Part shown: piece by piece, positions 1 through 36,320 of the stretch
Numbering within the stretch: position 1 is the first letter of the stretch
Layout: every line of letters begins with the position of its first letter
Source of the DNA: Oscillatoriales cyanobacterium RM2_1_1
GTDB lineage: Bacteria; Cyanobacteriota; Cyanobacteriia; Cyanobacteriales; Microcoleaceae
Direction of reading: 5' to 3'
Assembly: GCA_012033335.1 (NCBI GenBank)
Contig: JAAURB010000053.1
Location: 1 to 36,320, forward strand
DNA: 36,320 nucleotides
Program-made: the position numbers and the translations under genes
Notes under the pieces: generated by a model
What the model saw: only the letters and a program-made list of their open reading frames with translations
Database searches by the model: none
What the model was told of the DNA's origin: nothing

Positions 1-1
1 T

Positions 2-217
2 GAATCGCTCAATCGTTCCCTGCGTAAGGTTCTCAAGACCAAGGGTGCTTTCCCCAACCCAGAGTCGGTGTTCAAGTTGCTCTACCTGGCACTGAATAAG
101 ATTTCTCAGAAATGGACGATGCCCATCCGTGATTGGAAGGCCGCCCTGTCACGATTTGCTTACGCCATCGGCGGAGCGAAGCTCTATGAATTCCCAGACC
201 GTTTCCCCATTGATTAA
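2..217 (+). CDS. IS256-family (mutator-type) transposase, C-terminal fragment
   Basis: An open frame enters from the left edge and stops at TAA 215-217, giving the last 71 residues of a protein. The piece contains [17 protein letters not shown], then [17 protein letters not shown], which is the conserved C-terminal tail of IS256/mutator transposases. The catalytic DDE domain lies outside the window, so completeness of the element cannot be judged. A candidate terminal repeat follows directly after the stop. Recognition is from family knowledge of the motif, not from a search. Confidence 0.85.
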
Positions 218-220
218 TTC

Positions 221-248
221 GGCTTACACAAATGATTTGACAATCTCG
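221..248 (+). repeat. Candidate right terminal inverted repeat of the IS256-type element
   Basis: Three bases after the transposase stop, the sequence reads ggcttacacaaatgatttga and continues to caatctc. This has the shape of an IS256-type end (TTACAC...TTGAC..TC). The matching left end is outside the window, so this is inferred from position and resemblance only. Confidence 0.45.
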
Positions 249-353
249 AACAGCAGTGCAATTCCAACGTACCGATAGAGTAAAATCATGGTAATTCCAT
301 TGACAAGGGCTTGTTTGACCCCATGACTGCACCTCATAGGTCTTTGTCGTGGC

Positions 354-827
354 TTAGAGACTGCCTAACAGCTTGGCAATTGCCTGATCTACTCGATTCG
401 CTGAACCCTCTAGGGAGTGTCCAAGCTTGGCATAACCCGGTCTGAGAGAATGCAGGTACTTGGCTGATTGCAACTTGGCTGATTGCCGTTGTAGTTCCTG
501 ACCTGCTTCAACTTGACGGTATTTTTCATGACTCTGATTAACCTTGGTGTCGGTCTGGGTGAGTCGCTTAAGCGCTCGGTAGCCCCTGCGGGTAGAGGAC
601 AAAATCTGTTTCTGTTCGTTTGCCAGGTCTGTTAAGGCTTGTGCCTCAGCACTGTCAAAGCATCGGGCCTCAACAACAGGGGCAGTCCGATAACTCTCCC
701 AGTTGCCGGGATTGTTTGGGTTAATGCCCTTGCTCTGGAATATATCGGCTCCACCAAGGTTAGAATGTTGCCCTTCTGTAGGGGCAATCTTGGAACCGAG
801 GTCTTCACCCCTGAGAAATCCGATCAT
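354..827 (-). CDS. Hypothetical protein, charged and helix-rich, accessory region
   Basis: A 157-residue reading frame with no family I recognise. Residues about 60-130 are rich in Q, E, K, R and A and look helical or coiled-coil (EAQALTDLANEQKQILSSTR, then repeated QSAK segments). No signal peptide, membrane segment or catalytic motif is visible. It lies between an IS256 remnant and other unrecognised small genes on the accessory side of tRNA-Ser, which suggests an acquired gene. The minus-strand frame is clearly more protein-like than the overlapping plus-strand frame. Function unknown. Confidence 0.5.
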   Translation of the reverse strand: MIGFLRGEDLGSKIAPTEGQHSNLGGADIFQSKGINPNNPGNWESYRTAPVVEARCFDSAEAQALTDLANEQKQILSSTRRGYRALKRLTQTDTKVNQSHEKYRQVEAGQELQRQSAKLQSAKYLHSLRPGYAKLGHSLEGSANRVDQAIAKLLGSL

Positions 828-983
828 GTGTTTGGTCTCCTAAGTTGATAGTTTGATGAGGGTTGCTCCACTCCCACAAATGCCACCCAAGCCCTACAGA
901 TTTAAAACTCTTGAATGTCTGATTTCGTTGCAAACTTTGCCATAAAGAAAAGAATCTTATCTAATTTCCCCTCGCAAAAATCA

Positions 984-1561
984 TCAACGAAGCCGTCCAA
1001 CGGGTAAGGGCAATCGCCTGAGTTGCTCTATTTCGGGTTCTGGAATGCCCGCCCGCCTGAACTGCTCAATCACATTCTGTTTTTGCTCTGGCGTGGCCTC
1101 ATGGCTCAGTTCGTAATAGCTGAGATACTCTACCGAGACTTGGCTAGGGTCAATCACTAAAACGCCGTCGGTTGAGTCAGTCAGCAGCTCCCCTGGGTAA
1201 TGTTCTGCTTTGTGCATTGCATCCAGGAAAGTTTCATGCTCTGAAACAACCCCCCCTGAGACGGTAGCCACTTGCCAGACTTCAGGGATAGGTTCAACGC
1301 CAGGGCGCAGCTCCTCTATTTCCTGAATGGGTTCAACGCCAGGGCGCAGCTCCTCTGTGTCCTGAATCCCCTCAGAGTAGGGGATTTGAAGTTGAGGGAT
1401 GCCGACACTTCTCTGATTGCTGCAATCCAGGTTGCTTTGTAAGTGAGGTTGCCATGGGTCTTGACCTGCTCAGGGGTGAGCTTGAGTTCATCCAGGGCGA
1501 TCCGCTTGAGTTCATAGATGGGCTGTTCGTTAAGGTTTAGGGCTAGAATTGATTCATTCAT
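984..1561 (-). pseudogene. Unrecognised protein split by an apparent frameshift (LKxxA...TW module plus 13-residue repeats)
   Basis: Two adjacent minus-strand frames look like one gene. The upstream part starts at ATG 1559-1561 and encodes an N-terminal module (ELKRIALDELKLTPEQVKTH, then GNLTYKATWIAAI). It then runs into a Lys/Arg/Cys-rich out-of-frame tail ending at 1316. The downstream part has no normal start. Read back from its GTG at 1269-1271 it continues through two copies of a 13-residue repeat (EELRPGVEPIQ) and a plausible linker (GIPQLQIPYSEG) up to about 1400. One missing base near 1395-1410 would join them into about 192 residues. The downstream half is acidic and unrecognised (FLDAMHKAEHYPGELL, EQKQNVIEQFRRAGIPEPE). 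It may be a sequencing error, a decayed gene, or two separate genes. Confidence 0.5.
1291..1368. repeat. 39-bp tandem duplication inside the frameshifted gene
   Basis: Two adjacent 39-bp units at 1291-1329 and 1330-1368 share ggttcaacgccagggcgcag and most of the rest, differing at about three positions. As 39 is 13 codons, the duplication keeps the minus-strand frame (repeat peptide EELRPGVEPIQ plus two variable residues). Confidence 0.85.
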
Positions 1562-1647
1562 AACTATTTGGGTCGTTCCTAATGGTTTTGGATGTCAACC
1601 CCTCAATGGTTTTTACTTGCCAGTAGCCATTGGGGGGTATTGTTTTG

Positions 1648-1716
1648 CTTAAAAACAACTTCACCGTGATTTACAGTGATTTACAGTTGTTTTAAGTACG
1701 TTAAGGTGATGTACTT
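1648..1716. promoter_or_regulatory. Operator-like cluster of inverted and tandem repeats between divergent genes
   Basis: Between the gene ending its 5' side at 1561 (minus) and the RHH gene (plus) lies a dense set of repeats. Inverted arms sit at 1648-1660 (cttaaaaacaact) and 1685-1696 (agttgttttaag), nine bases pairing perfectly plus a bulged extension. Inside them is a perfect 10-bp tandem repeat GTGATTTACA at 1666-1675 and 1676-1685. A second palindrome, AAGTAC 1694-1699 and GTACTT 1711-1716, follows. RHH proteins bind short tandem or inverted repeats in their own promoters, so autoregulation is a reasonable inference. Confidence 0.45.
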
Positions 1717-1749
1717 TTGATAAAGTAATCAACATCAATGCGAGGTAAA

Positions 1750-1986
1750 ATGTCAATGGTTACATCAAGTCCTGAAATGCCCACAAAACTTAAGCGGGTA
1801 AGTATCTATCTGGAACCCGAAGTTAAGGGGTTAATAGACGGTATGGCTGATAATGAGCATCGTAGTGTTGCCAATATGATTTCTGTATTGGTTCTTGAAG
1901 CTTTAGAGGCTAGAGGTATTGTGTTGCCAGAGAAATCCGATGAATCAGGTGACAAACAGAGTCAACTGGAGGTCAAGAATGACTAG
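1750..1986 (+). CDS. Small ribbon-helix-helix (CopG/Arc-like) DNA-binding protein
   Basis: A protein of about 78 residues from ATG 1750; an in-frame ATG at 1738 would add four. The core LKRVSIYLEPEVKGLIDGMA followed by EHRSVANMISVLVLEALEAR has the beta-strand, helix, turn, helix pattern of the RHH fold: alternating hydrophobics in RVSIYL, then the HRSVANMI turn. RHH proteins of this size act as dimeric repressors of plasmid, antitoxin or island genes. The stop overlaps the start of the next gene by 8 bp (ATGACTAG), so the two are probably translationally coupled. Repeats directly upstream are candidate operators. No toxin-like partner is visible. Confidence 0.7.
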   Translation: MSMVTSSPEMPTKLKRVSIYLEPEVKGLIDGMADNEHRSVANMISVLVLEALEARGIVLPEKSDESGDKQSQLEVKND

Positions 1987-2224
1987 CTCTGAAGGGATTG
2001 AGCAAAGGTTTAGGGAAATTGATCAGGAGTTGGGGCAGTTGAGGCAAAGTCAGGACAATCTTTCAGGTCAGTTAGAGCAGCTTACTCGCGTCTCGTTGAA
2101 CCTGGTTGAATCAATCCGTCTGACAAACCAACAGGCTGATAGAGACCGGGTAGCGTTTCAGGCTGAGATTAGGCAGATATGGGAGTACCTGTTGCGAGAC
2201 AGGCCCAACGGCGGCTCAGGTTAG
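1979..2224 (+). CDS. Small coiled-coil protein coupled to the RHH gene
   Basis: An 81-residue protein starting at ATG 1979-1981, which overlaps the stop of the RHH gene by 8 bp. This coupling decides the start over the in-frame ATG at 1919. It is almost wholly heptad-like and Gln/Glu/Leu-rich (EQRFREIDQELGQLRQSQD, then DNLSGQLEQLTRVSLNLVES), ending in IRQIWEYLLRDRPNGGSG. This is a common architecture of small uncharacterised cyanobacterial proteins. No catalytic motif. A terminator-like hairpin follows 28 bp after the stop, closing a two-gene operon. Function unknown; it could be a partner or modulator of the RHH protein. Confidence 0.6.
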   Translation: MTSSEGIEQRFREIDQELGQLRQSQDNLSGQLEQLTRVSLNLVESIRLTNQQADRDRVAFQAEIRQIWEYLLRDRPNGGSG

Positions 2225-2252
2225 GCCCTGGTCATTCTTCTTGTTAAAACAG

Positions 2253-2290
2253 AACCCCTGAGTGTTAGTACTCAGGGGTTTTGCTTTGAT
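2253..2290 (+). terminator. Intrinsic terminator-like hairpin after the RHH operon
   Basis: AACCCCTGAGT at 2253-2263 pairs perfectly with ACTCAGGGGTT at 2270-2280 across a 6-base loop, followed by a T-rich stretch (ttgcttt). Confidence 0.75.
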
Positions 2291-2320
2291 CTTGTATTCT
2301 CAATTAGAAGTGCTTATTGC

Positions 2321-2391
2321 GGTGATACCGGTGATACCCTCGGTGATACCTGTAACTCCCTCTGTGATTGCTTTGAAGAGGCCGGTGATAC
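2321..2391. repeat. Iteron-like GGTGATACC repeats
   Basis: GGTGATACC occurs at 2321-2329, 2330-2338 (directly adjacent) and 2342-2350, with a variant GGTGATACT at 2383-2391. No reading frame covers them. They lie 5' of an AT-rich stretch (2401-2435) and an inverted repeat (2447-2477), just before tRNA-Ser. They resemble binding sites, for example iterons or excisionase/integrase arm sites, but no replication initiator or integrase is in the window. Confidence 0.5.
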
Positions 2392-2446
2392 TTAGAGCCT
2401 ATTAATTATTATTTTTTTTCACAAGATTATTTTTCAGCAATGAATC

Positions 2447-2477
2447 AATCTTGGGTGAAATTCTTACACCCAAGATT
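2447..2477. repeat. Perfect 11-bp inverted repeat near the tRNA 3' end
   Basis: AATCTTGGGTG (2447-2457) and CACCCAAGATT (2467-2477) are perfect reverse complements separated by 9 bases. No T-tract follows, so a terminator is less likely than a protein-binding site. It sits about 47 bp from the 3' end of tRNA-Ser. Confidence 0.6.
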
Positions 2478-2523
2478 CACCCAAAACGCACCCTAAATGA
2501 TGTTGACTAAATCCTTCAACCAA

Positions 2524-2608
2524 CGGAGAGGGGGGGATTCGAACCCCCGGTACATTTCTGTACACTCGATTTCAAGTCGAGCGCATTCGACCACTCTGCC
2601 ACCTCTCC
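2524..2608 (-). tRNA. tRNA-Ser (anticodon UGA)
   Basis: On the minus strand the acceptor arms GGAGAGG (from 2602-2608) and CCTCTCC (from 2525-2531) pair perfectly, with G as discriminator at 2524. The anticodon arm reads CTCGA-CTTGAAA-TCGAG, giving anticodon TGA. There is a long variable arm (TGTACAGAAATGTACC), as expected for a class II serine tRNA, and a T arm GGGGG-TTCGAAT-CCCCC. The terminal CCA is not encoded. Its 3' end faces the accessory segment at 1-2523. Confidence 0.97.
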
Positions 2609-2770
2609 AAAGAACTTGATTTTTTGTGCAAGCAGCTTATAGTAAACCACTCAAGAACCAGAACCAAATCACATTAGTTGTTGTAGATTGGGTTTCCTTT
2701 CAGAAGCCAAGCTCAACCCAATTACAAAATTGATAAGTACAAAATTGATAAGTTCTAAATCAAAGTCAAT

Positions 2771-3739
2771 TTAATAGTGTAACACTGAAATAGACTCCTG
2801 AGTATTTTTAGGATGACAGTATAGCAATTCCTCACTCATAACCTGAAAATTCTGGTCAATCCAGACTAAAGAGGTTTGAGTCACAACCCCGTCTTCTAGC
2901 AAAGCAAGAGAAAAATTCCGCCGTTTTTGCCGATCCACCTCAACAATCCGGGGAACTCTAGCCGCATTCAGATAGAGGGTACCTATTGGATCACTCGAGA
3001 CACATTTTCGCAAATGATCGCGAGTATGTTTTAAATTGTGGTGCATATGACCAAAAGCCACCAAGGGAATTGCTTTTCCCAGATCCTGAATTCGGGCGAT
3101 CGCCTGGGCAAAATCCGGATCGCCACAGTCTCCACCAATCGGTTTCCAATCCTTGCCGCAGGGATCTTCCGGGGCGGCTCCCAGCCCACTGGGGCCATTG
3201 TGACCGATCAGAACCAGGGTATTATGGGCGGTGGTTTGAGCGGCTGCAACAATTCGATCCGCAGAGGCCGTGAAACTATCAACACCGAACCATTCCTGAT
3301 AAAAGCCCGTATCCCGCCACTTTGATCCCCCCCAGGTAAAAGGACGACTGCCCACCACACTTAAACCCAAGGCGGGAAAATCCTGTTTTTCATAACCCAC
3401 ATGGGCATCCCCTGCCAGATCCAGTTGTTTCTGGACGCGATTTTCCAGACTGCGGTCATAGGGACATTTCTGCCGACCCCATTCGGTCATAGAGTACCAG
3501 GCATCGTGGTTGCCAAAAACCATAGCCTTGGGAAGACTGACGGCGGCGATCGCCTCAACCACCTCCACTGCTTCATTGCCAAAATCTCCAACAAATAGCA
3601 CCAAATCCACCCCTAGAGCCTGTAAAGCCAGCTCATCTTCTGGCTCCCATTGATTGTGAACGTCCCCAACTATGGCAATCTGAACGGATCGATGGGATTT
3701 TATATTTTGCTTTATATCTTGTGTAAAATTCATTTCCAC
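2771..3739 (-). CDS. Metallophosphoesterase, TIGR04168 family
   Basis: A 322-residue calcineurin-like phosphoesterase. The metal-binding motifs appear in order: GDVHNQW near residues 25-31, GDFGNE near 51-56, GNHDAWY near 76-82, GHNGPSG in the middle, and GHMHH near 230. This matches the D-x-H / GDxxD / GNHD / H / GHxH layout, with GDFGNE replacing the usual GDxxD. The family is widespread in cyanobacteria and plants, where its substrate is unknown. ATG at 3737-3739 or the second ATG two codons later are both possible starts. There is no operon partner: tRNA-Ser lies downstream and the divergent nadA upstream. Confidence 0.88.
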   Translation of the reverse strand: MEMNFTQDIKQNIKSHRSVQIAIVGDVHNQWEPEDELALQALGVDLVLFVGDFGNEAVEVVEAIAAVSLPKAMVFGNHDAWYSMTEWGRQKCPYDRSLENRVQKQLDLAGDAHVGYEKQDFPALGLSVVGSRPFTWGGSKWRDTGFYQEWFGVDSFTASADRIVAAAQTTAHNTLVLIGHNGPSGLGAAPEDPCGKDWKPIGGDCGDPDFAQAIARIQDLGKAIPLVAFGHMHHNLKHTRDHLRKCVSSDPIGTLYLNAARVPRIVEVDRQKRRNFSLALLEDGVVTQTSLVWIDQNFQVMSEELLYCHPKNTQESISVLHY

Positions 3740-3951
3740 TGCCTTTGTGCCTATCTCCTGGAACCCTACGAAACCCGCTATCCAACTGTTACCTGGCCAA
3801 CCTCAATCATGCTCTGGTGGAGCGGATATGCCATACCTGAAAATCAGGCAAACCATTTCTAGCATAGGCAATTCTTCAACGTTTGGCAGCAGAAAATATT
3901 AAATTCTCCAGGTAGGGGATTGAAATTCCTATTTGTTTTGGTGAAATCAAC

Positions 3952-3957
3952 TATAAT
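3952..3957 (+). promoter_or_regulatory. Candidate -10 element for nadA
   Basis: A perfect TATAAT lies 45 bp before the nadA ATG (4002) in an otherwise gene-free gap. No convincing -35 box stands 16-18 bp upstream, so this is only a candidate. Confidence 0.3.
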
Positions 3958-4001
3958 TGTTGATGATGTCATATTGATTCGGTTAAGGTCAGAACCCTAT
4001 T

Positions 4002-4964
4002 ATGTTCACTACGTTGTCCTCTCAATCCTCTGTTGAAATTCCAGCGGATCTCTTTGGGGCCATTGAAGAGTTAAAACAGGAGTTAAATGGGATTATCCTG
4101 GCCCATTATTATCAAGACCCGGATATTCAAGATGTAGCGGACTATATTGGTGATTCCCTAGGGCTTTCTCGCAAAGCAGCGGCCACTGATGCAGCGGTGA
4201 TTGTATTTGCGGGGGTTCATTTCATGGCGGAAACGGCTAAAATTCTCAATCCAGAGAAATTGGTGTTGCTACCGGACTTGGATGCGGGGTGTTCTTTGGC
4301 GGACAGTTGCCCACCCCAGGCATTTGCCCAGTTCAAGGCGGCCCATCCTGACCATACTGTGATCTCCTATATCAACTGCACCGCCGAGATCAAGGCCCTA
4401 AGTGATATTATCTGCACTAGTTCCAATGCCGTGGATATCGTCCGACAAATTCCCGCCGATCAGCCGATTATCTTTGCGCCCGATCGCAATCTAGGAAAAT
4501 ATGTGATGGCCGAAACCGGGCGAGAGTTAGTCCTGTGGGAGGGGGCTTGTATGGTGCATGAGAATTTTTCAGAGAAGAAGATTGTCCAGCTTCAGATTGC
4601 CCACCCTGACGCTGAAGTGATTGCCCATCCTGAATGTGAACCGGCGGTGTTGCGTCATGCCAGCTACATTGGTTCCACCACCGCCTTGCTTAAATATGCT
4701 CGGCAAAGTTCTAGTTCAGCGTTTATCGTCGCCACAGAGCCCGGAATCATCCATCAGATGCAGAAAGACGCAAGGGATAAAACCTTCATTCCAGCTCCGC
4801 CGATGAATAGTTGCGCCTGCAATGAATGCCCTCACATGCGGCTGAATACCCTGGAAAAGCTCTATCTAGCCATGAAATACCGTACCCCAGAAATCACCCT
4901 GCCAGAGGCAACTCGGATGGCTGCTTTGCAGCCGATACAACGGATGCTGGCCATGAGTCATTAG
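4002..4964 (+). CDS. nadA: Quinolinate synthase NadA
   Basis: A 320-residue enzyme that condenses iminoaspartate with dihydroxyacetone phosphate to quinolinate in NAD synthesis, using a [4Fe-4S] cluster. Visible signatures are [20 protein letters not shown] (31-50), [12 protein letters not shown] (71-82), [10 protein letters not shown] (94-103), the WEGACMVHE segment with Cys183, and the C-terminal [10 protein letters not shown] (270-279). By comparison with known NadA proteins the cluster ligands are probably Cys97, Cys183 and one of Cys271/273/276. Length is normal for the longer cyanobacterial type. It stands alone, divergent from the phosphoesterase, with nadB and nadC not in the window. 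Confidence 0.95.
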
Positions 4965-5080
4965 CAATCCGGTTTTAAGGCCGGTTTGACCCTGGGAAAT
5001 CTGGCCGTCCCTTGCTACAATTAGAGATTGTGTCTATGTCAGACTGAAGCTAACGTCCATATTAATACCAACTGAATCGA

Positions 5081-5383
5081 ATGGGACTTACAATTGAAGG
5101 AAAACAGCGGATTGAGGGCATCAATCCCCGGGCATTGCGACGGGATGGATTGATTCCTGCCGTTCTCTATGGTCATAGCGGGGCTGAATCTGTCCACCTC
5201 ACCTTGGGGGCAAAGGACGTGGAGAATTTGTTGAAGCAAGCCATGGCCAATAAAACCGTGATTCAACTGAATGTTCCTGAGCTATCCTGGAGCGGCAAAA
5301 CGATCCTGCACGAAATTCAGCGCCATCCCTGGAAGGGTTATCCCTACCATCTCAGTTTTTTCTCCATTGAAGAGAAATCATAG
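5081..5383 (+). CDS. rplY: Ribosomal protein bL25 (short form)
   Basis: A 100-residue protein opening [20 protein letters not shown], then [20 protein letters not shown], and ending [19 protein letters not shown]. The LRxxGxIPAVLYG motif is diagnostic of the bL25/Ctc 5S-rRNA-binding domain. The protein lacks the C-terminal CTC extension, as is usual in cyanobacteria. The Arg-rich N-terminal loop (KQRIEG...RALRRDG) contacts 5S rRNA in the known family. An ABC permease gene follows after 25 bp on the same strand and may be co-transcribed. Confidence 0.92.
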
Positions 5384-5408
5384 TTGTGATTATCTATCTC
5401 AGGAACTG

Positions 5409-6182
5409 ATGAACCCGAGGAGAATTTTTACCATTGCTACTCAAGTCTTCTGGGAAGCTGTTCGCGATCGCATTCTTTATTTCCTGGTGTTTTTTGCGGG
5501 ATTCCTGGCTTTAGCGGTTCGTCTGCTGCCCGAGGTTGCTGCTACTCTGGAAGACAAAATCTCTTTGGATGTCTCCTTAGCGGCTATTAACGTTCTGGGC
5601 TTGGTGATCGCAATTTTCTTAAGTACGGCGTTGATCACTCAGGAGATTGAACGCCGTACCGTTTATCTGCTGCTGGCAAAACCCTTAAACCGCGCCGAAC
5701 TGATTGTCGGCAAACACTTGGGATTGGCAGGGGTACTGGCCGTTTTAATCTTGATCTTGCTGGGAATCAGTCTGTTGATTCTGAGCTGGAATCAGATCCC
5801 TTATTCAACCTCCAGCCTGCTCATTTCTAATGGCTTTCTCTGGCTCCAACTCTGTTTGGTCGGAGCGGCTGGTATCTTATTTAGTGTGTTTGCTAGTTCT
5901 TTACTGGCGATCCTATTGACGTTTGGCTTGTATCTGATTGGCAGCTTGAGCCAGGATTTATTAAAGTTCAGCCAGTCCAGTGAAAATTCGGGCTTAGCAC
6001 AAATACTGCAAGGGCTATACCTGGTACTGCCTGACCTGGCAAAATTGGATCTAAAAAATGATGCAGTCTATGGTCAATTACCCAGCTCCTCTATTCTGCT
6101 AACAAATGGCATCTATGGAATTCTCTACATCATCATTCTGTTATCCTTGGCAACGGCTATGTTTTCCCGCCGCGAGTTTTAG
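5409..6182 (+). CDS. ABC-2 type transporter permease
   Basis: A 257-residue integral membrane protein from ATG 5409, chosen because the longer frame would overlap rplY and because AGGA lies just upstream. It opens MNPRRIFTIATQVFWEAVRD, followed by about six hydrophobic segments (ILYFLVFFAGFLALAVRLLP, then VLGLVIAIFLSTALI). The cytosolic loop ITQEIERRTVYLLLAKPLNR is the characteristic ABC-2 permease sequence (EKExgTl..LLskPvsR) and contacts the ATPase in known systems. No ATP-binding gene is adjacent, so the partner must be elsewhere. Substrate unknown. Confidence 0.85.
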   Translation: MNPRRIFTIATQVFWEAVRDRILYFLVFFAGFLALAVRLLPEVAATLEDKISLDVSLAAINVLGLVIAIFLSTALITQEIERRTVYLLLAKPLNRAELIVGKHLGLAGVLAVLILILLGISLLILSWNQIPYSTSSLLISNGFLWLQLCLVGAAGILFSVFASSLLAILLTFGLYLIGSLSQDLLKFSQSSENSGLAQILQGLYLVLPDLAKLDLKNDAVYGQLPSSSILLTNGIYGILYIIILLSLATAMFSRREF

Positions 6183-6586
6183 ATGAGTGGTCTATTCAAC
6201 GCAAACTAGCGACCGACTTAATCTCGGGCAAACGACGTAACTCCTCTCACTATAGAAATTGAATTACCTCTCAATCTTGAGGATTTGACAAACTTATTCT
6301 CCTAATCCAATGGAGGTAGATTTAGCTTGTAATCTGGCGTATTTTAAGCCATTTTCTCTCCCTAAGCTTTAAAAATAAAGCCCTCAATCAAGAATTGTGA
6401 TTATTGAGTTGTGCTATTGAACAATTTCTCTCAAAGGATAGAGTTCTCTTCCCATGTGAACAGATATGGTGAGAGAGCAATTAACTGCCTGGATCAAATC
6501 CAGAACTTCTCAGAAAGGAATCCTCCAAATCTGAGAGGCTTTACCATGTTTATTAGTCATTTATTTCTATTAGGAGTTCATTGTTA
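6183..6586. other. Gene-free stretch after the permease
   Basis: No convincing reading frame. There are two weak hairpins: CTCAATCA near 6383 with TGATT.TTGAG near 6398, and CTCAGA near 6508 with TCTGAG near 6530. Neither has a clear T-tract. The region is AT-rich and I see no recognised RNA. Confidence 0.4.
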
Positions 6587-6688
6587 AGTAGATGGTTGTA
6601 ATTAATTATCAAACAGAAGGGGGTCTGGGGCAGTGCCCCCTTCAACCCCCTAGATGCATCTTCTAATTAATTGTGCCTAGCTACTTAT
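6587..6688. repeat. MITE-like dispersed repeat R1, copy 1
   Basis: About 102 bp opening AGTAGATGGTTGTAATTAAT and closing ATTAATTGTGCCTAGCTACT. The ends are imperfect inverted repeats of about 21 bp with outer AGTAG and inner AATTAATT matching. The centre holds gggggtctggggcagtgccc with a GGGGC-agt-GCCCC hairpin. A second copy sits at 20477-20575 in this window. There is no coding capacity, which fits a non-autonomous miniature element. Confidence 0.8.
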
Positions 6689-6709
6689 TAATAGGTTAAT
6701 TACAGCTAT

Positions 6710-8962
6710 TTAGTTAATTTTTTGATCCACAGGTTTATTAAACTCAATCTGTTTATCCTGGGATTGCAATTGGGGGAGAGATTGCTGTGGAGCAGGAGCG
6801 CCAGGAGCCGCAGATCCCTCAGGGTAATTACTCTCAGGCTGGGTTGGGGTCGATTGAGGCGATTGGGGTTCCGGGGGGTATTCAACAGCCGGAGGAGCTA
6901 ACCAGGCTTCCCAATCTCGAATTTGCTCCTGGGCAGCATAGTAGGCGGAACTGCCATAGGGAATCCGTCTCAATGTGACGATCGCCCCTTCGACGTTGTA
7001 GGTGGACTGATCCAGACCGATCTGTAGCAATTCCTGACTCCACTCATCAATCAGTTGGTCTGCTTGACTACGCCAGGAACTCGAGAGCGAAACCCGAGAG
7101 GCCAACTGAATCGCTGTGGCCAAAGAATCAGCCGTACCATTGCTGGCTGTTTGCTCGGCATTCTGAATGTTCTGAATATCTTGAACCTGGGCCTGCCAGC
7201 GGCCAATATTGGTTTGGGCTTGATCGTACAGGACGATGCCGGGCTTGACCTGATTGGCAATGGCGATCGCCTGGGTGTATCGCCCTTCTGAAGCCAGTTG
7301 TTGGGCCTGATCCAGGAAGGGTTGGTATTCCAATCGCTGGCTCCGCTCTGACCATTCATTGATCCGGGCCCTAGCCTCCTGGTACAACGCTCGACCTTGA
7401 GAGATTTTCTGGGCATGGATGATCGCTTCCTTCAAAGAGGCGACATCTCCAAAGCTGGCCACCTGATCCGCCATTTCCAGATAGGGCATATCTTCAATCT
7501 CCTGAACTCGGCTGATCAGTCGAGCCGCCTCGGATTGAGCATCGGAACCGCGAGGATTAGTGGCGGGGACGGCCTGTAATTGGGCGGCAGCGAGCTTTAG
7601 ATCTCTGATTTCCCCAGACTGAGCTAGTTTCCGGGCCTTTTCAAGAATCCCAACATCGGAAATTTCTTGCTGCCAGTTGCCAATGTACCGTTGAGCCTTG
7701 AGATAGAAGGGGCGGTCTTTGCCAATCTTGCGCACCTGGGAAATGGCATCCCTCAGTCCAGCTACCGTATCTAAAGCCGCTGGGGCATGGGCTCGGGCAA
7801 TCAAGAGGAAATCCTCAACCTGCTCCTGAAGATTAGCTTGATTGGGAATTTGTCGGGCAATTCTGGAGGCTGACTGCCAGTCTCCTCCAGCTAGAGCATC
7901 TTCGGCAATTTTGAGCAAACCCTGACTGTATTTTGTGATCACCTGGGTTGCCCGGTCACGCAGATAGCTTTTTTGATCGATCTCTTGGGCCTTGGCGATC
8001 GCCTTGACCAGGTTCTCTTCCCCCCCTTGATCTGCCAGATCCTTAGCCGCAACTAGCTTGGCACTCTCCTCCCGAGTGATCTGGATTAAATCGGTCAGTT
8101 TGCGGTATTGGGTGGTTTCCCAGTATTGATTTCCCAGATTCAGCAGTTGGGTGGATTCCCGGAAGGCCAGGGTTGTTTCTTCCCGGCGCAGTCGGTTTTC
8201 AACTTTCTGGTAAATCGCTTCAGCCTTTTTCCATAGATCTTCCCAAGCCTTAACCTGAGCTTCTACCTGGTCATAGGCAGGGGTTCCCTGAGGAATTTTC
8301 CGAGCCCCCTGAACGGCTCCCGACAAATCTCCAGCCTGGAACAGTTCTTCGCTGATGATCAAAATATCCATTGACCATTGTTCGATTTGACGGTTAATTT
8401 CAGGCCGTAGGGGATGATCTTTGGGAAGCGCGTCCACCAATTGAATGGCTGATAGCAAGTCGTCTGCGGTCTGCTTATTGGCGGCGATCTCAGCACAGTA
8501 GAGCCGCAGAGACGCTGAGGCCACAGGCCAGAAAATCTTAGGGCAATTGGGTAGCGAGGGGGATTTGAGCAATAAGTTACTGGCGAGATAGCCAATCCCA
8601 GCGGGAGTCACCACCAGCAAGGCGACCCAGAGTGGGGCCAATCGCTTAATCAGCTTAATCGGCAATGGCTTAACCAGCTTAGATAATGGCGCAGGAACAA
8701 ACTCCGCCTGAATCAAAGTTGGAGCTGAAGCCTGGCTGTCCTGGGGATCTGTCAACGGTTCCGGCTGATCCTGAAGTCCATGATTTTCATGATTGAGGAG
8801 ATTCCTGAGTTCTTTGAGACGGTCAGTACGACTTTTGCGAGTGGAAAGACGCTTTGAATTTGAAGTTCTCGGATCTGAAGCTCTCGGATTTGAAGGCTCG
8901 GAATTTGGCAGAGGCAATGGTGCATCTGATAAATGACTCTGCCGATTGTGCTGTTTACTCAT
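6710..8962 (-). CDS. Membrane-anchored protein with about ten tandem helical repeats, uncharacterised
   Basis: A 750-residue protein. Residues 1-95 are polar and disordered, with Ser/Pro-rich runs and a basic patch (KRLSTRKSRTDRLKELRNLL). A single membrane helix follows at about 109-131 (APLWVALLVVTPAGIGYLAS). Most of the remainder, about 165-690, is around ten degenerate helical units of 45-65 residues with pattern AI..A..IP.....Y..AQ..I..W...L; examples are AVQGARKIPQGTPAYDQVEA, AIIHAQKISQGRALYQEARA and AIVTLRRIPYGSSAYYAAQE. The C-terminus is Pro/Gln/Ser-rich. One helix plus a soluble repeat array suggests a scaffold on one face of a membrane, resembling TPR or other alpha-solenoids. I do not recognise a named family. 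It stands alone, 171 bp upstream of the hslO stop. Confidence 0.75.
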   Translation of the reverse strand: MSKQHNRQSHLSDAPLPLPNSEPSNPRASDPRTSNSKRLSTRKSRTDRLKELRNLLNHENHGLQDQPEPLTDPQDSQASAPTLIQAEFVPAPLSKLVKPLPIKLIKRLAPLWVALLVVTPAGIGYLASNLLLKSPSLPNCPKIFWPVASASLRLYCAEIAANKQTADDLLSAIQLVDALPKDHPLRPEINRQIEQWSMDILIISEELFQAGDLSGAVQGARKIPQGTPAYDQVEAQVKAWEDLWKKAEAIYQKVENRLRREETTLAFRESTQLLNLGNQYWETTQYRKLTDLIQITREESAKLVAAKDLADQGGEENLVKAIAKAQEIDQKSYLRDRATQVITKYSQGLLKIAEDALAGGDWQSASRIARQIPNQANLQEQVEDFLLIARAHAPAALDTVAGLRDAISQVRKIGKDRPFYLKAQRYIGNWQQEISDVGILEKARKLAQSGEIRDLKLAAAQLQAVPATNPRGSDAQSEAARLISRVQEIEDMPYLEMADQVASFGDVASLKEAIIHAQKISQGRALYQEARARINEWSERSQRLEYQPFLDQAQQLASEGRYTQAIAIANQVKPGIVLYDQAQTNIGRWQAQVQDIQNIQNAEQTASNGTADSLATAIQLASRVSLSSSWRSQADQLIDEWSQELLQIGLDQSTYNVEGAIVTLRRIPYGSSAYYAAQEQIRDWEAWLAPPAVEYPPEPQSPQSTPTQPESNYPEGSAAPGAPAPQQSLPQLQSQDKQIEFNKPVDQKIN

Positions 8963-9133
8963 GCCAATGCTGATTTAAAACAACTCTCACCACAAAAACT
9001 TGACCCACAACACTCGGATCGATTTTAACGGGTCTGAATATTGTCTCAGATTGTATCGTAACCTGCAATCTTCTGACCCCTGCAGTTTTCACAATTTTTC
9101 AACCAAGCCCCCAAACCAGCCCCAAAATAGACC

Positions 9134-10068
9134 CTAAAACAAGATGGAAGCCTGCCGAACCCGAGGAGCGCTCCCTGTGTCCTGTTGAAGGTCTTTAATC
9201 AATTGATTGAGATGGTCAGGAGTCGCTTGATAGACCTCGCTGCAAAATTCACATTTGGCTTCTGCTCCCCCATCCGTAAGGATCATGTCCTGCAGTTCCT
9301 CGACTCCAAACAGTTTTAATGCTCCTAGCACCCGTTCTAGAGAACAGGAACACTGAAATCTCACCAGTTGAGTTTCGGGTAAGATTCGCAGGCCCATATC
9401 CCCAATCAGATGTTCAAAAATTTCAGGTAAGGTTTGACGCTGGCGTAATAGGGGAGTAAAGCCAGAGAGGGAGCCAATCCTTGACTCCAGGGTTCTCACC
9501 AGTTCCTCATCCGTTGCCGCCTTTGGCAATACCTGCAATAAAATTCCCCCCGCCGCCTGAACCCCCACCGAATCTACAAAAACCCCTAAAACCAGAGCAG
9601 ATGGGGTTTGTTCGGAGGTCACCAGGTAATGGGTTAAGTCGTCACCAATCTCCCCGGAAACCAGCTCAATTGTGCTGGAGTAAGGATAACCATACCCCAC
9701 ATCCCGCAGCACATAGAGAAAGCCCTCTGAACCTACGGCTCCGCCCACGTCTAGTTTGCCCAGGCGATTGGGGGGCAGCTCAATTTCTGGATTGTCCACA
9801 TAGCCTCGCACAGTTCCATCAAGACCCGCATCTACTAGTATTCGGCCTAGGGGGCCATTGCCTTTAATATTGATGTTGACCCGGGAGCCCGGCGCTTCAT
9901 GCTAGAGGCAAACAACAGTCCTGCGGCCATGGTACGGCCCAAAGCAGCAGTGGCAACCGCAGACAGACCGTGGCGTTGTCGAACTTCTTCTGTCAGGCGG
10001 GTGGTGATGACTCCAACCGCTCGAATACCATCATCGGATGCCGTTGCACGAATCAATTGATCAGCCAT
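9134..10068 (-). pseudogene. hslO: Hsp33 redox-regulated chaperone, with one-base frameshift
   Basis: The start [20 protein letters not shown] (ATG 10066-10068) is the standard cyanobacterial Hsp33 N-terminus; an in-frame ATG three codons earlier is less likely. The frame reads into [19 protein letters not shown] and stops at 9847. One frame over, the expected [20 protein letters not shown] and GLDGTVRGYVDNPEIELPP continue to the end. Restoring one C between Arg and Gly (plus-strand 9888-9893) gives about 311 residues, the normal length. The C-terminal zinc switch is intact: CSC near residue 240 and CEFC about 33 residues later. Hsp33 is a cytosolic holdase activated by oxidation. Either a sequencing error or a recent null mutation is possible; the rest of the gene shows no decay. 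Confidence 0.88.
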
Positions 10069-10588
10069 AGTTATCAAGTCTTCAGTTACAGGTCTTTGGT
10101 TACAGGTGTTCAGTTACAAATCTTTATAGTCAGATGCTTCTATTGTAAGTTTTTGTGAGCTTTTCAGATTGTAAACGGAGGCTCTTGAAACACCATAGTT
10201 TACTTGCCCTTAAAAAAATTAGCAAAATTTCTATCCTGAGCTTTATACAGAGATTTTCAATCCCATGAGATACGGATCTAGAAGTTAGGAACGCAGCAAC
10301 ACCATGGGAAGCGCTAGAGTGAGTCCCCGACCAGTCGTTGGAACAGAAATATTTTTGGTGAGAGCTTGACTTCCCAATAAACTTCACTTCCCAATAAAAA
10401 CGTCATCAACTTAAGGACTATTGTCATGGATCCGTACTTATACAGAAGAGTTGGCAAATAGATGTAGCTTTTATAGCTGTAGAAATGGCACATTAACGGA
10501 TGTAGTACCCGATAGAAAATTGCTAATGTTAAATTAATCCAAACCCAGGTCAAAAACCTGGATTATTCAATCCACAGGTGATTTTATA
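10069..10588. other. Gene-free stretch between hslO and a small membrane-protein gene
   Basis: No convincing gene. Just 5' of hslO, TTCAGTTACA occurs at 10081-10090 and 10109-10118. ACTTCCCAATAAA is directly repeated at 10369-10381 and 10386-10398. A small hairpin, CCAGGT 10545-10550 with ACCTGG 10556-10561, lies 28 bp before the next ATG. It has no T-tract and could be a leader element. Confidence 0.45.
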
Positions 10589-10900
10589 ATGTTAGTGCTA
10601 TCTCTTCTTGTGAAAGGTTATTTCCTGGTTTCTCTCCTGGCATTTCTGGTCTATCTCAAAGCTTTTTTACAGGATTCATCCTCATCCAAGATGGATTACC
10701 GCTCCTGGTTGGTGGCGGGATTAGCCGCTTTATTCTGGCCGATTGTTCTGCCTCTTTCCTGCCTGGAGCGATGGGTGAAGCGCACCCAGGCTCAATCCTA
10801 TGCCACTAGCAACCTGGATACTGTTATGTTGAGTCAGTATTCTTTTAGCTATTCCCTGTCTAATTCCCCTATGGCTGAGGTGGCTGAAACTGATATTTAG
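10589..10900 (+). CDS. Small conserved cyanobacterial membrane protein
   Basis: A 103-residue protein with two hydrophobic segments, VLSLLVKGYFLVSLLAFLVY (2-21) and SWLVAGLAALFWPIVLPLSC (39-58), joined by a short polar loop. A basic stretch (ERWVKRTQAQ) follows, then a polar Ser-rich tail. Similar small proteins with the FWPIVLPLSxLER signature are, as I recall, common in cyanobacterial genomes without known function. Flanked by non-coding DNA and the convergent hydrolase gene, so it is probably a single-gene unit. Confidence 0.65.
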   Translation: MLVLSLLVKGYFLVSLLAFLVYLKAFLQDSSSSKMDYRSWLVAGLAALFWPIVLPLSCLERWVKRTQAQSYATSNLDTVMLSQYSFSYSLSNSPMAEVAETDI

Positions 10901-10948
10901 TGACATCTAGTAACTTCAATCGTTAAAACCATTAATCAAAGTTTTTGA

Positions 10949-11768
10949 CTATTTGAGCCAATCATTTTGAGCCAACCATTGATCAATATCCCCTAAAACT
11001 TGATGGGGAATTTCCCAGGGAAACAAATGGGCAGTATTGGGATAGCAGTGAAACTCTGATTTCGCAATTCTTTGAGCCGTTTCCGCCGTGGATTGAGCCG
11101 TAATGTGGCGATCGCCGCTCCCGCTAGGCCAAACAGGGACATTGAATGGACTGCAAGTCTGACTGACGGTTATAGCCTTGGCGAATGGCAGTATTCAGGG
11201 CTTGGGTGGTCAAGCTTGAGGTTTGCAGATAGGCCGGAACAGCGTATTGAGCAATGTACCGATAGGTTTGAGGGGTGTGTTGCTGAATCAAATAGCGAAA
11301 CAGAGATTGTTGACCAAAGGTATCAATATTCCACTGCCATCCCGGGGCCAAGGTGTTAATCAAACCCGCCACACCAGTGTAGAGATTATCGGCCCAGGAA
11401 ATCGGCGGATGACTGCCGCGAGGATAGGCAGCGGTGGCAATTAAGATCAGGCCAGAAACCCGTTGGGGGAATCTTAAAGCCAGTTCCAGGGCCAGAATTC
11501 CCCCCAAAGACCACCCTAAAACTAGGCACTCTGAAATCTGCAATTGATTGAGCAGAGCTTCCAGGTCAACCAAATGATCCACCATTTGAAAGGGTTGGGC
11601 GGTTTGACTCTGGCCGTAGCCCCGTAGATCCGGGGTGATAGTTTGGAATCTCTGGGCCAGATGGTCGGTAAACACCTCCATACAAGCTCCCGAACCCGGA
11701 TGTCCATGGAGGCAAATGATGGGCAATCCCCGTCCGCGAATTTGAGTGTGGAGTGCTGTAGGGTTCAT
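10949..11768 (-). pseudogene. Alpha/beta-fold hydrolase, with frameshift before the catalytic Asp and His
   Basis: The first frame (ATG 11766-11768) shows the oxyanion motif HGHPGSG (21-27), DLRGYGQS (47-54) and the nucleophile elbow GWSLGG with Ser87. It stops early at 11124-11126 after SIQCPCLA. One frame over, from about 11122 to TAG 10949-10951, the fold continues: GSGDRHITAQSTAETAQRIA supplies the expected acid Asp, NTAHLFPWE supplies the catalytic His, and the protein ends QWLAQNDWLK. The span is 820 nt, that is 3n+1, so one inserted base near 11119-11127 (or two lost) explains the break. Restored length is about 272 residues. Without correction the product lacks two of the three triad residues. 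Substrate cannot be assigned. Confidence 0.82.
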
Positions 11769-11802
11769 CCCATGAGTTCAACGTAAATTAATTTAAACAT
11801 TT

Positions 11803-11859
11803 AGGGGCTGGGTCTTCCAGCCCTCCCCAAGAAACGTAGGGGCTGGGTCTCTCAGCCCT
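11803..11859. repeat. Tandem pair of GGGGCTGGGTC hairpin units
   Basis: aggggctgggtcttccagcc(ct) at 11803-11824 and aggggctgggtctctcagcc(ct) at 11838-11859 are near-identical and 35 bp apart. Each can fold as AGGGCTG with CAGCCCT. They lie between the hydrolase start and the end of the beta-lactamase-like gene, so they could also slow transcription out of the latter. Confidence 0.65.
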
Positions 11860-11896
11860 ATCTCAACCCTATCCCAGCCCCATTCCAACCCTGCCA

Positions 11897-13297
11897 TTAC
11901 AGGTGGCCATTTTGCAAAATGTATTCAGCAATTTCTGTCACTGCCTGACGAATCTGCGGAACGTTGCCACTGCGATTGTCAATAATTGTGATCGCATAGA
12001 TTTCCCCATCAATCCTTGCCGCCAGGGTAGTGCCTACGGCTCTGGAATTCTGACCCGTTTTCTCCCCGAGCCACTCTGCCTTGAGCCCCTTGAGACCGTC
12101 GTAGCCCATTTCATGGTCATATTGCCGTTTCAGGGCTTCGATCAGCACGGCAGACTGGGGATATTCATGATTGTAAATCCTCGCCATCATGGCAGTGAGT
12201 TCATTGCTGGTGAGCTGATTGCGACCTTTGCCGGGACGAAAGGGCATGATCCGATCCCCCATCAATTTGAAATAAACTCGGGTGGTTTTGTATCCCTGTT
12301 GCTCCAGCAGGTCATTAATATATCCCTGTCCCAGGTAGTCAATCAGTTGATTGGTAGCAATATTACTACTGTGGTCAATCATCTGTCCCATCAAGACCTT
12401 AAGGGAGTAGCGTTTGCGGGCGCGAATATCTGAGGCATCTTCAGTAAAATTGCCCCCCTCCACATAGACTTCCTCCTCCAAGCTGACCTGATCCTGGTTG
12501 GTTTTGTTTAATAGGGCGATCGCAATAGGAATTTTAATCAGGCTGGCGGGGCTAGCAGGACGCTGATCACCCCGCAGATGAATGCAATCCTGTTTCAGGT
12601 TGCAAACACTGATCATGGCTTGACGGGACAGCCCGCTCTCTTGCCGAATTTGCTCTAGAATTGATGACTCCGCCAACTGGAGAACTTGATTGAGGGCGGT
12701 GAGGCTGGCCTGATACACCTTGAGCTTTTCTCTGGCCCGGGGGGTAGCCAGGGATTGGTCAGGAATTTCACTCAGATTGGAGATCGCCTGTTGCCAGAAC
12801 ACCTGGGCTTGCTTTTGATCCTCGTAGGAATCAGAGATTTTTTGCGGATCGGTGGCCTGAGTTGCCATCCGTAAGGCTTGCTTCCAGTTGTCCTCCGCCC
12901 GTTGCTCGATTAAAATTTGAAGCTCAACGGCTTGGAGCTTTTTGAGTAAATTCTGGTCGGGTTCCAGGGGATTATTAGGGAGGAAAGTTTGGAAAAATCC
13001 CGGTTCTGGGGGCGGTTGTACTCCAGTTTCCAGCTCTGTAACCAGGCGATCGCGCAGCCGGATTAAATCATCGAGGGACTTCGCCCCGTAAAGACTGGCC
13101 GAGGAGCCAAACATCGGACTGGCCTGCAATAACCCTACTCCGGCCAGCACTAAAATGCTAATCCCCAGGGTTTTGACTCTTCGGCCCCATTTGAAACCCA
13201 GACCGAAATCAAAACCACAGCTCAAATTTAAATTAAATTTTGAATTTGAATTTAAACCAGAACCTAGTTTGAACCCTCTAGACCGTAACGCCCCCAA
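11897..13297 (-). CDS. Class A beta-lactamase-like serine hydrolase, membrane-anchored
   Basis: A 466-residue protein. An unusual Gly/Phe/Asn-rich N-terminus (1-40) precedes a hydrophobic helix at about 43-60 (LGISILVLAGVGLLQ), a signal anchor directing it to the periplasm or cell surface. A helical region spans about 75-215. The C-terminal half carries the penicillin-recognising motifs: SLIK at 252-255 (nucleophile Ser and Lys), SSN at 310-312 in the SDN position, and KTG at 413-415. An ELT segment at 366 may match the omega-loop Glu, but I am not sure. Cyanobacteria often carry such proteins with DD-peptidase-like or unknown activity, so true lactamase activity is not implied. An AT-rich low-complexity DNA patch (13215-13260) encodes the odd N-terminus. 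Confidence 0.85.
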   Translation of the reverse strand: MGALRSRGFKLGSGLNSNSKFNLNLSCGFDFGLGFKWGRRVKTLGISILVLAGVGLLQASPMFGSSASLYGAKSLDDLIRLRDRLVTELETGVQPPPEPGFFQTFLPNNPLEPDQNLLKKLQAVELQILIEQRAEDNWKQALRMATQATDPQKISDSYEDQKQAQVFWQQAISNLSEIPDQSLATPRAREKLKVYQASLTALNQVLQLAESSILEQIRQESGLSRQAMISVCNLKQDCIHLRGDQRPASPASLIKIPIAIALLNKTNQDQVSLEEEVYVEGGNFTEDASDIRARKRYSLKVLMGQMIDHSSNIATNQLIDYLGQGYINDLLEQQGYKTTRVYFKLMGDRIMPFRPGKGRNQLTSNELTAMMARIYNHEYPQSAVLIEALKRQYDHEMGYDGLKGLKAEWLGEKTGQNSRAVGTTLAARIDGEIYAITIIDNRSGNVPQIRQAVTEIAEYILQNGHL

Positions 13298-13376
13298 AGT
13301 TTGATCTCCTCACACCGGACAACTGCTCAGATTTAACCATATAATCTCAATTATGCAACCTCTTCCTCAAATTTTC

Positions 13377-15212
13377 TCAAATTCCATGGCTTTTTCCAAT
13401 GACCCAATGCCGTCGGAAAAACCGGGCCAGGGAGGACTCATCCAGGCGCAGGTAAATAGGCCGACCATGGGGGCAGGTGCGGGGACTGCGGGTTCTAATC
13501 CATTGATCCAGTAAATTCTGCATTTCGATCTGGCTCAAGGGCGTACCATTGCGAATGGCACTTCGGCACGCGGTCGCCACCTGAGCCCCTTGTAAATCCT
13601 CACATAGACTTAGCTCTATTAATGCCTCAGCACAGTCAGAGCGTTGAGCCAGGGGCCCTGGGGCATTTCGCACCGCCCAGAGAGTTTCCCCAAATGGATC
13701 AACCTCCAGCCCTAGAGTTCGTAACTGTTCAAGCTGGTGGTCAGTCAACTGCGACAAAATCACCGGCGGTTCCAGGGGGGTTAACGTCCAGGCGGCACAA
13801 ATCTGCTCAAATAGAACCCGTTCATGGGCAATATGTTGCTCGACCAACCAGAGGCCCTGGGAATGCTCCGCCACAATGTAGGTATTGAGGATTTGAGCCA
13901 CGGCCTTCAGGGACAATAGCCCCAGGTGATTGGCAGGGGTCGGCTCAAGGGAGGGTTCCGTAATGGCCCCATAGGTTCCAGAGGTTTCAGCTACTTTGAA
14001 TAGGGTCTCAGCCCGGGTCAGGGGAGTTGCCAGTTCTGCGGCACTGAGCCTTAAGGTTTGATCAATCCCCTGATGGAGTTGCTGTTGCCAGCCGGGGAGG
14101 TTGTACAGGTAAATCTCTTCCTTGGCCGGATGGCGGTTCCAATCAATCTGATCCGCCGCGACCCGTAAATGGACAAAACAGACCGGGAAGCGATCGCGGG
14201 GACAGGTGCGACTCAAGGCGCTCAAAATCGTTTGTTCTAGTTCAGGTAATCTCACCATGCGGCCATTGACTGCCACTTTGATCCAATCTGGACGATGGCG
14301 ATGACACCGATCTGGCAGCCCCAAAACCAGTTCCAGGGCATTGGAACTGGTTTGATCTTGACCAGGCCATGAATCGGAATAGGGTTCCCCCTTAAGGTCA
14401 TTAGTTATAACTTCATTACTGATAACTTCACCATTGAGTTTATCGAGCTCATCCCTCTCTAGTTCATGACTCGAAGCCGAAAAGCAGTCTGGGTTGGGCA
14501 GCTTTGCGTCCGACGGAACCGTTGCCTGGAAATACTGCAAGTCGCTCAGCCGAATAGTCCGTAGCAACTGGGGCAGAATAGACTGGGCCGTTGCTCCCGG
14601 ATTGATCTGCAACCAGGAGATTGTCCCCTGAAACACTTGCCAGGTGACCTGGGGATGGCACAGGGCAATGGATTGAATCACCAGTTGGACTCCTCGCAAT
14701 TGTTGGGCCGCCGTCGGCAGGGCTTGGCGGCGGGCTGGCCAGTTGGCGAATAAATCAGAGACAGTGACAATAGTGCCGGGGGCGATCGCCACCGCTTCAA
14801 TCTTGAGGGGGTGACCCTGGGAGTCATAACTCACCCGCCAACCTGACTCTCCAACCACCCGGCTAGAAATTTCCAGGGTCGCCAGTTGGGTCAGACTATG
14901 GAGAGCTTCCCCCCGAAATCCCAAACTATTCACCCGATTCAAGTCAGCTAAAGTTCTGATTTTACTGGTGCTATGGGCGGTTGCAGCCCGTTTGAGGTTC
15001 TCTAGATTGATTCCTGTCCCATTGTCAGCCACCTGCACCTGCCACTGTTCGGGCCAGAGGGAAATCGTAATTCGATGGGCTCCAGCATCCAGGCTGTTTT
15101 CCACCAATTCCCGTACCACTGCCGCTAGGGAGTCAATCACTTCACTAGCCGCAATCAGATGCACAACATCTTGGGGGAGAGGCTGAATTGCAATTGTTAC
15201 ATCAACTGTCAC
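13377..15212 (-). CDS. mutL: DNA mismatch repair protein MutL
   Basis: A 611-residue MutL. The GHKL ATPase motifs are visible: VVRELVENSLDAG (32-44) with Glu35 and Asn39, ADNGTGI (62-68), and SLGFRGEAL (96-104). The usual IAAGEV reads IAASEV (Gly23 to Ser). A low-complexity linker separates the dimerisation domain. The C-terminal domain keeps the metal-dependent nicking motif as EQHIAHERVLFE (458-469, consensus DQHA..E....E), ACRSAIRNG (548-556) and CPHGRPI (580-586). It should therefore nick DNA, like MutL of bacteria lacking MutH. It acts with MutS, not in the window. Gene upstream is divergent. Confidence 0.95.
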   Translation of the reverse strand: MTVDVTIAIQPLPQDVVHLIAASEVIDSLAAVVRELVENSLDAGAHRITISLWPEQWQVQVADNGTGINLENLKRAATAHSTSKIRTLADLNRVNSLGFRGEALHSLTQLATLEISSRVVGESGWRVSYDSQGHPLKIEAVAIAPGTIVTVSDLFANWPARRQALPTAAQQLRGVQLVIQSIALCHPQVTWQVFQGTISWLQINPGATAQSILPQLLRTIRLSDLQYFQATVPSDAKLPNPDCFSASSHELERDELDKLNGEVISNEVITNDLKGEPYSDSWPGQDQTSSNALELVLGLPDRCHRHRPDWIKVAVNGRMVRLPELEQTILSALSRTCPRDRFPVCFVHLRVAADQIDWNRHPAKEEIYLYNLPGWQQQLHQGIDQTLRLSAAELATPLTRAETLFKVAETSGTYGAITEPSLEPTPANHLGLLSLKAVAQILNTYIVAEHSQGLWLVEQHIAHERVLFEQICAAWTLTPLEPPVILSQLTDHQLEQLRTLGLEVDPFGETLWAVRNAPGPLAQRSDCAEALIELSLCEDLQGAQVATACRSAIRNGTPLSQIEMQNLLDQWIRTRSPRTCPHGRPIYLRLDESSLARFFRRHWVIGKSHGI

Positions 15213-15542
15213 ATCAAATTCATCAGGTTGTAGGAACGAATGTTAAGCGCAAAAACACAGGGGTTTTCAAGGGCAACGAAGCCAGTTTCAAGCTCAAAAT
15301 TCAGGCTTAAAATTCAGGCTCAAGAACTTCTACCTGAACCCCCATAATAGTTTTTTTCACCAACTTAATCTAGCCCATCAGCCATTCTGACCCCAAGAGA
15401 TGAGAATTTATGGGCTGAACTCGGCTGATTTAGGCCCTTCCAAATGAATAGATTGAAAATCTGAGTGGATGAAGCGGCGGATAAAAGCTATGGTTAAGGA
15501 AGAGAATCTGGTAGCGTCCTAACACCGTCATTCGTTGTCCCT
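15213..15542. other. Divergent intergenic region, mutL / membrane-wHTH gene
   Basis: 330 bp without a gene. The only structure I see is a tandem AAAATTCAGGCT-type repeat around 15295-15325 (aaaattcaggcttaaaattc). It presumably carries promoters for both flanking genes; no box is convincing. Confidence 0.4.
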
Positions 15543-16049
15543 ATGACTCAAGATTTAGACCCAACCCAAGAGCTTGCCCAGAAAAACACCTGGACAACTG
15601 GGGTATTGACCTTTCTCATACCGTTGTTCGGCTACATATATACAAAGCGTTACAAGGCTCTTCTGACCACGTTCGGAGTTTTTTTGGGTCTTACCACCTT
15701 ATGCTACCTGAGTGAACCCTCCCTGGAGGAGGATGAGGATTTTATCGCGGGGATGATGTTCCTCTACAGTGTGGGGGCAACAGTTGAAAATACCCGAGCC
15801 ATCGGTCAGGCCAAAAAACGGGTGATCAGTCAAGCCCCGATGGTTCCTCTCCTCAATCCTGATCGGGCCAAAATTCAATTGTTGAGATTGGCGAAAGCTC
15901 AAGGGGAGATGACTCTAGCAGAATGCGTCCTTGAAACTGATTGCTCCCCGGCAGAGATCCGGCAGTGGCTCGAAGAATTGCAGCGAGAAGATCTGATTCA
16001 GATAGACAATCGAGAGCGGGATGGGGCAATTGTCTATCGGATTATTTAG
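15543..16049 (+). CDS. Membrane protein with C-terminal winged-helix-like domain
   Basis: A 168-residue protein. Two hydrophobic segments lie at about 18-33 and 39-56 (TGVLTFLIPLFGYIYTKRYK, LLTTFGVFLGLTTLCYL), of the short paired type seen in TM2-like proteins, with a further weakly hydrophobic stretch near 67-80. Residues about 105-168 (AKIQLLRLAKAQGEMTLAEC, then SPAEIRQWLEELQREDLIQI and GAIVYRI) read as a winged helix: a helix, a recognition-like helix in PAEIRQWLEELQ, then a beta wing. A membrane protein with a DNA-binding-like domain could be a one-component sensor, but the wing may only mediate protein contacts. No recognised family name. Confidence 0.65.
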   Translation: MTQDLDPTQELAQKNTWTTGVLTFLIPLFGYIYTKRYKALLTTFGVFLGLTTLCYLSEPSLEEDEDFIAGMMFLYSVGATVENTRAIGQAKKRVISQAPMVPLLNPDRAKIQLLRLAKAQGEMTLAECVLETDCSPAEIRQWLEELQREDLIQIDNRERDGAIVYRII

Positions 16050-16076
16050 CCAGCCAAAATTCTTATTAGTGAGGAT

Positions 16077-16174
16077 CTTATAGCGATTTCTAATCACGTG
16101 AGGTATAGATTTGAGAGGTGGCGGCGCGGTGCACCGCCACCTCTCGTACTCCAGCAGCGTTGGAAACGCTGTAT
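16077..16174. repeat. Dispersed hairpin repeat R2, copy 1
   Basis: A 98-bp unit starting cttatagcgatttctaatca and ending near gttggaaacgctgtat. It is nearly identical to 20572-20669. A 12-bp perfect stem (GAGAGGTGGCGG with CCGCCACCTCTC) flanks a 9-base loop, and a second small hairpin (GCGTT-gga-AACGC) follows. The loop centre here is GGT while the other copy has ACC. It is non-coding and lies 27 bp after the preceding gene's stop, where it could also act in termination or mRNA stability. Confidence 0.85.
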
Positions 16175-16323
16175 TCAGTTAGGAAGGCTGAATAAGATCT
16201 AGGACTGTAACCCAGGAGAGTAAAGATATCCAACGCCAACGCCTCTCGGAGATGATTTTTGGGGTCGAGGAGGATCTTGAAGGAGGTTTAGCTAGAGCGA
16301 TTCTGTGGGGTTGCTGGAAAGTC

Positions 16324-17715
16324 TCAATTCGTCAATAACCCATTTAATCCAACCCCTCGAATCTTCGCCCGGAGATACATCTGTCGGGGTGTCATCCGTT
16401 GATAGTCCTGAGATTCACTGCGCGCCCCGCGAAACCCCGCAAGTACCTGACGAACCTGGGGCTGATACCAGTTGCGAAAACTATTGCGCATAGCCCAGGA
16501 ACGAGTTGCCCAACTTCCCCCTTTGAGCACCCGATGCTCAGGGTCAAAATAGGTTTGGGAGTAGCCCGGATAGGGATAAGCCTGAAACCCTGGATATCCC
16601 TGGAAGCGGCTTTGAGTCCATTCCCAAACATTACCCAGGAGATCCTGTACCCCGTAGGCGCTAGCCCCTTGAGGACGAGCATCAACGGGGGTTGTCCGGG
16701 TCTGGTAATCCCTCACCCGGAACGTTTCAGGGATTGCACAGTTACAGTAGGAGCGGCTAGGCTGAGTTTCTCCCCAGGAGTAGGTTCTTTGGGTCTGGGT
16801 GTTTGATACCCAACTGGCGGCTTTTTCCCATTCTGCTTCCGTTGGTAGGCGTTTGCCCATGAAGTTACAGTAGGCTTCCGCCTCGTACCAGCTCACCCCA
16901 CAAACGGGATAATTGGCAAACTGCTCATCCCCTAACCAATAGCAAGGTTTGAGGATGGGATGGGGATTAGAGGCTTGTTGAAGCCACTGCCATCCGGCGG
17001 CTGACCACCATTGAGAATTTTGGTAGCCCCCTGCCTCCATGAATTGCCGATATTGGCCGCAGGTTACTGGATAGCGGTCAATCCAGTAGGTATCCAACTC
17101 CACCCGATGGCGGGGTTGTTCATTGTCCAGGGCAGTGATCAGATCACTGCCCTGGAAAAAGGCTCCGGCTGAAATTTGTACCATATCGTCCGATAAATTG
17201 GTAGCTGAAAAGACTGGGGTGAAAATGGGTGAAGTTTTCCTTTGATGTTGCTGTTGTAGGTGCAAGCCAAGGGCAATGGTTTCAGTGTGTTGACATTCAT
17301 GCTGGAGCACAAATCGCCATAATCGTTCCTGCTGATCGATAGGTGCTCGCTCCAGATAACGCCAGACCTGCTCCCTGACGGTCTCCAGGTATGTCCGTAC
17401 TGCTGCAATGGAGGGCAACTTGCCGCGCTCTGCCTTGGGCGAGCCATCCACTCGAAACAGTTCCTTGTACTCCGGAAACAAGGGTGGCAAACCAGCGGTG
17501 TACTCCAATAACCAATAGGCTTCGGTCAGGGCAATGTGTCCTAGATGCCAGCCAATGGGGCTGAAGTCAGGATGAAACTGGGTACAAAACGTTACCTCAT
17601 CCATGCCGTCAAACAGGTTCAGGGTTCCTAGACGGCACTGATATAGGGCTTGATAAAGCTGTTCCCTAGGGGAGTTTATGGAAGTGGATGTCACGGTCTT
17701 CTCCAACATGGACAA
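16324..17715 (-). CDS. egtB: Ergothioneine biosynthesis EgtB-type sulfoxide synthase
   Basis: A 463-residue two-domain enzyme. The N-terminal DinB-like domain holds the three-His iron site: His57 in GWHLGH and His139/His143 in HECQH. The C-terminal formylglycine-generating-enzyme-type (SUMF1) domain runs from about 170 to 455 (FFQGSDL, WIDRYPVTCGQYRQFMEAGG, CGVSWYEAEAYCNFMGKRLP, LLGNVWEWTQSRF, LKGGSWATRSW, FRGAR). EgtB joins a thiol donor to trimethylhistidine using O2, in the cytosol. Donor preference cannot be read here; the egtC neighbour fits gamma-glutamylcysteine chemistry. It overlaps the 3' end of egtC by 50 bp, and a GTG at 17694 is an alternative start still in overlap. No egtD methyltransferase is in the window. 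Confidence 0.88.
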   Translation of the reverse strand: MSMLEKTVTSTSINSPREQLYQALYQCRLGTLNLFDGMDEVTFCTQFHPDFSPIGWHLGHIALTEAYWLLEYTAGLPPLFPEYKELFRVDGSPKAERGKLPSIAAVRTYLETVREQVWRYLERAPIDQQERLWRFVLQHECQHTETIALGLHLQQQHQRKTSPIFTPVFSATNLSDDMVQISAGAFFQGSDLITALDNEQPRHRVELDTYWIDRYPVTCGQYRQFMEAGGYQNSQWWSAAGWQWLQQASNPHPILKPCYWLGDEQFANYPVCGVSWYEAEAYCNFMGKRLPTEAEWEKAASWVSNTQTQRTYSWGETQPSRSYCNCAIPETFRVRDYQTRTTPVDARPQGASAYGVQDLLGNVWEWTQSRFQGYPGFQAYPYPGYSQTYFDPEHRVLKGGSWATRSWAMRNSFRNWYQPQVRQVLAGFRGARSESQDYQRMTPRQMYLRAKIRGVGLNGLLTN

Positions 17716-18451
17716 TCGTCTGTTCAGGGCAAGGGTGCCACTCTCCAGGAAATAAGGGTTCTGAGGCGAAGATTACCGCATCTGGAAACTGAGGATCGTT
17801 TTTTAACCAATAAAGAGTGGGAGCTGTTCCAGAGAGGGCGAATCGACTGGCAACCATTTGCTGACCATCACTTATTAGTACCGTAGCCAGAACTTTAACC
17901 TGCTGTGCCAGCTCCGTTAGGGTTTTCAGGGTGGCCTCCAATACGTGCTCCAGGCTGGCAGAATTCCTGGAGGCTAGCTCCTGCAAAAACAGGCCAAAAA
18001 TATGCTCAGAATCAGTCGTTCCTTCAATTTTCTCATAGATCGGATTGCTCAGGCGATCGCGCATGGGACGATGCAGGGTTTGGCGGAACTGATCAATGTA
18101 GCCATTGTGGGTAAATAGCAGGTTCTCAGACTGAAAAGGTTGACAATTAACTAGGTTGACCGCTTGCCCAGGGGTGGCGCTGCGGACATAGGCTAGCATC
18201 CCGTTGGACTCAACGTAACGACTCAAGGGCGGTAAATTCTGGTCATTCCAGATTGGCGAGATGCTTCTATAGATAAAAGGTTGACTATGACGGGTGGGGT
18301 GATACCAACCCACTCCATAACCATCGGCGTTAAGTAAAGCTTCCTGCATTTCCAGGGGTTGGTAACTCTGAACAATCAGAGAATGCTTGGGTTTGTAGAG
18401 AATCTCTTCAAGCTGAATAGTAGGGCCAAGATAACCCAGCAAACGACACAT
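17666..18451 (-). CDS. egtC: Class II glutamine amidotransferase-like hydrolase EgtC
   Basis: A 261-residue protein beginning MCRLLGYLGP, so Cys2 becomes the N-terminal nucleophile once Met is removed. Other signatures of the Ntn/GATase II fold are NADGYGVGWYHP (41-52), NCQPFQ, LLFTHNGYIDQFRQ (the NG oxyanion pair), and GTTDSEHIFGLF. EgtC removes glutamate from gamma-glutamyl-hercynylcysteine sulfoxide in ergothioneine synthesis. The overlap with egtB immediately downstream supports that assignment over a generic amidotransferase such as YafJ. The SpoIIE-type gene lies 37 bp upstream on the same strand and may share the transcript. Confidence 0.87.
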   Translation of the reverse strand: MCRLLGYLGPTIQLEEILYKPKHSLIVQSYQPLEMQEALLNADGYGVGWYHPTRHSQPFIYRSISPIWNDQNLPPLSRYVESNGMLAYVRSATPGQAVNLVNCQPFQSENLLFTHNGYIDQFRQTLHRPMRDRLSNPIYEKIEGTTDSEHIFGLFLQELASRNSASLEHVLEATLKTLTELAQQVKVLATVLISDGQQMVASRFALSGTAPTLYWLKNDPQFPDAVIFASEPLFPGEWHPCPEQTIVHVGEDRDIHFHKLP

Positions 18452-18488
18452 AGGCTAGTAATTTTACCAGGAATGAATTTAGAATTGA

Positions 18489-19628
18489 TCAATCTTGAAA
18501 TTGGACTTTTAATAGGGAGAAATCATCGTCAAATGGGTTGTTAGAATTAATCCCTTTGATAATATTAAGAATAGTATCCAGGCTGCCTTCAGCCGTATGA
18601 TAGTGATCTGCCAACAGTTTTACAAACGCATCCAGCCCTAAAATTCCCCCATTGGGTTGGTGGATCTCATAGACTCCATCACTAAAAACATACAGGTTGC
18701 TGAGTTGTTGAACATCACATTCTGCATCAGAGTAGTTGGCTTCTAGAAACATGCCTACGGGCATTCCAGGGGTTTTCAATTGCTGGATTTTGAGGTTATC
18801 TTCCGATGTTTCAGAGAGCAGAATCGCCGGAGGATGCCCGGCACTGGCATAAACCAATCGTCGGGTTGTGCGATGGTATACCCCATACCAAATCGTAAAA
18901 TATTTATCGTTCTGGTAGGTCATCTGGAACGTGGTATTCAGGGCTTTTAATACCTGACTGGGCTGGTGATAGTCAACATTGGCTAAGGTCTGCGATCGCA
19001 ATAGGTTCAGGACTGAGATTGAAGGCAGGGCAGCTTTCAAGCCATGACCTGAGGTATCCATCAGATATACCGCCAGGTAATCTGGATCCAGCCAGCAATA
19101 ATCAAAGCAATCTCCCCCCAATTGACGAGAGGGTACAAATCGAGCATCAATTTGCACCGGCTGAGTCAAGGGTTCAGGCAACAAAGATCGAACATAGTCA
19201 GCCGCTTCCGCCAATTCAGCTTCCAGGAGTTGCTTTTGGGTTTGTAAGTCCTGACTGAGTTGGTACAGGCGCAATCCCGCCCGAACTCGGGCATAGAGTT
19301 CATTCATTTCCAAGGGCTTGGAGATAAAATCATCAGCGCCGGCATCTAGGCCCTTGACCCGATCAGCGACGGAACCCAGGGAAGTCAGCAGAAAAAACTG
19401 AGTCGTAGACAATTCAGGATTGGCTTTGATATGGCGACAGACCTCAATCCCGGTCAGGCGAGGCATGATCCAATCACAAATAATCAGTGCTGGATGTAGC
19501 TCTTCAGCTTGGCGAATCCCCTCCTCACCATTACTGGCAACTGAAACCTCGTAACCCTGTTTCTTGAGTGTTCTTCTCAACAGCTCACGAATGACAGTGT
19601 CATCATCAATCACTAGAATTTTAAACAT
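18489..19628 (-). CDS. Response regulator with SpoIIE-type (PP2C) serine phosphatase domain
   Basis: A 379-residue RsbU-like regulator. The receiver domain (1-120) has acidic DDD at 8-10, phosphoacceptor Asp52 (ICDWIMP), and Lys in FISKPLE near 104. A coiled coil follows at about 122-148 (QLSQDLQTQKQLLEAELAEA). The PP2C domain has the metal-binding motifs GGDCFDY, YLMDTSGHG, FSDGVYE and the terminal DDDFSLL. Such proteins dephosphorylate a STAS-domain anti-anti-sigma factor when the receiver is phosphorylated. The gene is divergent from an RsbW-like ATPase gene 246 bp away, suggesting one partner-switching module. No STAS protein or sigma factor is in the window. Confidence 0.9.
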   Translation of the reverse strand: MFKILVIDDDTVIRELLRRTLKKQGYEVSVASNGEEGIRQAEELHPALIICDWIMPRLTGIEVCRHIKANPELSTTQFFLLTSLGSVADRVKGLDAGADDFISKPLEMNELYARVRAGLRLYQLSQDLQTQKQLLEAELAEAADYVRSLLPEPLTQPVQIDARFVPSRQLGGDCFDYCWLDPDYLAVYLMDTSGHGLKAALPSISVLNLLRSQTLANVDYHQPSQVLKALNTTFQMTYQNDKYFTIWYGVYHRTTRRLVYASAGHPPAILLSETSEDNLKIQQLKTPGMPVGMFLEANYSDAECDVQQLSNLYVFSDGVYEIHQPNGGILGLDAFVKLLADHYHTAEGSLDTILNIIKGINSNNPFDDDFSLLKVQFQD

Positions 19629-19713
19629 GGACAGTCCGGTGATGTATCTCAGGGGGGTTCGACAGGGATTTGACGGGGGCTTGACAGAGGTTCAACGAAA
19701 TCTTCTACTTAAG

Positions 19714-19736
19714 CTAGAGTATTCAAACTAGAGTAT
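19714..19736. promoter_or_regulatory. Direct repeat between the divergent SpoIIE and RsbW-like genes
   Basis: CTAGAGTAT occurs at 19714-19722 and 19728-19736, 14 bp apart centre to centre, in the 246-bp AT-rich divergent region. It is a possible operator; no binding protein can be named. Confidence 0.3.
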
Positions 19737-19874
19737 AGTCTAACGAAGATTATCCCCTAAACTCAATGGATTAATTTAGAGCTTAACTAACAGTAATTAA
19801 TTCACAGTAATGTTGGGTTTGCGTTTATACTAATTTCAGATTTAGATCTATAGTTTTTAGTTTTTAGATGCGGT

Positions 19875-20345
19875 GTGATTGAATTTGAAGGCGCGGAGCC
19901 GCCAACTCTTCCCTACAAATCTAAATTTCAAGCTCCCACAAGTCTAGATTCATTAGCTGAGATTTTGTCGTGGTTTGATCGACTCCAACCTGATTTCGTA
20001 CCTCGCTCCGTTTGGTTGCGCTGTCAGCTAGCACTCGCTGAGGGATTTACAAATGCTGTGCGTTATGCCCATCAGGATTCTCCCCAGAAGCAAATTGATA
20101 TTGAAGTAAACTTTCTGACTCAGCAAATTGAAATTCGAGTCTGGGATTATGGGCCACCCTTTGACCTGGAAAAGAAATTGCAAAGCTTGCCTACTTTTCC
20201 AGACCGGAGTGCAGGAGGAGGTAGGGGGCTAAAGCTGTTGCAAGATATTGCCGATGAACTGAGCTACCAAAGAACAGCAGATCAGCGAAATTGTTTGTTG
20301 ATCGTCAAATACTACGAGGCTGTTTTTCCCAAGAAACCAACTTAG
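19875..20345 (+). CDS. RsbW-like anti-sigma regulatory ATPase (HATPase_c)
   Basis: A 156-residue single-domain GHKL ATPase. The N box is AEGFTNAVRYAHQD (about 55-68), the G1 box DYGPPFD (about 92-98), and the G2 region GGGRGLKLLQDIADEL (about 115-130). This short layout matches anti-sigma factor/serine kinases of the RsbW/SpoIIAB/BtrW type rather than sensor histidine kinases. GTG at 19875 is the start, because the nearby ATG at 19868 runs into a stop after four codons. In the family it phosphorylates a STAS antagonist and holds a sigma factor or other target. The divergent RsbU-like gene is its likely functional opposite. Confidence 0.85.
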   Translation: MIEFEGAEPPTLPYKSKFQAPTSLDSLAEILSWFDRLQPDFVPRSVWLRCQLALAEGFTNAVRYAHQDSPQKQIDIEVNFLTQQIEIRVWDYGPPFDLEKKLQSLPTFPDRSAGGGRGLKLLQDIADELSYQRTADQRNCLLIVKYYEAVFPKKPT

Positions 20346-20476
20346 GATCATAAAATCTAAGTTTATAGAGTCACTGGCAGGTTCTGGCGAGGTTAGTTCT
20401 CGGCCTGACCCTGAATCCAGGATAATAGTGTCGGGTTTCTTGCCGTTGAGCTAAATCTTGAGATTTTTAGTTTATG
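20346..20476. other. Short gene-free stretch before repeat R1
   Basis: Between the ATPase stop and the R1/R2 repeat block I see only AT-rich sequence with no gene and no clear terminator. Confidence 0.4.
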
Positions 20477-20575
20477 AGTAGGTAGTTGTAATATTTGTTA
20501 AATGAAAGGGGGTCTGGGGCACTGCCCCCTTTATTCCCCCCATCAATCTTCTAATTAATTGCGTCACGCTACTTA
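20477..20575. repeat. MITE-like dispersed repeat R1, copy 2
   Basis: About 99 bp matching 6587-6688: AGTAGGTAGTTGTAAT at one end, CAATCTTCTAATTAATTG and GCTACTTA at the other, with the gggggtctggggcactgccc core. Outer ends match further as TATGAGTAG versus TATAAGTAG (reverse complement of the right end), flanked by TA. Its right end directly abuts copy 2 of R2. Confidence 0.8.
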
Positions 20576-20669
20576 TAGCGATTTCTAATCACGTGAGGTA
20601 CAGATTTGAGAGGTGGCGGCGCACCGCACCGCCACCTCTCGTACTCCAGCAGCGTTGGAAACGCGGTAT
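20572..20669. repeat. Dispersed hairpin repeat R2, copy 2
   Basis: 98 bp nearly identical to 16077-16174. The same 12-bp stem is present, but the loop centre is ACC instead of GGT. It joins R1 copy 2 at ctacttatagcg. Just beyond it, TATACCAACT is repeated at 20667-20676 and 20682-20691, and a gene-free GC-rich patch runs to 20829. Confidence 0.85.
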
Positions 20670-20829
20670 ACCAACTTTTGTTATACCAACTCTTAAGATT
20701 GGCATGACACAATGCCCAGAGCGCAGCGCGTTGCGTTCCAGGTTTCTATCTGTAGCAACATTATTACTTAGTTTGTAGGATTGCAGAGATTAAGTCAGGA
20801 TGAAGTAAGTAAGGAAGGAACGTTGCCTG

Positions 20830-21204
20830 ATGAGTACTGATGACCTTCAGATTATGACGGATCGGCGCTATAGCAAAATTGGTTTGCTGCTGACTCAGTT
20901 GATTGAAACAGAATGGCGTCGGCTGCTTCGAGAGCTAGATGCCTTAGCTCCTCACCCTGGGGATCGAGAACGGGCCGCCCGGTTAGTTGGACAGTATCAG
21001 GTATTGGATAAACTGATGGCGGCGCTTTCGGAGGGTAGTTTGGGATCGGATTACAAGATTGAAGCGCAATGGCGAAATAAATTGCTAGAGCGGATCCTGG
21101 AGAGCTTTGATCTAGACATTTGTATTCCTCAGCCGCCGCCTCAGTACCGTAGTCTGGCCCAGCAAGTGGCAGAAGCCTGTGGGCTAGAAGTCCTTGAGCA
21201 GTAA
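20830..21204 (+). CDS. Conserved hypothetical helical protein, upstream of hom
   Basis: A 124-residue, probably all-helical soluble protein (KIGLLLTQLIETEWRRLLRE, ERAARLVGQYQVLDKLMAAL, then NKLLERILESFDLDI). No motif identifies a function. ATG 20830 follows a TGCCTGATG context. It precedes hom by 43 bp on the same strand and may be co-transcribed with it. As I recall, similar short proteins exist in other cyanobacteria without a known role. Confidence 0.6.
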   Translation: MSTDDLQIMTDRRYSKIGLLLTQLIETEWRRLLRELDALAPHPGDRERAARLVGQYQVLDKLMAALSEGSLGSDYKIEAQWRNKLLERILESFDLDICIPQPPPQYRSLAQQVAEACGLEVLEQ

Positions 21205-21247
21205 TGTCACAATGGGGTAATTAACCTTTAGCAAAGAAATTGGCATT

Positions 21248-22564
21248 GTGGTTTTCAAGATTGGTCTACTGGGACTGGGAACGGTCGGGACAGGAACCGT
21301 AGAAATTTTGCTAGATCCTCAAGGTCGCCAACCCCTCCTGCAAGAACTGATGCTCCATCGGGTTGGGGTGCGTTCCCTGGACAAGGATCGTCGGGTCGAG
21401 TTGCCAGCAGATTTATTGACAACTGATCTCAACAGTATTGTCACCGATCCGGAGATTGATCTGGTGGTCGAACTGATGGGTGGCTTAGAACCGGCTCGAT
21501 CCCTGATTCTGCAAGCCATTCGAGCAGGTAAGCATGTGGTTACAGCCAACAAAGCGGTAATTTCCCGATACAGTGAGGAGATTTTTACCGCTGCGACAGA
21601 GCAGGGGGTTTACGTCATGGTGGAGGCAGCCGTAGCGGGCGGAATTCCGGTGATTCAACCGTTGAAGCAATGCCTGGGGGCCAATCGAATTCACCGGGTA
21701 ATGGGCATCGTTAATGGCACTACTAATTACATTCTGACCCGAATGCAACGGGAGGGGGCCGATTTTGCTGAGGTATTGGCGGATGCTCAAGCCCTGGGTT
21801 ATGCAGAGGCCGATCCTACTGCCGATGTGGATGGTCTGGACGCGGCAGATAAAATTGCGATCTTAGCGGCCCTGGCCTTCAACGGGCGGATCAAGCTGGA
21901 GGAAGTTTACTGTGAAGGGATTCGAAAAATCACGGCCACTGATATTACCTATGCGGATCAATTGGGGTTTGTGATCAAGTTACTGGCGATCGCCGAACGG
22001 GATCCCCAGGCTACGGCTGACAATGATTGGCTTTGCGTGCGGGTACATCCGACGTTAGTGGCGAAAACCCATCCCCTGGCTACTATCAATCAAGTTTACA
22101 ATGCCATCTTGATCGAGGGGGAACCGATTGGTCAGGTGATGTTTTTTGGGCCAGGGGCCGGAGCCGGCCCTACAGCCAGCGCTGTGGTATCCGACATGCT
22201 CAATATTGTTGGGATGCTTCAAGCCCAGGGAACGGGCGAGGCACAAGCTCCGGTCATGCATCCCCTGATGAGCTGCACCCATCAGCACTATTGTCAGCTC
22301 TCTCCCCTGAAAGAGCTTATGACCCGATTCTATGCCCGGTTGATTACCCAGGATGCCCCTGGGGTAATTGGTAAGTTGGGAACCTGCTTTGGCGACCATC
22401 AGGTCAGTCTTGAATCCATTGTTCAGATTGATTCCCATGGAGAATTGGCGGAGATTGTAGTCGTTACCCATCAGGTTCGGGAAGGTAACTTTCATCAAGC
22501 TCTAGAGGAAATGCAGCATCTAGAAGTAGTTGAACAGATTCCTGGCGTTTTGCGAGTTTTATGA
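21248..22564 (+). CDS. hom: Homoserine dehydrogenase
   Basis: A 438-residue enzyme reducing aspartate semialdehyde to homoserine for threonine and methionine synthesis. It starts at GTG 21248, placing KIGLLGLGTVGTGTVEIL (the NAD(P) Rossmann GxGxxGxG) at the N-terminus as in homologues. Other signatures are LVVELMGGLEPA, VVTANKAVIS, VEAAVAGGIPVIQPL, RVMGIVNGTTNYILTRM and YAEADPTADVDGLDAADKIA. The C-terminal ACT domain (about 360-438, RLITQDAPGVIGKLG) suggests feedback inhibition by threonine. It is the monofunctional form without an aspartokinase domain. Convergent with the next gene, with stop codons 2 bp apart. Confidence 0.95.
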   Translation: MVFKIGLLGLGTVGTGTVEILLDPQGRQPLLQELMLHRVGVRSLDKDRRVELPADLLTTDLNSIVTDPEIDLVVELMGGLEPARSLILQAIRAGKHVVTANKAVISRYSEEIFTAATEQGVYVMVEAAVAGGIPVIQPLKQCLGANRIHRVMGIVNGTTNYILTRMQREGADFAEVLADAQALGYAEADPTADVDGLDAADKIAILAALAFNGRIKLEEVYCEGIRKITATDITYADQLGFVIKLLAIAERDPQATADNDWLCVRVHPTLVAKTHPLATINQVYNAILIEGEPIGQVMFFGPGAGAGPTASAVVSDMLNIVGMLQAQGTGEAQAPVMHPLMSCTHQHYCQLSPLKELMTRFYARLITQDAPGVIGKLGTCFGDHQVSLESIVQIDSHGELAEIVVVTHQVREGNFHQALEEMQHLEVVEQIPGVLRVL

Positions 22565-22565
22565 C

Positions 22566-23540
22566 CTAAGTCATCGCCTGATGCAATGCCCGATCAGCAT
22601 CATCCATGAGAGTGCTGGCGTTAGAGTCCGGCGTTGGCACCATACTGCTTACCCCCAGGCTTACGGTAATGGGTTGAGCCTCTTGGGAATGGGGGAAATG
22701 AAGGGTCAGGTGTTGAATTTCCTGGCGAATCTGTTCCGCCAATTGCAGCAGGGCCAGATCGGCGGTTCTTCCCGGGAACAATGCTGCGAATCGAGTATCA
22801 CTATACCGGGCCGCTAGGTCTAGAGGTGGTTTGGCTAGCCGATTGATCACCCAACCCATGCTGCGAAGACATTCATCCGCCGCCTGACTACCCTGTGTAG
22901 CTTCGTAGTGCTCAAATCCATTAATTTCACAAAGGATAATCGCTAGAGGTTCCTGGGTGGCAATTGCTTGCTGCCAGCACAAATCCAGATATTCATCAAA
23001 TCGTCGCCGATTGGCAATATGGGTGACGCTATCGAGGTTCGCCAGCCGTTGCAGGGCTTGATTGGCTTTTTGGAGGGCGAGTTCTGCTGTGGCTCTGGCC
23101 TTGACTTCTTCTTGCAAGCGTTGGTTCTGGTCGATTAGTTGTTGCTGTTGCGATCGCAGGGTCAGGTGAGTTTTGACCCGAGCCAGCACTTCTAGTACTT
23201 GCAGGGGCTTGGAAATGTAATCGACTCCCCCTACCTCGAAGGCCGTTACCTTATCCTTCTCTTCGTCTAGGGCACTCAAAAAGATAATCGGAATAGCTTT
23301 CGTCGTATCCTGGGCCTTGAGATTTTGACAGACCTGATAGCCACTCATGTCCGGCATCCGAATATCGAGCAAAATCAGATCAGGGGGCTCTACCTGGGCC
23401 GAACGCAGGGCCATCTGACCGTTGACTGCCTTGCGAACTTCATAGCCCTGCTCCAGCAACATGGTCGATAAAAACCGCAAATTATTCGGGGTATCATCCA
23501 CAATCAGAATACTGGCCTTGGGTACTGGGGTGTCGGTCAT
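22566..23540 (-). CDS. Response regulator with degenerate GGDEF domain
   Basis: A 324-residue protein. The receiver domain (1-125) has DD at 15-16, phosphoacceptor Asp59 (LLDIRMPDMSG) and Lys in YISKPLQ. A coiled coil (about 130-165) leads to a GGDEF fold that opens LDSVTHIANRRRFDEYLDLC, close to the DxLTxLxNRRxF entry motif. The active-site loop reads RYSDTRFAALFPG where RYGGDEFAVLLPG is expected. Gly-Gly and the catalytic Glu are lost and no RxxD inhibitory site is evident, so diguanylate cyclase activity is unlikely. It may act as a c-di-GMP/GTP sensor or protein adaptor. It lies downstream of dnaN on the same strand. Confidence 0.87.
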   Translation of the reverse strand: MTDTPVPKASILIVDDTPNNLRFLSTMLLEQGYEVRKAVNGQMALRSAQVEPPDLILLDIRMPDMSGYQVCQNLKAQDTTKAIPIIFLSALDEEKDKVTAFEVGGVDYISKPLQVLEVLARVKTHLTLRSQQQQLIDQNQRLQEEVKARATAELALQKANQALQRLANLDSVTHIANRRRFDEYLDLCWQQAIATQEPLAIILCEINGFEHYEATQGSQAADECLRSMGWVINRLAKPPLDLAARYSDTRFAALFPGRTADLALLQLAEQIRQEIQHLTLHFPHSQEAQPITVSLGVSSMVPTPDSNASTLMDDADRALHQAMT

Positions 23541-23618
23541 TTTAGTTCAGAGGTAAATAGCAGCTTGATAGAGTTTTCTCCATTGGTAGCCTATTGCAAC
23601 GCCAATCCGCGATTGGGC

Positions 23619-24788
23619 CTAACTCCTAATCTGAACTGGCATGACCAGATAAGTCATTTTCAGTTCCCCTAGGGGCCGAAGAATCACGGGGCTGGTGGCG
23701 GTATTCAAGCAGATCTGGAGTTCTGAAGTCGTAAAAACTTTTAACCCTTCTAGTAAATACTTGACATTAAAAGCCACTTCTTCAGGTTCATCTCCAGAAA
23801 TTTGAGCGGATAGGGACTCAAGGGCATTGCCAACCTCCGCTGCTTCTGCCGAGAAACAGACCATCTGGCGATCGCGATCTATTGTGCATTTAATAATGTC
23901 ATTCTTCTGGCTGGCCAGAATCGCAATTCGCTCTAGGGCCCCAAGCAATTGCCGACGATCCAAGTCGATGTAGCTGGAAAATTCCTGAGGAATCAACTGG
24001 TTGTAAGCTGGATAGGCCCCCTCTAGCTTGCGACTATTTAACCGTTGATTGCCGAATTCAAAAATGACCTGACTCTCATCCAACCTCAAACCCATTGGTG
24101 CCAGGGCATCCTCCTGATCCAGGCTCCCCAGGCTCACCATCCGCTCTACCTCCCGCAGTGCCCGAGCTGGAATCGTCACCTCTAGATCCGTTGTCTCGGC
24201 TGCAACCGCCAGAGAATCAGTGCTCTGAATATTTTCAGTCTGGACTACCGCCAGTCGATGGCCATCTGTTGAGGCAAATTCCAGGGTGCCTGCCTGGATC
24301 TTCAGATGAACCCCCGTCAAGATCTGTTTGGCTTCATCGGGGCTGGTGGCAAATAGGGTTCTTCTCAAGCCCTCAAGTAAGGCATTGGCAGACAGTTGAA
24401 CGGATTTTCCAGTTTCTACCTGAGGCAATTCGGGGTATTCCTCTGGCCCCATACCGCGAATTTGATATTCCCCGGAACTGGCCTTCAACGTCACACTTTG
24501 CTCCCCTATCGCATTCGCTACAGCGATGGTGCTTTGAGGCAGGCGAGAGATAATGTCACTCAACAATTTTGCCGGCAGGGTGCAACGTCCCCCGACCTCT
24601 ACCGATGCTGCCATCCGAGTATAAATCCCTAGACTCAGATCAAAGGCGGTCAAGCTCAAAGTCTGATTGGCCTGATCTGCGAACAACAAAATATTAGCCA
24701 AGACAGGATGGGTCGGACGAGAGGGCACTGCCCGAGCAACAAAAGACAGCCCTGCATTTAATTTTTCCTGTTCAATCACAAACTGCAT
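23619..24788 (-). CDS. dnaN: DNA polymerase III beta sliding clamp
   Basis: A 389-residue clamp with the normal three-domain length. N-terminal MQFVIEQEKLNAGLSFVARA, then PSRPTHPVLANILL (22-35), TDGHRLAVV in the middle domain, and the C-terminal LRPLGELKMTYLVMPVQIRS, where the M(P)(V/M)R ending forms part of the partner-binding groove. It encircles DNA and tethers polymerase III. It follows dnaA on the same strand with a 409-bp gap carrying DnaA boxes, the classic dnaA-oriC-dnaN arrangement. Confidence 0.96.
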   Translation of the reverse strand: MQFVIEQEKLNAGLSFVARAVPSRPTHPVLANILLFADQANQTLSLTAFDLSLGIYTRMAASVEVGGRCTLPAKLLSDIISRLPQSTIAVANAIGEQSVTLKASSGEYQIRGMGPEEYPELPQVETGKSVQLSANALLEGLRRTLFATSPDEAKQILTGVHLKIQAGTLEFASTDGHRLAVVQTENIQSTDSLAVAAETTDLEVTIPARALREVERMVSLGSLDQEDALAPMGLRLDESQVIFEFGNQRLNSRKLEGAYPAYNQLIPQEFSSYIDLDRRQLLGALERIAILASQKNDIIKCTIDRDRQMVCFSAEAAEVGNALESLSAQISGDEPEEVAFNVKYLLEGLKVFTTSELQICLNTATSPVILRPLGELKMTYLVMPVQIRS

Positions 24789-24822
24789 ACTCTCATCCCA
24801 TTAGTCCAGCGAACCGTATTAT

Positions 24823-24835
24823 AGCGCTTCGCGCT
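24823..24835. repeat. Short hairpin AGCGC-ttc-GCGCT upstream of dnaN
   Basis: A perfect 5-bp stem with a TTC loop, embedded in tatagcgcttcgcgctgtga, 35 bp upstream of the dnaN ATG, so it lies in the leader or promoter. Confidence 0.4.
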
Positions 24836-24869
24836 GTGATAGATAGGGGTAAATTCAGGAATTGACGGT

Positions 24870-25010
24870 TACTTCAAGAGTAAAAATATATCTACATGTG
24901 GAAAACCATGAAAACACTAGTGATCAACATGTCCAGGGTACGAGACAAGATTAACTGATCAAAATCCAGACAGTTTTCCACAGAGTTTTCCACAGCCAAA
25001 AAGCTTTAAA
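24870..25010. other. Probable replication origin (oriC) with DnaA boxes
   Basis: The dnaA-dnaN gap holds TGTGGAAAA at 24897-24905 and TTTTCCACA at 24974-24982 and 24986-24994. These three perfect copies of the cyanobacterial form of the DnaA box comprise two tandem at 12-bp spacing and one in opposite orientation about 77 bp away. An AT-rich stretch (gagtaaaaatatatctacat, 24877-24896) borders the first box and could unwind. Three boxes is few, so a larger origin or additional weak boxes are possible. A GC-skew switch here would confirm it. Confidence 0.7.
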
Positions 25011-25197
25011 AGATCTAGATCTTTCAGTAGACTTTCGGATTGAATTCCATCCCACTTCAAGTATGGAACTTGAGAACACCCCTCAAATCTTCCTGGGGAC
25101 TGAAATCGCAAGGAGTCCCAGGGGATGGCTTTTCTAGACGTATCCGCTCCTCTCAGTTCTCCCTTCAGCTTTCCTGATTTCCTGGAGATAAAAAACC

Positions 25198-26583
25198 CTA
25201 TCTGCCATTTCGATTGCGACTGGCAAGGTTAATTCGATCGCCTAACTGCCTCAGAGTCTGGGCCAGTTCTGGATCACGATGACGTAGTTGACCTATTTTA
25301 TCACAAGCATACATGACAGTTGTATGGTCTTTTCCTCCGAACAACTCTCCAATTTTAGGCAAGCTCAAATCCGTATGTTGTCGCGTTAGATACATCGCTA
25401 CCTGCCGGGCCAGGCTGATTTCCCGCCGCCTCGAACTCCCCTTGAGATCCTCCAAGGTGACTTTAAATGTTTCAGCGATCGCCTGTAAAACTACCTCTGG
25501 AGAGGATTCCTCCACCTGTTCCACCGGATTTAGAACCGGGGCAATATTGGCCACAGTAATCGGCAATCCTGAAATCGACGTATAGGCAACCACTCGGGTC
25601 AATGCCCCTTCCAACTCTCGAATATTAGAAGTATACGTTGAGGCGATATATTCAATCACATTCCGAGGCAACCGCACCTGTTCATACTCTGCTTTCTTTT
25701 GCAAGATGGCCATGCGAGTTTCCAGATCAGGGGCCTGAACATCAGCCACCAACCCCATGGAAAATCGAGAACAGAGCCGCTCCTGCAACTGAGGAATATA
25801 ATTGGGGGGGCGATCAGCCGCCAGGACAACTTGCTTACCCGATTCATGGAGGGTATTGAAAGTATGAAAGAACTCTTCCTGGGTATATTCTTTCCCTTCA
25901 ATAAATTGGATGTCATCAACCAGCAGCACATCTGCTGCCCGATAATGTTCCCGAAATGTTTGAACGCTATCCCGCCGGATAGAAGCAATCAGGTCATTGG
26001 TAAATTTTTCAGTCGAGACGTAAAACACTTTGGAGTTTGGATCAATTTCGAGCCGATAATGACCAATGGCTTGCATCAGATGGGTTTTGCCCAATCCCAC
26101 CCCACCACAGAGGAATAAAGGATTAAATTCTCGTCCTGGGGATTCAGCCACCGCCAGGGAAGCCGCATGGGCTAACCGACTATTAGCCCCCACTACAAAC
26201 CGGGAAAAAATATACTTCGTATTCAGGCTATGGCGGGATTCCGGTCGATCATGGCATTCTGGAGCAGGATTGAACTGCGTTTCATCAGATTGATGATTAG
26301 AAAGATTGGTAAAGCTGACTCTGCTACTGTCAACTACTTCAGTGGTGATGTGAATTCTAATCCCATAACCCAAAATTCCCTCAACAGCTTCAGCAATCAT
26401 CTCCTGATAATGCTTTTGCAGCCAATTGCGGACAAAAGGATTGGGAGTGCGAATGACTAAGCAGTTGTCATCGAGATGTTCGGCATAGGCCGTTTTGAGC
26501 CAAGTATCATAGGTCGGCTCACCGACTTGTACCTGGAGACGCTCGAGCACCTGAGGCCATAGGTTCTTAGGGGAAGTTTCCAC
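25198..26583 (-). CDS. dnaA: Chromosomal replication initiator DnaA
   Basis: A 461-residue DnaA with all four domains. Domain I is at 1-80 (LWPQVLERLQVQVGEPTYDT), a short linker at about 85-118, then the AAA+ domain with NTKYIFSRFVVG, Walker A GGVGLGKT (160-167), Walker B DVLLVDDIQF (217-226) and sensor motifs. The C-terminal HTH carries the DnaA signature GGKDHTTVMYACDKI near 415-430. It binds the TTTTCCACA boxes found just downstream between it and dnaN. Start METSPKNLWPQ matches homologues. Confidence 0.97.
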   Translation of the reverse strand: METSPKNLWPQVLERLQVQVGEPTYDTWLKTAYAEHLDDNCLVIRTPNPFVRNWLQKHYQEMIAEAVEGILGYGIRIHITTEVVDSSRVSFTNLSNHQSDETQFNPAPECHDRPESRHSLNTKYIFSRFVVGANSRLAHAASLAVAESPGREFNPLFLCGGVGLGKTHLMQAIGHYRLEIDPNSKVFYVSTEKFTNDLIASIRRDSVQTFREHYRAADVLLVDDIQFIEGKEYTQEEFFHTFNTLHESGKQVVLAADRPPNYIPQLQERLCSRFSMGLVADVQAPDLETRMAILQKKAEYEQVRLPRNVIEYIASTYTSNIRELEGALTRVVAYTSISGLPITVANIAPVLNPVEQVEESSPEVVLQAIAETFKVTLEDLKGSSRRREISLARQVAMYLTRQHTDLSLPKIGELFGGKDHTTVMYACDKIGQLRHRDPELAQTLRQLGDRINLASRNRNGR

Positions 26584-27138
26584 TGCTAACGTTTGAGAAT
26601 AAGGTTTATGGGAGACTGAAGCTACCGCAGAAAAATGGCTTGGCTTTCTGAGGTTCTGATCTGGAGAACTCCAGTTTACTCGATAGCGCTAAATTCGGCT
26701 GAAGAATATTTGGGATAAATTTTTAAAAAATTTTTAGGAATTTTAGGAATTTTCAGAAAATTGTTGTAAGAAGTTTTTACATCTAAAGCCTCAAGATGAA
26801 CTTTTAGGCAGAACTTTTTGGGGAGCTTTTTTGGGGGAAGTTTTTTGAGAAAACTCTTTGAGAAAATACTTGCCTGACTAATAGTCCAGTTCCTGGCGCT
26901 TGGAAACGTCAGTCCTGGGCTAGAAATTGCTTAGATATTTATCTCAGTCCAAGGGGTCTGATACCGAGGATGGCCGAGGAGTGTTTCCTGAGAGATCAAG
27001 GGGTCAAGCCTCTAGAATGATTGAATTGACAATTGCTGGGAAGGATAATGTTAGATTGAAGGAGGTAAAGTTTGTACCAGTCTCAACCTTGAGGTTGCCT
27101 GCTCAAGAATTCTGCTGAAGATATTCTGCTCAACGATA
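26584..27138. other. Divergent dnaA / htrA promoter region
   Basis: 555 bp with no credible gene. 26714-26790 is strongly AT-rich with repeated AATTTTTA/TTTTAGGAATTT runs, 130-210 bp upstream of dnaA. TTGAGAAAA is repeated near 26845-26870. A TTGACA at 27026-27031 lies upstream of htrA, without a well-spaced -10. I find no TTTTCCACA here, so these AT-rich tracts are more likely promoter than origin, though an unwinding element cannot be excluded. Confidence 0.45.
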
Positions 27139-28386
27139 ATGAATCACTCTACTGATCGGAAACTGCATTTCTGGAGGCAACCCGCCCTCTATTTGGTTTT
27201 ACTTTTGTTAGGGGCAGGGGCAGCTTTGGCGGGAGAAAACTGGCTCAGGGCAAGACTGTTCCCTGCAGATCCAGGAGTAGAACAAGCTGTAGAGGGTTCA
27301 CCGACCGCTTTGCCCGAGGCTAAGCCGGGAGCCCGGTCTCCAGTCTGGCAGATGCCAAAACCCAATTCAGATGTCAGTTCCCCCACCCCCTCTAACTTCA
27401 TTGTTACCGCTGTAGAACAGGTGGGGCCTGCGGTAGTCCGAATCAATGCCTCTCGCCGGGTGGGCTCAGGATTCGATCAGTTTAATCAGCCGTTTCCGGA
27501 AGAATTCTTTGAAGGACGACCTGCCCCCCCAGATTCCCTGGAGCGGGGCACAGGTTCAGGGTTTATCTTGACCTCAGAAGGACACATTTTAACCAATAGC
27601 CACGTGGTTGAAGGGAGTGAAACCGTTGAGGTGGTGCTTAAGGATGGTCGCTGGTTTGATGGGGAAGTATTGGGGATTGATCCGGTGACCGATGTTGCTG
27701 TGGTTAAAATTCAAGCCAAAAATCTCCCCACCGTGCCAATCGGCAACTCAGACACCCTCTCTCCTGGGGAGTGGGCGATCGCCATTGGCAATCCCCTCGG
27801 TTTGGACAACTCCGTAACGGTGGGAATTATCAGTGCAACCGGTCGTTCTAGCACCGATGTCGGAGTTCCAGACAAGCGAATTGGGTTCATTCAGACCGAT
27901 GCCGCCATCAACCCGGGCAATTCCGGCGGCCCGTTGTTAAATGCCCAGGGACAGGTAATTGGCATGAACACAGCGATTATTGATGGAGCCCAGGGATTGG
28001 GCTTTGCCATTCCGATTGATAAAGCCAAAGAAATTGCCGAGCAATTGATTGCAACCGGTCGAGCTGAACATGCCTATCTGGGAATTGAAATGGTAGCGTT
28101 GACTCCGGAGACCAAGCGGCAGGTTCAAGATCTCCTGGGAGATAGGGTCAAGGCAGATCAAGGGGTCTTGGTGGTCAGGGTGGCCCCCGGATCCCCCGCT
28201 GAACGGTTTGGCCTCAAGCCAGGGGATGTGCTTCGTCAGATTAATGGTAGGCCCATTATCAAATCAGAAATCGTTCAGGAAGTGGTTCAGAGTGAGGCGG
28301 TGGGAAGTTCCCTCAAGATTGAAGTGGATCGAAATGGCCAGATTTTGAATCTGAATATTAAAACCGGAAATCTACCCCCCGCCTGA
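27139..28386 (+). CDS. HtrA/DegP-family trypsin-like serine protease
   Basis: A 415-residue protease (HhoA/HhoB/HtrA type). A membrane or signal helix at about 15-31 ([20 protein letters not shown]) exports it to the periplasm or thylakoid lumen. A Pro-rich linker follows. The catalytic triad is His155 in LTNSHVVEG, Asp185 in VTDVAVVKI and Ser262 in [10 protein letters not shown]. One C-terminal PDZ domain (about 310-405) has AYLGIEM and [20 protein letters not shown]. It degrades damaged exported proteins, and cyanobacterial members help with photo-oxidative stress. Its TGA and the TAG of the convergent permease gene are 1 bp apart. Which of the three cyanobacterial paralogues it is cannot be told. 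Confidence 0.93.
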
Positions 28387-28387
28387 C

Positions 28388-29176
28388 CTAGGCTCCCATG
28401 CCAGAGTAGCGCTTCAAACCCTGCCGCCAGAGCAGACGATTCAGGCCCAGAAATATTACGCCCCAAATTCCCATGACCAAAAGTCCTCGACCCAGGTCAA
28501 TGGGCAAGCCAATTAGCAGGGATGCTGGAAAATGAATCAGATAGGGAAATGGTGTCCAGGAAATAACATGGCGAATTCCTGGCGGAAAAACTTCCAGGGG
28601 AGCCACAATGCCGGAGAGAAACAAATAGGGCAAGAACCAAATATCCTCAATGGCAGCCGCCCGCTCTGTCCAAAATGCTAATAACCCAAAGGTATATTGC
28701 ATCAAAAACCTCAAACCAAATGCCAACACCAGCAGTCCAATAAAGAGGAGGAAAGTTCCTAAACTGGGTAACCAAAAGGCCTCAGGATAAAGTCCAAAAA
28801 ATAATAGAATAATCCCGAGAATAAACGGCAATCGGGCAAATCGCTCTGAAATATGGGCCGCTACATGATGCCAAACTGGATCCATGGGTTGCAAGAGCTT
28901 CGGAGATAGCCGACCTTGAACCACATCTTTCTCAAATTCCCAAATTACCCACACCACATTGGCTTGACGCACAATAAAAGCCGCCAAAAAGTATTGGGCA
29001 AACTGGATTCGGGTCAAGGGCAAAGCCTCCGATTGGGACGCTTTCATCCAAATTCCCATCAAAATAAACGGCAATGACCCCGATAATGCCCACAGAAACA
29101 GTTCAGCTCGATATTCCAGCATGTAGGCATAGTAGCTACTGAGGAGGGTGCGGGTCAGCCGGGTGAGATTTTTCAT
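28388..29176 (-). CDS. ABC-2 family permease (PF06182/DUF990 type)
   Basis: A 262-residue membrane protein with about six helices (LLSSYYAYMLEYRAELFLWA at the start, then LFIGLLVLAFGLRFLMQYTF). Family features are the ExxxDVxxGRLSPKLLQPMDP loop and a late SGIVAPLEVFPPGIRHVISW motif followed by PFPYLIHFPASLLIG. PF06182 proteins usually occur as two unequal permeases plus one ATPase; neither partner is adjacent. Substrate unknown. The gene converges on htrA with stop codons almost touching, leaving no room for separate terminators. Confidence 0.85.
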   Translation of the reverse strand: MKNLTRLTRTLLSSYYAYMLEYRAELFLWALSGSLPFILMGIWMKASQSEALPLTRIQFAQYFLAAFIVRQANVVWVIWEFEKDVVQGRLSPKLLQPMDPVWHHVAAHISERFARLPFILGIILLFFGLYPEAFWLPSLGTFLLFIGLLVLAFGLRFLMQYTFGLLAFWTERAAAIEDIWFLPYLFLSGIVAPLEVFPPGIRHVISWTPFPYLIHFPASLLIGLPIDLGRGLLVMGIWGVIFLGLNRLLWRQGLKRYSGMGA

Positions 29177-29352
29177 CGGGAGAGCGTTCTAGATCAGGAC
29201 TGCTATAGCGATCCTAAATCAATCGGGAGAAATCTATGAAGGGATGTGGGAAATTTATCCCCATGTAGAGGGCCCCTCCATTCCCTGCTGATGAATTATT
29301 GCTGATTGCTATGTAGAACAGTAGAATAAAAATATTGCTTACTTGATCAAAA

Positions 29353-30054
29353 ATGCAACTTGAACCTCCCCTACCCCGCTATTGCACTCGAGCTGTCTGG
29401 GAGCAAGGTAAACAGTACTACAGGTTACCAACGGGGGCAAGCTATCCGGGGGTGACAACCATTCTCTCGGCCACTGAACCACCAGAACAAAAACAAGCCC
29501 TGTGGAAATGGCGAAAACGAGTGGGTCAGGAGGCCGCCCAACAGATTACTAGCCAATCTTCTCGGTGGGGAATCAAGCTACACAAATATATTGAAGCAAA
29601 ATTGCAAGGTCACGAACCCGAGGACTTGCCTCCGGAGCTCACTGGATTCTGGAATTCCATTCATCCTTTCCTGGATCAAGCGGTGGAGCGATCGCTACTG
29701 ATTGAAGGTACGGTTTGGAATTCAAAATATCGGTATGCAGGGAAATTAGACTGTCTGGCCATTGTTGAGGGGCAACCCACAATTTGCGACTGGAAAACGG
29801 CTCAAAAGCCCCGCCAAAGTGCCTGGAATAAAACTCACTATCTCCAATGTGCCGCCTATGCCACGGCAGTAGAGCAGGTTTATATCAAGTTTGGTATTGC
29901 GGTCAAGCAAGCCTTGGTCGTTGTCGCATTGCCTGATCAGGAGGCCCAAGTTTTTTCCCTGACCATGGAACCGTTGCTCGATTACTGGCAGGAGTTCAAA
30001 ACCAGGGTCGATGTGTTCTATGGATCTCGCCACCTTAACGAATATTTAAACTGA
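29353..30054 (+). CDS. PD-(D/E)XK exonuclease-like protein (Cas4/RecB/MGME1 type)
   Basis: A 233-residue single-domain nuclease candidate. The RecB-family motifs appear in order: GIKLHKYIE (73-81, the H..E helix), Glu119 in IEGTVW, Asp133 in YAGKLDCLAI, Asp146-x-Lys148 in ICDWKTA, and Q165xxxY169 in LQCAAYA. The N-terminus SYPGVTTILSATEPPEQKQA is the PSVTTIL.. opening seen in MGME1-like and phage exonucleases. There are no iron-sulfur cysteines of the Cas4 type: Cys132 and Cys145 are internal and there is no C-terminal CxxxC set. No cas genes or CRISPR repeats are nearby, so a housekeeping DNA repair or end-processing role is more likely. Stand-alone gene. Confidence 0.82.
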   Translation: MQLEPPLPRYCTRAVWEQGKQYYRLPTGASYPGVTTILSATEPPEQKQALWKWRKRVGQEAAQQITSQSSRWGIKLHKYIEAKLQGHEPEDLPPELTGFWNSIHPFLDQAVERSLLIEGTVWNSKYRYAGKLDCLAIVEGQPTICDWKTAQKPRQSAWNKTHYLQCAAYATAVEQVYIKFGIAVKQALVVVALPDQEAQVFSLTMEPLLDYWQEFKTRVDVFYGSRHLNEYLN

Positions 30055-30206
30055 GACTCACAGCAGTATACCCGATTACTTTTGAAATGATGCTGAAACA
30101 GATCCAGAAGACTAGAAAAGTCTAATCCCAAAATTGAGCAAAAGTCCCCGGGAGAGGGTGATTTTCCTACGTTATACTGACGATTGCAAACAACTTTTTG
30201 AGCCCT

Positions 30207-30800
30207 ATGCCAGGCAAATTTTTTAATAAACCAGATCAAGATACCGCTGAGCGGGTTCCTCCCGGCCAGTATCTGGCCACGGGTTTTCCTATTTTGACCT
30301 ATGGAGAGACCCCCCAGATCAGCACCCAGGAGTGGGAATTTAAAGTCTGGGGGCTTGTGACTCCCAAAACCCTTACCTGGTCAGATTTTATGGCCATGCC
30401 TCAGCAGGAGTTCACCGCTGATTTTCACTGTGTCACCCGATGGTCAAAGCTTGATATCAAGTGGCGCGGGGTCAAGGTGACTGATTTCATGAAGCAGGTT
30501 GAGGTTAATCCTCGGGCTGTTCATGTGATGGAACATTGCTACGGGGGCTATACGACAAATATTGCGATGGCAGATTTTCTCAGGGAGGAAAACTTCTTTG
30601 CCCATACCCTTCTAGACGAACCCCTACCGATAGACCATGGCGGCCCGATGCGGCTGGTGGTGCCCCATATTTATGCCTGGAAGAGTGCGAAATGGATTAA
30701 TGGTCTAGAATTCCTCGAGCACGAAGACTTGGGGTTCTGGGAACGCAATGGCTATCACACCCGAGGCGAACCCTGGGCAGAGGAGCGATATAGCGACTAA
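30207..30800 (+). CDS. Sulfite oxidase-like molybdopterin oxidoreductase (YuiH type)
   Basis: A 197-residue protein from ATG 30207; a TTG three codons earlier is less likely. It is the Oxidored_molyb domain alone: RVPPGQYLATGFPILTYGET, WEFKVWGLVTPKTLTWSDFM, then FHCVTRWSKLDIKWRGV with Cys75 as the expected molybdenum ligand. Next are HVMEHCYGGYTTNIAM and GGPMRLVVPHIYAWKSAKWI. There is no Tat or Sec signal, so it is cytosolic, unlike MsrP/YedY. Substrate unknown. First gene of a co-directional run; plsC follows after 24 bp. Confidence 0.87.
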   Translation: MPGKFFNKPDQDTAERVPPGQYLATGFPILTYGETPQISTQEWEFKVWGLVTPKTLTWSDFMAMPQQEFTADFHCVTRWSKLDIKWRGVKVTDFMKQVEVNPRAVHVMEHCYGGYTTNIAMADFLREENFFAHTLLDEPLPIDHGGPMRLVVPHIYAWKSAKWINGLEFLEHEDLGFWERNGYHTRGEPWAEERYSD

Positions 30801-30824
30801 AACCTCAGGACTCATGACAGTACC

Positions 30825-31475
30825 ATGGCAACTTTTGAAGTTTCACCCTGGCTCACTCCAATGGCTTATTTTTTGTTCCATCAGATTGTTCTGCCACTGT
30901 ATTTTGGTAAAATTAGGATTGAAGGGCAGGAATTATTGCCCAAGTCTGGGGCAGTGATTATAGCGCCAACCCATCGCTCCCGCTGGGATCCAATTCTTCT
31001 AGGATATGCCATGGGTCGCCGGGTAACTGATCGAGATTTACGGTACATGGTGTTGTTGGATCAAACTAGAGGCGTACAGGGGTGGTTTGTTCGACGTTTA
31101 GGGGGGTTTCCCATTGACCGCGATCGCCCAGCATCTTCTAGCATTCGATACAGCGTAGAATTGTTGCAAAATCAAGAGGTACTGGTGCTATTCCCAGAGG
31201 GACGCATTTTTTTGGATAACCAGATTCATCCGGTGCAATCAGGAGTAGCTCGAATTGCTCTCCAGGCTATTTCGGGTCAGGCTAATCTCGACCTCAAAAT
31301 TGTCCCTGTTAGTATCCTCTATGACCATCCTGCACCGCCTCCTTGGAAGTCTGGCGTTCAGATTAAAATCGGCGCTCCGCTTCAGGTTAAAGACTACTGC
31401 GGTGACTCCACAAAGCAAGCAGCTCGACAACTCACAGAAAACCTGGAAAGCGCACTTAAAGCATTGCATCAGTAG
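30825..31475 (+). CDS. plsC: 1-acyl-glycerol-3-phosphate acyltransferase family protein
   Basis: A 216-residue PlsC-type acyltransferase. Block I is THRSRWDP with His50 and Asp55 (HxxxxD charge relay), block II GWFVRRLGGFPIDRDR (86-101), block III FPEGR (123-127) and block IV IVPVSILYDHPAPP. It transfers an acyl chain to lysophosphatidate or a related acceptor at the cytoplasmic membrane face. Cyanobacteria have several paralogues, so the symbol marks the family rather than proven LPAAT activity. It is 24 bp after the molybdoenzyme gene and 4 bp before the next gene. Confidence 0.85.
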   Translation: MATFEVSPWLTPMAYFLFHQIVLPLYFGKIRIEGQELLPKSGAVIIAPTHRSRWDPILLGYAMGRRVTDRDLRYMVLLDQTRGVQGWFVRRLGGFPIDRDRPASSSIRYSVELLQNQEVLVLFPEGRIFLDNQIHPVQSGVARIALQAISGQANLDLKIVPVSILYDHPAPPPWKSGVQIKIGAPLQVKDYCGDSTKQAARQLTENLESALKALHQ

Positions 31476-31479
31476 TTTT

Positions 31480-32559
31480 ATGAAAAAATTAGCACAGCTT
31501 AAACAGTACGCGACTGAGGAACTAGGTCTCTCCCGCGAGCAGATCAAACGGTTTGGAGCCTTGAATAAAAGATCGACCTGGGAGCAGGCGATCGCCGCCG
31601 CTCAGGATAGTCAATTGCAGTTGAATCTATCTCAAGATAAATCTGCCAATAAGCAGCCCCCTGCAGATCAGCTTAAAACAGGTCAGCTTAAAAATAGGGT
31701 GATAGGCCAAAACTCAGAGATTCAAGATTCAGACATCAAATCAGCAACGCCTCAGGTCTTTGAGTCGAAGTTGGGTCTGGATCTTGATCCAATTCCAGAT
31801 CAAACTTCAACTTTAAGCCGGGGATCAAGTCAAAAACCAAGTCAAAGACCAAGTCAAAGACCAAGTCAAAAGCCAGACCAGCAGCTAGACCAAGATTTAG
31901 CAGACTCGTTAGTTCAAGGTACTGATCAAGCTAGTATTCAAACTGACCCTCGAACTCCACCTCAGCGGTTGCCGACTTTTCCTGGGATAATTTCTGGGAC
32001 AAATTCTAGGGCAAATTCTGGGACAAAATCCCAGCCTGCAAGAACTGTGGCTGCCAAAATAAGTTTGGGATCAGTCCAAACTTCTCTTCAGGTTTTGGAG
32101 CGAGAAACCACCGAGGTATGCCCCCAATCTCAGTTGCGAAAAATGGTCAATCCCCTGCTAAAAATGCGGGGCAGTCTAACATCCAAACCCCAGAGCCAAC
32201 CTATTCAAGCTTTACCCTCTGATTCAATCCCGGAATTCAGACCCCAGGAAATTGAACCGACTCTAGAATGCCCGGAATGTATAGTTAATCGGTTTTTGGT
32301 CAAATGCTGCAGAAACTCAAGCATTAGCCCATCCACTGAAACCTGTCCGATTTGTCAGGGAAAAGGTCAAGTCAGCCCTGAAACTGCCCTAGAATGGACG
32401 GTGACTCAGATGGGAGCCTGTGGCTGTTCTCAACCTGAAATTGCCCGATTTTGCGGTTTGTCTAAGTCAGCACAACTTATCCATGTGAAAGCCTGTATTG
32501 ACATTCGTCAAACCCGGGGATTGCTACAAAGTTCTAGATCCTCTCCTCCAGACTCTTGA
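31480..32559 (+). CDS. Uncharacterised modular protein: LKxxA...TW N-terminus, disordered middle, cysteine-rich C-terminus
   Basis: A 359-residue protein from ATG 31480, 4 bp after plsC; the longer frame from 31255 would lie inside plsC. Residues 4-40 (LAQLKQYATEELGLSREQIK, then RFGALNKRSTWEQAIAAA) form a compact SAP- or Rho-N-like module. It matches the module in the accessory gene at 984-1561. The middle 60-255 is Gln/Ser/Pro-rich and disordered, with a 12-bp DNA repeat (QRPSQRPSQ, 31827-31876). The C-terminus has CPECIV, CC and CPICQGKGQ; the last is a DnaJ-like CxxCxGxG half-site, so a zinc site is likely. EIARFCGLSKSAQLI may be a helix-turn-helix. Function unknown; nucleic-acid or protein binding is an inference. 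Confidence 0.7.
   Translation: MKKLAQLKQYATEELGLSREQIKRFGALNKRSTWEQAIAAAQDSQLQLNLSQDKSANKQPPADQLKTGQLKNRVIGQNSEIQDSDIKSATPQVFESKLGLDLDPIPDQTSTLSRGSSQKPSQRPSQRPSQKPDQQLDQDLADSLVQGTDQASIQTDPRTPPQRLPTFPGIISGTNSRANSGTKSQPARTVAAKISLGSVQTSLQVLERETTEVCPQSQLRKMVNPLLKMRGSLTSKPQSQPIQALPSDSIPEFRPQEIEPTLECPECIVNRFLVKCCRNSSISPSTETCPICQGKGQVSPETALEWTVTQMGACGCSQPEIARFCGLSKSAQLIHVKACIDIRQTRGLLQSSRSSPPDS
31827..31876 (+). repeat. 12-bp in-frame tandem repeat
   Basis: About four copies of CAAAGACCAAGT, encoding Q(K/R)PS units within the disordered segment of the preceding feature. Confidence 0.75.
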
Positions 32560-32568
32560 AGGGAAACT

Positions 32569-33666
32569 ATGCCTGAACGCCGAGCCAATTCATCCCAGAA
32601 GTTGCTCCCTCGTAGATCTCGATCAAGCACTGTTCAGGGGCGGGGAGGCAAATGGCTAAAACGCCAGACTGTTCGGGTTTTAGAGGTTTTGATCAAGGGA
32701 TTGGAACGGTTGGTTGAGCAGCTAGAATCGGAGACTGCTCCCGAAAAAATTGCTGGAATTTTTCCTCGGCAGTGGTTTTCTCCGCCGCTGTTAGTGGGTG
32801 GGGTTGTGGCTTTAGTGATGATTATTCTGAGTGCTGGCGGTTTCTTTTCTCATCCAGACAATCAATCCTTACCTGAGGGTTCAATCCCTGGGAATTTAAC
32901 TCTTGAGACCCCAACATTTGAGACCCCAACATTTGAGGCCCCAACATTTGAGACCCCAACATCTGAGACCTCAATCCTGAAGAATTCAACACCCCAGAAT
33001 ATTCAGGCTCAGACTGAGCCAAACCTGGCGGCAGGAATTGCTCCAACTACCCTGTCCCCCGGTCAGCCCCTTGATAGTTCCGTCAATGGTTCCATCAACA
33101 ATTCCACCGATAGTGAACTTTCAAGCAGTCAGGGTTCAAACAGTGAATCAAACTCAACAGCCATCCTGGAACCATCAACGGTGGAGGAGACTTCAGAAAA
33201 TCAGCCCACTCCTAATTCTGTCAATTCCCCTGAGATGAATCAATCGGCAGAGTTGACCCCAATTCCGGCTGAGCTCTTGGCGATCGCCCCCCCTGAAGCT
33301 GTGCAGCTTTCTAACCCCCTCATACTTCAGCCCAATCTGAAGCAAATATTATTAAACTCAATTCAAGCTCGAATTACCCAAAAATTCAGATTTGCTGAGC
33401 CTTCCCTAATCCTGGCCATTCAAGCTAAATTTATAGACAGTCTGCTTCAGGTTCAGCTCAGTGCTCAATGGTATCAGCTCAGAGAAAACCAACAAGATCG
33501 GCTGGTTCAAGAGCTGTGGAAACAGGCAAAAAAATCGGAATTTTCCAAGTTAGCCGTTACCAATTCAGAGGATAAATTAATTGCTCGCAACCCCATTATT
33601 GGCTCAGAAATGATTATCCTAGAACGCCAGCTCAACCGGGAATTTTTGACTAATAATTCCCCTTAG
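32569..33666 (+). CDS. Uncharacterised single-pass membrane protein with repeat-rich linker
   Basis: A 365-residue protein starting 9 bp after the previous stop. Residues 1-65 are basic and amphipathic ([20 protein letters not shown]); a membrane helix spans about 72-93 ([20 protein letters not shown]). A Thr/Pro/Glu/Ser/Asn-rich linker (about 98-235) contains a five-residue repeat (TFETP). The C-terminal domain (about 235-365) looks folded: [37 protein letters not shown], then [20 protein letters not shown] and a [20 protein letters not shown] segment. I do not recognise the family. Tight spacing with the preceding modular protein suggests that the two act together, with this one as the membrane anchor. 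Confidence 0.7.
32904..32975 (+). repeat. 15-bp in-frame tandem repeat
   Basis: Four to five copies of a TTTGAGACCCCAACA unit, encoding (T/S)(F/S)E(T/A)P in the extramembrane linker. Confidence 0.8.
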
Positions 33667-33721
33667 GTTGATTCCAACTCAATTCCAGCTCAAATTCAAC
33701 TACCCCACGCTAACTCAAACC

Positions 33722-35149
33722 ATGGCCAACCCTTTTCTATTTCTGGATTATGAATCTGCGTTTGAAAGCCTGGGAAAAGATTACTATGATGAAGTTGCAG
33801 CTACAGAATTTCCCCACCATATTCTGCGGTTTCGAAATGATCCAATTTTAGTTCAACTGGGGCTGAGTCCGGAAGCTGTGACCGACGATCACTGGATTGA
33901 AGCCTTTGGTCGGTTCGAAAGTGTACGTCCCTGTCTAGCCATGTGTTACCACGGTCATCAGTTCGGTGAGTACAATCCCTATCTTGGAGATGGTCGTGGC
34001 TTTCTCTATGGTCAAGTGCGGGGAGTGGATGGGCGATTGTATGATTTTGGTACCAAGGGTTCTGGGCGAACCCCCTATTCTCGTCATGCCGATGGTCGCC
34101 TCACCCTCAAAGGCGGAGTCCGCGAAGTGCTTGCGGGGGAAGCTCTACACCGCTTGGGGGTACGCACGTCCCGCTGTTTGAGCTTGATTGAAACGGGAGA
34201 GCAACTCTGGCGCGGGGATGAACCGTCTCCAACCCGTGCTGCTGTAATGGTGAGATTCAGCCATTCTCATATCCGATTTGGAACGTTTGAACGATTGCAT
34301 TATTTGGGGCGTAAAGACTTAGTTGAAAAGCTGTTAGATCATGTGATTTTCTATTACTATCCTCACCTGAAATCCGAGCCTAATCGTTATGATTTATTTT
34401 ACGAAGAGCTGGTCAAGCGAATCGCTGAGTTAGTGGCTCAATGGATGGCAGCAGGTTTTTGTCATGGGGTTTTAAATACAGACAATATTGCGATTACAGG
34501 GGAGAGTTTTGATTATGGCCCCTATGCTTTCATTCCTAATTATGATCTACGATTTACCGCTGCTTATTTTGACTATGGAAGTTTGTATTGCTATGGAAAT
34601 CAACCCTGGGTTTGCAAGCGAAACTTAGAACTATTACAAAACCCATTAAAAATGGTGATTGACCCTCAGGCATTGAAATTGGCTCTGGACAAATTTGACC
34701 ACTATTACTATCGAGCCTATCGCCAACTCATCATGAACCGTTTGGGTTTCAAAACCATTGCTGATGAAGCAGCAGATGAATTATTGAAGCAAACCATTAA
34801 TCTCTTGAAAAATCATGGGATTGGCTACAATGAATTTTTTATCGCCTTACGCCAGCAATTCTCCCCGACCTGGCGTGACCATCCGGGTGAAATTCTCAGC
34901 CAGGCGGAGGGCATTAAAAACTTTGAGGGTTGGCGACATCTTTACCTGGAAACCTGGCAACAGCTTTACCATCATCAACTCCAAATCTTATCCCCCGATG
35001 ATATTCAGCAAATCCAGCATCACTTAAACCAGCAAAATCCTGAAACGATTTTACTGCGATCTACAATTGAAGCGATTTGGGAACCGATTATGACTGAAGA
35101 TAATTGGCAGCCGTTTTATCATCTGATTGACCAACTTCGAGCCGAATAA
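33722..35149 (+). CDS. selO: SelO/YdiU-family protein adenylyltransferase (AMPylator)
   Basis: A 475-residue pseudokinase from ATG 33722; the TTG at 33668 is rejected because [18 protein letters not shown] is the usual opening. Motifs are [18 protein letters not shown] (76-93), [20 protein letters not shown] with Lys112, and [20 protein letters not shown] with Asp254, Asn255 and Asp264. By comparison with E. coli SelO these are the ATP-binding and catalytic residues. SelO transfers AMP to Ser/Thr/Tyr of target proteins and is linked to redox stress. There is no selenocysteine-type C-terminal extension, as in other bacterial short forms. Last gene of the 30207-35149 run, 55 bp after the preceding gene; a terminator stands 104 bp downstream. 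Confidence 0.93.
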
Positions 35150-35252
35150 CGCATGATGATGGAGCCGCTGACCTTCGGCATCGCCACGGGTGAGGCAAGA
35201 GGTTCGATTCCTTGATCCTCTGAGAGAATAAAAGTAAAGTTTTTGAAGTTTT

Positions 35253-35287
35253 GGGTGGTCATCAACCACCCTGTTCTTTTTTTGGGT
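35253..35287 (+). terminator. Intrinsic terminator downstream of selO
   Basis: GGGTGGT (35253-35259) and ACCACCC (35265-35271) form a perfect 7-bp stem with loop CATCA, followed by tgttctttttttg. It probably ends the selO operon. Confidence 0.8.
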
Positions 35288-35351
35288 GCTTTTGGTTATA
35301 TCAGATCCGGATGAAGAGTCATAATGTTGTCAGAAGAGTTGTTGAAATACA

Positions 35352-36320
35352 ATGGCTAGACGGCTCAAAATTAGGGCTCACCTGAGTCTGGAAGAACTCG
35401 AAGAACGATATCGTCAAGCGAAAGAAGGTGTGGAGCGGAGTCACTATCAGATTATCTGGTTGCTAGCTCAGGGGAAGCGAAGTGAGGAAGTAGCAGAGTT
35501 GACAGGGTACAGCCGTAGTTGGATATATGAATTGGTGTGGGGATATAACCGAATCGGGCCAGAATCTTTAGGAGACAAGCGACGTCAAAATCCAGGAGCA
35601 AAGCCGTTACTCGACGATGTGCAGCAAGCGCAGTTGTGGCAAGTGTTGCAAGAGCCGCCAGCCGATGGAGATTTATGGGATGGGCCAAAAGTCGCCGCAT
35701 GGATGAGTGAACTCCTGGGTCGGCATGTACATCCTCAAAGAGGCTGGGAATACCTACGGGCAATGGAGATGCGCCGTCGTCGTCCGCGTCCTCAACATCA
35801 AGAAACAGACCCAGCAGAGCAAGAAGCCTGGAAAAAAAAATGGCGCAGACCGTAAACCAGGTAAAGCAGGAGTACCCAAATACCACGGTAGAAGTCTGGG
35901 CAGAGGACGTAGCTTGCTTCCCGAAAGGTGCATCGCATTGGGTTACATCCAGTCAATCGGATGGTCTGGGTACCGATGGGAGAGCAGCCTGTGGCCTCAG
36001 TCAACTGGAAGTATCAATGGCTGTGGCTGGCTGGCTTTGTGCAACCCTCTACAGGCCAAACCTACTGGTGGATTGTGCCTTGCCTCAACTCTGAAGTGTT
36101 TAGTCGTTTGCTCAAAAAGTTTGCTCAACACTTCGAGCTTGGCCCAGACAAACGAGTCGTTTTGGTTTTAGATCAAGCTACGTTCCATACCAGTGAGCAG
36201 GTACAGATTCCCGAAGGTATCCATCTACTATTTTTACCCCCCAAGTCTCCTGAGTTACAGCCTGCAGAAAGATTATGGCCTCTGACGAACGAAGCTGTCG
36301 CCAACCGAAGCTTTGGCAGC
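35352..36320 (+). pseudogene. IS630-family transposase, interrupted and running off the window
   Basis: The first frame (167 residues, 35352-35855) carries the N-terminal HTH region (SEEVAELTGYSRSWIYELVW) and ends just after an A9 run (35832-35840). A -1 shift on that run reads on into MAQTVNQVKQEYPNTTVEVW and AED, the first catalytic Asp. This A-run shift is the usual way IS630 elements join their two frames. After AED, 22 bases stand where one codon is expected. The protein then resumes in the other frame: HRIGLHPVNRMVWVPMGEQP, VVLVLDQATFHTSEQVQI with the second Asp, and PPKSPELQPAERLW with the Glu. The net 19-bp insertion breaks the reading frame, so this copy is probably inactive. The 3' end lies beyond the window. 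Confidence 0.85.
35909..35930 (+). repeat. Short insertion resembling a cyanobacterial small dispersed repeat, inside the transposase
   Basis: gtagcttgcttcccgaaagg at 35909-35928 (plus two bases) replaces a single expected Glu codon between the WAED and HRIG motifs. The GTAGCTTGCTTCCCG..GGG-like core resembles the ~20-bp small dispersed repeats known from Nostoc-type genomes. The match is from memory and unverified. Confidence 0.55.

Follow-up and report, generated by a model that had tools for sequence, protein, structure and literature searches.

A single-pass cyanobacterial membrane protein with a predicted helical solenoid whose repeat recurs in membrane kinases and caspase-like proteins

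Results

The repeat gene and its upstream neighbour

The window, the whole stretch of 36,320 nucleotides analysed here (contig JAAURB010000053.1 of Oscillatoriales cyanobacterium RM2_1_1), carries the gene of a membrane-anchored repeat protein, referred to as family A, and upstream of it hslO (Table 1). The sequence-only reading that preceded this work had delimited the repeat gene exactly; its strand is minus. The first ten or so residues approximate M.(E/D)R.IP..W in 28 of 52 family A orthologues, and the window protein lacks this motif.

Table 1. Features of the family A gene and its neighbour in the window
Feature	Positions	Strand	Remarks
Family A gene (membrane-anchored repeat protein)	6710..8962	minus	ORF with ATG start, 750 aa, stop codon included
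N-terminal tail, residues 1-101	8660..8962	minus	Mostly disordered; pLDDT <50 in 1-42 and 61-101
Single TM helix, residues 109-131	8570..8638	minus	Helix in AlphaFold2 model, modest pLDDT; hydropathy
Residues 140-156, CPxIFWPxASASxRLYCA	8495..8545	minus	Cys140 and Cys156 invariant in 27/27 alignment rows
N-cap hairpin, residues 150-185	8408..8515	minus	Most conserved solenoid hairpin
Ten long-short helical hairpins and C-cap helix, residues 186-690	6893..8407	minus	AlphaFold2 model and profile scores
Pro-rich disordered C-terminal tail, residues 691-750	6713..6892	minus	Block pLDDT 42-55
hslO (Hsp33)	9134..10068	minus	Upstream neighbour, same strand, 171 bp before repeat gene

In the window, the hslO frame is broken by a frameshift (three-frame translation), and the 225-aa downstream piece matches Pfam HSP33 with an E value of 4.4e-60. 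Of 73 named loci (80, less three whose gene pattern was unmatched and four with under 1 kb of upstream sequence), 63 have hslO directly upstream and co-oriented with the repeat gene, as do 34 of 50 other loci (L001 and L007-L059 without L028 and L044 give 52, of which two with under 900 bp upstream were dropped); the adjacency is missing from the remaining 10 and 16. It is not confined to a single order: L037 and L038 lie outside that of the window. The gap between the two genes is about 160-170 nt, and a promoter and terminator scan scored no better than shuffles, so an operon with hslO is not supported. Hsp33 is a cytosolic chaperone; the adjacency therefore gives no pointer to an extracytoplasmic function.

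Predicted fold and repeat statistics

The AlphaFold2 model of the window protein, built from 27 family A orthologues, has a mean pLDDT of 81.2, with 474 of 750 residues at 90 or above and values of about 90 or more across residues 190-690. The solenoid is continuous, running from an N-cap hairpin (150-177) through ten long/short hairpins (186-664) to a C-cap helix (674-688); the first helix of each hairpin spans 17-33 residues and the second 8-13. Residues 420-690 modelled alone reach a mean pLDDT of 95.0. Both ends are disordered, over about 1-101 (apart from a helix at 45-60) and over 703-750. Confidence in the membrane region is modest (block pLDDT 50-66 over 101-140), and the Kyte-Doolittle peak lies at 100-118; hydropathy assigns one transmembrane helix to 50 of the 52 orthologues. 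The regular α-solenoid on a single membrane anchor at 109-131, proposed from the sequence, is thus borne out by the prediction.

Each unit was scored with a profile made from the remaining units as they occur in the 26 other orthologues, and compared with 2000 composition shuffles. Ten of the 11 units score 18.6-49.4 bits, the best shuffles 8.7-15.4, and none of the 2000 shuffles reaches the unit; unit 154-200, which overlaps the N-cap hairpin, scores 28.3 bits. Unit 251-302 alone does not stand out (-0.3 bits, a score reached by 1437 of 2000 shuffles); it is modelled as a hairpin, though its sequence has diverged. By these statistics the repeat in the window protein is not due to chance, and the roughly ten degenerate copies claimed for residues ~165-690 reappear as the ten modelled hairpins.

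Conservation

The unit consensus, derived by eye, is L..A..LA..G....L..AI..A..IP...P.Y..AQ..I..W, and units are 38-55 aa long. Tryptophan, described earlier as near-invariant in the repeat, is invariant at nine positions of the 27-row alignment (W196, W240, W244, W281, W430, W537, W589, W641, and W684). The rows of this alignment (A1) are a subset of the 52 extracted orthologues, several of the 52 being near-identical; orthologue L030, which has an extra repeat, was excluded from alignment A4. Conservation peaks in the membrane-proximal linker and the cap (mean information 3.15 bits each, with 13 of 36 columns of the N-cap hairpin 150-185 at least 90% conserved) as compared to 2.34-2.86 bits in the other hairpins, as expected for a putative binding site near the membrane. 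The C-terminal tail (691-750) is poorly conserved (0.73 bits).

Of the 52 orthologues, 49 have the Cys motif, and in 48 of these the stretch from the motif to the C-terminal end contains exactly two cysteines. The pair recurs in a second stand-alone family, B, where 20 of 21 repeat ORFs fit the Cys pattern (23 by length, less L264:2957-4708 and L270:2097-3872, neighbours without a repeat match); ORF L270:253-2097 has, by eye, C...LICA. Judged from this conservation, Cys140 and Cys156 may form a disulphide.

Comparison with known repeats

On the window protein, every Pfam and NCBIfam model stays below its curated cutoff, and the family remains, as described before, one that matches no existing family with confidence. 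At E<=1, Pfam returns only ARM_TT21 (20.0 bits, cutoff 27) and RPN6_N (16.4 bits, cutoff 26.5). HEAT models are absent at this threshold and the sole ARM-named model, ARM_TT21, is under cutoff, in agreement with the earlier view that the repeat does not follow the HEAT consensus. Over the 27 orthologues, sub-cutoff matches to the TPR clan (ARM_TT21 in 13, TPR_19 in 5, TPR_2 in 5, TPR_6 in 3) appear alongside others that are surely unrelated (PLU-1 and DUF1990, 14 orthologues each).

The TPR is a 34-residue unit with the consensus W-L-G-Y-A-F-A-P. Family A units are longer and differ in key residues, and the earlier exclusion of TPR holds for this consensus; it is weakened by a TPR-like spacing (A/L-G-A-A-I-P, by eye) combined with an extended first helix. 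In hhalign, a two-repeat profile scored 15.3 against TPR (maximum 13.7 in 40 column shuffles), and the whole solenoid scored 17.1 (shuffles 21.2); the target was assembled from 11 TPR_12 stretches that overlap, drawn from four contigs of the window's genome. Evidence from these profiles for kinship to TPR is weak or inconclusive.

With the window protein model as query, the VIA list opens with BamD (171 residues, Z 9.0, rmsd 8.4). When residues 420-690 are compared, designed repeats take most of the leading places (Z 8.5-9.6, 54-103 residues aligned); VPS35 scores 8.6 there and BamD 7.2-8.2. Z values of this size are common among helical repeats, and there is no long low-rmsd superposition on a known structure among the matches listed. 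Foldseek TM-scores are low throughout; the sole match at E<=0.001 is the designed repeat protein 7rdr_A (2.4e-5), and weak matches include P58(IPK) (E 0.052) and PpiD-YfgM (E 0.27). Family A shares with the TPR solenoids of BamD, P58(IPK), and YfgM the stacked antiparallel hairpins and, by eye, the G-A-A-I-P spacing, but differs in its longer units, the conserved tryptophan, and AQ..I..W.

The cyanobacterial septal junction protein SepN likewise crosses the membrane once, with its C-terminal part outside the cytoplasm; in the available text it is conserved in filamentous strains, and repeats are unmentioned (PMC9722847). Identity was rejected, as SepN has 235 aa with its transmembrane helix at 7-29. 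For the 'Chromosome segregation ATPase' of the Spirulina heat-stress proteome, the accessible part of PMC2743650 gave no link to family A, and the portion of the spatial proteomics paper PMC12341915 that was available has no locus tags against which to match family members. In the literature searched, which covered few subscription papers, we found no description of the repeat or of a cyanobacterial Hsp33 operon, nor any partner, ligand, localisation, or phenotype for family members.

Distribution

The survey of cyanobacterial genomes found family A homologues in 102 of 145 genomes of the window genome's class, and the repeat in any protein in 112. Family A is in every sampled genome of the class except a few early-branching or small-genome families; no sampled genome of families f30, f42, f55, and f57 has it, nor do any of the nine KaiB-less genomes (presumably Gloeobacter-like), six of which have other repeat proteins. 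On the presumed identity of these families, family A is therefore not a general thylakoid component. No relative was found in the viral contigs and plasmids searched. In the tree, family A and its short relatives form a clade (support 0.94); L264:2957-4708, L270:2097-3872, and X_L263_12-1259 stand apart, and a formal family B clade was not obtained.

The repeat in other membrane proteins

By sequence comparison the repeat is a module common to at least four kinds of membrane protein rather than the property of one. What is new here is that the same predicted repeat lies behind a transmembrane helix in further proteins: Ser/Thr kinases, caspase-like proteins without the catalytic His and Cys, and one Lgt fusion. 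The order in the fusions is an N-terminal catalytic-type domain, the transmembrane helix, and the repeats. This arrangement is found in the kinases L224 and L238 (Pfam Pkinase, E 8.6e-34 and 4.5e-27) and in L241, L243, and L245 (kinases by eye). In the Gloeobacter-like kinases L240 and L248, the repeats precede the transmembrane helix, and the hydropathy scan found no such helix in kinases L242 and L272 or in L226. Kinases of the kinase-TM-repeat order share the repeat with family A; they differ from the window protein, which lacks a kinase domain and has more repeats.

In L216, L218, L219, L221, and L227, the repeat follows a caspase-like domain and the transmembrane helix; all five full-length relatives scanned are above cutoff for Peptidase_C14 (PF00656). 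Twelve caspase-like loci were chosen by eye, and sites that we take, from known motifs, to be the catalytic positions were compared. The His site is Tyr (SGYG or QGYG) in 12 of 12, the filter of this count itself having required the motif; the Cys site is Asn in eight, Ser in two, Gln in one, and by eye Asn in L228. On these assignments the relatives are Peptidase_C14 proteins lacking the His-Cys dyad, as pseudo-orthocaspases are defined, and their substitutions match the YN type in the table of PMC2853523, in the part of that paper available; the window protein differs in having no caspase domain. The available text of PMC8283722 describes 37 pseudo-orthocaspases with transmembrane helices (WP_010997820.1, known here by description only, is a YN example) and only ten accessory domains, two of them TPR, and ties no repeat to the transmembrane type; PMC2853523, as far as accessible, lists no further recognisable domain for the alpha-TM class.

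In the window's genome, Lgt is fused to the repeat with an added transmembrane helix ahead of the repeats (frame of 632 aa). Such a fusion as a general rule was rejected: among 49 genomes of the class that were compared, the best Lgt frames of the remaining 48 measure 280-339 aa, and the 615-770-aa repeat proteins of other genomes, considered as Lgt fusions, turned out to be caspase-like or kinase proteins.

Membrane topology

Lys and Arg are commoner before than after the transmembrane helix in 45 of 52 family A orthologues, with the reverse in three. For the window protein the bias is weak (2 versus 1 with hydropathy bounds; 5 versus 2 with the AlphaFold2 helix bounds, counted by hand). From these flank counts residues 1-101 are predicted to be cytoplasmic, and the solenoid is likely extracytoplasmic, in the periplasm, the thylakoid lumen, or both. 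In most single fusion proteins a positive-inside bias is absent, slight, or reversed (for example 3 versus 3 in L216, L224, L238, and L243, and 1 versus 2 in L218). A kinase domain works in the cytoplasm, so the part after the single transmembrane helix in the fusions should be outside; the order in L240 and L248 indicates that the repeat is not always extracytoplasmic.

Discussion

Structure prediction and sequence statistics carry the fold, the repeat, its conservation, the sharing of the module, and the adjacency to Hsp33; from there we infer the side of the membrane, the disulphide, and the binding role. The reading we lean towards, by a narrow preference, is that family A is a single-pass membrane protein whose TPR-like solenoid of ten hairpins is probably extracytoplasmic and serves as a putative protein- or peptide-binding scaffold. 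The repeat would be an ectodomain module of cyanobacteria that follows a transmembrane helix; on kinases and caspase-like pseudo-proteases it might act as an envelope-side sensing or docking domain, of which the stand-alone families A and B would be long scaffold versions. The membrane-proximal cap with its Cys pair may meet a membrane partner, and the solenoid arm may hold client or partner proteins. The tethered scaffold for an envelope or thylakoid complex suggested earlier is thus kept as a proposal, shorn of a general thylakoid role.

More speculatively, and with rather little confidence on our part, kinases and dead caspase-like proteins could read a common extracytoplasmic signal or partner, with families A and B as its hub or competitor. 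If so, the transmembrane pseudo-orthocaspases, to which no ectodomain is assigned in the available text of PMC2853523 and PMC8283722, would be transmembrane receptors.

Defining the repeat unites proteins that have been filed apart as hypothetical membrane proteins, transmembrane kinases, and transmembrane pseudo-orthocaspases, and gives the last of these a testable ectodomain; a binding partner would show how cyanobacteria watch or build the periplasm or lumen.

A reversed orientation that puts the repeats on the cytoplasmic side, as in ordinary TPR proteins, would agree with the repeats ahead of the membrane helix in L240 and L248 and with the three orthologues whose Lys/Arg excess follows it, but the opposite excess in 45, the conserved Cys pair, and the TM-then-repeat order of five kinase fusions make such a cytoplasmic scaffold improbable. 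We give as little credence to family A having been described before, under another name, as a thylakoid or contact-site protein such as AncM of Synechocystis. AncM, in the available text, is a thylakoid-plasma membrane anchor needed for thylakoid attachment, with homologue Q31MA1 in Synechococcus elongatus 7942 (PMC13353191, PMC10708155). That role, and the absence of family A from the nine Gloeobacter-like genomes, would suit a protein of the thylakoid era; however, the comparison with AncM is by description only, with nothing that ties it to family A, and f42, f55, and f57, taken by their genome sizes for thylakoid-bearing early branches, also lack family A.

An envelope-folding helper is an unlikely alternative that deserves more weight: family A would be a membrane-tethered co-chaperone or translocon-associated scaffold that holds proteins just exported or oxidised and has a functional link to Hsp33, working like YfgM with PpiD or like TPR co-chaperones. 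The recurrence of hslO upstream across orders speaks for it, as do the weak Foldseek matches to P58(IPK) and PpiD-YfgM and the fusion to Lgt, an enzyme that modifies exported lipoproteins. Against these stand the intergenic gap and shuffle-level scan, the 10 and 16 loci that lack the adjacency, the confinement of the Lgt fusion to the window's genome among 49 of the class, and the kinase and caspase-like fusions, which suggest signalling over folding. Compared by length only, longer Lgt frames occur outside the class in G079 (591 aa), G045 (423 aa), and G052 (388 aa).

Structure of P0001

The ten-fold helical repeat on one membrane anchor, proposed from the sequence alone for the 750-residue protein P0001, is borne out by the AlphaFold2 model, a regular solenoid behind a single transmembrane (TM) helix. 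The whole-protein model (27 orthologues) has a mean pLDDT of 81.2, with at least 90 at 474 of the 750 residues; confidence is low in both tails and, less so, in the TM helix and the linker behind it (block means 50–66). Residues 420–690 modelled on their own reach a mean pLDDT of 95.0. With the profile made without the tested unit and compared with 2000 shuffles, 10 of 11 units were recognised at 18.6–49.4 bits (no shuffle as high); the unit at 251–302 was not recognised by the profile (−0.3 bits, equalled by 1437 of 2000 shuffles). The orthologue L030 has 52 additional residues within the repeats, equal in length to one unit; the number of repeats can thus vary. No hairpin is better conserved than the membrane-proximal cap in family A, the long stand-alone orthologues of P0001 (3.15 bits; at least 90% at 13 of 36 columns). 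The N terminus carries the peptide M.(E/D)R.IP..W, a possible cytoplasmic docking motif, in 28 of 52 family A orthologues (e.g. L052, L036, and L032); the rest of the tail behind it is variable and disordered.

Features of P0001, of the window, and of the Lgt fusion locus (L230)
Feature	Position	Strand	Remarks
Gene of P0001	6710-8962	minus	ORF, 750 aa
hslO (Hsp33)	9134-10068	minus	reading frame split by frameshift
DinB_2 + FGE-sulfatase protein, class-II glutamine amidotransferase adjoining	16324-18451	minus	
Lgt fusion	L230:1953-3827	minus	Lgt in frame with linker, further TM, repeats
Disordered N-terminal tail of P0001	helix at 45-60 inside		AlphaFold2 model
TM of P0001	residues 109-131		AlphaFold2 model
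Short helix of P0001	residues 142-147		AlphaFold2 model
N-cap hairpin of P0001	residues 150-177		AlphaFold2 model
Ten helix pairs of P0001, long (17-33) + short (8-13)	residues 186 to 664		AlphaFold2 model
C-cap helix of P0001	residues 674-688		AlphaFold2 model

Relation to known repeat families

P0001 passes no Pfam cutoff (best ARM_TT21, 20.0 bits against 27) and no NCBIfam cutoff (best VpsP, 9.5 against 125), which agrees with the sequence-only reading that the family is not a recognised one. A PDB sequence search gave no meaningful match (best E 0.22). Among 27 orthologues, weak matches to the TPR clan occur (ARM_TT21 in 13, best 3.8e-8; TPR_19 in 5, TPR_2 in 5, TPR_6 in 3), and surely unrelated models match weakly too (PLU-1 in 14, DUF1990 in 14). 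In a profile comparison with 11 overlapping TPR stretches from the window's genome, a two-repeat profile scored 15.3 (best of 40 column shuffles 13.7), whereas the whole solenoid scored 17.1 (shuffles up to 21.2). Structure searches returned BamD (Z 9.0, rmsd 8.4, 171 residues), further TPR solenoids with low TM-scores, and designed repeat proteins, one of which, 7rdr_A, has an E of 2.4e-5. By eye, the unit L..A..LA..G....L..AI..A..IP...P shares several TPR spacings, but its first helix is longer than that of a TPR, extended by Y..AQ..I..W. The earlier statement that the repeat does not follow the TPR consensus holds for the 34-residue consensus, with the spacings just named kept by eye; TPR-like, short of assigned TPR membership, is a fair statement. 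The repeat forms a new family within a known class, that of helical solenoids.

Other proteins with the repeat

The less expected result is that one repeat connects stand-alone scaffolds with kinases and with catalytically dead caspase-like proteins. The commonest fusion places a catalytic-type domain first, then a TM helix, then the repeats. Pkinase is above cutoff in all four kinase-repeat proteins scanned (L224, L238, L240, and L272), and L241, L242, L243, L245, and L248 are kinase-like by eye. The TM helix lies between kinase domain and repeats in L224, L238, L241, L243, and L245; none was found in L242 and L272 at the hydropathy threshold used. The repeats flank the TM helix on both sides in L240 and precede the second predicted one in L248, so the repeat is usually, not always, behind the membrane segment.

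The repeat also follows the TM helix in the caspase-like relatives. Peptidase_C14 is above cutoff in 5/5 full-length proteins scanned; L222, L225, and L226, repeat frames of lesser length, have no match. Tyrosine occupies the catalytic histidine site in all 12 loci (picked by eye; count filtered on the motif), and the cysteine site holds Asn in 8, Ser in 2, and Gln in 1, with L228 having Asn by eye. Compared by published descriptions, these relatives agree with the 'cbMC alpha-TM, H-Y C-N' class of caspase-like proteins (PMC2853523) and the YN type of pseudo-orthocaspases (PMC8283722). PMC6426788 places TPRs behind the caspase domain in Rhizobiales FS-class pseudo-orthocaspases and discusses a YS class in cyanobacteria.

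Four reading frames of the window genome, P0001 included, contain the repeat (E up to 0.01). The paralogue from family B, a second long stand-alone family, has 770 residues, is 30% identical to P0001 over 109–648, and lies near LptF/LptG, DUF3685, and a FUR regulator. Tandem family B gene pairs occur in several f23 and f27 genomes (L256, L257, L258, L260, L261, and L266). In a 632-residue frame, Lgt (PF01790, E 2.4e-82) is followed by a TM helix and repeats; this is the sole such fusion among 49 class genomes compared. A 281-residue frame is the 3′ part of a frameshift-broken caspase-like TM-repeat gene (L004/L006, contig C56).

Gloeobacter-like genomes, as we infer them to be, encode a TM protein of about 300 residues that contains a single repeat pair (L234, L235, L237, L239, and L244); its C-terminal part differs, is conserved, and has no Pfam match in L234, the member scanned. 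Outside the class, L236 is a repeat protein that resembles a lipoprotein, with a lipobox recognised by eye and ARM_TT21 above cutoff at 40.1 bits; its genome, G071, is fragmented with 4% contamination.

Topology, gene neighbours, and proposed role

Hydropathy gives one TM helix in 50 of 52 family A orthologues. Counting K + R in 15 residues on each side, positive charges are commoner before the helix in 45/52 and after it in 3; P0001 has 2 versus 1 by hydropathy bounds and 5 versus 2 by AlphaFold2 bounds (by hand). Behind the helix lies CPxIFWPxASASxRLYCA, with Cys140 and Cys156 invariant (27/27). The cysteine pattern is present in 49/52 orthologues, 48 of which have no other cysteine to the C terminus, as do 19 of the 20 family B proteins with the pattern. 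The pair fits an oxidising compartment and a putative disulphide. Together, the order domain-TM-repeat, the cysteine pair, and the positive-inside flanks of the long families favour an extracytoplasmic binding scaffold as the simplest reading of P0001, one towards which we lean slightly. In the single fusion proteins, K/R are mostly even around the TM helix or differ slightly. That family A is a cytoplasmic scaffold seems improbable. No description of the repeat was found in the literature searched, of which coverage is incomplete, and there is little chance that family A is a protein already named otherwise, such as AncM.

The hslO gene (Hsp33) lies directly upstream on the same strand in 63/73 named loci whose upstream sequence spans 1 kb or more, and in 34/50 loci of the other set. 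The two sets overlap in organisms, as L007 and L060 are on contigs of equal length; by clustering, the gene is on the same strand anywhere in the locus in 68/80. The gap is typically 160–170 nt (171 bp in the window), and promoter and terminator scans stayed at chance level. This neighbour and the Lgt fusion would suit a folding helper linked with Hsp33 and Lgt, which we consider unlikely for family A beside the extracytoplasmic scaffold. The downstream part of the window hslO holds the redox-switch cysteines (CxC...CxxC); its frameshift may be an assembly error or mark a pseudogene. Since the caspase-like gene is a second frameshifted gene in this assembly, the latter may hold indel errors. 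A divergent 127-residue gene is the second frequent neighbour (59/80 loci), without a Pfam match in the one member scanned. The DinB_2 + FGE-sulfatase/amidotransferase pair we take to be the EgtB and EgtC arrangement of ergothioneine synthesis.

Distribution

P0001 has a match in 40/40 relatives, its own genome counted (E up to 1e-20), and in 59/146 genomes of a phylum draw (E up to 1e-10). The survey of spread suggested from the sequence located the long gene in 102/145 class genomes (best E 7e-44 or lower in each; family A and close paralogues counted together), and L030 shows the repeat number to vary. The 43 class genomes in which no match appears comprise 13 from f30, 8 from f42, 12 from f55, 1 from f57, and nine KaiB-less genomes (f50 6, f58 1, f59 2); all sampled members of these families lack it, and every other drawn family has it throughout. 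The KaiB-less nine, mostly 4–5 Mb (2.8–5.1), are inferred to be Gloeobacter and kin, which have no thylakoids; f30 (1.6–3.0 Mb) are presumably picocyanobacteria, and f42, f55, and f57 other early branches. P0001 may have a thylakoid role, an idea of the sequence-only reading.

The repeat profile itself matches 112/145 class genomes, including six of the KaiB-less nine (G185, G197, G208, G228, G239, and G249; four at 1e-9 or lower, G249 at 1.4e-9, G239 at 1.7e-7); G219 and G258 have no match at 0.001, and for G267 no match is listed. Repeats in KaiB-less genomes without the long gene indicate that the module is older than that gene; the long gene either appeared later than the earliest branches of the class or disappeared from them.

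Viral contigs and plasmids searched contained no relative. The named-genome scan used just two peptide patterns and is thus biased to family A; of the 491 stretches that match a pattern, 278 code for relatives, of which the best 80 were kept. Among these 80, 79 have cyanobacterial titles; the other, L111, comes from a MAG labelled Tatlockia. The L111 orthologue is 44% identical, and the contig is probably a mislabelled or mis-binned cyanobacterial one.
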